Origin: Jaminaea rosea
Taxonomy: Eukaryota > Basidiomycota > Exobasidiomycetes > Microstromatales
Length of the DNA: 64,000 nt
Assembly: GCF_003144245.1 (NCBI RefSeq)
Contig: NW_020289987.1
Span: forward strand, 1 to 64,000
Direction: 5' to 3'
Shown: positions 1-64,000 of the stretch, one piece after another
How the letters are laid out: each line of letters opens with the position of its first letter
How positions within the stretch are numbered: position 1 is the stretch's first letter
Made by a program: the position numbers and the translations under genes
The notes under the pieces: generated by a model
Told to the model about the DNA's origin: nothing
The model's input: the letters and a program-made list of their open reading frames with translations, nothing else
Database searches by the model: none

Positions 1-218
1 CTACGCTCAGCTCTACGCACACACCCTCTTTCCAATCCCTGAGTAGATCCCTCCCAATGGCTCCCAAACACACCAAAAGGGCTACATCGGCCATGGCGAT
101 TCCGTGTTGGCTGAGTTTCGGTAGGACGCAAATCCGGAATGGTGGCAAGGGCGGCATGGTACGCAGCGACAAAGGAGTCGGGGATATCGTTTGAAAGGTG
201 CGAGCCTCGCGCGCGCGG
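1..218 (-). other. Possible partial exon running off the left edge
   Basis: One minus-strand frame is open from 218 to the window edge and includes a protein-like stretch (DSFVAAYHAALATIPDL). A second minus frame is also open across 1-190, with ATGs near 156 and 105, so the frame is not settled. No family was recognised. It could be the first part of a gene continuing to the left or chance open frame in GC-rich DNA. The 219-600 stretch up to the TRK stop codon shows nothing I can assign. Confidence 0.2.
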
Positions 219-600
219 TCACGGTGAGGAATGATCAGCAGAGAAGTGCTGAAAGGGCGCCGAAGGTTACCGGTTCTCCTCGCGCGCACATTATGGTAGT
301 AAATTCGACGGAGAAAGCGTCGCATCTGGTGTGAGGTTGCCCAACAATCACACGCCCAGCAGCCCTGCGCCCGCCGTATCATCTCGAGGGGCCCTGCACT
401 TGATCGATATCCGAATTCTGTCGTCCTGGCATCGCAAACTCAAAGGGCGTGGCACGCATTGCTTGATGCACGCGACGAGTGAAATCGAATGTCATGTCAT
501 TAGATGGATGCGAAGCCGAAAGAAGTGGGAAATTGCAACCATCATCATTGTCATGTATCGCCGGAATCTGAGTCGCGTCGGCCCAGGGGGGGGCGAATGG

Positions 601-3600
601 TCATCTCTCCTTCTTGCTCGCCACCTCCTCCACCTCCTCCTCGGCTTTCTCTTTCCCCTTGCTACTCCCGCTCCCCTCGCTCCCACTCGGCGCGCGCGAT
701 AAGGCGGGTCTCTCCTCCTCTGAGACCGGGGTGCGCCCCCCACTCCCACCACCTCCGCGTTGCGACTCCTGAATTGCGTCGAGCCCAAATGCCGCGCCGG
801 GCGTAGCGCCTGCGATGCCCATGCCGATGCCGCTTGAGGAGGGCGAGAGGGAGCGGGAGAGGCGATGGCTCCCTGCGAAGTGCGAGGCAGGGGTCGGAGC
901 GGCGACAGCGGTGCTGCTGTACGGCGGTGCGGGGGCGAGAGCGGGCGAGCCGGTGGTCGCGGAGTGGTGATTACCATTGGCGCTCCCTCCCGACCCTGAG
1001 CCTGAGCCGCTGCTCTCGGGGGACCCGGCTCCGTCCACCAGGCTGGCGGCCTTGGAGTCGGAGCCCGAGTCCGAGTGGGAATTGCCCTCCTCATCTTCCT
1101 TGTCCATCTTCGCATCACCGTACGTCTTGCCTCCCGTCCCCGCGTCCAGGTCGACGACATTCTCCTCCATGACTCCACCGCGTCCAAAACTGCCCGTCGC
1201 CAAGCGCGAAAAGGTGCGCTCCATCTCCCTCGCGGCCGCCCCATCCATAACGCTCCACGCTTCGTCGACGGCATCCTGGTCCTCGAGCTCCTTGGGCAAC
1301 ATGATACTACGATCGATGGCCACGGGCAACCCTCTGTGCCTCCCCCTCAACATGGTAGCAATGACGACCAGCTTGGCGAGCGTACCGAAGCGCCCAGAGA
1401 GGGAAAAGGCGTCGTACGGCGTTCCCGTGCTCAAGCCGACGGTTCCGTATGCAGAAGTCAGCTCGAAGAGGCAGGAGAAGACGGTGAACCACCCGTTGGA
1501 CTCCGGGTCCTGGATGTTGCCCCGCTCCATGATGCAGACGAGCCATAGTGCGAAGCCGAGCCACCAGATGTCGAAGGCGAGCTGGCGTCGAGCGTGCGCA
1601 GCGAGGTAGGTGCCCCAGCCGCGCGACGAGACCTCGTTGGGGAGCTCTGCCTCCTCTGGGTCGTCCCCCGTGCCCTTCTCCGTGTAGATGCCGAGGGAAC
1701 GCTCCTCGTAGACGTTTGTGCTGCGCACGGAGAGGGCGATGGGGTAGGCGGAGATGTACATCATGACGACGTACAAGAACTGGACGGCAGGGGCGAGCGT
1801 GAGGAGGGAGACGACCTGGAACCCGGCGGCGCGCACTGCAATGGACTGGAAGAGACCGTCGAAGATGCGCTGTGGGACAGGGATGGACTCGATCTCCGGG
1901 TTCCCGATGTCGAGGATCTCAAAGAAGACCCAATCCGTCACATTGAGGACCACGATGACGAAGAGTAGGAACCACGTCTGTCCCGAGGGAAAGAGGTAGA
2001 CAAAGCAGCGACGCGGGTGGTCGAGGATGAAGCGGAGCGTCTCGTATGTGCGAGATGTCTTGGGCGTGAGGCGAGAGTAGAGCCAGATGCAGAAGCGCAG
2101 GAAGACGGGGAAGGCGGTGTTGCCTATGAGGATGAGGATGCCCATTGGGATGAGGAGGAAGTAGGCGTCCGCCATTCCTGTCATGGAGGTGTCAATGAGC
2201 GACATGCCCGTATTGGAGTAGGCCGAGGTGACTTGGAAGAACCAGAACCAGCTGCGAGCGCGGCCAGGAAGAAGAAGTCAAGCATTGGTTAGCCTGCGAA
2301 CGTATGGGCGACCCTGCTCTTCGCGCGCGCGCGACTCACGTGGTATCCGGCTCATAGGCCCCCTGCGACTGGAAGACGCTGCGGTACTTGTTGAACGCCC
2401 CGCTGGCCAAGTACGGCGCGACCAGGACGACCATGAACATCTGAATGCAAAACCAGTACGCCGGCACGATCTTTGCCAGCATATCCAGGGCGCGATACTC
2501 GACCCCACCCAGCTCTTCACGTTGCGCCTCGGTCAAAGAGTGGAACATCGAGTTGCCGTACACATTGACGTCGAAGCTGAGGTAAGGCGCCGACTTGACC
2601 CCGCCATCCGGCCCGACTTGGGTACCGACGCGCGTGAAGCTGTGCGTCGACGCAATAGTAGAGGTACGGGGCATGGTGGTGGAGCGCATGACCCTCTCGC
2701 GTACGCCGGGGAGTACGGCCTTGATCCCGCGTCCTGCAAGATCGATGGGCGTAGGAAATCCACCAAACCCGCGCTCCTTCGCCGAGGTGGTCATGGTGCG
2801 CGTGATGGGAATTCCCCCTGCTCGGCGAGAGGAGACGCCTGTCATTGTCCGCTCGAAGGTGCGTTGGCGCGGGAGGGTGCCCATGCCGGCTGAGGTGGGC
2901 ACCTTGGGGAAGACGCCCGTCGTGTAGCCGCGATCGGGGCCTGGCGCTGGCGTCGACATGGAAGTGGCCGTGCCTGTAGCTGTAGCTGTGCTCGGTCGCG
3001 TAGCCGTGCGTGGCGGTTCGGCGAACTCGACGGTCTGCGAACGGGGCAGCCGGTCCTCGCCCTGCCGCCAGTCGATACCGGCAAAGGCGCTGGGCAGGTG
3101 GAGAGGGGCAGGCTGAGAGCCTCGACGAACATGGAGGCGATCAGAGCCACTAGGGTCTGAGCCGCGACGACGACGCATGCGAATGCTCGGGGGGTCGACG
3201 TCGTGGAAACGTGTGCGAGGTGAGGCTGTTGGGGCGGCGGGTGAAGGAGGGGAGACCATGCTTGTCTGCGAGGGAGATTCGACGAGGACGTGGGCATTGT
3301 CTTCACCGTCTTCTGCCGCTTCTTCTGCGTCGTCTTCGTCTCCACCGATGCGGCTGGTGCGGAAAAGGGCGAGTGGATTGCTGTTGACGTCACTGCCGTT
3401 CCCGCTGCCACCTGAAGCGCTTCGCCGATGGCCACGCATGCTGCCGCTCGAAGGCTGTCGTCGATGGCGGCCAGGAGAGCGAGGGGCTGCCTCGTCTGGA
3501 TCGCGCTGCTCTTGCTCATCGGGGAAAGTGATCCTAACTGCGGGCCCAGACCCTTGCCCCTGCCCATGCCCTTGTTGCTGAGAACCCCTGTCCTCGTCGA

Positions 3601-4638
3601 TGGACCTGCGCTCCGTATTTGTCAAGATCCCACCTGGCCCGCCCGTACCGGTGCTCTGCGGCTCGTCTCCCTGCTGCTGTGCGGCTGGATGTCCCTCGCT
3701 AGGCATCCCCATCGGATTGATCAGCATAGCAGGCTGGTCCACCCTGCGAATCATGTCCGTTCTCAAGGGTCCCTTGTGCTGCTGCTTCTTCTTCTTTGCT
3801 GTCGCTGCGGCACGCAGCTCTGCCTCTGCCTGGCGATCCGTCGATGACGTGCTCGTGCGATCCATCTCCATCTCGTCGTCGCTGCTGTGCCTGCGGGAGA
3901 GGCCGAATGCTTGCTTGAGGCGGATGATCCCCTGCGAGCGAGCGCGAGCAGGAGAGGTTGCAGATTTTCGTAAGTGGGTGAGTGGGGAAACAAGTGGAAT
4001 GACTGCGCTCGCTCACCATCCTTCGCTGCAGATGATGAGCCTCCTCGATATCCTTTGCCCTCTTCCTCGCCGCAGCATTATTACGAATGGCATTATCGAA
4101 GCTCTTGCGGAAGAAGTGGCGGCGCACCCTGCACGATTCCACGAGAGAGACGCAATGTCAGTGGTGAGCGCTCGCTCACTTCCTCCCTTCCTCCTCTCTC
4201 GCGATCGACTCACCAGATCATCGTAACGCTCACGGCGCTGATATTGCCACACAACATCAACATGAACAGAATAGCCTGCTGCCAAGCGGTGACCGTGCTG
4301 ATATTGATCGTCACCAATCCAGTGACGGTCATTGCGCTTACGCAGACGAAGAGACAGTCGATGAAGGGTATATGGTTCTGTCCGTTTGACGCATAGAAGA
4401 TGGCGGCCATGATCAAGGGGGTGAAGACGAAGACGAGGACGTGGATGCGGTAGAAGTTTAGCTCGCGGGAGATCCAGCTTAGGAGCTTACGATAGCGTCT
4501 CCCTGCTGGTTGCAGAAAGGAGGGGACGCGGCGAAGCCCCGCGCCAGCATTGTTGCTGGTGTTGCCGCCATCGTCGTCGTTATTGGTGCCGTCTGAGTGT
4601 TGCTGCCTCCATCGCTGCACCACATCGGGGACCACCAT
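601..4638 (-). CDS. TRK1: High-affinity potassium transporter, TRK family
   Basis: Exons 4638-4214, 4128-4017, 3931-2340 and 2251-601 join in frame to 1,259 residues. The product is a plasma-membrane K+ uptake transporter of the Trk/Ktr/HKT superfamily. Four pore-loop repeats are visible: AMTVTGLVT (TG at residues 106-107), SAYSNTGMSL just after the third intron, VRAAGFQVV and SAYGTVGLSTG. The fungal TRK signature RGRHRGLPVAIDR follows the last repeat. As in yeast Trk1, a long Ser/Thr-rich cytoplasmic segment (roughly residues 180-650, exon 3) separates the first and second pore units. The C-terminal 220 residues are Ser/Gly-rich and probably disordered. Introns are 85, 85 and 88 bp. The ATG at 4638 is the first in frame before the first membrane segment. 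Family assignment is firm; TRK1 versus TRK2 cannot be decided here. Confidence 0.95.
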
Positions 4639-5098
4639 GCCAGGTGGGCCAGTAGTTCAGGTCACAAAACGGCAGTCGAGGGGGCGAGGCGGGGCGAGGT
4701 GAGGCGTGGCGTGGCGAGGCGAGGCGTCTTGCTTGAGTAGTGAAGTCGAGAGGAGCGCAAGGCAAGTAGTGTGATGAAGATGGGCGCAAGCGGGTTGTGA
4801 TGGCAGAGGGCACGGATACAAGTTGTTGTCAAAAGGCGGGCAATGCGTGCCTGTCCTGTCGTCCCTCGATCGAGCGGGCGGCCAAATCTCTCCAACCAAT
4901 TTGAATTCACGTCGTCGTCGTCAAGGCAAAGCCAGGGCGGCAGCGGGAGCGGGACGGCTGACTGACTGCCTCGTTGAGGCTCGAGCGGCCTCCAACCAAG
5001 CCAAGCCAAGCAAAGCAACTCACCGCTTTCCGCCCCGTCCATCCCCGTCCTCGTCTCGTCACCCTTCTACCCCACACTTTCCCCCGACCCACACCAGC

Positions 5099-5453
5099 AT
5101 GCCCTCCACTACCACTTCGTCCGCCCCACCAGACAACTCCACCCCTCGTGACTGGCAACCTCTCATGTCACGTTCTGCCAAGCCCCCTTCCAAATACACG
5201 GACCCCTGCGCGCACGCTGCTGCTGCGAGCATGAAGTGTCTCGAGGACAATGGGTACGATCGCACCAGGTGTACGAGGGCTTTTGAGGAGTAGTGAGTGG
5301 CGCGCGCATCGGGTCCTGGGGACAAGAGAGAGAGAGAGAGACAAGGGAGAAAGACTGACGTCTCTTTGCGCGAGCAGCCGAGAGTGTAAGAAGACGTGGG
5401 TTTTGCAACGACGGGAGGATAGGGCGAGGGGAAGGGAGGGGGCGCACGATTGA
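5099..5453 (+). CDS. COX23: COX23-like twin CX9C mitochondrial protein
   Basis: Exons 5099-5292 and 5378-5453 encode 89 residues. A CHCH fold is visible: DPC-(9 residues)-C, then a CTRAFEEYREC second CX9C pair that is only completed by splicing, followed by KKTW. The YRECKK-x-W ending is typical of Cox23/CHCHD7-type proteins, which are imported into the intermembrane space by Mia40 and help cytochrome c oxidase assembly. The intron (5293-5377) carries a GA microsatellite. The donor falls so that intron retention reads TAG at once. The twin-CX9C class is clear; the COX23 name rests on the second motif and is less certain. Confidence 0.85.
5325..5341. repeat. (GA)n microsatellite in the COX23 intron
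   Basis: A run of GA dinucleotides lies within the intron 5293-5377. Confidence 0.8.
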
Positions 5454-5772
5454 TTGATGTGATTGAGATGGACATGGATCACAGGTACAAGGCGGCTCGC
5501 AGGCTTTTCAATACACCAGCCTCAAGTCAGCGGTACGAGGGGACAGAGGGGGCTGGACTGGCCGGCGAGGCGGGGGAGCCCATTCGCTACCACTGGGTGG
5601 CGAGGTGGCAAGGGGGAAGGGAGGGAGGGGTCAAGAGGTGGGAAGAGCAGCATCACAGCCGGCCGGCTCGCAGCCAGCATCTTTTGGATCATTTGTACAA
5701 TTTTGAGTCGGCAACAGGACAGGATGGGCGACAAGCCAAATGTATAATCAACGGATCCTCAAAGTCATCCGT

Positions 5773-7367
5773 CTACTCGCGTGAGACGCGATCGATCCAC
5801 CCAGCCACATACTCGACATTCCCCGTAGTCAGTCCCGCCATGCTGATCCTCGAATTCCCCGTCATATAAATATGCCCCTCATCCACGATCCTCTTGACCT
5901 GCTCTGGCTTCAGTCCCAGGTAGGAGAACATTCCGATCTGCTTGACGATGTGATCCCACGACCCACTCTGGCCCGGCGGGGGGGTCTTGAGCCTGTTGGT
6001 CAGCAAGTCGTGCAGGGCCGTTCGCATCGAGATGATTCGCCCAGCCATCTCCTTGACGTCTGACTGCCATTGCGACCAGAGGGAGGCGTCGTTGAGGATC
6101 ATGCTGACCACACGCGCACCAAAGGCCGGCGGGTTGGAGATCTCTGAGCGTTGGATCACGGACAGTTGGCTGAGCACGGCATCGTTCTGTTCCTGTGTCG
6201 CCGACACGACGTGAAGGGCCCCAACCCTCTCTCCGTACAGTCCCGCATTCTTTGCGAAGCTCTGGCAGATGACGACGGGGATCGTCTTGCGGCTCACAAA
6301 GTGGCGCACAGAGTAGGCGTCTCCGTCTAGATCTCCTGAAGCGAAGCCCTGGTATGCGCAGTCGAAGAAGGCGAGGTGTCCCTTTGACTCGAAGATGTCT
6401 GCTAGTTGGTGCCATTGCTCGCGTGTCGGGTCTACGCCCGTGGGGTTGTGCGCACAGGCGTGGAGGAGGAATACGGAGCCGTTGGGGGCGGATTGGAGGG
6501 CTTGCGTCAAGCCAGAGTAGTCGAGGCCAACCGTCTTTGCATCGTACTGCCAGGAGGAGAGAGGGGGGGGGAGGGAGGAGGGAGAAGGTGGGTCAGCCTG
6601 GTTCGTCCATGCCGTCATCTACTCGTTACTCTGCGCTCGTCTGCTCACATAAGGGTAATCCACAGGCGTGATCCCCACGCTATTGAAGATGGCCTTGTGA
6701 TTGGCCCACGTCGGGTTGCTAATGTAGATCTGCCTCTTCCCACCTGCCAGCTTCGAGTAGTCGTAGAACTTGCTCAGGAAGACGGCACCCAAGTGGTTGG
6801 CCCCCGTACCACTGATCGTCTGTACCGACGCAACGCGCTTCTCTGCGATGGCAGGCGAGTCGCGGCCGAGGATCAGCTTGGCCGAGGAGGAGGTGAACTC
6901 GGAGAGACCCGTAATCGAGAGGTACTCGTGGTCCACCGACTCGTCTGCGATGAGGGCTGCTTGGGCCTGCGCGCGGGCGGGCAAGAGAGCAAGAGAGAGA
7001 GAGGGTGAAGCATGGGAGCGAGTGGTTAGCAGGGGGAGATTGCAAGCCGCAGCCACCTCGCCATCTCGCACCTTCTTGACCGATGGCAGGACCCACGGCT
7101 TTCCCGCATTGTCCCTGTATGCTCCCACTCCGAGGTTGACCTTCTTGTCATACGAGTCGGCCTTGAAGCGGGCAGTGAGCGCGAAGATGCTACGCGGGCG
7201 CGGGGTTGGGGCCAGGGGAGGGGAGGCGAGCACAGGGGCCAAGGAGTGGTGGGATAGAGATGTCAGCTTCTTGATCGGAAATCTCGTCGGGGCGAGTGAG
7301 TCGGCGGAGACACTCACGGATCAGCCGGAGCCTGAGGGACCGAGGACCAGATGTCTGTTGATGCCAT
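5773..7367 (-). CDS. AAT2: Aspartate aminotransferase, cytosolic type
   Basis: Exons 7367-7318, 7189-7057, 6966-6649 and 6546-5773 give 424 residues. It is a PLP-dependent class I aminotransferase interconverting aspartate/2-oxoglutarate and oxaloacetate/glutamate. Visible landmarks are VNLGVGAYRD near the N terminus, HACAHNPTGVDPT (substrate/PLP site), FFDCAYQGFASG and the PLP lysine in QSFAKNAGLYGERVG. The N terminus (MASTDIWSSVPQ) has no amphipathic Arg-rich presequence, and the C terminus has no SKL-type signal, so a cytosolic location is inferred. Length matches the family. The second intron uses a less common GTGGCT donor. An in-frame (GTTGC)n repeat block lies just upstream of the start. 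Confidence 0.95.
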
Positions 7368-7426
7368 TGTTGCGAAGTGGGCGACGGGAGTTGTTCACGA
7401 ACGAAGGAGTGTGGGGAGGAGGGAAG

Positions 7427-7451
7427 GTTGCGTTGCGTTGCGTTGCGTTGC
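7427..7451. repeat. (GTTGC)5 pentanucleotide repeat
   Basis: Five tandem GTTGC units lie about 60 bp upstream of the aspartate aminotransferase ATG, in its likely 5' leader or core promoter. Confidence 0.9.
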
Positions 7452-7634
7452 GGTTGTGTGAGCAATGAGTCGAGTCGACTTTTGTCTTGACTTTGACAGT
7501 GACTTTGCCGCGACGAGATGCGTCGTCGTTGTGGTCGGGCGCTCGGCTTCTCGTCCCTCGATGCGCCCCTCCCACTCTCAAGTGGACGCCGTGCCCCGCG
7601 CGGCCAAGCCAAGCCCAACAACGCACGACGGGCG

Positions 7635-7658
7635 GCGACGACGACGACGACGACGACG
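7635..7658. repeat. (CGA)n trinucleotide repeat
   Basis: Eight CGA-type triplets in a row in the AAT upstream region. They are also the source of a polyvaline stretch in a spurious minus-strand frame. Confidence 0.85.
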
Positions 7659-7910
7659 GGGTCCCGCATGACCCCCGCCCGCCCCTTTTCCCCGGTAGAG
7701 GCGTTGCTCTCTGTCTCTCTACTTTGACTTGCCTCGACAAGTTGCCGACCTCGAATATGCAGCGAGAGTCTCCTTTGCCTCGTGCGACGTTCGACTATTA
7801 CGTCGAGCGAGTGATGGTCGTGTGGCAATTTCCCCTCGTCCCCTCCTCCTCTCCGCATCCGCCTCTCCCCGCCACCACCCAGACGCAGAGAAGACGGACA
7901 GAAACTCACC

Positions 7911-7967
7911 ATTCATCGGCTTGCCCCCGTCCAGATGCTTGCTCACTTGAGCGACTCGCTGCGCCAT
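7911..7967 (-). other. Orphan first-exon-like segment
   Basis: The minus strand has an ATG in good context (ACCATGGCG) at 7967, followed by MAQRVAQVSKHLDGG and then a canonical GTGAGT donor at 7910. Codon use looks coding. No downstream exon of recognisable family could be joined before the AAT start 540 bp away. The acceptor GTAATAG| near 7781 gives only Arg-rich sequence. It could be a small gene, an alternative 5' exon, or a relic. The QRV-QVS-HL pattern faintly recalls peroxisomal thiolase N termini, but nothing else of a thiolase is present. Confidence 0.25.
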
Positions 7968-8554
7968 GGTTCCTGTATCTTATTCCCGCGTGGGGGTGAC
8001 GAAGCTGGATGTGGCCGTTGCTCAGGCTGAGGCGAGAGTGAAGCAGGCTGAATGCCGCGCTGCGTTGAGGAAATTGGCTCTGGTGGCTGCTGTGGCTGTG
8101 GCTGCTGTTGCTACACAAAGGCCCCACTACAACGTAGAGTAGAGTAGATGAGGAGGCTGGATGAAGATAGTAACGAAACGGATGAATTGTCTTCGTCTGT
8201 CTGTCCGGCTACTATTGCTGGACGTCGTCGAACGTCGCCGGATCTGGACCCTCTCCTCTCCTCTCTCGTCATCGAGGCTGCAATGAGCGTGAAACACCGG
8301 GACAGGGCGGACGGGCGGGAAGGCGGACGGGCGAGTGGGCGGAGCACCAAGTCACGTCAAGACGGAGAGAGAGATGCAGATGCCGGTTGGTCTCTTGCTT
8401 CTCCGTCTGCGCATCTCGACGTGACATGACAGCCAGAGAAGAACAGGGTCCAATCTCCTTCCCTCACTCACACGACAGAGACGACATCTGCGCCCGACCA
8501 GCTGACTCGCTCTATGACCCTCTCGAGCTCAAATACTCATCGTATCGCATTGAC

Positions 8555-10147
8555 TCACGCCCCCCTGCTCGGGCTAGGCTTTCTACTCCCTTGCAACCTC
8601 CTCTCCCTCAACTCCCTCGAAACCAAAAACGCCACATCCAGCCCTTGCTCCGCGTTCAGCCTAGGATCACAGTGTGTCAAATATCTCTCGCGCAGCATCT
8701 CTTCTCCCAACTCCATACTACCCCCCATACATTCCGTCACGCTCTGACCACTCTCGTCCACTTCGCCCGTCAGCTCCAGGTGGGCACCGCTCAGCCGTGA
8801 GCCGAGGGAGGCGTGGATGCGGAACGAGGCGGAGAGTTCTGAGACGATGGATGTGAAGAGGCGAGTCTTGATGTCTGGGTGCGAAGGGGGAGAGATGGTG
8901 TTGCCGTGCATGGGGTCGGATATCCAGATTATTGAGCTGGCGTGGCGAGAGGATTGGACTGCGCGGATTAGGGGAGGGAGGTGCGACTCGATCTATGTGC
9001 GATGTGAGTGAGTGGCGAGGGGGGTCAGAGGGAGAGAGTCAGTCAACGCCATGCCGTGCCATGCCACTTCATGCCGTCGCGCACGCACCTTGCTCGCGCC
9101 GAATCGTCCAATCAACGTCACCCTCCCCGGCGTGACATCCGGATCCACAATCTCCAGCAGCCGTACAAGCTCCTCAGGCTGCATGCTCGGCCCGACTTTG
9201 ATCCCAATAGGGTTCTTGATCCCGCGGAAATACTCGACGTGCGCACCATTCAGGTCGCGCGTCCTGTCCCCGAGCCAGAGCATGTGTGCCGACAAGTTGT
9301 AATAGCCGGCTGTGGGAGCGCGAGAAGAGGAGGAGGATTGGGAGGAGGAAGAGGTGTGCAGACGGGTGAGGCTCTCCTCGTACTCAAGGATGAGGCCCTC
9401 GTGACTCGTGTAGTAGTCGACACTACTCAGCGACGACGACGACCCGCCAGCACTGCTAGGATCGGCGCCAATCGTCCCCATAAAGTCGAGGGAGTCCGTA
9501 ATGCTCTCCACGATCTGCCTGTAGTCCCTCTTGAGAGCCTCGTCACGTACATGGTCGAAGGAGAAGTCGAGCGGTGCGTGCAGGTCGGCAAATCCGCTGC
9601 TGAGCAGGCCATGGATGTGATTGAGCGTGGCCGAGCTGTGGAAGTATGCTTGCAGCAACCGCTCCGGGTCGGGCGTACGATCCGAGGGGCTGAATCCGTT
9701 GACATTATCCCCTCGGAAGGTGAGCACCTCCTTCTTCTCCCCGCTTTCCATCTCTACCATCTCCTTGTCCTTCGAACGAGGCTTCCCATACTGTCCCGCT
9801 ATCCTCCCCACCCTGACCACAGGCATCCTCGCCCCCCACACAATGACTAGGCTCATCATCAGGATCAGCCTCAATTTTGCCGCGATCTTGTCCTCTCGAC
9901 AGTCGGCGAACAGCTCGGCGCAGTCCCCCGCTTGAAGGAGGAAAGCGCGACCGGCTGCGACGGAGGTGAGGTGGGTGGAGAGGGAGTGGATGGAGTGAGG
10001 GGTGACGAGACCGGGAAGGGTGGAGAGTCGGTGCAGCGTGTTGGAGAGATGTGAGGCAGACGGATAGGAGACGGATTGCGCTACGGGGCGGGTGCGCCAG
10101 GATGTGGGCGTCCAGGCGCCGGGCGAGGGGGAGGCGGAAGAGACCAT
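8555..10147 (-). CDS. Class II 3-deoxy-D-arabino-heptulosonate 7-phosphate synthase
   Basis: Exons 10147-9089 and 8992-8555 give 498 residues. It condenses phosphoenolpyruvate with erythrose 4-phosphate, the first step of the shikimate pathway. Class II (plant/bacterial AroA-II) hallmarks run in order: WTPTSWRTRPVAQ, AFLLQAGDCAE, VVRVGRIAGQYGKPRS, FRGDNVNGFS, DYYTSHEGL, SAHMLWLGDRTR, NPIGIKVGPS, WISDPMHGNT, TECMGGS and HCDPRLNAEQ. No mitochondrial or plastid-like presequence is present, so it is probably cytosolic. It is unrelated in sequence to the class I Aro3/Aro4 enzymes of yeast. A short Ser-rich insert (SSAGGSSSSLSS) precedes the DYYTSHEG motif. The intron is 96 bp with a GTGCGT donor. 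Confidence 0.95.
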
Positions 10148-10724
10148 GCTGGGTGATGAATGTGGTGAGGAGGAGGGGCGAAGAAAGAGGGATGGGAAAA
10201 TGGGATTGAAGAGAGGAAATGCGAGTCATGCGGCGGCGGCGGTCGTCTTTGCTCTCAGTCCGCCCTTCCGCGTTTCGACTTCTTCTTCCCGCCTGCTTGC
10301 CGCTTGGCTTGCCCGCACGCAAACACACAACAACTCCCCGGCCAGATGGACGGCGCTTTCGCCGAGCCCACACGCCTGATCAGGCCAAGTCGACTAGAGC
10401 AGGAGTGATCCATCGGTGGCTCAATGGCAGGGCAGTGAGACAATGACGGCCCCATGGACTTGTGTGGCAGCACTCTCGATGCTTTCCTGCCTTTGCGGGC
10501 TATTTTGACCTTCCCTGAGCAGGTGGGGTTTGTACAAGCTCGACAAGCCCACGCGGGGCGCGCCTCACTCATTTCGATGAGGTCATTGCGGAGCTGGCGC
10601 TGGCGAACGGGCCATGCACGCACCGCCCCGTCGAGCCCTGGGAGCGAGATACAACAAGCACCACGCGCTGACCTCTTCCTTCTTCTCTTCTCAACGTCCC
10701 CGTCGTCACGCAGCAAAGACAGGC
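10148..10724. promoter_or_regulatory. Divergent intergenic region, DAHP synthase / IST2
   Basis: 577 bp lie between the two opposed start codons and must hold both promoters. I see no conserved element that I can name. Confidence 0.5.
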
Positions 10725-13547
10725 ATGAACAATCGCACCGACGCCGCTGCTACGGGCACGGGTACGGGCGCTGCAGCCCCCACATACTCAGGTGGGGCAG
10801 CTCCACCCATCTCCTCTTCCTCGCAGCAAGAAAAATCCCTCCCCTCCACTCCCAGCAGTCCAAGCGCCCAATCTCAACCCCAAGTCGATTACGTCCTCGT
10901 CTTCGAATCCGTCCCCGCCCGCTTCAAGAAGGCGGGGAAGGTCCCCTCCTCGGAGAAGGCTGCTATTGCGCGGGAGTTCCAGCTTCTGGTGGAGAGGATC
11001 CAGGATGTTGGGTTGCAGGTTACGAGCAGGGAGGGGAAGGTGGGGAGTGGGCAGGTGCTCCTCTTTGTGAGGGGAAGCGATGAGACGCTTGTCAAAGTGG
11101 GACGCGAAGAGGGGTGAGTGGTCGCGCGATGGGTGATGCGAGACACTTTGTGCCTGACCAAGCCTGGTTTCCCTTCCTTTTGCTCTGCTTTGCCCTCACG
11201 CCTCGCTCCCGCCGCATCGCGTCGTCGGTCGCAGGCTCATCGACTACCTTCACGGGGTGCGCACCACGGCGGGAGAGCCCGCTTCTTCCTCGCTGTCTCG
11301 CTCCTCCTCCCTCCCAAAGGGTGCAACGCACAACCTCGCCCTCTCCCAATTCTCCCCCTCGGACCGTCTCCGTCATATGCACACGCTTCTCACCCTCCCC
11401 TCCACTCCAGCCACTTCAGATGGCATCACGCGCCGAGGTGCAGGGTTACGCCTGCAATCGGAGGAGTTCCCACATTTGATCGACATGACCCCGCTGCACG
11501 ACCAGGAGTACAACAAGCAGTGGCTCAAGCGCTGGGGCTCGAGCAAGTCATTCTTGGCGATCAGCACGCAAGATCTCGATGGGATACGCGCCCATTTTGG
11601 CGAAGGGCTAGCATTCTACTTTGCGTTCCTCCTCTACTACTTTCAGGCCCTCGCTCCCCTCGCCGCAATCGGCGGCTGCTTCTACCTCGCCGGCGCGCCG
11701 TACCACCCCTTGTACTCTTTGGCCCTCGTTGGGTGGGCGTGCATGTTCGTCGAGTCGTGGCGGATCAAAGAGCGCAAGCTTGCTGTGCGCTGGGGTTGCC
11801 TGGGATGTGGGGATGTGGAAAGTCGCAGAGTGGGGTTTAAGGCCAAGAGGAGAGAGATGGACAAGGTGACGGGAGAGGAGAAGGAGGTGTTCGAATGGTG
11901 GAGACGTGAGTTGCGCGTCGCATGCTCCGTGCCCGCCGTGGCCTTTTTCGCTAGTCTGCTCGCTGCTGTCCTGACCACCATGTTCGTCACTGAGGTAAGT
12001 GCCGCGCGTCACCCCCTTCGCCAAACCATCCCACGATGAAGTGCTGACCCCCCCGCCACGCCATGCTACGCCACGTCAGGTCTTCATCACTCGCCTCTAC
12101 GCTGGCCCGGGCAAATCCCTCGTCCCCTTCATCCCCACTGCTCTCTTCTCCGTCTTCATCCCTCAAATCCTCGCCGCATGGCAAGCCACCGCCCGCTCCC
12201 TCACATCCTGGGAAAATCACTTCAGCAACCGCGACTTCAACTGGTACATGACCGTCAAGATGTTTGCCCTCCAAGCATTCGTCGCCTACGGTGCGCTCAC
12301 GTTGAGCGCATTTGTGTATATCCCTTTTGGCCAGGAGTTGATGGACGAGATTGTGCGCCGCGGTTACTTTGCGAGGAGCATTGCGGACGCGACGGCCGAT
12401 GGGAGGTTGGCGTTGCGTGATGATGGGGGGATTCAATTCGAGATCAACCCGGATAGGATGCACGCGCAATTGTTCGCTGTTCTCACGACCAGCCAGGCCA
12501 TCAATGCCTTCACGGAGCTCGCTCTACCCTTCTTGCTGCGCAAGATCAACGAGTGGCGAAGCGGAGGCAAGGAGGAGGGCGCAAGTGACAAGTCGCCTTC
12601 CTCGCCCGGTACACCATCCACGTCCAGCGCTGAGCGCTCCTTCCTCAAAAGGGTGTATCACGAGCTGGACCTGCCCGCTTATGACACATTTGGCGACTAT
12701 GCCGAGATGGCTACGCAGTTTGGGTACATCACCCTGTGGTCGTGATTATCGCCACGCCCGCTTCCCCGCCTCACCCCGTATACCAAGCTAACATCGGCCC
12801 GACCTTTCCCCCTCGCCCGCGCACAGCGTCATCTGGCCTCTCGCCCCTCTCGGCGGACTGATCAACAACTTCTTCGAAATGCGAGGAGACGCACTTAAAA
12901 TCTGCGTCCACGTACGCCGTCCCGTGCCCCTGCGCACAGACTCTGTTGGTCCCTGGCTCGAGATCTTGGGCTTTATTGCCTGGCTAGGTGCGATGAGCAA
13001 CTCGAGCCTCGTCTACCTCTTCCAACGTAGCCCGCAAGCACACTTGCCCGGCCAATCGGCATACGAGGCCACTATGCGCTCTCACCTTCATCCCGGCGGG
13101 GGAGTGGACGGCGTTAACGCCACTGAGGCGGCTAAACAGCTCTTCTACTCGACAGACCCGGCGCACTCTGCTCGCTCACCTTTGTCGTTCTCCAACTTGC
13201 TGCCCTCCTTCCTCCCCACCTCGGGAGCAGCAGGAGCCATGATCGCCGCCCTATTGGTAGCCCTGGCCTCGGAGCACGGCTACGGGATAGTGCGAGCTTC
13301 GGTACGGCACGTGCTAGAACGGGTCCTCTGGAGGGGCAGTGAGGAGGACGTGGCGCTCAAGCGGCGCGAATGGGAGGTGAAGCGCGAAGCCGTCGGGAGG
13401 GCCAAGGCTGGGTTGGAGGGGGCTGGGGTTCAGAGTGAAAAGGTGGGCAAGAGGGGAGCAGAAGCGACGATAAGTGAGGAGGACTTTTGGCACCCGTCGA
13501 GAGATGTAGGGGTTGGGGCTGTTCAGGGTGCGGGGAAGATGGAGTGA
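10725..13547 (+). CDS. IST2: Anoctamin/TMEM16 membrane protein, IST2-like
   Basis: Exons 10725-11113, 11235-11994, 12080-12741 and 12827-13547 give 843 residues. An N-terminal cytosolic domain (DYVLVFESV..., about residues 50-190) is followed by the anoctamin membrane region. Key segments are FGEGLAFYFAFLLYYFQAL, WKxKE-like SWRIKERKLAVRWG, NRDFNWYMTVKMFALQAFVAYG, ETQF-like EMATQFGYITLWS and IWPLAPLGGLINNFFEMRGDALK. Anoctamins are lipid scramblases or ion channels. Fungal Ist2 sits in cortical ER and tethers it to the plasma membrane through a long basic C-terminal tail. Here the tail after the last membrane segment is only about 90 residues. The third intron has a GTGATT donor, which is unusual but required by the join TLWS-VIWPL. 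Confidence 0.92.
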
Positions 13548-13548
13548 G

Positions 13549-13607
13549 GCGGGCGTCGTGTGCGGGCGTCGTGTGCGGACGTCGTCTGCGGGCGTCGTGT
13601 GCGGGCG
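13549..13607. repeat. 13-bp minisatellite directly after the IST2 stop
   Basis: Four copies of the unit GCGGGCGTCGTGT (the third copy has two changes) plus a seven-base partial unit begin two bases after the IST2 TGA, so they lie in its 3' UTR. Confidence 0.9.
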
Positions 13608-14111
13608 CGATTCTCGTTCGCCTGTATCGTAAATTGGGCTGGGAATTCAGCAAATTGAATGCATTGACCCGTCTTCATCCTGCTTGCCTGAGATGGAACA
13701 AGTCATGACGCTGTGCGCTGTGCGCTGTATCGCCATCTGTCCCCTTTGTCTCTCTTCTATCACAAATCCACACTCCCACCTCAAACTTACTCACCTCATT
13801 TCCTCTCTATGCGCCCATCCCCCTCTTGATCTGTCTCAGGAACGCGAAGATCACGAAATAGACTAGACGACCCGCTTACTTGCACCAGGTGCCGAACCGT
13901 CGGATCGTTCGTTCGCTGCTGGCTGTGCGAGCTGTGCGAGGCGAGGATGCCGAGATGCCGATCTGCCACGCCACATCGGAAAAGCGAGACGAAAGCGCGG
14001 GGTACGGGGGGGCAAGGGCCGTTGATTGTTACAGTGGTAGACCCTCTCATATGCGCGAACTAAGAAAGCACCCATTGTGTTCGACGTCAGGAGGGGGAGG
14101 CGGGCTGTGCT

Positions 14112-14357
14112 ATGACTGCAATTGCGTCTGTGCGGGCCGTGCTTCCGATCGATGTTTCACGACTTGATGATGAGGTTCTGTGTGAGATTGGGCAAGTCTT
14201 CGTTTCGTCGGACGTCACGGCCCCGATAGGGCCAGAGGGGAATGGCGATGTCCACTCATTCGAGGGCAACTTGACTCGGACCTACTCTCGGGCGGGAACA
14301 TGGGTGCAAATTGTTGAAGGCACTTACGAGTGGACAACGGGATACCGTGGCGAGTAG
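14112..14357 (+). CDS. Hypothetical small ORF next to the gap
   Basis: An ATG-initiated frame of 81 residues (MTAIASVRAVLPIDVSRLDD...) ends 36 bases before the N-gap. It is poorer in Arg/Pro and richer in Val/Ile/Asp than the spurious frames around it, which is the only support. No domain was recognised, and no splice partner was evident. It might be a real small protein or chance. Confidence 0.25.
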   Translation: MTAIASVRAVLPIDVSRLDDEVLCEIGQVFVSSDVTAPIGPEGNGDVHSFEGNLTRTYSRAGTWVQIVEGTYEWTTGYRGE

Positions 14358-14393
14358 CAGCGAATTCGTTGGACGTTAGTGGTTACTATTTCG

Positions 14394-14413
14394 NNNNNNN
14401 NNNNNNNNNNNNN
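14394..14413. other. Assembly gap (20 N)
   Basis: Twenty undetermined bases, a typical scaffold-gap placeholder; the true missing length is unknown. Confidence 0.99.
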
Positions 14414-14958
14414 GGAGAGAGGAAAGAGGACGCCGCGCTGTGCTGTTGAGCATGAATGGCGTCGTGCTCGATCAGAAGGTATGGCGCTCAGCCTATCACA
14501 AGGAAGGGGAGCAAGACGACTCGAGAGGAAGAGGCGAAGATCCGCGCAGCTATTCGATTCATTGCGATTGCGGTGTCAGTCAGACTCGTTTCGACTCGTC
14601 GTCCCTGGCCGAGCACATTCTGCATTCTTGACGAGTTACTCCCTGTCTCAACCAGTCCTGATCCCAAAGCCGACCGTCATCACCGTCTTCTCGGCCTTTC
14701 ACCGTCGAGGACGACGACGACGACGACGACGGTGTGGTGCTCAACGCTCAGAGCCCGCCAGCCACGCGGAAAAGGCCCAGCTGATTGACTTTGACTTTGG
14801 ATCCCCGCTCTCCGCTCGCGCCCAAGCCAGCCATCCGTTGGCTGCCTGGCTCTCGCCTGCGTCTCATCACTCCGCCTAGCCCGCCCGCCTAGCCTGCCCG
14901 CCTCTCCCGCTCGCTTGCCCTTCGGCCTGCATCTTGGTCATCTCTCTTTTCTTTTCTT

Positions 14959-14999
14959 CATCATCATCATCACCACCGCCATCATCATCATCATCATCG
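14959..14999. repeat. CAT/ATC-type trinucleotide repeat
   Basis: Interrupted (CAT)n runs in the pyrimidine-rich leader upstream of the Zn2Cys6 gene. Confidence 0.85.
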
Positions 15000-15328
15000 C
15001 CTCTCTACAGCGGAGCCATTCTCCACCTGCGCCCGCGTGCCCCCTTTTTTTTTGGCTTCCACAGCAAGCAAAGCAAAGGGCTTAGCTGGCCTGACCTGCC
15101 CTGGCCCGCACTTGCTCTTGCTCTAGCGCTTTGTTCCGCCTGATCCGTCGCCCATCCGCACATCCGCCGGCATCTGCTCTGCTCTGCTCTGCTCGCTGCG
15201 AGAGGACGAAGAGATTGCAACGCGACGGCAAGGCAGCACGCACGAAGCAGCAGCAGCAACGACGACGGTCACCTCAGGGCAGGTAGGCTCAGCTCTTGAT
15301 ACTACGCCGACGCCGACGAGAGGATACG

Positions 15329-18300
15329 ATGAGCTACCCTACGCAGCGCATCCCATCTGCCTCTGGATCTACGTCTGCGTCTGCCTCTGCGTCTTCATCG
15401 TCCAATCACTCGCCTCAACATCCTCATCTTTACGGCGCCTCTCATCCGCCGCCGCCGCCGCCGCCTCCGACGCACTGGGCTTCTACTGGTGGAGGTCCTT
15501 CCTCGTCCTCCTCTTTCGCGCCCGCGCCTGGGCCCATGAGTAGCATGGCTGCCTACCCCCCTCACCTCGCACACGCATCAGCGCAGCCTCCCTTCCATCG
15601 AATGTCCTACGGGCAGAGCCAGCCAGGCGAGTCGCCCGAAACGGCAAAGAAGCGAAAGCTCAACGGTGATGGCAACGGCAACGGCAGCGGCGGACCTGGA
15701 CATCATCATCACCATCACCACCATCAAGCGCAGGGCAGTACGGGAAGCAATCCTTCCTCTCATGATGACTCGCCACCCGCGCCAGGGGCAGGGATCGGAG
15801 GGAATCACGCTCATTCCTCTGCCGCCGCCGCTGACGGGCCCAAACGCATCAAGACGGCCCGCGCGTGCGATTCGTGCCGACGGAAAAAGATCCGCTGCGA
15901 TGTAGTCGATGACGGGTCCCCGCCACCAGGCGACCCGAACAATGGCAATGGAGGTCTAACCTGCGCGCATTGTAGGCAATATGGGTTTAGCTGTACCTTT
16001 TTCCTCCCCATTACCGAGACGCGCTTCAAGAAGAAGAGGGAGCGCGAGGCAGAAGAGGCCGCAGCGAGGAGTGCGGCTGCGGTGGCGAGCTATGGCGGGG
16101 CAATGGGGATGCTCCCGAGAACGTATGGGGCCGCGGGAATGGGCATGGGCATGGGGATGGGAATGTCAACACTCCCACCACCACCGCCACAGCCAGCCAC
16201 TCATGCCAGCATCAGCGCAGCGCAAGAATGGCCTTTGCCGCGCGTGGGACCCGTGCAGCGTTTCCAGCAGAGCGGACCCTCTGGCACTCCCTACGGTAGT
16301 GGTAGTGGGCCGGGAGGGGAGCCGGGCCTCGCGAGCCCAAAGTCCTCCTCAGCAGCTTCGTCCTCTATGCCCTCTCTCCCTCTCCGCCATGGCAAGCCCT
16401 CTTCCCCCGCTCCCCCAACCGATCGCTCCACGACGGGCGCAGCAACGTCGGACGTGGGCATCCCGCCCGACTCGCGCGTCATGGGCCCAACGTCGCTTGC
16501 GTACATTGTACACAGCACCGCCTTTATCCCCGGCAGCGCAATCGAGGCTCATGATCTCAAGCACTCTCAAACCTTCGAAGTCGGCGCATCAGGAGACGGC
16601 ATAATCAAACTCAACCGTCTGCGCCAACGCAATCCTTCCTGCGCGAGCTCGGGAGAGGGAGAGGGCGACGATGATGATGCTGCCAACAACGGTGCAGGTG
16701 GTGGTGGTGGTCCCGCCTACCCGCAGATCCCCGATGCGATCCGAGGCCGATTAGCAGGGGATGTGGCGGAGAAGCTGATCAACAGCTACTTCACGCGCAT
16801 AGGGTACCTTCATCCCATCATAACCAAGAGCGAGTTCCTTCACCTTGCTCGCCCACCTCCACTCCTCTTCTACGCCATATGTGGAGCAGCCGCTCTGGAC
16901 CGGAATGTGCCCCGAGAAGTACTGTCAGCGGTGCGCATAGGGTTGAACGCCATCTTCAAGTCGAGCGACGTCCTCTCCTCCTCGAGTGCTAACACGGTCA
17001 AGGCCTTGTTGATTCTGGCCCTCCACGCCGACATACATGGCAGCACAAACGTCCAGTCCGGGTCGCGCATGTGGAACCGTCTAGGCGTAGGGCTGCGCAT
17101 GGCTCAAGACCTAGGCCTGCACCGCGATGCCAGTCGTCGCGACGACCTCGACGAATTTGCCCACTTCCTCGAACAGAAGCGCCGTATATGGGGGGCATGC
17201 GTGACTGCCGACCGTCTAGTCTCCATCGCCCTCGGTCACCCGCTCGCCATCGACCTGACCGATTGCGATGTTCGTCTCCCATCCCCTTACGAGGTGCTCC
17301 GTTATCCCGGTACGGACCTGCCTACCCGTCCGGGGGAGGAACAGCCCTTTGCCTTTAATACCGAGATGCTCAAGCTTGCCATTCTGTTTGGGAGGGTTCA
17401 GAAGACCATCTATTCCCCCACGGGGTTGATGAAGGCTACCGATGAGGAGATTACGGGTCTGTTGAGCGATATTGATCTTTGGAGGGAAGGGTTACCTGAA
17501 CGATTGAGGTTTAGGCGGGAGAAGAGTGAGCCTGATGCCGGGATTTTGCATTTGGCTTTTAGTTGCTTGCAGATGTTGTTTTTCCGGTGAGTGCCGAGTG
17601 CTTGGTGGGGGTTTCAGAAGAGAAAGAGAGAAAGAGAGGAGGTAGGAAGGGGACAGCTAGAGCTGACCTTGCTTTCACTTCTTCGGATCGCGCACGCTCC
17701 CGCAGCGTCTTTATGCGCATCTCGTACTCGTGCCCGCAACACCTCAAGTTCTCGCTTACCATTGAGAGGATGACGAGCTTGATCCGCTGGTCACGCGAGT
17801 CCATTGCTTGGTGAGTGCGATCTCGTGCCCCTCTGTGAGACCGATGTTGACCTTCCTCGTCCCTGCCCACGCGCACGTACAGGGTCGACGCATCGGGCTC
17901 CTTCTACCTGGACACGATGCAGTTCGTCAGCTACGCCCTGGTCTTCTGCGCCACAGTGCAGTACCACAGCTGGGTCCGCCGAGGCGACTCCGAGGGGCTT
18001 GCCGCCCTCAGCACCATCAAGAGCATCGTCTCGCGCGGCCGTGTCAACGTGGACGACGAGCGCAAGCAGGACCTCTCTCTGCGGGCAAAGACGGCAGAAA
18101 TTATCAATCTTCTCCACGAGTCTGCCTCCGGTCAATGGGCAAATACGCCTAGCACTGGCAGCCTCAACCCGACGGCGGGAGTGGTCAATCGCCGTACCGC
18201 CGAGTCGCTCAAGGGCATCGTGTGGCGGAACGCGCCAGGCAGGCCGGGAGGCGGGGCATACGAGGCGCAGGAGCCTCACCTGCTGCTGGCAGACTTACCG

Positions 18301-19473
18301 CCTGGGACGATCATTCTTGGGAGTAATCGGACGCCGGCGCTCGTGAGGTCGGCGAATGGGTGGCAGCAGGTCCCTGGTGGGCTGCCCGAGCAGCAGACGC
18401 AAGCGCAGAAGGGCGGAGCAGGCGCAAGCGGCCAGTACGGCCGTAGTGGTGAGGACGCGAATGCGAGTGCGGGTGCGAGAGCGAGCGGCCTGGACGGTCT
18501 CGCCTCGGCCTCCAATGGCAACGGCAGCGGCAACGGCGCCGCATCAACGTCATCCTCAGGTCCCACGACGAACAACGCCAACGCCAACGCAGGCGATGTG
18601 CTCCCGGACCTGTCAAACTTCACCCACCTGGGCGGTTCCGTCTGGCAGGACGAGCAAGGCTGGCCGGTAGACCGACGCGGCTCTGGTCTGATGGTCGTCC
18701 TTCCCGGCAGTAATGGTGCGAATGGGGGTGGGTTCATGATGAATGCCCAGAATGCTGCCGAGTACTTGAGCATGAATGGGAACGGCTTCGGGGCCGGAGG
18801 GCAGGGTGGCGGTGCCGGGGGAGGGTACTTCAATTTCATGGGTAACGCAGCGCCTGCCGCAGGTGGTGGTGGTGGAGGAGGAGAAGCAGGTGGAGGGGGA
18901 ACAAACGTCAATCCTCACTTGAACGGGATGCTCTCCGCTCCCACTCCTGGTACTCAGGCCGAGATCAACGGTATCCTCGCGGCCAACGCTGATGCCAACC
19001 CCTCGCCCATGCTCGACCCCACATCGCAGCCGACCGCGCCTCCCGGCACGCAAGCGCCTCCCCCGGTCTTTGGGGGGTTCGGCATGGGCTCCGATCCGCT
19101 GATGCTCAACGATCCGCTGATGGGGATCCTGGATTGGCAGGCATGGCAAACCTACCTGGCGCCTGGCGGGGTTCAGCAGGGTCAGCACCAGCAGAGGACC
19201 CCTGGTGGAGGTGTTGGCATGGGCGTGGGCGTGCCTGACGCTGAGGGAGAGGATGAGGATGAAAGGGCATTGCGACAGGCGGCGACTAACGGAGGAGGAG
19301 GAGCAAGGGGTAAGGAAGACGCCGCTGGTGCCTCAACTGGTGGAGATGGGACGCGGAGGAGCGGGAGGGAGAGGGAAGGCTCCGACTCTGCCTCTGCCTC
19401 TGAGTCGTCCCCTGGCGAGTCAAGTGTGCCGTCTACGAGGAGAGAGCAGCCCACCCTCTCGAGCATCAGTTAG
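15329..19473 (+). CDS. Zn2Cys6 transcription factor with fungal-specific TF domain
   Basis: Exons 15329-17586, 17706-17810 and 17883-19473 give 1,317 residues. The N terminus is Ser/Pro/His-rich. A nuclear-localisation-like KKRKLN precedes the zinc cluster, whose cysteines are at 180, 183, 190, 212, 215 and 222 (ACDSCRRKKIRCD ... CAHCRQYGFSCTFF), followed by LPITETRFKKKRERE. The loop between Cys3 and Cys4 is 21 residues. The middle-homology (Fungal_trans) domain spans about residues 490-680, with YFTRIGYLHPI, FYAICGAAALD, NRLGVGLRMAQDLGLHRD and KRRIWGACVTADRLVSIALG. The C-terminal 500 residues are Gly/Asn/Gln-rich. It is a nuclear DNA-binding regulator with an unknown target pathway. A 33-base longer in-frame extension upstream is not needed. 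Confidence 0.93.
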
Positions 19474-19792
19474 CACTCAGTTGAGATGCCAAGGTAGCTG
19501 CTTGACGTGTTCTGTACTTCTATTGTCGTCCCCCCTTTCCTTCTCGACCACGCCTGGCAAGCTCGTCAGTCCCACCTGCACCTGCACCTCGATTCCACAT
19601 CAACATGTATATAGATATGCTCCAAAATCCCCTCTTGTCATGCCTTCCCCTTGCTCGAAAGCAGTCCAGTCAGTCTAGAATGAATGCTAATTCACCGTCG
19701 GTTGAGAGGGGCGTGAAGAGGGAGATCGATTGCAGCAGCGTAGTGTAGCGCGACGCAAGGAAGTACAGATCGCGCGGCTTAAGGCTGACGGC
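19474..19792. other. Convergent 3' intergenic region
   Basis: 319 bp between the stops of the Zn2Cys6 factor and THOC1; no gene is seen. Confidence 0.6.
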
Positions 19793-22700
19793 TTACGAAG
19801 AGGTCATCTCGACGTCCTCCTCCTCCTCCTCCTTCCCGGCTTCGCCCTCTGGTTGGGCAGAAGGGCCGGACATGGCCGTATCAGCATCAGCATGGTCATC
19901 AGCATCAGCATCAGCATCGACGCGGCCGGCGTCGACTTCTTGGTGCTGCTGCTCTTCATCCGCTCTCGCCTTGTTATCATCTGCGCCCTCACCCTCGCCA
20001 TCGCCCTCCCGCGTTTCAACAGTCCCCTCACCCTCCACGGGCACGTCGACCTCGACCTCTACCGCACGCTCCGAGGAATCAGCCGGGATAGTCGTAGACA
20101 AATCGACGGTGGTATCCCCCTCCCTATCCCTGTCCCGATCTCCACGGGGCGTCTCGTCCGCCTCTGCTTCTGCTTGTGCTTCGCCCTCTTGCTCTTCAGC
20201 AGCAGTGGTAGCCACGCTCTCCCGCTCCCCGTCGTCGTCCTCGTCATCGTCGTCCTCCCGCGCAGGCTCAGCAGCAGTCATGAACGTCGCATCGGCATCC
20301 GCCTCAACCTCCGCCTCCGCCTCCCCCTGATCCTCTGCGTCGGCGTCTGCGTCGTGCTGTCCCTCTCGCCTCGCCTGTCCCCGAGGAGACTCCCCCTCCT
20401 TCGCCACAACGGTGGCGACGGTAGCGGCAGCTACTACCGGCTCGGGAGCGCTGTTCGCCTCTTTTCTCCTTTGCATTTCCCCCTCTTCAGCCGCCTCCGC
20501 CTCCAGAAGCAGGTTGACATCTCCTCCCCCAATCTTGCCCCAAAGTCGCAACGTCTCCCCTCGGGCTAGACGGAGTGCACGCCAATTGAGGCTCGTTTTG
20601 CGTTCTTTCAGGGCGACTTCCTCCTCCTCCTTCACACGGGCCCTCTCCTCTTCCCCTGCACCACCCCTGGCAGCCATTTGCTTGGCCTTCATTATGGCCA
20701 GCTGATCCTCCCTCTTTATCCTTGCCGCGTAGGATCGCGCATCCCCAACTCCAGGTGGGATCTCCAACTGTTCCAATCCATCCAACCTCTCCTCTACCTC
20801 CACCTCTACGCCCTCCTCGTCCTCCCTCTTGCGCTTCACAACCTGCGGGACAGAGGGGATGGGCTCGAGACCTTCCTCCCAGAGTTGGGAGAGGGCTGCC
20901 GTTCCGAGCGAGAAGGTGGGAGGGCCCCGAGGATTCGTCCTCGTCGTCGGGCCTTGCGTGAGGGCCAGACGGACCTGTGATTGGGATTGGGATGGGGAGG
21001 TGGAGAGGAGAGAGCCGAGAGAAAGAGGTGGGCGATCGATGGCGGGACAGTTCTCCCCCTTCCACTGAACCCAACGCGCTTCGCGACGGAGGGACTGGAG
21101 AATCGAGGACTTAAAGGCACGACCCGCCGCCGCTGCTGCCGCCGGGTTGAGGGGCTGCACTGCTGTGCTGGACGACGCGCCTCCTTCGTTGCCAGCACCG
21201 CCACCGCCACCGCTCCCCTCCGACTGGGCCGCAACGACGGTCCCTCCCGTTTCTTCTAATAAGGTCACAACGCTCCTCCAGGTGTCGCGCGCCCAGTGCT
21301 CCTCCTCCTCACTCATCTCCCACCCCTCCCCTTCCCCTGCCCCTGCGCCCCCTACTTGTAGTTGGAGCTGTAGCTGGAGCTGCTGGTTCTTCATTGCCCC
21401 TCCCTCCTCTCGTTTGCGCTTTGACGAGGAGGTATACGTTGTGAGGAGGTATTGGAGGAGAATGAGGTACTGGATGAGTATGTGGCTCCGGAAGGAGGGG
21501 GAGCGTAGTTGGTACTCGAAGAGGGGCGGGGAGGTCAGGTGCTTAGGGAAGGTGGTGTCATCCGGTTCGGTTTCGGTGTTGGTGTGATTGGTGGTGGCTG
21601 GGGTCGAGCTGGACGCTACCGCCTCTTCGCCCAGGAGGGAACCTGCAATACTGTTTCGCAGCATCTCCTCCCTCTTCCTCTTCTTGACGCTCCCTGGCGA
21701 CATGTCGAGTGTCGCATCGTCCGCAGGCAGGGCTGTTGCGCTGGCCGTGGCCGTGGCCATCTTGACCCCTCTACCACCCTTTGCGGCCGCCCGTTCCGCT
21801 TGGCTCATCTCGCGCTCCCTCGCGCTGGCCTCGGCGAAGACGTCCAATACTCGGGCGGTGGTGTTGCGGAAGGTTTGGAAGGGGGGGAGGGGTGCTCTCC
21901 GCGTAGGAGATGTGGAGCGGGAGGGTTTGCCCATTTGACCTGCTGCCGCAGTAGGGTGCGGGTTGGGTGTCGAGGCCCCGTCTTGGCCTTCAGAGGAGGT
22001 GGACTGCGGGTCGCGACCGTCCGAGGTGCCTTCTTCCTCGTCTCTGCGCCCGTCGGATGTAGTCGCAGCTCTTTCGTCTTCCTTGGCCTCCATCTCGGTC
22101 TCGTGCTCAGCTTCAGGCGCCGGTTCGAAGAGTACCGCCGGATTAGAGAAGACGCCCTGCAATCCCCAGAAGTCCCTGTAGAAGTTCGTATCCCTCGCAG
22201 CCTGTGAAGCGGGATCCGTCTCCCTTTGCTCCTCCTCCTCCTCCTTCTCCTCGTCTCGACCCCTCGCCTTCTCCCACCTCTGCACCTCGTCCTCATCAAC
22301 TCGCGTGACATTCCCAACATTGAACTCCCCCTTCAAATTGACGCCACTCCTCTCCCCCAGCGGGAAGACCTCCGCCAAAAGTGCCAAGATCCTCCCCGCC
22401 AATACAAGATGGGATCGATTAGGCTTGCTCAATCTACGCAACATATCGTTGAGTAGTCTGAGCAACACGAGACCTTTACCGCGGCTGGGGCTGAGGTTTC
22501 TTGTGAGGTGGGAGACGCGACTTGATAGGTAGGCGAAGAGTGCGGGGAGTCCCGAGAGGGGGGTGCGATCGTTTAGTTCTTCGAGGAGGAGGAGGGGAAG
22601 GGAGTCGTCCAGGAGGTTGGCGAGTGTGAGGGAGATCGTGTGGTCGAGGTGGGAATGGATGATGCTGGGTTCGTCTAGGGTGAGGGAACAGAACATGAGG

Positions 22701-22987
22701 CGTAATTGCGCAGCAGCCATTTCCTTGAATGTGCTTCGTAGCATCTCGTCTTCGCCCAGGAGGCCGTAGATGTTATCGCGCAGCGCCTGAGCGCGTGGGA
22801 TGAGGGTGCTGGTCAAGAGGGCTTCGACTTGATCGCTCGACAGGGTCGACGACTGAGCGTGCGCATGTTCCTCGAGGTGGGATCGAGTCGTTTCTGCCAG
22901 TGCGGAGTCGAATACGTCGAGAGCCGGAGCAAGGCTGGCCTGCTGGCTGGAGGAGGAGGAGGAGGGCCCCGCATCTGCCATGGTCAT
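19793..22987 (-). CDS. THO complex subunit 1 (THOC1/HPR1 family)
   Basis: A single 1,064-residue exon. THO couples transcription elongation to mRNP packaging and export and limits R-loops. THOC1-like sequence fills about residues 70-560: LRDNIYGLLGEDEMLRSTFKE, LLLLEELNDRTPLSGLPALF, LLRLLNDMLRRLSKPNRSH, ILALLAEVFPLGERSGVNLKG and NFYRDFWGLQGVFSNPAVLFE. This is the order seen in human THOC1. After about residue 830 the protein turns into an acidic Glu/Asp/Ala-repeat tail, longer than in animal THOC1, which has a death domain there instead. A second ATG lies two codons downstream of the chosen start. It is head-to-head with SPF45, 249 bp apart. Confidence 0.9.
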   Translation of the reverse strand: MTMADAGPSSSSSSQQASLAPALDVFDSALAETTRSHLEEHAHAQSSTLSSDQVEALLTSTLIPRAQALRDNIYGLLGEDEMLRSTFKEMAAAQLRLMFCSLTLDEPSIIHSHLDHTISLTLANLLDDSLPLLLLEELNDRTPLSGLPALFAYLSSRVSHLTRNLSPSRGKGLVLLRLLNDMLRRLSKPNRSHLVLAGRILALLAEVFPLGERSGVNLKGEFNVGNVTRVDEDEVQRWEKARGRDEEKEEEEEQRETDPASQAARDTNFYRDFWGLQGVFSNPAVLFEPAPEAEHETEMEAKEDERAATTSDGRRDEEEGTSDGRDPQSTSSEGQDGASTPNPHPTAAAGQMGKPSRSTSPTRRAPLPPFQTFRNTTARVLDVFAEASAREREMSQAERAAAKGGRGVKMATATASATALPADDATLDMSPGSVKKRKREEMLRNSIAGSLLGEEAVASSSTPATTNHTNTETEPDDTTFPKHLTSPPLFEYQLRSPSFRSHILIQYLILLQYLLTTYTSSSKRKREEGGAMKNQQLQLQLQLQVGGAGAGEGEGWEMSEEEEHWARDTWRSVVTLLEETGGTVVAAQSEGSGGGGGAGNEGGASSSTAVQPLNPAAAAAAGRAFKSSILQSLRREARWVQWKGENCPAIDRPPLSLGSLLSTSPSQSQSQVRLALTQGPTTRTNPRGPPTFSLGTAALSQLWEEGLEPIPSVPQVVKRKREDEEGVEVEVEERLDGLEQLEIPPGVGDARSYAARIKREDQLAIMKAKQMAARGGAGEEERARVKEEEEVALKERKTSLNWRALRLARGETLRLWGKIGGGDVNLLLEAEAAEEGEMQRRKEANSAPEPVVAAATVATVVAKEGESPRGQARREGQHDADADAEDQGEAEAEVEADADATFMTAAEPAREDDDDEDDDGERESVATTAAEEQEGEAQAEAEADETPRGDRDRDREGDTTVDLSTTIPADSSERAVEVEVDVPVEGEGTVETREGDGEGEGADDNKARADEEQQHQEVDAGRVDADADADDHADADTAMSGPSAQPEGEAGKEEEEEDVEMTSS

Positions 22988-23236
22988 CGTCTGATTGCCT
23001 TGACGTCGTGTGGTGACAAGGAAGTGGAAAGCAGCGGCGGGAACAGAGGTTCAGCAGCAAGGAAAGGGACCACAAGAGCGCCAATTGGCCCCCAGTCCGA
23101 CGACGCTTGACTTGGACCGGGCGAGTGCGTGCGCACGCATCTCTCCGTCCGTCCGTCGGTCCATGATTCTTGCCTTTTGCTCCCAAACCAATCAATCTCA
23201 CACATCGCACATCATCGCACTGCGCAATCATACCGC
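22988..23236. promoter_or_regulatory. Bidirectional promoter, THOC1 / SPF45
   Basis: 249 bp separate the opposed ATGs. The stretch contains a CCGT-type repeat near 23144-23158 and no recognisable TATA box. Confidence 0.6.
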
Positions 23237-25642
23237 ATGGCCCACGACCCTCGCAAGCCGACGACGACGACGACGGCGGCCAAGGGAGCGAGTGCAGGCA
23301 CAACGCCCATGACTGGCCTGTCCCTCTACTCGGGCATCACTTTCTCTTCACAGTCTGTAAAGGATAGCGTCGCCGCAACGACGACGGCGTCGAGTAAAGG
23401 TAATCTAGAATCGAGAGCGGCAGATTGAGCAGGCCAAAAGGAGGTAGAGGGCTCACGCTCATTACCCATTCCACCATTGTCGACCATGATTCGTAGCTGA
23501 TCAAGGCGACGAGGCGCAGCCACGCTCCGAAACACAGGCTGCGCAGCCAGCTCCGGCCTCGACCTCCTCTTCATCCTCATCGACACCACCTACAACATGG
23601 TCCGCAGCCCTTCGCTTTGCTCCGCGCAAGTCCGGGGCAAACACAGCCGCTAAAGGTGGTGTAGCGGGCAAAGCCACCAGAGTCAGACCACCAGCCGCAG
23701 CTACCCTTGTTGCCTCTGGCTTCTCGAGCGCTCCGCTGGAAGATGCGGCCACCACACAAGAGGAAGAGGAAGATCAGCAGCAGAAGGCAAGCTCATCTGT
23801 GCCTCGTACAGCATCGACAGAAGTCACACAGGTCAAGAGTGTGCACGACGTTCATGCGGCGGAGCACTCTGCTCCTACTGCGCCTGGTCGGGATGCTCAA
23901 CAGGAAACTCAACCCGCCCCGTCTAGCTGGGCTGGATCGTCGTCGTCGTCGTCGTCCTCCCCCTTCCCACTCCCAATCGTCTACGCTCCGCCACCCCTCG
24001 CCCTCCCGCAAGAAGAGCTGGACGCGGATCGCGAGATGGCTAGGAGGGCGGCGGTGCAGAGAGGGGAGAGACGGGCGTGGGGACGTGCGGAGGGGCATGG
24101 AAAGGAGGATGATGAGGAGGAGTATGGCGGGTGGGCAGGAGAGGAAGAGGACCAAGGAGACGACGACAACAACGAAGACGTCAATGGGTTTTTAAGTAGT
24201 GCGGCTGGCGCTAAAGCGAGGAAGAGGGTAAGTAGCCACGCGTGACAGCCATTCATCCATCGATCGATCGATCTCTCGCTCACTCCCGTCTTGCCCCCGC
24301 CCTACTTCTGTCGACCTCGTCTTCGCAGAAGAACAAACGCAAACGCACCACAGCCCAGTCTGGACGAGTACAACCAGTGGACTGGGATGCCGAGTATGAC
24401 CCACGCGTGCCAAATGACTATTCCGCTTGGAGGGAGGTGGTGCGTTCCCGTCGGCGGGCGATCAAGGATCGTGAGAGGGAGACTCGAGCTATGAGGGAGT
24501 GGGAGGAAAGAAGACGGGATGCTGAGCACGGCTGGCAGGGGGAAGGAGCGGCGCGATCTCCCCATGGGTACGGATATGGGCGTGGATCGGCAACGGGGAT
24601 GGCGCCGCGCCGCTGCGAGGATGACGAACAGGAGCAAGAGGAGGAGAAGCTCTACATCTCCACCTCCGTCTCGCCCCCTGCAAGTCATCAACCACCACCA
24701 CCAGCAGTAGCACCACCGCCGCCAGATGGAGAGCCGCCGAGCGACCCACCTGGGCCCCCGCCTGGCCCTCCCCCTCCTCTACCTCCTCCTGCTGCTGCGC
24801 CAACGAGCGCCAGTCTGTCCGGCGAAGAGGCATACCAGCGTAGGCTGGCAATGAGCATGAGCGCCGCTCCCCAACCCGCCGCATCAACATTAATATCCAC
24901 ACCAGGCCAGCCAAGCGGTTCCGCCCCTGTCCCTCCACTAACAGCAACTGCAACTGCAACTGCAACACCCTCATCAGCTCGATCAGCCGCAGAGGCCATA
25001 GCTGCTCGTCTGGCGGCGGCTGCCCCTCCTGCTCCTCCTCCTGCTCCTGCCCCTTCAACCTCTACAACAGGCCACGCCGCAACCTCACAGCAAGAATCAG
25101 ATCCCACAACCTTTGCGAATCGCATGATGTCCCAGTGGGGCCACGAAGCGGGCAAAGGCCTTGGTGCCGATGAGGCGCGGTTGGGACGAAGTGAAGCCTT
25201 GGTGATGGAAAAGGTTCCCCACAAAAAGAAGGCGGGGTGGGGACCCGCACATTTACGAGGAGGGGAAGGCACAGCCGCAGGTGCTGGCGCAGGGCCATCC
25301 AAGGGCAAATGGACCTCCAGGGACCCTCAAGCCCAAGTAGATTTCCACCACTTCGGTCCCCCATCTCGCGTCGTGCTGTTAGAGGGGATCATCAACTCGT
25401 ACGAGGACGTTCACCTCAATCCCGATCTCGAGGAGGAAATCCGCCAAGAAGCTGTTCCCCTCGGTGTGGTGGAGGAGGTACGTCTCTCCCCTCCCACTCG
25501 GGTGTTTGTCGTCTTTACTGGGATGGCGGGGGCGTGGGGTTGCGTGAGGGGATTGGATGGACGTTTCTTTGCTGGGAGAAAGGTGAGGGCTAGATATTAC
25601 GGGGAGGAGTGGTGGGACAGGGTGGATCTTTGGAGACATTGA
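23237..25642 (+). CDS. Splicing factor 45 (SPF45/RBM17) homolog
   Basis: Exons 23237-23399, 23497-24227 and 24329-25642 give 735 residues. SPF45 is an alternative and second-step splicing factor whose UHM-type RRM binds ULM motifs of SF3B1/U2AF. Visible features are the N-terminal SLYSGITFSS, TWSAALRFAPRK, and DWDAEYDPRVPNDYSAWRE. A G-patch follows (FANRMMSQWGHEAGKGLG, about residues 560-600). The C-terminal RRM/UHM (VVLLEGIINSYEDV ... RKVRARYYGEEWW, about residues 645-730) includes the family-typical GRFFAGRKVRA. At 735 residues it is nearly twice human SPF45, because of low-complexity Ser, Ala and Pro stretches. The first intron uses a GTAATC donor, and joining to CTGATC restores the frame. 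Confidence 0.93.
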
Positions 25643-25654
25643 AAAGAGATGCGG

Positions 25655-25676
25655 ATACGATGCGATGCGATGCGCG
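25655..25676. repeat. (GCGAT)n-type short repeat, left copy
   Basis: Three GCGAT-type units lie just downstream of the SPF45 stop. The reverse-complement repeat occurs at 26602-26619, on the other side of the small Cys-rich gene. Confidence 0.7.
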
Positions 25677-25810
25677 GCAGGGGTGGAGACGGGCTCGATT
25701 GTTTGGAAGAGTGTGCTGGTATTGGTGGGGCCATGGGGCCGGAAATGAAATGCGATGCATGGATACATACTCTCGAGATGTCCTTCTTGTCGTCTGGTCC
25801 CTCCCATCAA

Positions 25811-26360
25811 TCAAGCCTGCACATTCCCCGTCGTCGTCGTCGTCGTCGTCGTACCCGTCGTACCCTGTCCACTCGCCGGCGTACCATCCACATCCACCTG
25901 GGCGGCCCCCACGGGCACCTGCATGGCCTCGGTCCTACCAGGCTGTTGTGCCTCATAAGCGGGCGGGCCCTCCTCTTCTCCACGAGCAGCAGCCGCTTTT
26001 CGGGCCGCCTCTTCCTGACGCTTCTTGCGGCCTGGCTGCTCGTCTTCGGGCAGGGCGCCCTTATCGTCGCAGCAGTGGCAGCGGCAGCATTTGTCTAGGC
26101 AGGTTATGTCCGTTCCGATGCGACCTGGCATGCGTTGGGGATGGGTTAGAAAGGGAGCGAGGGAAGGAAGGAGGGGGAAGAGGTGGCGAGAGGGGGAAGG
26201 AGGAGGGAGAGAGGGAAAGGGAAACGGGATCGGTCAGTCAAGGGGTTCGGAGAGGCAGCGAAGATGGACGAGGAGCGCAATGCAACTCACTATTGTAGAA
26301 CCAGCTGAAGTTGAAGATGGCGCAGCATGCTCCTCCGAGGTCGGCACCTACGTCTGCCAT
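25811..26360 (-). CDS. Small Cys-rich protein with PPAY motif
   Basis: Exons 26360-26291 and 26124-25811 give 127 residues. The N-terminal 45 residues hold a cysteine pair (GGACC) and then a dense cluster CLDKCCRCHCC at 32-42. A charged EEAARKAAAARGEEE segment leads to GPPAYEAQQPG (PPAY at 77-80), and the tail is Thr-rich. There is no hydrophobic membrane segment or signal peptide. PPxY is the ligand of WW domains such as those of Rsp5/Nedd4 ubiquitin ligases. Adjacent cysteines are often palmitoylated or bind metal. Both functions are inference, as I do not recognise the family. The intron (166 bp) is long for this window and is GA-rich. The gene is convergent with SPF45, with 168 bp between stop codons. 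Confidence 0.8.
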
Positions 26361-26601
26361 TATGGTACGTTCGTCGCGAATGTGTCCGTGTTTCGTTTGT
26401 ATGAAGAGAAGCGGGGGGCGCTCTAGCTGCCTAACCTCTGATCCGGCTCAAGGTGGTGCCAGGGAAGGTTCTGATTGTGAGGAGAGACTGAAAAGTGCGA
26501 CTGAAGTGAGAATGGTAAAGCGCTAGGCTCGTCTTGTCTCGCCTTCTCTCTCTCTTGTATCGATGAGTACGAAAGAAACATGGCAGTGCAGTGCAGTTGA
26601 A

Positions 26602-26619
26602 CGCATCGCATCGCATCGC
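26602..26619. repeat. (GCATC)n-type short repeat, right copy
   Basis: The inverted counterpart of the repeat at 25655-25676, about 930 bp away. Confidence 0.7.
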
Positions 26620-26659
26620 CCTCGGTGCATCGGTGCATCAACTCAAGCGCCTAACCTGC

Positions 26660-26679
26660 GTCTAGTCTAGTCTAGTCTA
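26660..26679. repeat. (GTCTA)4 repeat
   Basis: Four perfect GTCTA units in tandem upstream of the small Cys-rich gene. Confidence 0.9.
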
Positions 26680-27194
26680 TGCACGAGGATCTCTCTCTCC
26701 CTAGCGCAGTCCGAATCGGATCGACTCTCGACTCCCAGCCGCTGCAGCCGTCGCCAAGCACTCTCTCTCTCTCTTCTCCGAAATGGCCGAAGCGTCGATT
26801 ATGTGGGTGTGTGTTTCATCGTGTTGCGTGAGATGAGCTGCAATTCAAGCAGGACTAGCGCCAGCGCCTCAAGCAGTCAGGTATCTGCAATGCGATGTGG
26901 ACGAGCGAAGAGCACGGGGCCAGCAGCCGATTGAGGTAGAACGAGGCCGGTGCTCTGAGGTCATGCCGACCTCTGGTAGTGCGTGACGAGTTCTGGATGG
27001 CGAGGCGCAACGAAGAGAGGAGCCAATTACGGTGTCGATCTCGGTCTCGGTCTGAGATGGGACCGCGTCAGAGCCACAAAGTCACATCAGATCGGGAGGG
27101 AGGGATGAGGGGCTGTGCAAGCCCGCCGTCAGTCCGCAATGCTCGCATTAGGCAGTTACAGTCTATCGTTTGTATTCCGCTCGCTCCTCTCACC

Positions 27195-30100
27195 TCACAT
27201 CCCCACCCTCCTCCCCCTCCTACCAGGAGTAGCCCTCGGAGTTCCCACAATAGCCATGGATTGACTTCTCTCCTTCCTCTCCCTCTCCCTTCTCCTCTCC
27301 TCCTCCTCCCCTCTCTGCTTCTGCAGAACACTCTGCGCGAACCCGTCCTCTATCTCCTCCTTCCTCCCTTCTCCCCCTGCAGTGGAGCTACTCTTCGTCG
27401 GTCCGCCCTGCCCTCGAATAGAATAGAAGACGTCCCCAATCTCTGCGAGCCATTGTGGGTCGACGGCGGTCACGCTTGACATGAAGGTGGACTTGGTGTA
27501 GACTAGCTCATGGTAGACTACATAGTCTGGCAGGTGGCCTAAACCGTAGAGGGCGGATGTGGGGTGGAGCTGCATAGGCACGCCCGTGCGACAGTGCGTG
27601 TACTCTCCGACGCCCTGGCGAGAGGGCGGGTCGAGGGGGAAAGAGGAGAGAGAGGGCGAGTCTGCTGTTAGCAGGGGAAAACATCGATGGAAGTGAGGTG
27701 GGGAGGCGCGTACAACTCACCTTGACTTTCCCCGCCTGATGGAAGTACCCCTCAACAAGGCATTTCCTCACCTTATCCCAATCCGTCCCACACGATTCGA
27801 GGGGCAATCTCAACTGCTTCAGAATATCCTCCAACTGTTGTCTGACCTCCCTTGCCTTGCGCAGGATCTTCCCATGAAGGAAATGCGCCGCACACCAAGC
27901 ATCTCGATAGCCTTGGGCGCGCCATTGCGTGTAGACCATGAGGAGGGTCAGGTGATCCGACTCGGCTACGTGGAAACGTTCACGCGCTTGGTCGGACTCC
28001 TCTTGGCGCTCTTTGGGGCGATGGAAGCAGGTTGGGACGGAGAGCATTGCGACAATTGTCAGCCTGTGCGAGCGAGCGAGCGCGGGGCCAGTCAAAAAGG
28101 GTCAGCAACACCGTGACTCACGGCTCAACTCTCGGCGATGTGTCTCGCCACGCGTCGCGTACTCACATCTCGACGGAGCATCCGTACTTGGTAGCCGAGG
28201 CGATCAGCACTGCGCTGAGGGATGGCTCCATGGGGAACTCGCTCATCCTCTTCCCGACGGCCGTGAGGTCCCCGAGGTTGTCGAGGGCGCCGAGTACCCA
28301 GAGCTGGTACATAGAGTTGAGGATGTTCTCCTGCGGCGGGGGGTCCATCCAGTCGAATGTGAGGAGGTCTCTCACTCCCAAGGACTTGAGGAGCAGTATC
28401 GTGTTCGCGAGGTTGGTGCGTTGGATCTCCTGGCGAGGCCGGTGCGCGGACGGGGAAAGGGGGGGTAGGGCTTCGATGTTAGTACGAAACTTTTTCTTGC
28501 CAACCAATTTCAATCGATGCCACCTCAAACTCACGGGGATCGCGTTAGGGAACATCTCCTGCAGGTAAGCCGCCTCGGTATAAAGCCTGAAAGCCGTACC
28601 TGGTCCCGTCCTCCCAGCTCTTCCCTGTCGTTGATTCGCATTGGCCTGCGATATGGGCGTGATCTGCAGCGAGTCCATTCCCACCCTCGGATTGAAGACC
28701 TTCAACTTCGAGTAACCCGCATCCACCACGAACATGATCCCATCAACGGTCAAGGACGTCTCTGCGATATTCGTCGCAATGATACACTTGCGCTCCCCGT
28801 TCGGCGCGGGGTTGAATATGCGCGCCTGCAAGTCTGCAGGCATTTGACTGTAGATGGGGAGCACGAGCATCGGGTCTACATGGTCCAGCTGGGTGAGTCG
28901 CTCCCGTATTACGTCGGCGCACACCTCGATGTCCTCTTGTCCAGTCATGAAGACGAGGATGTCCCCGCGCCCAAAGGAAATGTGGATTTGCAGGATTCGC
29001 TTCACAGCCGCCTCGACGTAGTCGTCGCAGGGCGATTGGGACCACTCGGTCTGGACGGGGAAGGTACGGCCTGGGATGGTGAACTGGGGTGCTCCGCCGT
29101 AGAAGGTGGAGAACTTTTCTGCATTCATTGTTGCGGAGGTGACGATGAGCTTGAGGTCGCGACGACGTGTGAGGACTGCGCGGGTGCCGAGGCGGAGCCA
29201 GAGAGGAAGGGGCGTGGTGTCAGTGAACCCATGATCATCCATGACGCTTTGTCAGCACGGTGCGCTACTTACTCTTCTTGAGAAGCCCCATCAAGACATC
29301 CGTACTGAGACTGCGCTCGTGCGCCTCATCGAGGATAATGGCCGAGTATCGATCCAGATCTCCCTCATTCAATGACTCGCGGAGCAGCACGCCATCAGTC
29401 ATGTACTTGATGCGCGTCTGGGGACCCGTCACGTCCTCGAAACGGATCGAGTATCCCACCAAGTCTCCTAGCCCAACTTCCATCTCCTCCGATACACGCT
29501 TGGCGACGGACATGGCGGCCACTCGTCGTGGCTGGGTACACCCGATCATGCCGAAGCTCGTGTACCCGTCCTCGTGCAAGAATTGAGCAACCTGCGTCGT
29601 CTTCCCACTGCCTGTCTCGCCGATGACGATGACCACTTGATTCTCACGGATGACGCGCATCAGCTCGTCGCGGACCGCGAAGGCCGGGAGGAACTGGCGT
29701 TGCTCCTTCAAGGTCTTGCCGCGAGAGAAGTCCGAGGAGCCCTTGCCTGGCTTTTGTAGGTGGGTGGCGAAGCGAGAGTCAGAACGAGGATCTTCCTCCT
29801 TGTTGTGCTGCTGTGACGCGTCTCCCTTGGAGTCGCTGCCTTGACCTTGGCGTTGGTCGTTCTCATCGTCCTCATCCCCTCCATGGATTCTGCGACCGCG
29901 CGAATCGCGCTCCTCTTCCTCCTTTACCCCCAAGACATTCCCCAACGCAGTCCCAGCCAAAGCAGCAGCCTTGGCTGCCGCCTTCTCTCTTTCCTGCCTC
30001 TCTCTTCTCTCCCTGACCATCCTACTCCCCTTCTTGGCAAACATGGCCAAATCGCTCGTCGGATCGCGTACGGGATTGACCGGCTCAAGCTGTTGCGTGA

Positions 30101-31651
30101 AGACGGTCCTCCCATCCAAGAAGGGAGGTCGAAGGTTGTGCACCAGCAGGTGCACTCGTCCCTCTCCATCCTCATCCAAATTATCCATATCGAAAGTCCG
30201 TGCCGGCCCTACGCCGCTCGTCTGCATCCTATTCGTCTCCCACGCATCCACCTCGGCCCGCTTCGCTGCCTGTCTCGCTGAGAGCTTCTCCTTCCTAGCG
30301 GCAAGCGGGGCACTCGCTGCCACTTGACTGGGATCTTGCTCGTCGTACTGCGAAAAGGGGTTGTGCTCATTGTCCCCAGCTACGGCGTCGCCTTCCTCCA
30401 TGCGATACCAGTCGCGGTCGAGGTCCGTGTCCTCCTCGGCTGTGGTGCTGTCCAGGGGTACATCGTCTTGGTCCCAGGCTCGTCCTGCTAGGGTCAGACG
30501 GCCGTCTTCTCTTCCCCGCGAGGATGAAGAGCGAGGAGTGGATTCCCAGCCGCGATCTTGCCGAGGTACAGAGGGCGTCTCGTCTTGCCACCGCCGTGAG
30601 GAAGAGGAGGAGGAGGATGGACCACCTCGCCGAGGTGTAGAGTCCCAAGACCTCTCTGGAAGGGACATGCGTGAGCTGGGTGTGGCATCTTGTTGCCTCC
30701 ATCGTGATGAGGGAGGTTCGCCTCTTGATACGTCTCGTCCTTCTCTTGCCGGATCGTAGCGCGTCTGCTCTCGTCGTACATCTCGATTCAATCTCCCTTG
30801 AAACTCTTGAAACCTATCCCTGCTCGACCCTTGCTGTTGACCTCTCCTGTCATCCTGCGCTGCACTTTGCTGATCATTCGCAGCTGCTGCCCTCTTTCTT
30901 CTGACTTCGTCGAGCCTAGCACGAGCCTGTTCGCTCAACCCTCCGGTATGGGTAGGCGTTTCATCTGGACGTTGTCGCGGGGCAGGGAGGGTGTGTGAGG
31001 CTGGGCGAGCTGGTATTTTGAATTGTGGACGAGCAGCGTCGTCATCCTCGTTGTCCTTGTTTCCATTGGTGGACTCTCTTCGAGGCGTGGCTTCGACGTC
31101 TAGCTTTGCCTTCTTGCGGGGCACTTGAGAGGAAGATGAGGAGGAGGAGGAGGAGCCATTCTCCGCCCGCTTCTCGTCGGCGAGGCGATCCAGCCCCAAG
31201 AGGGAGGAGCGAGGTGCTGGTCTGCGGAAGACGTGTTTCTGCGGGGAGAGGAGTAGGATGATTCGTGAGTATATGCAACAAGATGAGCCAGTCTACGGCG
31301 CCCTCGACTGACCTCTGTGCCACCCATGACGTTAAGCCCTGCCCTGACTGGCTGCTGAGCCTCCAGCTTCTCCGTCTCTTGCCCATTGATCCCTCCACCA
31401 CGAGCAGCTATCGAAGGCCTCGCAGCATCGCCTGCCACACTGACATCACTCCTGATCCTATCCCTGATGCTGGCCAGAAAGGTCTCGTCTGGAAATCTGC
31501 CAAACCCTTTAGCGGCCTTTACGAATGCTGCTTCGGTGGGGAGCGACCTGGCGAGATTGATGAGGTTCTTGGCTAGGAGCTCGTTGGGCCGTGGTAGTCC
31601 TAGCTGACCTGCCACTTGCTCTGCTACGCTTGTAGTGAGCGGATCTGCCAT
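27195..31651 (-). CDS. PRP16: DEAH-box splicing ATPase PRP16 (DHX38)
   Basis: Exons 31651-31313, 31238-29273, 29175-28535, 28429-28167, 28063-27721 and 27614-27195 give 1,323 residues. PRP16 remodels the spliceosome after the first catalytic step. An Arg/Ser/Asp-rich N terminus (about 1-620) precedes the RecA core: [10 protein letters not shown] (about 654), [17 protein letters not shown] (about 751), [32 protein letters not shown] and [12 protein letters not shown]. The winged-helix/ratchet/OB parts follow: [88 protein letters not shown]. These match human DHX38 more closely than PRP2, PRP22 or PRP43. All five introns keep frame. A C-terminal Arg/Glu-rich tail is present. Confidence 0.96.
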
Positions 31652-31830
31652 TGGTGCGCCGCGAGCGAGGGAGGATGGAGGGATGGACTGGAGCCAAAGG
31701 AGTCGTTGGACGCGACCCACGGAAGCTCAGTCCGCCTTTGCAACGGACAGACGAGAGGAAACGGAAGGCGGGCCAGTCCACCTTGGCTTGGCTTCTTGCG
31801 CTTCTCATCGATCTCCATACTACCAGCCTC
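31652..31830. promoter_or_regulatory. Bidirectional promoter, PRP16 / PRP28
   Basis: Only 179 bp separate the ATGs of two spliceosomal ATPases. The PRP28 frame stays open through this interval and has an in-frame ATG at 31675, so an N-terminally longer PRP28 form is formally possible. Confidence 0.65.
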
Positions 31831-34065
31831 ATGCCATTGCCAACGCCCTCCAATCTAAACGGCAGCAGCAGTGGGAGCGGGCCCAGTAGACCCTCTTCAC
31901 GCCCAAACGGCAATGGAGGCGGACCCATTTCAGTCGACGATCTAATCCAAAAGCAGGCTGCAGCGAACCAATTCACTCCCAAATTCATGTCAAAGAAGCA
32001 GAGGGAGGAGCAGGCAAAGAAGGCTAAAGACGATGAGGAGAGGCAGAGCAGATTGAGGAAGGAGAAGAGGGAAGAGGAGGACAAGGCTAGATTGAGGAGG
32101 GCAAGAGAAAGTGAGGAGGAGATGCGCCCGCCTAGGCAGCATATACAGGAGCACCAACACCACCACCACCGTCATTACCCAACATCCGCAGGAGGACCCA
32201 GCAGCAGCAGAGGAGCACAGCCTCCACCTTCTGTACCACGACATGATGGCCATCATCATCGCCATCATCACACCCACCACCCTATTGCAGCATCGCAGCC
32301 TCTTTCTGCCCCCTCCTCCTCCTCATCCACCGCCATCCCCACCCCCACCTTGACCGAAGCAGAACAAGAACTCATCCGCTCCAAATACCTGGGAATAGCC
32401 CAAAAACACGAGAAGCGAACACGACGTCAACTCAACGACAAGAAGACGATGTTCGGCCACGACAACGAGGTAGAGGACACGACGGACCTCTCCAATCCTG
32501 TCCTTCGGCAAATCGTACCCGTTCGCGGCCTACGCGCAGGTGGGACACAAGAAGGCGAATCCTCCGCCGCAGAGTCAGGCATTCGTCGTACCAACTCGAA
32601 ACTACTTCAAACTTTTAGCACTCCAGCGCATTGGTCCTCCAAGTCCCTTGCACAGATGCAAGAACGTGATTGGCGAATCTTTCGAGAAGATTTTGGTATA
32701 GCAGCGAGAGGAGGACATATCCCGCATCCGTTGCGCAGTTGGGCCGAATCGTCTATCCCTGCCTCAATCTTGGAGTGCATCGAGCAGATAGGGTACAAGG
32801 AGCCCTCCCCCATTCAACGACAAGCCATCCCCATCGGGCTGAAGGAGAGGGACTTGATCGGCATAGCCGAGACTGGATCAGGGAAGACGGCCAGCTTCGT
32901 CATTCCTATGCTATCCTACATTACACGACTGCCACGCATGGACGAGAGCAACAAGCATCTAGGCCCCTATGCCCTCATCCTCGCCCCTACCCGCGAACTG
33001 GCACAGCAGATCCAAGTGGAAACGCAACGTTTCACCAGCTACCTCGGTTTCAACTGTATCTCCATCGTGGGTGGGCGAGATATGAACGAACAAGCACTCG
33101 AGGCCGCCAAAGGTGCGGAGATAGTCATCGCTACTCCCGGTAGACTCAAGGACTGTATCGATCGACACGTCGTTGTGCTGGGGCAGTGCGCTTACGTGGT
33201 AATGGACGAGGCGGACAGGATGGTCAACCTAGGCTTCGAGGAGGTGCTCAACTATATCCTCGATTCCTTGCCAGTCAGTAACGAGAAGCCGGACAGTGCA
33301 GTCGCGGAAAGACCTACCATCGCAGAGAAGGAGGAGGAGGAGGAGGGACACAATGGCGGTGGTGGCGGCGCACTCGGCGTTGGCGTCGCAGGCGAGGGAG
33401 GAAAACGCTACCGCGTCACGATGCTGTACAGCGCTACTATGCCTGCCTCAGTGGAACGAATGGCCCGCAAATACCTCCGTCGACCAGCCACAATCACCAT
33501 TGGAGACCTCAACGCCGCGGTGGGTACTGTAGTCCAATCGGTGGAATTCGTCACAGGTGGAGAAGACAAGAAGAAACAACGTCTCCTCTCCATCCTAGGT
33601 GCTGGTTTCGAACCACCCGTCATCGTCTTCTCCACGACGAGACAGAGTGTCGATATGCTCTCCCGCGAGCTGAGCAGGGCAGGATACCCTTGCGCTACTT
33701 TACATGCGGGCAAGTCACAAGAACAGAGAGAAGAAGCTCTCGCCTCTCTGCGATCGGGTCACGCCCCCATCCTAGTAGCGACCGATCTCGCAGGACGAGG
33801 TATAGACGTACCAGACGTCTCGCTCGTGGTCAACTTTAGCATGCCGACCGCCTTTGAGGCTTATATTCATCGTATTGGTCGAACGGGCAGAGCGGGCAAG
33901 AGGGGGCATGCTGTCACCTTGTTGGAGAACGGGGTCGATGATGAGTGGTTGTATGACTTGAAGATGGAGCTGGGGAGAAGTCCCGTTAGTACCGTGCCGA
34001 GAGAATTGGAGAGACATCCTGCTGCTCAGGCGAGGGGTGGCAAGAGGAGGAGGGATGACGAGTAG
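31831..34065 (+). CDS. PRP28: DEAD-box splicing ATPase PRP28 (DDX23)
   Basis: Intronless, 744 residues. PRP28 drives the exchange of U1 for U6 at the 5' splice site. The N terminus has a basic/acidic helical stretch (KFMSKKQREEQAKKAKDDEE) and His/Ser-rich linkers. The DEAD core follows in order: REDFGIAARGG and PLRSW upstream, Q motif GYKEPSPIQRQAIPIG (about 321), AETGSGKT (about 346), APTRELAQQ, TPGRL, DEADRM (about 458), SATMP, VATDLAGRGIDVPDVS and HRIGRTGRAGK (about 679). An acidic Gly-rich insert follows LDSLPVSNEKPDS, where human DDX23 also has an insert. The ATG at 31831 was chosen because ISVDDLIQKQ, a usual PRP28 N-terminal motif, starts 35 residues later. Confidence 0.95.
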   Translation: MPLPTPSNLNGSSSGSGPSRPSSRPNGNGGGPISVDDLIQKQAAANQFTPKFMSKKQREEQAKKAKDDEERQSRLRKEKREEEDKARLRRARESEEEMRPPRQHIQEHQHHHHRHYPTSAGGPSSSRGAQPPPSVPRHDGHHHRHHHTHHPIAASQPLSAPSSSSSTAIPTPTLTEAEQELIRSKYLGIAQKHEKRTRRQLNDKKTMFGHDNEVEDTTDLSNPVLRQIVPVRGLRAGGTQEGESSAAESGIRRTNSKLLQTFSTPAHWSSKSLAQMQERDWRIFREDFGIAARGGHIPHPLRSWAESSIPASILECIEQIGYKEPSPIQRQAIPIGLKERDLIGIAETGSGKTASFVIPMLSYITRLPRMDESNKHLGPYALILAPTRELAQQIQVETQRFTSYLGFNCISIVGGRDMNEQALEAAKGAEIVIATPGRLKDCIDRHVVVLGQCAYVVMDEADRMVNLGFEEVLNYILDSLPVSNEKPDSAVAERPTIAEKEEEEEGHNGGGGGALGVGVAGEGGKRYRVTMLYSATMPASVERMARKYLRRPATITIGDLNAAVGTVVQSVEFVTGGEDKKKQRLLSILGAGFEPPVIVFSTTRQSVDMLSRELSRAGYPCATLHAGKSQEQREEALASLRSGHAPILVATDLAGRGIDVPDVSLVVNFSMPTAFEAYIHRIGRTGRAGKRGHAVTLLENGVDDEWLYDLKMELGRSPVSTVPRELERHPAAQARGGKRRRDDE

Positions 34066-34272
34066 TAGCGCGCGTGCGAGCGTGAGTGGGATGGAAGATG
34101 ATGCCCAGCAGTAGTAGCATTGCGTTTTGTTGGCTTTGTACGAGATGATGAGTGAATGACTGCAACGAAGAGATATGCTGAGGAGCAAATACGAGACAAA
34201 AAGATATCAAGAAACAGAACGAACTGAGAGTACGATGCTAACCAGTTGTCGGTCCATGCTCTCGCGCGGGTA

Positions 34273-37200
34273 TCAAGCACGAGCGTTCAACCTCCTCTTA
34301 GCCTGCAGGGCTGCCATCAGCCCCCCAGCCCCACCAGCAGTCGCAGGACTGCCTGCCCCTCCTAGCCCGCCACTCTGACCACCTCCTAGTGCCCTCTTCG
34401 CCGGCGCAGGCAGTGCGGCTGGCTTTTCGATACCGCCCTTTGCGCCCGCTCCCTCGAACATGAAGACCTCGCCACCGCCGTTGACAGCTGCCGCGCCGAT
34501 ACCGCTGGCATTTGAGCGAACATTGGTACGATCCTGCAGCCCAGGGGCAGATGGCTTGTGTGGGGAAGGAGTGGAAGAGGGGGCGACGCGCGCCCGTGAT
34601 GGTGAAGGGGCATAAATGCCACGCGCTTGGCGCTGTGACTGCGACTGCGATTGCGACTGCGACTGGGCGGCCGAAGGGGTTGTTGTCATCGACCCATTGG
34701 CAAAGGTGAAGCCAGCTCCTGTCGTACTGGATTGGGCAGTCGCCGAGTCCTCTGGTGAAGAGCGCTTGCGTCCTATGACGGGTGATGAGCTCGATGACGA
34801 CGAGGACGCCGCCGCCGGCCTGTGAGCGGGAGCTGCGGCCGCGGCAGTGGACGTGGACGCTTGCGCCTGCTGCTGCTGCTGTGCAGTGGCGAGCTGCTTG
34901 GTCAAACTCTTGACCTTGCTGGCGAGCTTCTTGTTCTCCTTCAAACCCTCAAGGATACGCTCGTCCGCCCCCTCGATCTCATCCACCTTGGCTTCGAGGT
35001 CCTTTTCCAGGTCAGAGATGCGCGAAGTGAGGTAGGCGACCTCTTCTGCCAGTTCCGCATCATCTCCGCTTGAAGGTCGTTGCTGCTGCTGCTGCTGCTG
35101 CTGCTTGGCCGCAGCCAATTGCGCAGCCATATCGTCGAGCTCGCTGCGCAGCCCCTCCTCCCCATCACGCGCGGCCTGCCATTGTGCCTCGACCCTCACG
35201 AGCTCCAGCTTGGCGTCGCGCAGCCCGGCTTCAGCCTCGTGCGCCTTTCGCTTCAGGCTGGCAATCCCCTCCTCATTGAAACGGTGAGCAGCTTTACGGC
35301 GCTTGAGTTCGCCCTGCAAATCGGCCAGCTCCGAGGCCTTAGCCACATTGTCCCGCTCCACCTCTTCCAGTCGTTCGGCGCTGCCGCGTAGCTCCTCTTG
35401 GGCGTTGTGCAATTTCTCTTCGAGGGAGGAGAATCGTTCTGCCTCTTCGCGGGTCTCGCGTAGTTGCTCCTCCAGCCTTTCGATGGTCTCCGCTTCGGCG
35501 CGCGAGCGTTCTGCGTGCTCTTGTAGCTCGGCGACTTCCTCCTTGAGCTGCCAGTAGTCCTCGTTGCGCTCTTTCAAGGCAGCATCGCGGTCCGTGATGG
35601 CAGACTCGGCTTCATGGAGGGCCTCCTCGCGGGAACGGAGGAGAGACTGTAGCTCGTCGAGGCGGGGCTGGAGGTCGGTGAGTTGGGATCGGAGAGACTG
35701 GAGCTCCTGGCGTGCGACATCTTCTGCTTGTGACGCGCGAGATTGCAGGTCGGTGTAGCGCGTCTCGAGGTCTTGCTTGTCTGACTCCAGTGATGAGATC
35801 TTAGCGCTGAGCTCCTCGACCTCAGCCGCAGAGCTGGTGCGCAGCTCCTCGAGGACGGCTTCAATCGTCAGCTTAGCCTCGGCGGCAACGCTTGCCTGAT
35901 GGAGGGCCGCGCGCAGCTCCTCTTCGAGGTGGGCCACGGCCTCAGAGTGAGCCTGCTCTACCTCTGCCTCTCTTGCTGTCCGCGACTCAAGCTCAGCCTC
36001 CAGTCTCTCGACCATTTCCCTGTTCTCGCCAGCCTTCGCAGCCTCACGCGCCGTCACCTCAATCTGGTCCTTCTCCTCCTTCGCCCTACTCAGCTGTGCC
36101 TGCAAGACTTGCACCTCCTCGCGCGCCTCCGTCAGGCTCTCTTGGCTGGCACGCAGGTCCTCGAGCATGGTGGCCTCCTTCTGTTGGTCGCCGGACTCGG
36201 CCTCTGCAAGCTGGAGGGAGAGCTTTTCGCAGCGTGCTTCGACGTCGGCGTGAGCGGTGCGCAGGGCGTCCAGGTCGGCGACAAGCTGTGCCGCCTCGCT
36301 CTCTTTGGCCGTGGCCTCGGCCGTCAGCTGTTCGACGCGGCGCTGAGACTCCGCAAGTTCATTGGACAATGTTGCCATCGCCGTGACCTCGTCAGTCTGC
36401 TGCTCGTCTTGGTCTTGGCCACGTTGTTGCTGCTGCTGCTGCTGCTCAAGGTCCCTGGCTCTATCGACCTCGGCCTGCAGCTTCTCCTCAACGTCGCCGA
36501 GTGCCGCCTTTGCCTCCTCAACCCGCCCCTCAGCTTGCTCGAGCGTCTCGGCATGCTCCTTCACAGTCGCATCCAACCTCACTTTGAGACGCTCATGCTC
36601 TTGCTCTAGATCCATCTTCTCCTCAAGCAGCTCCTCATAGTCCTCCTCGGCCATGTTGAGCTTCGTGGTGACGCCCTGAAGCTTGAGCTGTTGGCTGCCG
36701 ATCTGTTCTTCGCGGCGGAGGATACGCGCCTCGAGCTCGGTGATCTTGGCGCGAAGCTGCGTCTCGCGCTTGGTCGAGGAGGCAGTCGATAATGAAGGGG
36801 AGGTGGTTGCTGACGATGAGGTGGTGGCGCCGCTTGCCAGCCACTGCCTGCACTCCGCAAAGCCTTGCATCGTCGCATCGCGCACTTCAAGCCAGGCAGC
36901 TTGGCTTTGGTGCTCAGCAGCCAGATTTGCCTCAAGCTGCTTGAGCCCCTGCTCTTCTGCTTGAAGCAGCTCGTCCGTCCTGCTCGCTGTACGCGTCTTG
37001 TCTTCAAGCTGGGCAAGGAGGCGTTGTTTGCCCTCGATGCGTTCCGTGATTGCAGCGATCGTGGCAAGGCGCGCCTGAGATGCCTGAGCGCTGTCTTGCG
37101 CTTGGGAGAGCGAGGTAGCGCGCTGGCTTTCTGCTTCTGCAAGGCGACGCTCGGCCTCTTGAAGAGTAGCGCGATGGCTCTTCAGGTCGGCGCGGTGGTC

Positions 37201-40048
37201 GTCGAGCTCAGAGCGCACAGCGGCCAGCTCAGCTTCGAGCTCCTCAACCCGCTCCTTCGCCAAGCGCTCGCCCTCCTGGCTCGCTTCAGCACTAGCGGCA
37301 TCGTGCGCCTCAGCCAGCTCACCGAGCTGCCTTTGCGCATCGTTCAGCTCGTCTTCTAGCCTCTCAATTCTCTCCGCTTTGCGCTGCCCCTCCTTGACCA
37401 GCCCGGCCGTTCTGACCTCCTCCTCCATCCCGACGAATCTCTGCCTCTCCTCAGCCTGCTCCAACGCCTCGCGCAACAGCTCAATCTGATCAAAGAGGTC
37501 CTCATCAAAGCCGCGCTGGAATTGCTTCCCGCCAGGTGTGGCGAAGAAGTGGCCGGACTTGAGCAGCTTGCCAATAGGGGTGGCCATGGGCGGCAATGGG
37601 GTTGAGCGGGCTGAGCGAGGAGTCGATGGACCATCGCCGCCGCTGCTGCTGCCGCTGCTTCCATTGGCGTTGACGCTCTGATGGCCAGCAACGAAGGCAG
37701 CAAGTCGCTTGATCTGCCTCTTGCTGAGCTCCACCTCATCTTCCCTCTTCTTGATGACGGCGCGAAGTTGGCCGAGCTCCCTGTCGCGCACATCCCTCTC
37801 GTCGCGGAGACGCTGCAACTTCTCTTCAAGGTCTGCGCCGCTGCCAAACTCGTCATTGGTGGCCGAAGAGCGCAGCACCTCGAGTTCGAGCGAAGCCTCC
37901 TTTGCCCCTTGGCGCAGTCGAGAGACTTCGTCAGAGAGAGACTTGATCTCACTGTCTTTGATGCGGAGCTGCCGTGAGTCCTCCTCTGCGAGGGCCTCGG
38001 CTTGCTCGAGGGCCGCCTCCCGCTCAGCGACGTCCTCGCGCAGGCTCTCGATCTGGCGTGAGAGGCCTTCGATCTCGGCTTGCAATACCTCCGAGTCCCG
38101 CTGCTGCTGCGTGGCGGCCTTCAGTGCGACGACCTTGTTCTCCAGCTCGTCCGCTCTGGCAGTGACTGCTTCATGCTGCGATTGCAGCTTGGCGTGTGCG
38201 CTTCGCAGCTCGACGAGCTCGGCCGAGTTACCCTGCCCGTCAATGTTGCGCTGCTCGGCCGCTTCGACTGCCATGGCTGCGTGGTGGAGATGCTCTTCTG
38301 AGTCTTTGAGACGATCCGCGACTTCAATCAGCTCAGCCTGTTTGGCCACAAGCTGCGATGCCGTGTCCTTGAGCTGTTGTCTGACCTCTTGCACTTCGGC
38401 CCGTGCAGAGTCCCTGCTCGACTGGAGCTCCTCGGCTTGGGTTGCCAATTCTGCCTTGAGCTGAGCTTGCTGCGCCTCGTAGCTGTCGACGGAGCCTTGA
38501 GCAATCTCGAGGTCGTGCTTGAGCTTGCGAAGCTCGTCGTGGAGCTGCGCGTCGGCATCGGCAGGCGAGCCGTCTGACAGTGCTGCTCCGCTTGCTTGGA
38601 GTCGTTCAATCTCGTCCTCGAGGCTGGTGACTTCATCCTTGAGCGAGTCGCGCTCTGCTGTAACTTGGGCGAGGGATCTTCGCAGCTCGCGCAACGCACG
38701 CGATTCGTTTGTGGGGGCGGCTGCTGCTGCTGATGAAGATGTGGGTGAGGAGGTCTGGGCGTCTTGCAATGCTTGTTCCGCAGCTTGCGATTCTTGTGTT
38801 GCCTTGGCCAGTCGGCTCTCGAGGTCGCTGACCTGGCTCTCAAGGCTAAATGCGCGCCCCTTGGCCTCTTCAACCTCAGCGAGGGCCCTATCAAGGGCTG
38901 CTCGATCGACGCCCTGCTTCGACGATGACGGAATTGACGACCGATCAGCCTTGCTTTGCAGGCTCTCAGCCCTCTGCTGCTCCCTCTCGAGCTGCTGTTG
39001 ACATTCTTGCAGCTCCTTTGCCACGCTCTCACACTCCTCCTTCTTCCACTCAAGGTCCTCCCTCAACTCCGCTATCTCCTGCCGCAGCTCAGCCGCCAGC
39101 TTCTCCCCCTGACGCTGTGCGGCCATAGTCTCATTGGAAGATTTCAGAGCCTCACGCTCTGCCTTAGTCGCCCTTTCCTCGACCTTTCTCATCTCGGCCT
39201 GAGCCTCTTGGTGCATCGTCTTGAGATCGTCAAGCTGGACCTGGAGGCGGGCGACGCTTGCTTCAGAGTGGGCAGCGGGGCCGGAGACTGATGAGGAGCG
39301 TGGGCGTCGGCGGTGAGAAGTGTTGAAGTCATCGCCTGCGCCGCCAAAGTGCATACTCTTCGACGCTTTGAGGGTACGTTGCGGTGAGGACGACGACGAC
39401 GACGCCGTGCTGGAGAGGCGCGCATTCTCTGCCTTGAGGACCATGTTCTCATTCTCGAGTGCAATGAGCTTGGCGGAGGAGTCGAAGCCTGATCGACCTC
39501 CCTTGCTCTCTTGTAGCTTAGCTTCTGCCACTCGCAGCTTCTCCTCGAGCTGCCTCCTCTCCTCGGCGTCAGCCCTCGCCTGCATGTCCACAGCACGATC
39601 GCGTTGTTGATCCTCCAATCTTCTCCCCTTTGCGTCTGTCGACTCCCTCTCCCTCGCCTTTTCGAGCGCTTGTTGTAGGTTCGTCATCTGCATCGCTTGT
39701 TGACTCATGTCAGCTCGAGCCTTGGCCAGGCCTTCCTCGGCCGTTGCGGCTCGAGACGACTCGGCATCGTATCGCAGCTGAAGTGTTGAGAGGCCGGCGC
39801 GAAGCTCCTCATTCTGGCGGTGTAGTTGGGCCTTTTCTGCTTCAAGGGAGCCGATTGTCAAGTCTATGTCGGGGTGGCGACGGCGAGAGCGAAGAGTGAT
39901 GGGCATGGCGAGTCGAGAGGCATTAGCATGAGGTCAGATGCAAGTGAGCGTGGTGTTGATTCGTCGTTGCGCTGCTTCTCTCACCTTGTGCGCCCAACTT
40001 CGTCTTTAGTCGGCGGATCTCCTGCCCTTCGTCTCCGAAGAAGGCCAT
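34273..40048 (-). CDS. Giant coiled-coil protein of unknown function
   Basis: Exons 40048-39985 and 39863-34273 give 1,884 residues. The first exon encodes MAFFGDEGQEIRRLKTKLG and splices to DLTIGSLEAEKAQLHRQNEE. Almost the whole length (about 20-1,680) is heptad-rich coiled coil. It is broken near the middle (plus 37430-37700) by a Ser/Gly linker and a non-heptad patch, GKLLKSGHFFATPGGKQFQ. The C-terminal 200 residues are Ser/Gly/Ala-rich and basic, with FMFEG and a final GLMAALQAKRRLNA. Such proteins often act as cytoskeletal, spindle-pole or Golgi scaffolds, but I do not recognise this one and assign no role. An ATG at 39906 in the second-exon frame is inside the intron and is not preferred. 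Confidence 0.85.
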
Positions 40049-40346
40049 GTCGCGCGCGCCAAGTGATGAGCCCGCCCTGACGATGAGCTCTTGATGTGTG
40101 ATTGGGTCGATGTGGTAGCAAAGACGGGATGGATGTGCTGCGAGGGCGCCAAGGCGGACTGAATCAAAAGCAACAAACAACAGGCCTCCGCCGGCGCGCG
40201 TCCCACTCGCGCCGCGGACTGAGAGACTTGGAGACGAGCGAGCGGACAGAGGAATGTGTGTGTGCGAGCTCAGCTCCACTCGAGAGTCGAAAATCAAGCT
40301 TCGCAGGCATACGCAGCGCTTTGACCACCAATCCAACTCTCGAACA
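40049..40346. promoter_or_regulatory. Divergent promoter, coiled-coil gene / DUF2419 gene
   Basis: 298 bp between opposed ATGs. It contains a (GT)n-like stretch near 40255-40264. No named element is seen. Confidence 0.5.
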
Positions 40347-41696
40347 ATGCCCTCAATATCAGCTGAGCCGCCACTGCTCCCATCAGCTTCCACCCTTCTC
40401 AGAGAAGTGCGCTCCAGCTGCACGCAATGTAGCCTGGCCCTCGACGAAGCAGCTATTGATGCTCTCCTCCAATCCATAGCCTCTTCCTCCTACTCTCGCC
40501 AACCGCCCTCACTACGCGACTACTCCCTCTCCCTCCCCCTCCGCTGGGACTCTCTCGGCGCAGAACTCAACTTCATCTCCCTCATTGCCCTCCTCTCCAT
40601 CCTGTCCCCCCTCCAAAAGCACATCGATGCCCTCCCTTCTGACACGCCGGGCTCACCACCACCCAGCCCAGCCATGCTAACCCGTCAACTCCTGCTAGGC
40701 CTTTACCTCTCTGCCCCACCCTCCAATCACCTCTCTGCCCCCTCCCCACTCTCCGCTGGCCATCTTGCCGGGATCCAGGAGAACGAGGTAGCAGAGGTGC
40801 TCAACCTCAAGATTCACGTGGAGAGGAAGGTGGAGCATATACCCGTTGCCACGTTGGCTGAGCGTGGGGGTCCGGGGAGTGAAGTGGTCAAGAGGTTGAC
40901 GGAGTGCTTGAATCGGGTAGGCAAGAGGTTGGTGGAGAGTCGCTACGTTGATTTGGGGGCTTTTGTTGCTGAGACACTGCGGCAGTGCAAGGGGATGGGG
41001 AGCGAGGAGGAGGCAATGGGGACGTTTGTGCGCCGGGTGAGTATTGCAGGCTCATGTCGGTGGTCGAGGTAACGTAGCTGATTGCAAGGCTCTGCCCTCG
41101 GCGCACCACTTTAGCTCGCCTCGTTCCTTCCCCTCGACTTCGGCGCCGATTCGTACACTGTCTCGCACCCGCAACGAGGAGGAGAAGACGTCCCGCTGCA
41201 TCTCTACAAGAACGCCTGGTACCTCCTCTGCGCACTCGTACTGCGCTTCTCGGGCGCGGACGAGGAGGAGAGGAGCAAGCTGCCTTGGCTACCGACGACT
41301 TCGAGTCTGGATGAGGACTTGCCATTGCTCGCGGACGGTTTTGTCGTCGAGAGCCTGGTGGCTCGAGGCGTTCTTCGACTTGATGAAGAAGAGGGGTCTG
41401 CCTCTTCGCCGGGACTGGCCAAGCTGCGCAACGTGCTTTCGTCGAAGGGACAGGCTTCTGAGCATGCGCAGAGGGTGGTCTTGACGGCAGACGAGTACAA
41501 TGTGCTTCGCGCCTCCGTCGTCTCATTGGGCGAGGCTCTCAGGAAGCGACGAGGAGAGATCAAGGAGCAGGGGGTCGCGGTTACGCCTGCGCGACTGGAC
41601 GCATGGCTTCGTCGAAGTGGAACGCCCGAGGCGCACCGCAAGGTACGCTTGATCATCAAGGACGAGGGCCAGATCAGCGCCGCTGGCATGTGGTAG
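40347..41696 (+). CDS. Queuosine salvage protein (DUF2419/Qng1-like)
   Basis: Exons 40347-41036 and 41115-41696 give 423 residues. DUF2419 proteins are nucleosidases releasing queuine from queuosine (5'-phosphate), so that it can be put into tRNA wobble position 34. Family features are the N-terminal VRSSCTQCSLALDEAAIDAL, ELNFISLIALLSILSPL and LLLGLYLSA. Then come NLKIHVERKVEHIPVATLAE, RYVDLGAFVAETL, PLHLYKNAWYLLCALVLRF, LLADGFVVESLVARGVLRL, LTADEYNVLRASVVSLGEAL and TPARLDAWLRR. The match is by overall motif order and not a single diagnostic motif, so the assignment is good but not certain. The second exon starts after an acceptor CACTTTAG. The 3' end is 115 bp from the stop of the convergent RRM gene. 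Confidence 0.75.
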
Positions 41697-41811
41697 CCGT
41701 GAGGGCACCGAGAGAGAAAAGAGCATATCGTGTACAATTTGCATGATCGACGCACTGGTCTTGACGAGTTGGTTGCAATAGAATGGCTGCCTGCCTGTCG
41801 CGTTCTCAGCT

Positions 41812-43255
41812 TCAATCAATCTCCATGCCTCCGCTACCACCACTACCGTTGTTGCCCGTTGCCGCCCCCGCTTTGGCCTTCTTGCCTCCTCGAGGCCTCT
41901 TCTTGACCGCAGGCTGAGCTGCTCCATCTGATGAAGTCTGAGCAGCTGCCGCCGCCGCTGCCTTCTTTGCTGCTCGCTTCGTCTTCTTTGCTTCGAGGTT
42001 TGTGCTGGCAATGGATGGGCGAGAGAACAAAGGTGTCAGCAATCCAATTCAACGCTCTCGTCTCGCCGCTTTGCACTCACAGGTCGCTACCGGCGCCTGC
42101 TCCACCCTTGCCATTCGCGCCCGGCTGCCCCTTGACGCCACCAAGTCGCTGAGCCAGGGGCAACCCACCAAGCCTACTCGCCAAGGACGGCGCAGTAGGC
42201 GCTCCCGTCTGTCCCCTGCCACCTGGCCCAACGGGCGCCGCTCCTCTGCCTGCGCGTTGAGCAGCGGCCAAAGCGGCAGCCGTAGCCCCCTGGTGAGCAG
42301 CAGCCGCGATAGCTTTGCGATCTCGAGCGGTCATGACCTGCTGCTGGTGGCCGTGCCCGCCGCGACCATTGGCAGCAGAAGCAGCAGCAGCGGGTCCACG
42401 AGGAATGACGGCCGCTGCCGCTTGCTGAGCAGCTTGCTTAGCGGCGATAGCTGGAGTGATGAGCTCGCGACGCTGCTGCTGCTGCTGCTGCTGCGCACCG
42501 CCGTGCCCCTCATTCTGACCAGATCGTCTCGAATTCGCATTCCTCGGCCCAGTAGGCGGCGTCGCACCCCCCGAACCTGCAGCGGCAGCCGCCGAAGCAG
42601 CTTGGGCTACGGCGCTCGTTGTACCGCGTGGAGCGACGGGTACATTGCTGCTATGGTCCGACTCGATGACGACGGAGAGGATGCGACCGTCAGCGAGGAC
42701 CCCGTCTAGCTGCTCGACGGCCTTTTGCGCCGCGGGCTTGTCTTCGAAGAGGACCTCGTACGCGACGGAGCGATCGTCGGTGTTGTTGTTGGATTTGCGG
42801 TCCTTGACGCGGATAATGTCGCCCTGAGAGCGCGATGATACGAAGAGGGTGAGTACTGTGCATTAGCCGTAGTGACAGGGCGAAGGCTGTTCTTGGAGCG
42901 GGGCCGAGGTAGCTCACGAATTGAAGGAAGGTCTGACGAATGTCCTCTGAAGAGGTTCCGCGTGCCAGGTTCGAGACGAGGACTTGCGTTGGGAGGCTCG
43001 AGGCTCCCCTGATGGTGATTTGAGAAGGTGGGTAGCTCTGCGAGGGGGCGTTGGGGCGCTGTGAGAGTGACAAGGGAGTGTATGAAATGAAGTGGTCAGT
43101 CCACTGCTGGTTGCTCAGCATGAATGCTTCCTTGTCGCGCTGAGACTTACGCTGTAAGGCGCCGCATTCTGCCTTGCCATGTTACCGCTGGCGCTCCTCT
43201 GCGGGCCGCGCTGGTTGCCGTTGCCAGCTGGTCCTGACCTCCTGGATGAATGCAT
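41812..43255 (-). CDS. RRM protein, ALY/REF (YRA1)-like
   Basis: Exons 43255-43151, 43058-42918, 42823-42081 and 42004-41812 give 393 residues. One RRM at about residues 45-140 is split by the second intron: ITIRGASS and TQVLVSNLARGTSSEDIRQ (RNP2 region), QFGDIIRVKDR, SVAYEVLFEDKPAAQKAV (RNP1 region) and LDGVLADGRILSVVI. The rest is Ala/Gln/Gly/Arg-rich with RGG-like segments (GRGGHGH, AGRGAAP, GPGGRGQ), and the C terminus is Lys-rich, ending in GGMEID. ALY/REF proteins are mRNA export adaptors recruited by THO/TREX. The canonical N- and C-terminal helices (UBM) are not clear, so it may be another small RRM factor. It is divergent from SKP1 across 335 bp. Confidence 0.75.
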
Positions 43256-43590
43256 GGCGCGCTGCTCTGAATAGCGAAAGTGATGCAGGGACGAGGTTGG
43301 GGGTGGGATGGTCCTTGGTCTTCGTCGTCGTCGACGATAGCAACGAGACGCGCCGAGTCGACGAGAGGGCGAGCGGACAGACGGGCGGAGGCAATGGACG
43401 CCACGCGGTCCACAGCTGGACGGTGGCTGAATTGGCGCCACGCGAGCGGGAGCAGAGGATGGCATTGCTTTGGCCTGTGGTCCGAGCGGAGGAGGACGAC
43501 CATCGAGCTGCAATCATCTCTCGACGACATCTCGACTCCACACTCCATCACCACCTACTAACTACAACTCCCTCTGATCAGCCCTTCAAG

Positions 43591-44344
43591 ATGGTTGTCC
43601 TCGAGACCTCGGACCAAGAGCGCTTCACCGTCGATAAGGATGTGGCTGAGCGATCCCTCCTGATCAAGCAGATGCTCGATGGTGAGTAGCGGGCGCGCAT
43701 CCCCCAAGCCTGGCACGCTGTGGGCATACATGGTGATTGACTCTCTGGCTTCCCTCTTTCCGACTCGCTCGCACAGACCTTGGAGACTCGGACATGCCCA
43801 TTCCCCTCCCTAATGTCACCAGCAACGTCCTCAAGAAGGTGAGCATTGCGCGGTCGAATACGCTCACAACCCGTCATCGTGTATGCTGACACTCGATCCT
43901 TTGTCCACGCAGGTCCTCGAGTACTGTGGCCACCATCGCCACGAACCCGTCCTCCCCACGGACGAGGGCGAAGAGTCCCGCAAGCGCCTAACGGACATCA
44001 GCGAATGGGACCAGAAGTTCATCTCCGTCGACCAGGAGATGCTATTCGAGATCATCTTGGCCGCCAACTACCTCGATATCAAGCCCTTGCTCGACGTTGG
44101 CTGCAAGACGGTGTACGTAGCTCCTCGATCTCTGCAGTCCGTCGCCGTGTGAGAGAGAGAGGTCGTGAGTACTGACTGGTTGTGCCTCCCCTTCGCTCGC
44201 TCGCTCCCTCGCCCGCACAGCGCTAATATGATCAAGGGCAAGACGCCCGAGGAGATTCGTCGTCTCTTTAATATCCAGAACGACTTTACACCCGAGGAGG
44301 AGGCCCAGATTCGCAAGGAGAACGAGTGGGCTGAGGATCGCTGA
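43591..44344 (+). CDS. SKP1: SKP1, SCF ubiquitin ligase adaptor
   Basis: Exons 43591-43681, 43777-43838, 43913-44112 and 44221-44344 give 158 residues, the normal SKP1 length. SKP1 bridges cullin-1 to F-box proteins. Visible are the BTB/POZ-like N terminus ([29 protein letters not shown]), [72 protein letters not shown] and the terminal ENEWAEDR. The conserved F-box-binding C terminus is intact. The last intron uses GTACGT. No anomalies. Confidence 0.98.
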
Positions 44345-44524
44345 AGCGCATCAGAGCGAGGCAAAGAAGGAGGCAGCGTGATGGAGAGTGAAGGCCAATG
44401 ATGGGCAGGCCATGAGGGCCTGTGTTCACGACGACGCATGTACTCGAGGGAAGAGGCACACTTCGCGCCATGTCATGTCATGTCAATCAGACATTCGAGA
44501 TACACCTGAGTAGCTGGGGCAAGG

Positions 44525-44553
44525 CGATGACGATGACGATGACGATGATGACG
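44525..44553. repeat. (GATGAC)n-like microsatellite
   Basis: GAT/GAC triplets alternate in the short convergent region between the SKP1 and UBA4 stops. Confidence 0.8.
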
Positions 44554-44581
44554 CTCGTGCGTGACAGCGCTACGGCGCACC

Positions 44582-46255
44582 TCAGTACATTGGGAAACCA
44601 GGGTCTACCTGCTTACTCCACGCCGTCAGCCCGCCGGTGATGTCTACGAAGCGCAGCTGCCTCCTCGACGAGGTCGCTCGTTCTTGTTCATCGCGGTCCG
44701 CGACGGCAACGAGCTGCTCAAGTGCCGCGACGGCCATCTTGGAGTCATTGCCGCGCTTGCAGAGGACTGGAACGTCTAGCGGTCCAGCATCGTCGACGTC
44801 GTCGTCGTTGTCCGAGGCAGGACCGAGAGCCTCCTGAATCTTTGCGAGTGACGTCTGTGGATCACTTCGTATTGAAGACCACGGTACGTCTGGTGGAGAG
44901 AGAGAGGGACAGCTCTTCTTTGTCAGCTTGCTTGCTTCCCCTCTGCTTTGCCCGCAAGGCCGTCGCGCGACACTCACTGATCGTATTCACACCTCTCGGT
45001 AGTCGAATGATGCTCCACTCCTCTTCAGTCCGTACGTCAACGACCAATCGCGGTCGTCGTGGCAAGTTTGTTAGGTCTTGCACGCTCGTCCTCGCACGTC
45101 GCTCGTAATCCTCGACCTCAGTACCTGGTCCTGTTGGCGGTAGGGTGGCAAGCCCGCAGAAGGAGATATAGTCCTCCTCTTCCAAGGAGGAGATACGACG
45201 CAGCCCCTTTGCCGTGAGCGCCGTCTCATCACCGCAGACTCGACAATCAGTGCGGCGTGGGCGGAGCTTGATGCTTCGAAAGAGCGTCGAGGAGGCGACG
45301 CTCATTGGGCTGGCCAGGAGCATCGTAGGCGTCGGTGGAGATGGTGAGCCCTCCCCATTTCCGTCTGCTGAGCGATGCAGCCCTTCGAGGAGCAACTTGA
45401 TCGTCTCATTAGCCTGCAACGTCCCCACCAGACCAGTGATAGTCCCCAGCACGCCGCCCTCGCTACAGTCGGTCACGTCTTGAGGGCGGGGGGCTACTGG
45501 GAAGAGGCAGCGATAGCATGGCCCGCGGCCCGAGCTCCCAGCGCCGTTGATGTCGTATAGCTCGCGATGTAGTACAACGAGCTGCCCTTCTAACCCCTGT
45601 GCCGCGCCCGATACCACGGCCTTGCCGCACAAGACTGCGGCGTCGTTGATAAGGTAGCGAGTGAGTGGGTTGTCCGTGCAGTCTAGCACTAAGTCATGGG
45701 AGGAGACGAGGGGAAGGGCGTTTGATGCTGTGAATTGCTGCGTGATTGGTGCAAGAGTGACGTGAGGATTCAAGCTGAGGTGTGGGCGCGAGCCGGGCAG
45801 TAGGGAAGTTGTCAGCGGGACGAGACTGCACGATGTTGAGCGTCGCGTGTCGCATTGTCGCGTACCGCAAGTACCACTCACGCCTCTACGGCCACCCGGA
45901 TGCTTTCGGCCTTGCTCATCCCGATTCTCTTTTCGGTATGCAGACATTGCCTAGCCAGGTTGCTCCTCTCAACCACATCGTGATCCACCACGGTGATGTG
46001 TCCAACCCCGCCCAGAGCCAGGTACTGCACAGCTGGGCAGCCTAAACCTCCTGCGCCTACGACGAGGACACGGGAGCGTTTCAGGATGAGCTGAGCCGGC
46101 AAGCCGCCAAACCCAGGGAGGATCATTTGACGACCATAGCGCTGGTATTCGGAGGGCGTCAAGGGGAGCGAGTCAATCTTTGTCGGGGCTGGCGGCCACA
46201 GCTCTTCCTCCTCTTCGTCTTGCTCGCCACGGTGGTGCAACCCAGTGTCCTTCAT
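44582..46255 (-). CDS. UBA4: UBA4/MOCS3, E1-like sulfurtransferase for URM1
   Basis: Exons 46255-45882, 45774-44978 and 44889-44582 give 492 residues. UBA4 adenylates and thiocarboxylates URM1 for 2-thiolation of tRNA U34, and in many eukaryotes also serves MOCS2A in molybdopterin synthesis. The E1 domain (about 30-290) shows [59 protein letters not shown], zinc pairs CYRC and CRVC, and the catalytic Cys in [10 protein letters not shown]. The rhodanese domain (about 355-492) shows [20 protein letters not shown] and active-site CKRGNDS, and ends [12 protein letters not shown]. The start at 46255 lacks the N-terminal coiled segment of some homologs, so an upstream exon is not excluded. Confidence 0.94.
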
Positions 46256-47067
46256 TCGGGCACGCGGCGAGAAGACCGTAGTGCGACTGCAACACAATCC
46301 GGCTTCTCCCTAGTCCTGACTTGGCTGTGCTTAGGATGTCGGCGACGCTGCCTATCTGAGCCTTTGGTCTTGCTTTGCGGCCAACGACGATCTGTTGCCA
46401 CCTGTTTCCTCGTGATTGTCGTTGCCGCCTGCTTTTTCTTCTCGCTTTCGCTGAGCGGGGAGGCAGGTGGCTGGCGTGCGTGCGTTGAAGAGGGGCAACA
46501 AGAACAGAACACGAGGCTTTGCCCTGCGAGGGGTGGCGCCCACAGGGCGGAGGAGGCACGAGGCCTGTCAATCAAGCTCACAAAGCTTGGAGCGGGCGGG
46601 CGGGCGCCAGGCGCCGCTCTCCTCGCCTCGCCTCGACTCGGAGACTGGCTCACCGGACAACGGACGAACGGGGCAGCAGCCAACCAAGGTCGTGGTCGAG
46701 GTTGAGACTCAAGGCACACGCAGGCCGGACGGACCTGAGCCACTCAACTCGATCCAGACTCAACCTACCTCACCTTCCTCTTTCCCAACTCACTACCAGC
46801 AACGCTCGGCGCCGCCTTTGCTCTTTCGTATTGCTCCCCTTGCTCGCAATCCTAGGCACGAGCTAGCTTCGTATCATCGTCGGCAGGATCACCGAATCAC
46901 GACTCGAAGGACAAACGACGTTGCCTCAGCGCACTCTTCTTGGCGATTGCATCAACATACGCACGTCCAAAGAGGTCAAACGCGTAGCCACGATAATCTC
47001 GACGCTGCACCTGCCGACGACACCATCTACCTCTCGACATCCTCGACGAAGCTAGAAAGACTGTATC
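46256..47067. promoter_or_regulatory. Divergent region, UBA4 / SSO1
   Basis: 812 bp between start codons. Long but low-quality Arg-rich frames cross it on both strands, and none matches a family. The last part is the SSO1 leader. Confidence 0.5.
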
Positions 47068-48742
47068 ATGGCTCGTGACAGGCTCGCAGCAATGAGGGTA
47101 AGTAGCAGCGGCTTCTCTCGGAGAGGTGAGACGAGCGAGCCGCAAAGCTGACATCCTCTTCCTTTTGATCTCTCTGGACGCAGGCGCAGCAGGCAGGAGG
47201 CGGTGGAGCTGGTGGTTACGGTGGATACGGAGGTGGTAACAACGGCTATGGCGAGCACGCTTACCCGACACAGCAGACGGGTTACACGCCCGGCGGGTTT
47301 GCGGGTCAGCAGCAGCAGGGATACGGGCAGCAGCCGCAGGCCGGCTATGGGCAGCAGGGTGGTTACGGTCAACAGCAAGGTGGATATGGTCAGCAGGGAG
47401 GCTATGGCCAGCAGCAAGCTGGCTACGGTCAACCTCAACAGGGCTATGGCCAGCAGCAGGGCGGCTACGCGCAGCAGGACCCCTACACCGTCCCTGCAAA
47501 TGGCGCCGCCAACAACTACGAGATGCAGGAGAAGCCTGGAGGAGCCGGTGACATGAATGTGCGCAAGCCGCGGCGCAGGACTGGTCGTCGAATCTGCTCG
47601 CTGACTTGCGTCCCTTCCCTTTGACCCCGCTCCGCTAGTCCTTCTTTGGCGAAATCTCAGCCATTCAGGACATGATCCGCCAGATCGAGGACAATGTTCG
47701 TCGCATCTCTGACCTGCACAACCGCTCCCTCAACAACGTCGACGAGGCTGCCTCGCAGCAAGCTCACGCTCAGCTGTCCGGCATCTCGTCAGAGACGTCC
47801 AAGCTGACGAACACGGTCAAGAACCGCATCAAGAAGTTGGAGGCGCAGAACAACAAGGTGCCAGAGGGAGGAGACAAGAATGTGCGAAGGACGCAGGTTG
47901 GTTCGCTGAAGAATCAGTTCAAGGGGGTGATCCAGAACTACCAGTGCGTAGCGTAGGAAGCGTGCTAGACGAGAAGCGGACATGTTCGCTGATTCTCCTT
48001 TCTTCTCTTCTCGCCGCCCTCGCAGGGAGGTTGAGCAGCAATATCGCCAAAAGTATCGTCAGCGCCAAGAGCGTCAATTCCGCATCGTCAAGCCCGATGC
48101 CACGCCCCAAGAAGTCAAGGCAGCGCTCGACGACGATTCTGGCGGGCAGATTTTCTCTCAGGCCCTGCTCAACTCGAACCGCCATGGCGAGGCTCGTGGT
48201 GCGCTGCGTGAGGTACAAGAGAGACACGAGGACATCAAGCGTATCGAGAAGACGTGAGTACGGCGCGACACGACGATGGCGTGTTTCGCAGCCTGACCTG
48301 TCGCTCACTGACCCTTCGCGCTCCCTTGTCTGTTCACAGCATCGTCGAACTCGCCCAACTCTTCCAAGAGATGGACATCCTCATCTCGGAGCAAGACGAC
48401 CAAGTCAACGCTATCGAGGCCACGGCAGTCAACGTCGAGCAGGACATGTCCGCTGGTCTGGCCGCAACGGGCAAAGCGGTCAACTCTGCGCGTGCGGCGA
48501 GGAAGAAGAGAAAGATCTGCTTCATCATCATCGTCATCACTATCCTGGTCATTGCGGCCATTGTGGCTGCGGTGGTGTGCACAAAGAGCGACACGGCATG
48601 TGGAAGAAATGGGGGCAGCAGTGGTAGCGGGGGAACGCAACAGAGGCGTGCGCTGGCGCTGGGAGGTGGACAGGAATACGGTGATAGACTCGAGCTCTGG
48701 AGCAGGGCGCAGATGGGGAGAGCATTTGGTGTCGAGCAGTGA
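47068..48742 (+). CDS. SSO1: SSO1-like syntaxin (Qa-SNARE) with GYGQQ-repeat head
   Basis: Exons 47068-47097, 47184-47558, 47639-47943, 48026-48253 and 48340-48742 give 446 residues. It is a plasma-membrane t-SNARE for exocytosis. Residues 11-118 are almost entirely Gly, Gln and Tyr, with repeated [11 protein letters not shown] units. A normal syntaxin body follows: [19 protein letters not shown] (Ha helix), [16 protein letters not shown] and Hc [19 protein letters not shown]. The SNARE motif [33 protein letters not shown] has the central Gln in LFQEMD. A basic RKKRK precedes the membrane anchor (about 372-393). Unusually, about 53 residues (Ser/Gly-rich, with Cys) follow the anchor on the extracellular side. 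All four splice joins fall within conserved syntaxin sequence. Confidence 0.93.
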
Positions 48743-48876
48743 GAGTGATCATCACGCTCGTCCAATCTCCGCTGCTGCCTCATTCAGCCTTTCATTTCTT
48801 CTGTTCATCTTGGCCAGCGGCGCTCCTATTTCGCCGTCCTCTTTCTTCCTTGTTACTCTTGCCTCTTGTCTTCCTC

Positions 48877-48916
48877 CACACACACACGCTCACGCACACA
48901 CACTTGCACACACACT
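48877..48916. repeat. Interrupted (CA)n microsatellite
   Basis: CACACA runs broken by GCT, CG and TTG, followed by CT-rich sequence. Confidence 0.85.
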
Positions 48917-48986
48917 CTCTCCCTCTTTCTTTCTCTTCTTCGTATTTTGCTTCGTGAAAATACCAAAGCACCATGTCGGAGCCATT

Positions 48987-49010
48987 TCATCCATCCATCC
49001 ATCGATCGAT
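48987..49010. repeat. (ATCC)n/(ATCG)n tetranucleotide repeat
   Basis: Short tandem CATC/ATCG units between SSO1 and the PIL1-family gene. Confidence 0.8.
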
Positions 49011-49266
49011 TCATGCCCAAGGCTGCGAAGGGACGATTGAGTTGACTGAGCAGGAGGAATTGGCGGCGATGTGCTGCGCTGTGGCTGTGGCTGTGCTCTC
49101 GTGCGGTGCGGGACGATGCGGTCGAGCCATGTGATTTTCTCGTGGCTGGTCTGTCAGGTGGAGAAGTGGGCGAGGCGACCAGGAGTCCGCCAGAGGCTGA
49201 GTTGCCCGAGCGTCTGTCTTGTCGTCCGAACCATCACTCCGCCCAACACTCAGCCAACACAACACC

Positions 49267-51316
49267 ATGTCAACCTCCTTCCTCAAAAAAGCTCGCGATC
49301 GTGCCCAAGAGGCTGCAGCCTCGTTCACGGGCTCTGGCCACCACCAACAAGACTCGAGCAACACGACCACGTCCTCGGCCTCGACGTCGAGCGGCTTCAC
49401 CTACACGGGCTCGCTCCCCCACGTCCTTCGCCATGGAGTCGCCTCCCTCGATCCGCGTTTCGAGTCGACTCGCTCCCTCCACGTCATGCGTGGCGCCCTC
49501 AAGGCCGTCGTCATAGATGGTCAGGCCCTAGCACGAGAGACCAAGACGGCTGCTGCCAAGACGTTCAAGTGGGGACAGGATCATGCACGCCAGGATCGCG
49601 TAGATGGGGTGGCGGATGAGCCCTTGGCTGACATGTGAGTGCGAACGAACAGGAGGAGAGTGGTTCAATGAGAGAACATATACTGACCTATCTCTCCTCT
49701 CCACCGCCTCTCGCGCGCGCAGCACCGACCGTCTTGCGGCCATTATGAGCATCCTCGGCGACCTAGAATCCGAGCACTCGACCCGCCTCGCAACCGCACG
49801 CCAAGAGCTCAAGGCCATCCAACAAGCAGAGCAAGACCTCGCCGCCAAGCGCGCCCAACGAATCAAGGTGGTCAAGGAGCTCCAGTCCCTCGTCGGGGAG
49901 CGTCAGAAGCCCGGTGGCCATCCCAAGGCCGACGACTTGGAAGCACAGCTGCGCCAATTGGAGGGAGAGGCAAAGCATCCCGAGGAGGAGCTGGCACGCC
50001 TGAAGCGCAGGCAGGTGCAGAAGAGCTTCGATAAGCAGATGGACTCGTACATCGAGCACGGGGAGAAGCTGGCCCTCGTTGCTTCGTATGGCAAGTTGCT
50101 CATGCAACAGGTCCCCACAGACGATAAGGAGGACCCTGTGGTCTTCCCTGCCACTGAGAAGCATAGCGTGGGGAACAAGAGCTGGTCGGGCGCCGGAAGG
50201 ACGGCACAGGTTCGTGCCATGGTTGAACCAGCGCTCAAGGCTTATGTGTCGAGGACGCCCGTTCCTAGCCTTCCTGGCGACGCCGTAGGTGCAAAGGGAA
50301 CTGCGCTTGGTGGTGCACCCGCAGCCACGCACTCGGATGCCGCCTCATTTGGGACCAGTCATGCGCATGAGCTTGCCCAAGACGACGAAGATGACGAGTT
50401 CCATGACGCTCGCGATGCGCACTCTACGCCTACGGGCGGCGCTACGACGGCTCCGGCCGCGCAGCAGCACGTCCTCCCACCTCTGCCTCCCTCCGCCCCT
50501 GTTCCCCTCTCACCCTTGCCAGAGAGCGACCTCAAGGCGGGTGGACCGGCCACCTCAGCCGCAGCCGCCGCAGCCGCAGCCGCAGCCGCAGCGCCCGCAC
50601 AGGGGGATGGGCATGCGCCCAACCCTCGCTGGAACCATTCCCCCTCACACATCCCTCAGGCAGTCGCCCGCCCTCCACCATTCGAACGCACATCCTCGGC
50701 CACTTCCCCGCCTCCCGCACCAGGAGGAGTAGGGGCCGTACCTCTCCCTCCCGTCGACTCGTCAACCACCACACCGGCCACGGCCACGGCGCATGGCGAT
50801 GATAATGTTTTTGAGGATTCGGCGCCTCCCGGCCCAACGGTGGCCGAAACGGGCGCCGTACTGCCTTCGAGCCCCAATGGACCTGGACCGATTAGTGGCA
50901 CTTTGGGGAGGAGGAGGCCCAGTGGGGCAAGCATGAATAGGCCGCATCACCCTCCGCCCCTGCCTTCCCGCCCTGCTGCTGGTGGTGGTGGTATGGCAGG
51001 CATTGGATCTGGAGGCGGAACCCCTGCATCACCCGGCGGTCCCGTGGGCAACTCGACGCCAGCGGTCATGCCGCCCTCTGCTACTTCATCGTTCCCACCT
51101 AGCATGGGCGGTGCCGGTGTCCACGCACGTCTTCGCCGTGATGGCACGATTACGCGTCGTGGCGTAGACTCGGACTTCGAACGTGCTGAGGAGGAAGGTT
51201 TGCCTCCTGCTTACGAGGAGAGCGAGACTGCTGGAGGGGGCAGCGGCGGCGGCGCTGGAATGAGCGGGAGCACGAGCACGATGGGAGACGTCAAGACGGC
51301 GAGGGGGCCGATGTGA
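49267..51316 (+). CDS. Eisosome core component, PIL1/LSP1 family (divergent)
   Basis: Exons 49267-49634 and 49723-51316 give 653 residues. PIL1-family BAR proteins scaffold eisosome furrows of the plasma membrane. The BAR-like region (about 35-300) shows DRLAAIMSILGDLESEHS, LKAIQQAEQDLAAKRAQRIK, a helix KADDLEAQLRQLEGEA, and the most family-like segment KSFDKQMDSYIEHGEKLALVASYGKLL (given here as an interval, residues about 220-246, with key IEHGEKLALVASYGK). The remaining 350 residues are a Pro/Ala/Gly-rich disordered tail with a polyalanine run and LPPAYEES near residue 620, a potential WW-domain ligand. Classical Pil1 is about half this length. It is probably one of the extra PIL1-domain paralogs of basidiomycetes and not the main Pil1. 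Confidence 0.82.
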
Positions 51317-51402
51317 ATAAGAATGTGAATGGAAATGGATCTTGAGAGACGCATGACGGAGCATGTATTTACAATTTCACCTCTCTCTTTGTGCACGCCT
51401 GC

Positions 51403-52385
51403 CTAGCAGAACTGAATCCATCCATCCAAGTTCATGTTCTTGATAATGGTGTTGAACCCTTTTGCTCCAGCATTCTGGCACACCTTCTTCTTCGTCGCGG
51501 CGCTGACAGCCTTGTTGTTATTAACATCGTCTCCCTTTGGGTACTCTACGTGGAATACGGGCTTACCGGCTTTAATGAAGGGTTGCCAGCTTGCGCATTC
51601 CCCGTACTCGACACACTGCTCGTTAACGGCGTAATCGACCTTACCCACCACCCTGCTCACAATCTCGGCACCGTTCTTGAGGCCCGAGGCGAGTCCCTTG
51701 GCGTGCGCTTGATCGGCTAGGAAAGTGACGTAGTTGACTGCGTCGGTTTGGGTGAGGGGGAAACCCGGCTTGTTATTGTACCCGTCGACATTGTCCGGAT
51801 CCACGGCGTTGCAGCCCTTGCTAGCCGCGAGGGCGATGCGCTTGGTCATGATGGAGCGTACGCTACTGGCACGTACGTCCAGCCAACGCTCACCGGCCCA
51901 ACCTGAGAGGTTGTTGCCCAAAGTCGATTTGGGGAAGGAGGAGGCATCGCTTCGCCCTGTACGAGTGTGGGTACGTGACGAGGAAGCGACCGTGTCATTC
52001 AGCAAGAGGGTCTCCCCTCCGTTCGGCGTGCGTGCCACGCGTGCGACTCACACTCCTCATAGCTCCCCGCCGAAAAATAGCAAACGACCTTCTTGCCCTG
52101 CTTCTGCAATGCGGCAATCGTCTCCTTGCTCGTGTCGAAGAGGTCCAGACCCCATACATCAACGGTGGACGAGGAGGAACCATCAGAGGCCTTGAACCCA
52201 GTCGTGGGGCCTTGCGCGAGCGAGTAGTCCCATCGAAGCGTGCTGTTCGGCTTGGGTTGCCAGTACGTCGCGGCTCGAGGCGAGAGGTCGCAGTCGTCCG
52301 ACGAGGAGGCGGTGGTGGGTGCGCCTGAGGTGAGGGGGGTGAGGCCGAGCAAGATGAGTGGGAGGAGGGGCGTCGGGGTGAACAT
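51403..52385 (-). CDS. Secreted glycoside hydrolase, GH114 family
   Basis: Exons 52385-52052 and 51956-51403 give 295 residues. A signal peptide (about 1-21, MFTPTPLLPLILLGLTPLTS) indicates secretion. GH114 enzymes are endo-alpha-1,4-polygalactosaminidases acting on galactosaminogalactan-like polymers. Motifs are WDYSLAQGPT, VDVWGLDLFDT, KKVVCYFSAGSYEEWR (formed by splicing), WAGERWLDVR, KGCNAVDPDNVDGY (acidic catalytic region), GLASGLKNGAEI and DYAVNEQCVEYGEC. Length is normal for a single TIM-barrel domain. Its stop lies 86 bp from that of the convergent eisosome gene. Family is firm; substrate in this fungus is inference. Confidence 0.92.
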
Positions 52386-53478
52386 TGTTGGGCGAGAGCC
52401 TGATGTGGTGGGAGCGATGGGAAGGAAACGGCTTCGTCGAGTCCTCAGTCAAATTCAATCCATTTTGAACACTTCTCGACCCTCCACGGCTATGAGCAAA
52501 AGCGGCTGTGCCCCTTCACTTGCTCCCACACAAGCGCCGTCGTGACGGGCGTGGATCACTCCGAAGGACCATCGCCGTCAGACAGAAGCGGCGGAAGGCG
52601 AATCATGGAATCGGTTCGATCGGGCTTCGACTCGACACTCGATGTCGACGACAGGTCTCAGGCACACAAGCTCGGCGCAGAAAAGTGGCGCCGGACGCCT
52701 GCCTGTGCAGCGGCGGAGTGGGAATCTTGTCAAGATTGAAGTGAGACCCGAATTAAGAGAGAAAGAGAAGCAGCACTGCCCTTGGCGGTCGAGGTGGTCG
52801 CAGGTTACTAGTTACTGTACCATGGTAGGCGGTGCATAGCTTTTCGGTGGGTGAAGTAGTCTTCGCTAGGCTGGGCTGAATATCACGGCAATCGAAGGTA
52901 CAGCCCCGCAGTGGACGCAACGTACGCCAAAGATGGGGGCTCGCTTGCGCGTGAGGTCGGCTGTGTCAGTGGAAGGTTACAGTGATTGAATCCATCAGCG
53001 AAACGTTGTTGAGCCTACGTCTGGCCATCCTTGCGCGTTAGGAGACTCTTGAAGCCAGGCTGAAGCCCTGCTGCTTTCCGTCATGCTACCTCGATGTGCG
53101 GTCACTGACTTTCCTGGACAAGCCGAGCTGCCGGTACGAGAAAGTGCTCAATGGCGAGCCAGCGCAACAGGCTACCGCAGGTAGGGATGTGAACAGGAAG
53201 TAGAGACTAGGGGTTGAAGGGCTTCAAGGAGGAGGCAGGGCGCAACAGGCAGCCCTGCAGAGTGGCGCGGCATCAAGTGAAGGAAGGGATCAACGCTTGC
53301 CGCCAAGAGGCCTGGCCATTATGAAGAGAGAAGTGCGACCTTATCTTGGTAGCAGGGAAAAGATGTACAAATACAAATGCGTATCCTTCATCGGAGCAGC
53401 TCACAAGGGCGCTTTGCCTCACCCAGCCGCTTCTCAGCCTCAAGAACCTTGCGTCCACTGTACTTTACTTCTTGCCCC
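52386..53478. other. ORF-poor intergenic island
   Basis: About 1.1 kb separate the GH114 start from the PX-gene stop. Between about 52840 and 53270 no reading frame of 60 codons exists on either strand, rare in this GC-rich window. An 11-bp word GCGCAACAGGC occurs twice, near 53163 and 53240. A 44-codon frame from an ATG at 52605 is the only protein-like item and is unsupported. Confidence 0.5.
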
Positions 53479-55212
53479 TCATCCCCCCTCACTCCCAACC
53501 AACCATTCCCTGCACGCCCTCCTCCCTCCCCACCTCGCGTCAAGCATGACCCCCGTCAACCATCGCTGTAATGCCAGCCTCCTCATCTCCAAATGCTTGG
53601 CCGAAAACTTATGCAAGACATCCTTCGGTGGCAGACCGGGCAAGGCTGGCGCGTGATGAGGCGCTTCGGCGAGCAAGTCGCGACGCAAGCTGACGAAGCT
53701 GGAGTATCGCCGATGCGCCCGGATTGTAAGGCCTTTCTTTGTCAGGAGGACAATTTCGAATGTGACATAGCCCCGCGTACGTCCCCCCACTTCAGACCAG
53801 CCGCGCACGCGTACGTCTCGAGCGAATACATTCGCTGATGAGACACCACCGCCACCGTTGCTGCTGGTGGAAAGGGAGCGCGAGTGACGTGAACGGGCGG
53901 AACCTGTGCTACTTGTTCGGCGGAGGAGGTGCCGACGGGAGGTGCTTGACGTGTCTGTTGAGCCTGGGATGCTGGAGACGGGTAGGGAGACAAGGGATGA
54001 GGAGTCACCCTGCGAGAGAGAGCGGAGAGATGCGGTCTCGTCGGGAGATGCAGTAATATCATTCACATGGTCATTGGCTTCGGGTTGCCTCGCGCTGGTG
54101 CTAGGGGTGGAGGGACCGGCGTCGATCTCTTTTCGCTCGTGCGGCGGCGAGTCGAGCTGTGTCGTGAAGAGCGAGGTCGCCCTGTCAAGCAGCGTTTGAT
54201 CTGCCTTCTCTCCTTCAGGGCGAAGCGCCTCGTCGGTGTAGAGCTGAGCCTGCTGCTCTTCTGCTTCCCTCTCCGCACGCTTGTTGCCATGGAGATGTAC
54301 GACGTCGCTGTTGATGTTTGTAAGACAGACTCCAGCTGCTTCCTGCTTGCTCGACGGAGCGAACACTCTTGAGCTCGACGACGGAGGAGATCTGACTGGC
54401 CATGCTTGGGACCTTACAATCTCTGCAGCGTGCTCCTCCGCGTCGCTGTATGCGCCCATGTGTGGTGACGACGAGGCAGGCATCGCATCTGGAAAGCTCT
54501 GTATGAAGAAGCGCGGCGTATGCAGTCGACTTTGTGAGCCGTGTGAAGGGTCAAAGGGAGAAGCGCGCAAAGTCGAGGTCGAAGAGGCCATGCCTAGGAG
54601 CCCACTACCGCTGGTCTCGCCGTCGTCACCAGCCCTCTCCTCATCTGCTCCATTCACAGCTACAAGTCTAGATGATGCTGAGTCCTCCGGCTCTCCGTCT
54701 GCGAGCGCCAGCTTGCTCACGACGCTCCCATCGATGACTCTCTCGCCTCGCGCATTGAGCCAGACGTCTTTGTGGCCACGCCCTCGATTCGAGGGAGACG
54801 CTGTCGCTCGTCGAAAGAATTCAGCCGTGGCTGATGCTGGTGAGGTCAAGGTTGATCTGCTGGGCGATGCTTGGCCGACCAAATTTGCGGAGGAAGGACG
54901 AAGAGGTAATGTCCTTGTAGAGAGAGCCTTGAAGCGATCGTCATCCTCCGCATCCTCCTCCACGTCGCTGCTCAGCGCGTCGCCGGCAAGCTTGATGGGC
55001 TGCCTGACGGCAACGGGCGCCAGGTGAGAATTGATTGGAGAGGTCGTTCGATCCTCACTACCGGTCGGCGACGCTATGGGTACCAGCTTTGATGCGGACG
55101 AATATGTGGGAAGGTCTCGAGGAGGGGGACGTGCCTGCTCAGCGGGTCGGGCCTGGGGTACATCGAGTAGATCGTCGGCGGCCTGTCGAAGATCGGCGGC
55201 TAGCGTGTCCAT
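53479..55212 (-). CDS. PX-domain protein, YPT35-like
   Basis: A single exon of 577 residues. The C-terminal 140 residues form a PX domain that binds phosphoinositides, usually PtdIns3P on endosomal or vacuolar membranes. Features are VFARDVRVRGWSEVGG, YVTFEIVLLTKKG, RRYSSFVSLRRDLLAE (the R-Y-S-x-F phosphoinositide-binding strand), LPGLPPKDVLHKFS (Pro-rich PxxP loop) and MRRLALQRWLTGVML. The order resembles yeast Ypt35, a membrane-contact-site adaptor for Vps13. The first 430 residues are Ser/Ala/Asp-rich and probably disordered. The assignment to YPT35 and not another fungal PX protein is likely but not proven. Confidence 0.82.
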   Translation of the reverse strand: MDTLAADLRQAADDLLDVPQARPAEQARPPPRDLPTYSSASKLVPIASPTGSEDRTTSPINSHLAPVAVRQPIKLAGDALSSDVEEDAEDDDRFKALSTRTLPLRPSSANLVGQASPSRSTLTSPASATAEFFRRATASPSNRGRGHKDVWLNARGERVIDGSVVSKLALADGEPEDSASSRLVAVNGADEERAGDDGETSGSGLLGMASSTSTLRASPFDPSHGSQSRLHTPRFFIQSFPDAMPASSSPHMGAYSDAEEHAAEIVRSQAWPVRSPPSSSSRVFAPSSKQEAAGVCLTNINSDVVHLHGNKRAEREAEEQQAQLYTDEALRPEGEKADQTLLDRATSLFTTQLDSPPHERKEIDAGPSTPSTSARQPEANDHVNDITASPDETASLRSLSQGDSSSLVSLPVSSIPGSTDTSSTSRRHLLRRTSSTGSARSRHSRSLSTSSNGGGGVSSANVFARDVRVRGWSEVGGRTRGYVTFEIVLLTKKGLTIRAHRRYSSFVSLRRDLLAEAPHHAPALPGLPPKDVLHKFSAKHLEMRRLALQRWLTGVMLDARWGGRRACREWLVGSEGG

Positions 55213-55599
55213 ACGAGCGAGTCCAGAAGAAGAAGAATAGTACAGGCGAGCGAATGGCCCTACCCTAGTTTGATTGACTAGCGTGACGGCAGCATAGTCG
55301 AGGTCGAAGTGATGGTAAAGTCATCAAGACGATCGCCGCCAAGATGCGCACACAAAGTGGAGAGATGCCTGCCCCGGCCCGCCTCGGTGCGAGCAACACA
55401 CACGCACGGCCTCGTTGAATTCACATACGCCCGCCGCCGCCGCCGCATGCCCGCCCGCGCGGCTCAGGCTCCAAGCTACTCACTCCCGCTCCTCATCGCG
55501 TTCTATTTCTCGCCCCTTTCACTTTCACTATCTTCCCCCTTCCTCAATCTCATCCATCCTCTCGCTCTTCCCATCGGCCGCCTTGTATAGCGCGCTACA
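55213..55599. promoter_or_regulatory. Divergent promoter, PX gene / Golgi protein gene
   Basis: 387 bp between opposed ATGs, with CCG-rich triplets (near 55429-55444) and a pyrimidine-rich leader before the plus-strand start. Confidence 0.55.
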
Positions 55600-57371
55600 A
55601 TGGCTTCATACCCCTCCTATCAGCGCCAAAATGGCGGTGGGCATGCCGATGACTACTATCAGAGGTACCACGACCGTGAGGCAAGCCCGTATGCAGCATC
55701 CAATGCGTATCCTCCGCAATCCTCACTCCTCTCACCCGCCAACAATGCCACCTCTACCCAGGCCAATGGCGGGTTGCAGCGCGGCCCTACTGTCACTACG
55801 ACGAACACGCAAGCGTCACACAACCGAAGAGACGACACACGTAGCGCATATACGGGCGCAGCCTCGACTACAAACACACGCCCCTCGGCCACATCAAGGG
55901 GCATCGGTTCAGCTCTACGCACCCCCCGCCGAACTCTCGGATCAGGTATCATCCCATCCTTCTCCTCCGGCCTCTTTCTTGCCGTCGTCGTAGTCGAGGC
56001 AGCGGCCATCATCGGCCTGGTCGTGAGCGTCTTTGGCATCGTCGAGGTACGAACCAAGATCCTCACCCAGGATGCAAAGACGGTCCCCGTCTTTTTGGCA
56101 TTGTTTGTGTTCGGAGCCTTGTTCTTCGTGGTGATTGCGCTTGACGCATTCAGGCTGCACAACACCATCCAAATCGTCGGATGCGTCATCTACAATATCG
56201 CGCTGCTAATTACGGCGAGCCTGGAAGTCTCCCAAGTCCGGGCCGCTTTTGCCAATCAAGATCGATATGGCACTGGCGTGCCATGCCCCTTCAACGAGCG
56301 CCGCAGGTGTGGAGCGGTCGACACCCTCTACCCTGCCGTGCGACCGCAACTCATCGCCACGCCCATCATCATTGGAGTCGCCCAGATCCCGCTCACGCTG
56401 TTGAGCTTCAGGCTCTGGCAGGATTTTGGATGGGAGGTGTACAAGAAGATTGGAGCGGATGTGATCAAGAGAAGGATGATGCTCGTCTACCAGATCTTTG
56501 TGTGCTTCCTCAAGTTCGACTTCTTCTTTGGAAGTGAGTGCGCGCGCGGCCAAAGACAGAGCCCCAGCCGCATTCACGCAGTAGACTGACCATCCCCTTC
56601 CCAACCTTCGCGCCTCGCACAGGCGCTTTCTGCATCGCCTTCCTCATCCTCGTATCCGATCGCGGCGATTATGAGTTTGGTCTGACAATAGCCGCCCTAC
56701 CAATCGCCCTCGTCATCCTCTTCCTCAGCGCCTTCGCCGTCCGCAAGGAGATCTACAGCTTGATGACTCTCTGCATCATCGCTATGGCGGCCGGCATGGT
56801 TTATTACATTTGGAAGCTGACCCGAATTTTCAGCTCAGAGACGGAGCAACAATATCGCACTGTGCGGCTCACGCTCACATTCTTCAGCATCTTCTCAATC
56901 GTATCGCTTGGAGCGACGATCGCACTGGCCATCTGGTGCACGATCAACTTTGGTAAGGGGCTGAGGGAGGCGCACGAGAGCATGGGAGGGATCATCCCTG
57001 CGCTTGATGCCAAGATTCGAGGCGGAGGCAACCGCAGCGAGGTAGCGAGTAAGCCGTTTGGTATCGAGTACGACGATGATGCTGGAACAGGTGACCCGGC
57101 AGAGAGGCAGAGGCTGGGAGGAGAGAGCGCGTCAAGCTCCCCCGAGGCGTACTCTGCTGGTCATTATGGGGCGGGGATGAAGCAGCAGCAGCAGCAGCGT
57201 CCAATCGACGAGGAGGACGAAGATCAAGAATCTGCGTATCCGAACTACAATACCAAGGTGATGCAGGCGAATACTGGGCGATACCACACCCCGCAGCACC
57301 AGAAGCAGCAGCAGCTCGGTGGCTTCACATCGCCGCCTGTCGGTCCCCAGAGGAGGGTGTCGCTAGATTAA
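55600..57371 (+). CDS. UPF0658-type Golgi membrane protein
   Basis: Exons 55600-56533 and 56623-57371 give 560 residues. A Ser/Tyr/Asn-rich cytosolic N terminus (about 1-125) is followed by eight probable membrane segments: FLAVVVVEAAAIIGLVVSV, FLALFVFGALFFVVIAL, IVGCVIYNIALLITAS, IIIGVAQIPLTLLSF, FFFGSAFCIAFLILVSD, IAALPIALVILFLSAFAV, LMTLCIIAMAAGMVYYIW and FFSIFSIVSLGATIALAIW. The acidic/Gln-rich tail is cytosolic. The pattern KFDFFF, then DRGDYEFGLTIAALP and AVRKE, is that of the UPF0658 family (S. pombe C1952.10c-like), located in the Golgi, with unknown biochemical function. The splice join falls inside the fifth membrane segment. Confidence 0.85.
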
Positions 57372-57799
57372 CCAGCCCGCTAGCCGGAGTCAGTCTGGTC
57401 CACAGGAGACGTTGCGCTTGTTACCACTGTCATCTTGCTTTCTCACAAGACGAAAGACGAGAGGAATGAATACCTTTGATACCATTGCGCCAGCCCAACT
57501 GTGATCGTGGAGACGAGCCTCTCGACCTTGTTGCGGCTCGTTGCTCAACCTAGTCGTAGCCAACCTCAACGTCTGCCAGAGGGCGCAGCGGATTTGGCCC
57601 TGCTAGCGTTTGAATGAAATCGATCGACCTCGTCAGACGGACAGACGCACGATGGATTGAATGGCTGAGTGCATTGCAAAAACGCAGCAACGCAGCAACA
57701 CGCAGCCATCGAAGCCTCCACGCGGGAATGTCGGACGACGCCTCCGTGATGCACCGAAGTGTTGGATTGGCAGAGGCCGCCGCGGCACGGCACGCGTCA

Positions 57800-57820
57800 G
57801 GCGGGCGGGCGGGCGGGCGG
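57800..57820. repeat. (GGGC)5 repeat
   Basis: Five GGGC units in tandem; four-base G-rich spacing could form a quadruplex. Confidence 0.85.
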
Positions 57821-58080
57821 CGGACTGACAAGGCTGGCTCTGCTCAAGACGAGCGGGCTGCCCGTCCGCCGTGTGTTGTTTTGAGTTGAAGGTTGAGCGA
57901 GCTTCTTCGCGTCCGTCGCCTTGCTCTCCGAGAATTCGCAGCCAGCAACCTTTGAATGGAGAGGGACATGAGCCCGATGAGCTGCGCGAGTGGCTGTCAT
58001 TGAATCCATATCATCGCCACGAACCCGTCGCCGTTCTCGGCCGCCGTTGTTGCTGCTTCTGCGTTCCTTGTCAGCAAGCT

Positions 58081-58108
58081 AGGCAGGCAGGCAGGCAGGC
58101 AGGCAGGC
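58081..58108. repeat. (AGGC)7 repeat
   Basis: Seven AGGC units in the upstream region of the MADS-box gene. Confidence 0.9.
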
Positions 58109-58482
58109 AACCAGCCAAGCCTCGATCTCGCCCTGCTCGCACAGGCAGAGACAGACAACCAACACCAACACCAGGTTGCCTCGCTCCTCTTGCATCGTCC
58201 GTCGCATCAAACTACTCTTTCCTTTTTCACTCACCCTTCCTCTCTCGACCTCTCACCTCTATCACTCTCACTCACCACCTTCCTGTTTCAACGCCGTGAC
58301 CACATTGCGAGTGCTCCACGCACCAGGCACCACGCATCACGCTACCTGAGACAAGGCAACGCAACGCGCTTGCACGCTGCACCAACTGAGACACTTCAGC
58401 GGATCATCAGAGACGAGGCCAAGTCTCCTCTCGAGCTCCTCACCTCGACATCCAGTCACCCAAACCACTAGCGCCTCCTCGG

Positions 58483-59577
58483 ATGTCAGTCGCAGCCCCA
58501 CCGCTACAGCACCATCACTACCACCACACGCAGCTGTCGTCACCAGCCTTTCGCAGCCATCAATCAATCGCACCTTCGACGATCTCTCTCTCCGACGTCG
58601 AAGGCATGTCCTCGCCGGCCGGTAGCTCGGCCGGAGGAGTAGGCGGCGGCGGCATGATCTTCCACGCTACCGACTCTACTGGCCAGAACTACACGAGCCC
58701 GTACGGCGATCTGCAGCTGTTGCCGCCTGAGCTACACGCTGCCTTTGGTAGAAGGATGGGAGGGCATGACAGCATGCCGCTATCTTCCCAGCCAATGGGA
58801 GAGGGAAGCGATGATGACGAGGATGATGATGAGGACGAGGTGCTGTCTCTATCCGGGCGGAAGGGCGCGAGCGCGGGCGCAGCCGCGGGGGCATCGGCGT
58901 CTACGAGTACGATAGCCGCGACAGCTGGTTCGGCGGCAGTAAAGGGCAAGAAAGCTGCCGCATCGCGCAGACCATCCAAGAGTGCCTCGTCTGCCTCGAG
59001 CAACAGCAGCAGCACAAAGAGTCGCAAGGGCAGAGCGGCCGCGACGGAGGGCGCAGATGACGTCCAGACTACGCCGAAAGCCTCAACGAGTGGGAAAGCC
59101 AAGGCCACAGACGATGCGACTGCCACTCCCACTGCGGCGTCAAAGAAGAAGGCAGCCAAGACCGGCTCTGAGGTCAAGGGAGAGCGCGACTTGGTCACTG
59201 GCAGACGCAAGATCAAGATCCAGTTCATTGAGAACGACTCGAGGAGACATATCACGTTCAGCAAGCGCAAATCTGGTCTGATGAAGAAGGTGAGAACAAG
59301 AGGGCGAGCGTTCAGCTCCCGTTGCCTTCGCCACTAATCGCTCCTCTCTTTCTTCTCTTCATGCACACAGGCATACCAACTCTCGGTCCTCACCGGTACG
59401 CAGGTACTGCTCCTCATCGTCTCACAGACAGGTCTCGTCTTCACCTTCAGTACACCAAAGCTTCGCCCAGTTGTCATGGAGACGGAAGGTCGTGAGCTGA
59501 TTCAACGCTGCCTTTCTGCACCGGACGACGAAGTCGAGGACGAAGAAGAAGGCGAGGGGGAGGGCCTCGTGGGGGGA

Positions 59578-59612
<35 letters not shown>

Positions 59613-60903
59613 AGTGGTAGAAGCAGGCTCCGATGACGACGATGAGGAAGACATTATTCGCTCACGTGGGAGCCGCTCACCCAGCAAGAGCTCCGCAGCC
59701 AACGCAGCCGTATCCGTGATCCGACCAGGCCCAACCATGACTGCCTCAGGAGGGACGCCCAAACGCTCCGGTGGCGGTACAGGAGATGGAGGAGCAGCAG
59801 GCCGTCGTTCACGCGCAGCTACGATGTCCAATGCCACGGTCAGGCAGCACAACAACGGAATCGGCTCGCCAGAGCAAGCCGTTACGGGTCTCAATGTCCC
59901 CTCAACTACTCCAGCTACCCCGAGTAGCAGCGCGTCTCGTAGTCGAAAACGTCGCCGCACAGCAAATGAGGGTTCTGCCGTTCCTGTCGCGCCCATTGGG
60001 CCAGGCGTGCCCACTACGGCGCTCAGTACCGCCTCGTCATCTGCCACTTTTCCCTCGCCAGCGGACGGGCGAGTTGCTCCCCCGCGTCAGCAGCAGCAGC
60101 AGCAGCCACAGAACCACTATCCTCAGCATCATGCAATGAGTCCACCCAATTCTGCCCCTTCAACACTCGAGTCCCTCCCACCGCCGCACATCCAACAAGG
60201 TCACTTCTACAATCCGCAGCACAACAGCGGAGCTTCAACGTCGAACTCGTCCTTCCTCCTCGGTCCAGGGGGCGGCATGGACCCAACGAACGGGGCAGGG
60301 TCGGTGAACACGGACTTTTTCTTCAACCCGGTGGAGATGGGCAAGCACTACCAGCACCACACAGGTCAGGGGCAGCAGCAGCACTTGGGCCACGGCTTCC
60401 TTCAACAGCAGCAGCAGCAGCAGCAGAGTCACTTCCAAGGCGGAGCATCATCTACGCCGAGCCTGAGCGGCTCTGGTCCACCATCAGGGTCAAGCATGGC
60501 GAGCACGGCGGGCGGTCCGGGTCCTTTCTCGCCGCACCAACAGCAGTTCCCTTCCTTTGGACAGGCGTACACGGGCATGTCGCAGGGTCCGCAGCAGAGT
60601 CAACAGCAGCAGCAGCAGCAGTACCATATGCAGCAGCAGCTTCACCACCAGCACCACGGCCAGCAAGCCCACCACACGCGGCACGACTCGACGAGCTCGA
60701 GCACCCTGTACTCTCCCCAGGCTAATACTAACGCGCAGATGGGAAGTGGTGGGGGAGGATTGACGCAGAGTCCTTGGAGCGAGCCTATTGGGCTGACTCC
60801 CATGGGTGGGCCGGGGGGTACGGGGCCGATGGGCGGAGGCAGTGGAAGTGCCCAATTCTCTCCTACGGCTACTCAGGGGCATCAGGCTTTTTGGGGCCAG
60901 TGA
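58483..60903 (+). CDS. SRF/MCM1-type MADS-box transcription factor
   Basis: Exons 58483-59289 and 59371-60903 give 779 residues. The MADS box is at about residues 240-297: GRRKIKIQFIENDSRRHITF, SKRKSGLMKK, then, across the intron, AYQLSVLTGTQVLLLIVSQ and FTFSTPKLRPVV. It is nearly the MCM1/SRF consensus, so this is the MCM1-type regulator of cell-cycle, mating or metabolic genes, depending on partners. The 239 residues before the box are Ser/Ala/Lys-rich with an acidic DDDEDDDEDE patch, an unusually long N-terminal extension compared with yeast Mcm1. After the box come a long acidic tract (EDEEEGEGEG and DDDDDDDDDDE) and His/Gln-rich activation-like sequence. The intron interrupts the MADS box itself. 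Confidence 0.93.
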
Positions 60904-61671
60904 GACGGGGCGATGAGGATCGCACATTGCGATGATACCCGGCGGCGTTGAGCTGCCACCTTGAGACGATTTTCAACTTGTGTCCCCTGCTTGGTTACAT
61001 CACATCCCGCCTTGTTCTTGCTTTCCTGACGCCTCACTACGCTATCACGCTAGACGATTTGCTCCTTTATTCAATGACACCCTTCCCCAGCGCGATTGTG
61101 ACTGCCTGATGCGATGGTTTGCCCACCGTGACACCCTCTCGTCGTGACAGCGTGGACCCCTTTACCTGCCTAATGAGCTCTCGCCCTCGAGGATGCCGGC
61201 CTCGTGAAGTTGCAAGGGACCTCGGCCGAGAGGCATCAGAGCAGAGGGGCTCGAGTTCAAACGCCTGGCTGAGCCACGTCCAAGTCCGTCGGTCGGCCGC
61301 CCCGCCACGAGGCAGGCAAGGCAGCGACCAAGTGACTGGTGAACTTTTTGCCTCACGATAGCCAGCCTCGTCCGTCGTCGTCGCATATCATCACCCACCC
61401 ACTCTCACTCACGAGCTTCATCCGCTGTCACCGACAAAGAGCGTTGCTTCATAGGAAGGGCGCTAGATTCCCTCCATTTTCTAGCCGGGAAAGCCCTGCC
61501 ATATTTCAGTTGGGCGGCTGGCCTGCTCTCTGGCCAAGTCTAGTCAGAAGTCGGCGCCGCCTCCAAGTTGTGCGCGCTCTCACCGCGCGAAGGTCACCCC
61601 CCTCCATCAGACCAAGGCGCATACATCCGACCCTATAGAGTGGTGAGCGGGCCCCGGTGGCTCTTACCTGG
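60904..61671. other. Intergenic region, MADS gene / terminal zinc-cluster gene
   Basis: 768 bp with no supportable gene. It should hold the MADS 3' UTR and the promoter and leader of the last gene. Confidence 0.55.
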
Positions 61672-64000
61672 ATGCCATCAAAGAGGACAAGGGCATCGCT
61701 CCCTACGCCTCCCTTGTCTTCTCATCACGACGACGACGGCGGCGGCGTCGCTGTCGTCGTTGCAAAGGGGGACCAAGGTGAGGAGGTGGATAGGGAGGAC
61801 ATCGTCCTACCGCCGCCGCCATCTGATGGTGAGGATGCGGATGGGAATCAGATAGATCCGCAATATCATCATGAGCATGATGACCAAGAAGGTGGTGATG
61901 ATACTCGGCACTACCACGATTCGGCTGACGATGGAGACCATCAGAACGGGGAGGAGCAGCCTCTTGTAAACGGACAGCCAGATACCGTACCAGAGGGTGA
62001 CCCCGAAGCCCAAGCAGATTCAGCAACAGCAGCAACATCAGCAATCGCGGACTCAGCGTCCCACGCAGAGGACAAAGAGCATCAACATCACTCCGACGAT
62101 GCGAATGAGCATGCATACATCCACGCAGACGTCAATGGTCACCATGAGGAGGGCGATGCAGGAGGCGAGGCCGAACCCTCAGGTGAAGGTGCCAACATTG
62201 AGCATCCACCTGCCGAAGAGGAAGAGGTCATTACCCACTACGCTCCAGACGACCCTGCACAATACATCCATGAAGGTGGCGACGAGGAGGGTAACGAAGC
62301 GCAACATCACGATGCCGGAGAGCACGCCGAGCCTACCGCCTTCGACTTCCTGCCCTTCTTTCCAAACGGCGCCCAAGACATGGAAAGGCTTGCCGAGGCC
62401 TGGCAAGAGCAGCAGCGCTTAGAGCAACAGGCGAGAGAACAAGCCGCCGCTGAGTCGACCGAGGATGGCGCCAAGAGTGAGCAGCAGGGTGAAGGCGACG
62501 ATGTCAAGCCACAAGCCAACGGCGATCACGTTGGCGACGCCGGCTTGCTACTTGGCATGGCATCAGAAGCGGGCGTCGATGGCATCAGCGCTACCACAGC
62601 AGAGCAGCTGCAGAGCGTTCTCTCCTACGCAGCAGTCTCTACCGCCCCGTCGTCCTACCCAGCAGTGGCCGGATCAAACCAAGCCGCAGCTGCCGCCGCA
62701 GCCGCTGCCGCTGCAGCTATCGGCCAAGCCGTCAGTCCCCAATCTGCTATCGCTGCAGCTCTCGCCGCTCAGCGAGGAGCTGGCCCGGCCTGGGACTATA
62801 GCCAACTTGCTCAGCAGTACTCTTCTGGCGCTTCGCCCTACTCCAACCCTTCGTACGCAGCCAGCGTCGCCGCATACAATGACCAGCAGTCGGCCAGCTC
62901 TGGTCATCATCAACAGCAGCAGCAGCAGCAGCATCAGCAGCAAGCGAGCTCGAGTAGCAGCAGCAATGTAGGCGCCAGCGGGAGCGGCACCGGGACCGGC
63001 AGCTCTTCCTCTCACCAGCACAGCCAAGGCCCACGAGAGCGTCGTGTCGGCTCGTCCAACAATCCTAATACCATCGGCGGGCACACGCATCGTCCCGGCT
63101 CAGGTCACGCCTTCTGCTCCGGCCCTCCCGTAGAGGGCACACCGTATCGTCGCTTCGTCTTCCCAATGGGCGCAGACGTCTCTGCTGGTCGCAAGAAGCA
63201 CGTCAAGTCCGCTCAGGACATGGCCGACACATTCCCCCTCGCTGAGCATCCCTGCGATCGTTGTGCCGGGTACGACAATCCGCTGCCTTGCTTCCATCAG
63301 GCGGGGAACAAGTGCGTGTATTGCAAATTCTTGAGCAAGCCCTGTAGCTTACAACCCGGTGGAACGAACAACAAAGAGAGGAGGGCGGAGGGGAGCGCAG
63401 GGAGTGTAGGCCTTCCGCCCGGGCAGGGTCAGTACGGATTCAAGGAAGAAGAGAATGGCGAGTACGGCGAAGATAGGCCAATGAAGAAGCGCAAGCGGGA
63501 GGATGGAGAGGGTGAGGAGGGAGGAATCATGGACGTGGACGACGTTATGCATGCCGAAGGGCACGACCAGCACGACCTCGCCCACCACGTCGGCGTAGAC
63601 CTGAGCGGCCTCGATATGAGCAGCGTCGTATCAGCCGACGAGGCGCAACGTGTTGCGCAGGAGCTGGCGGCTGCAGCGCATCAGCATCAAGAGCAGCTCG
63701 CTGCACAGGCCCAGGCTGCTCAGGCTATTCAGCAGGCGGCGGAGGCGCATCAGAGGGCGCAGGATGAGGCGGCAGCTGCGGCAGCCGCAGGCGACCATGG
63801 CGACTTCGTTCAGCATGATGCTGATCAGCAGCAGCAGCAGCAAGAGGGCGACGGCGAGGGGCAACATGATGAGGCAGGAGGCGAGGAGGAAGGTGGCGTC
63901 GCCATCGATGATGCGAATGCCATTGCAGCCGTCGAGCACTTGGCTGCGGTAGCTGCGGCTGAAGCGCAAGCGCAAGCGAGAGCAGAGGCAGAGGCAGAGG
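61672..64000 (+). CDS. Partial gene: acidic/Gln-rich protein with six-Cys zinc cluster
   Basis: An ATG at 61672 opens a frame of 776 codons with no stop before the window edge. The frame starts MPSKRTRASLPTPPLSSHHD. It has a Asp/Glu/His-rich first part, a short non-acidic FDFLPFFPNGAQDMERLAEAW near residue 225, polyalanine and polyglutamine stretches, and a compact Cys cluster with Cys at 528, 531, 540, 548, 551 and 558 (HPCDRCAGYDNPLPC ... KCVYCKFLSKPC). This fits C-x2-C-x8-C-x7-C-x2-C-x6-C, like a fungal Zn2Cys6 DNA-binding domain but with eight residues instead of six between Cys2 and Cys3. KKRKRE follows as a possible nuclear signal. Then come Ala/Gln/Glu repeats to the edge. A nuclear regulator is likely; DNA binding is inference. 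No intron is needed in the part seen. Confidence 0.8.
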   Translation, partial: MPSKRTRASLPTPPLSSHHDDDGGGVAVVVAKGDQGEEVDREDIVLPPPPSDGEDADGNQIDPQYHHEHDDQEGGDDTRHYHDSADDGDHQNGEEQPLVNGQPDTVPEGDPEAQADSATAATSAIADSASHAEDKEHQHHSDDANEHAYIHADVNGHHEEGDAGGEAEPSGEGANIEHPPAEEEEVITHYAPDDPAQYIHEGGDEEGNEAQHHDAGEHAEPTAFDFLPFFPNGAQDMERLAEAWQEQQRLEQQAREQAAAESTEDGAKSEQQGEGDDVKPQANGDHVGDAGLLLGMASEAGVDGISATTAEQLQSVLSYAAVSTAPSSYPAVAGSNQAAAAAAAAAAAAIGQAVSPQSAIAAALAAQRGAGPAWDYSQLAQQYSSGASPYSNPSYAASVAAYNDQQSASSGHHQQQQQQQHQQQASSSSSSNVGASGSGTGTGSSSSHQHSQGPRERRVGSSNNPNTIGGHTHRPGSGHAFCSGPPVEGTPYRRFVFPMGADVSAGRKKHVKSAQDMADTFPLAEHPCDRCAGYDNPLPCFHQAGNKCVYCKFLSKPCSLQPGGTNNKERRAEGSAGSVGLPPGQGQYGFKEEENGEYGEDRPMKKRKREDGEGEEGGIMDVDDVMHAEGHDQHDLAHHVGVDLSGLDMSSVVSADEAQRVAQELAAAAHQHQEQLAAQAQAAQAIQQAAEAHQRAQDEAAAAAAAGDHGDFVQHDADQQQQQQEGDGEGQHDEAGGEEEGGVAIDDANAIAAVEHLAAVAAAEAQAQARAEAEAE

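What the first reader, a model, noticed from the sequence alone, without database searches (positions are those of the whole stretch)
47184..47540. Prion-like GYGQQ repeat head on a plasma-membrane syntaxin
Residues 11-118 of the SSO-type syntaxin are nearly all Gly, Gln and Tyr, with at least seven [11 protein letters not shown] units, a composition like FUS/EWS-type low-complexity domains that phase-separate. It replaces the short N-peptide through which syntaxins bind Sec1/Munc18, and it is joined by clean splicing to a normal Habc and SNARE body. A condensing t-SNARE head could cluster exocytic sites at hyphal tips or septa.
Basis: partly seen in the sequence, partly recalled or inferred. 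Interest (0 to 1): 0.7.

Follow-up and report, generated by a model that had tools for sequence, protein, structure and literature searches.

The report
Fungal syntaxin with sticky repeat linker
A fungal membrane-fusion protein (a plasma-membrane syntaxin) carries a long glycine-glutamine-tyrosine repeat that sits behind an animal-like docking peptide instead of replacing it, and its likely partner Sec9 carries a similar stretch, which suggests a tether or clustering device that could be tested.

Summary
The repeat is real. A five-exon gene (47068-48742, +, 446 aa) encodes an Sso1/Sso2-type syntaxin. Residues 11-108 are 37% Gly, 30% Gln, 13% Tyr, with 6 GYGQQ units. It is the richest such tract among 287 window frames and holds 6 of the 24 GYGQQ sites found in the 16.6-Mb genome.

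The reading needs correcting. Exon 1 encodes [10 protein letters not shown], which fits the N-peptide that docks Sec1/Munc18 proteins, so the repeat follows the N-peptide and does not replace it. Behind it, DPY...NYEMQE aligns with the Sec3-binding end of yeast Sso2, though only one degenerate motif remains. Mso1, the yeast Sec1 helper, was not found. The genome's Sec9-like SNARE also has a Gly/Gln/Tyr-rich head.

Best model: N-peptide hook, disordered Tyr-studded tether, reduced Sec3 hook, ordinary syntaxin body. Condensation is possible but untested, and no orthologs from other fungi could be compared. New variant of a known kind.

The parts
47068..47097 (+). Exon 1: [11 protein letters not shown]-peptide-like docking segment
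   Evidence: Frame and splice; in-frame stop 5 codons upstream and no ATG in the preceding 300 nt; 1 of 1361 ATG starts fits the strict pattern
47098..47183 (+). Intron 1 (86 nt, GT-AG, phase 0)
47184..47477 (+). Exon 2, residues 11-108: Gly/Gln/Tyr low-complexity tract with 6 GYGQQ
47478..47531 (+). Exon 2, residues 109-126: DPY...NYEMQE, aligned with the Sec3-binding end of yeast Sso2
47532..47558 (+). Rest of exon 2, linker to Habc; exon 2 is 125 codons between phase-0 introns
47639..47943 (+). Exon 3: start of the Habc domain
48026..48253 (+). Exon 4: end of Habc and region up to the SNARE motif
48340..48742 (+). Exon 5: SNARE motif, transmembrane helix (hydropathy peak 374-392), C-terminal tail, stop

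Best explanation
This is the exocytic Qa-SNARE (Sso1/Sso2 ortholog) of a fungus, with a modular N-terminus. (1) Residues 1-10 are a retained N-peptide that docks on domain 1 of Sec1. (2) Residues 11-108 are a disordered Gly/Gln tether with regularly spaced tyrosines; it extends the reach of the hook and probably makes weak, reversible multivalent contacts, including with the similar head of Sec9, raising the local density of t-SNAREs. (3) Residues 109-126 are a reduced docking motif for Sec3 of the exocyst. (4) Habc, SNARE motif and anchor are ordinary. Shown: sequence, frame and splice signals, orthology, composition, the synonymous drift in the repeat, a Sec9-like protein with a similar head, no Mso1 match. 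Inferred: Sec1 binding, Sec3 binding, disorder, tether function, contact with Sec9 and any clustering.
For: Orthology. N-peptide: in-frame stop upstream; 1 of 1361 ATG starts fits the strict pattern; rat Stx1A begins MKDRTQEL (sequence seen in PMC6320071); a review passage (PMC9492833) says STX11 R4A (with L58P) causes a defective STX11-Munc18-2 interaction and Munc18-2 E132A (with P477L) disrupts fusion. Docking site: L029 (Sec1) aligns to Munc18-1 with E132 kept and F115 changed to Leu, by counting along the printed alignment (that these two residues belong to the pocket is recalled). Mso1 (PF14475) has no match at E<=1; PMC9671497 passages say Mso1 is ascomycete-specific, helps place Sec1 at the membrane, and that yeast Sso1/2 lack the N-peptide that does this in higher eukaryotes. 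[quoted passage not shown] Sec3: NYEMQE block aligned with Sso2; one Sec3 PH domain in the genome. Constraint: at the 39-nt period 20 codon pairs give 6 identical, 11 synonymous, 3 non-synonymous, nucleotide differences 0/3/12 by codon position. Aromatic spacing s.d. 1.33 against a shuffled mean of 5.48, 0 of 20000 shuffles as even. L020 (matches yeast Sec9, E 3.3e-28) has a 73% G/Q/Y stretch with one GYGQQ.
Against: No binding, disorder or condensation test was possible. F115 is Leu in this Sec1. Only one degenerate DPY stands for the two NPY motifs; in yeast each motif alone bound three- to fourfold more weakly. Even Tyr spacing follows from tandem repetition itself. The tract has no Arg. 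The Sec9 link was noticed after the search: 11 long frames besides this one carry GYGQQ, several with RNA-related or other domains. phmmer with the first 20 residues found no solved chain at E<=10. The Mso1 search had no fungal positive control and could miss a domain cut by an intron. No orthologs from other fungi could be aligned.
Confidence: 0.5

Rival explanations
1. Passive spacer: the tract is an expanded, disordered linker tolerated because it lies between N-peptide and Habc, with no function beyond length and flexibility.
For: Linkers in front of Habc in yeast Sso2 homologs are non-conserved and of variable length (PMC9427108 passages); the tract is a tandem repeat; 16 other places in the genome hold GYGQQ, 11 of them in long frames.
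Against: Third-position bias at the 39-nt period suggests that the peptide is kept; composition is extreme for the window; a Sec9-like protein has a similar head.
Confidence: 0.3
2. Multivalent exocyst docking: the regularly spaced Tyr act as many weak versions of the NPY pin for the Sec3 PH domain, so the tract recruits syntaxin to Sec3-marked sites.
For: In yeast the Tyr of NPY docks in a Sec3 pocket and two motifs act synergistically; Sec3 PH is present and alignable; the tract runs into the DPY...NYEMQE block.
Against: The units are GYG, not NPY; no Asn-Pro precedes the Tyr. The Sec3 pocket residues were not compared one by one.
Confidence: 0.12
3. One reading: a prion-like head that condenses and takes the place of the N-peptide.
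For: Composition and even Tyr spacing.
Against: Exon 1 carries an N-peptide-like sequence in front of the tract. No condensation evidence; no PDB match of the tract by sequence (low-complexity queries are hard for this method).
Confidence: 0.06
4. Gene-model artefact: exon 1 or exon 2 does not belong to the syntaxin.
For: No RNA evidence.
Against: All splice sites GT-AG and frame kept through five exons; exon 2 carries the NYEMQE block that aligns with Sso2 in continuity with Habc; coding-like third-position drift in exon 2.
Confidence: 0.02

Closest known systems
Yeast Sso1/Sso2 (exocytic Qa-SNARE)
   Same: Habc and SNARE motif; NYEMQE block with an NPY-like triplet in front of Habc
   Different: About 108 residues in front of the DPY; one degenerate DPY instead of two NPY; an N-peptide-like start, reported missing in yeast Sso1/2 (PMC9671497 passage); longer tail behind the anchor
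Animal syntaxin-1 N-peptide (rat Stx1A MKDRTQEL)
   Same: Asp-Arg-x-x-x-hydrophobic at the extreme N-terminus, in front of a linker and Habc
   Different: Leu for Thr and Met for the final Leu; PMC6320071 counts residues 1-26 as the whole N-peptide segment of Stx1A, here about 125 residues lie between the motif and Habc
FUS/EWS-type prion-like domains (composition recalled)
   Same: Gly/Gln/Tyr repeats with evenly spaced Tyr
   Different: No Ser and no Arg in the tract; membrane-anchored protein without an RNA-binding domain; no PDB match by sequence
Sec9-like Qbc-SNARE of the same genome (L020)
   Same: N-terminal G/Q/Y-rich region with GYGQQ
   Different: One GYGQQ, best stretch 73% against 88%, contains Arg and more Pro and Ser

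Membership tests
Sso1/Sso2-type exocytic Qa-SNARE | Syntaxin and SNARE domains above curated cut-offs | tested here: met
   PF00804 66.2 bits (cut-off 26.7), PF05739 33.8 bits (cut-off 26.8)
Sso1/Sso2-type exocytic Qa-SNARE | Closest relatives are plasma-membrane syntaxins | tested here: met
   Five best of 33 matched PDB sequences are Sso2 or Sso1, followed by syntaxin-1 chains
Sso1/Sso2-type exocytic Qa-SNARE | C-terminal transmembrane anchor | tested here: met
   Hydropathy peak at 374-392
Sso1/Sso2-type exocytic Qa-SNARE | Acts at the plasma membrane | not testable with these tools
   Inferred from orthology
Syntaxins with an SM-binding N-peptide | D-R-[TL]-x-x-hydrophobic at the extreme N-terminus | tested here: met
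   MARDRLAAM, 1 of 1361 window ATG starts; the pattern was written with the peptide in view, and a looser one hits 3 of 1361
Syntaxins with an SM-binding N-peptide | Binds domain 1 of the cognate SM protein | not testable with these tools
   Only two site residues compared: E132 kept, F115 to Leu in L029
Sec3-binding double-NPY syntaxins | Two NPY motifs | tested here: not met
   One DPY at 109-111, no NPY
FUS/EWS-type prion-like domain | Repeated Tyr-Gly/Ser-Gln composition | tested here: inconclusive
   Gly 37, Gln 30, Tyr 13, Ser 0 per cent; no PDB match by sequence; PLAAC not run
FUS/EWS-type prion-like domain | Condenses or forms reversible assemblies | not testable with these tools
   No experiment

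The most novel reading that the evidence does not exclude
Both exocytic t-SNAREs of this fungus carry matched Gly/Gln/Tyr heads that co-condense at the membrane and concentrate Sso1-Sec9 acceptor complexes, with the N-peptide held at the far end of the tract to catch Sec1 in place of the Mso1 route used by yeast. Skipping the symmetric exon 2 (125 codons, phase 0 on both sides) would give a 321-aa form without the sticky tract.
Probability: 0.17. Interest if true: 0.75.

Novelty: new variant of a known kind. Interest (0 to 1): 0.42.

Why it matters
[quoted passage not shown] Here is a fungus in which Mso1 was not found, whose syntaxin starts with an N-peptide-like sequence and whose Sec1 frame ends in a Lys-rich tail. 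That makes a simple answer testable: the N-peptide does Mso1's job. The Gly/Gln/Tyr tract, seen on the syntaxin and on a Sec9-like protein, makes t-SNARE clustering by low-complexity contacts testable with purified proteins.

Tried and rejected
Rejected: 'the repeat replaces the N-peptide'. Rejected: a fresh microsatellite-like expansion (third-position differences dominate at the 39-nt period; caveat: that period was chosen because it aligns best, and over residues 56-108 offset 13 gives 8 identical, 15 synonymous and 17 non-synonymous codon pairs, other offsets more non-synonymous). Rejected: Sec1's tail as a third matched tract (best stretch 25% G/Q/Y with at least 5 Tyr, 42% with at least 3).

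Led nowhere: viral contigs (31 pattern matches, none confirmed) and plasmids (no match). I found no collection here with other fungal genomes, so the proposed ortholog alignment was not run, and the organism was not identified. phmmer with the first 20 residues and with the tract gave no match at E<=10. Literature: searches (9 of 9 papers listed; 20 of 44; 10 of 113; 1 of 1; 10 of 21) listed no paper whose title or shown abstract describes such a head on a syntaxin; the 10 listed papers hold GYGQQ 0 times. Most were seen only as listings; this does not show that nothing is in print. I recall, untested, that Sso proteins of filamentous ascomycetes have Tyr/Gln/Asn-rich N-termini, which would make the head less unusual.

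Limits of the background: the 287 window frames and 201 frames of other loci are stop-to-stop frames of at least 100 aa on both strands, most of them not genes; L004 and the 24 GYGQQ loci L005-L028 were left out of the second set, which was gathered by family searches and counts a few overlapping frames twice. Of the 11 long GYGQQ frames outside the window, 9 were scanned with Pfam; L008 and L009 were not.

Full report
Observation. The gene at 47068-48742 (+) has five exons: 47068-47097, 47184-47558, 47639-47943, 48026-48253 and 48340-48742. The four introns are 80-86 nt and GT-AG, and the frame is 446 codons. An in-frame stop lies five codons upstream of the ATG, and no ATG occurs in the preceding 300 nt. 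Pfam finds Syntaxin (133-284) and SNARE (334-384) above cut-off. The five best of 33 matched PDB sequences are yeast Sso2 or Sso1. Residues 11-108 are 37% Gly, 30% Gln and 13% Tyr, with no Ser, Arg or Lys.

More than chance. The DNA pattern for GYGQQ occurs 6 times in the window against a mean of 0.00 in 100 shuffles. In the genome (16.6 Mb, 21 contigs) the search found 24 sites, 6 of them here, and 0 for the reversed control; the tool warns that its counts can be lower bounds. The other 18 sites lie in 16 places: 11 in frames of at least 180 codons, 5 in shorter frames, none with more than 2 GYGQQ. The best 60-residue stretch with at least 5 Tyr is 88% G+Q+Y; the next of 287 window frames reaches 42%, and the best of 201 frames of other loci (L004 and the GYGQQ loci left out) reaches 25%. 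The imperfect repeats differ mostly at third codon positions: at the 39-nt period 20 codon pairs give 6 identical, 11 synonymous and 3 non-synonymous, with nucleotide differences 0/3/12 at positions 1/2/3. The seven GYGQ units use varied codons: 84 codon comparisons give 32 identical and 52 synonymous, non-synonymous ones being excluded by the choice of units. The peptide seems to have been kept while the DNA drifted.

The N-peptide is not replaced. Exon 1 encodes [10 protein letters not shown]; rat syntaxin-1A begins MKDRTQEL (sequence seen in PMC6320071). Of 1361 ATG starts in the window without a stop in 15 codons, only this one fits M-x(0-3)-[KR]DR[LTVI]xx[LMFI]; a looser form hits 3. The pattern was written with the peptide in view. 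Of the three other loci with a SNARE-domain match, L003 shows SFKDRTNELRSY near a Met and L001 shows TRSRTLLFLSYR inside a long frame, which lacks the Asp; L002 shows nothing similar. I would call these Sed5-, Tlg2- and Pep12-like from recall; this was not tested. A review passage (PMC9492833) reports that STX11 mutations R4A and L58P cause a defective interaction with Munc18-2, and that Munc18-2 mutations E132A and P477L disrupt vesicle fusion. The genome has five PF00995 matches, which I take as four genes. L029 aligns best with Munc18-1 (E 4e-28) and more weakly with Sly1 and Vps45; by that alignment E132 is kept and F115 is Leu. That these residues belong to the N-peptide pocket is recalled. 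A phmmer search with the first 20 residues alone found nothing.

Fit with a fungus lacking Mso1. PMC9671497 passages say that yeast Sso1/2 lack the N-peptide, that ascomycete-specific Mso1 helps Sec1 reach the membrane, and that it is not apparent why the basic Sec1 tail occurs in non-ascomycetes. A six-frame search for Mso1 (PF14475, 40 positions) gave no match at E<=1; it had no fungal positive control and could miss a domain cut by an intron. The L029 frame ends in a Lys-rich tail. An N-peptide and a basic Sec1 tail without Mso1 make a coherent set.

Sec3 side. [quoted passage not shown] phmmer aligns the stretch from residue 110 here with the Sso2 stretch PYENNNPYAENYEMQE. Only DPY (109-111) resembles the motif. 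The genome has one Sec3 PH match, alignable with yeast Sec3 (E 4e-18); its pocket residues were not compared one by one. Reduced Sec3 docking is plausible but unproven.

Sec9. Of the 11 long GYGQQ frames outside the window, 9 were scanned with Pfam: two RRM proteins (L007, L019), an SH3 protein (L012), Het-C (L013), an SHD1 protein (L015), an XRN nuclease (L016), a CUE protein (L021), one without a hit (L010), and L020, which had only a SNARE hit below cut-off. L020's body matches yeast Sec9 (E 3.3e-28). Its head reaches 73% G+Q+Y in 60 residues, and its aromatic spacing is more even than about 97% of shuffles. That the syntaxin's expected partner is among 11 such frames is suggestive, but it was noticed after the search.

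How it probably works. The N-peptide catches Sec1; the tract holds it on a long flexible arm; the Tyr residues give weak multivalent contacts with similar tracts (Sec9) or other partners and so raise t-SNARE density at exocytic sites; the reduced NPY block and the body meet Sec3 and the SNARE partners as in yeast. Every step from sequence to binding and clustering is inference. Exon 2 is 125 codons between phase-0 introns, so skipping it would give a 321-aa syntaxin with the N-peptide directly before Habc; there is no transcript evidence.

Limits. No other fungal genome was available, so conservation of the tract is unknown and the organism was not identified. No PLAAC, disorder or structure prediction was run. 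A passive expanded linker remains a serious rival.

Noticed in passing
window 48575-48739: About 53 residues follow the transmembrane helix, whereas syntaxins are described as having a very short tail there (PMC2952630 passage; positions). It may be a real extracellular tail or a missed 3' intron.
   Followed up: no
window 49604-51313 (+): Eisosome component Pil1 homolog (PF13805) directly downstream: two plasma-membrane genes side by side.
   Followed up: partly
window 44865-45950 (-): ThiF-family gene upstream on the other strand (PF00899), Uba4/MOCS3-like by recall.
   Followed up: partly
L020 (G000:C12:111949-114963): Sec9-like SNARE with a Gly/Gln/Tyr-rich N-terminal head containing GYGQQ.
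   Followed up: yes
L013 and L015: A Het-C protein whose frame ends in GGYGGQQ-type repeats, and an SHD1 (Sla1-like) protein with TG/Q/YG repeats.
   Followed up: no
window 55591-56586 (+): Frame containing MASYPSYQRQNGGGHADDYYQRYHD, rich in Tyr near its start, without a Pfam hit.
   Followed up: no
window 34276-39933 (-): Open frame of 1886 codons without a Pfam match.
   Followed up: no
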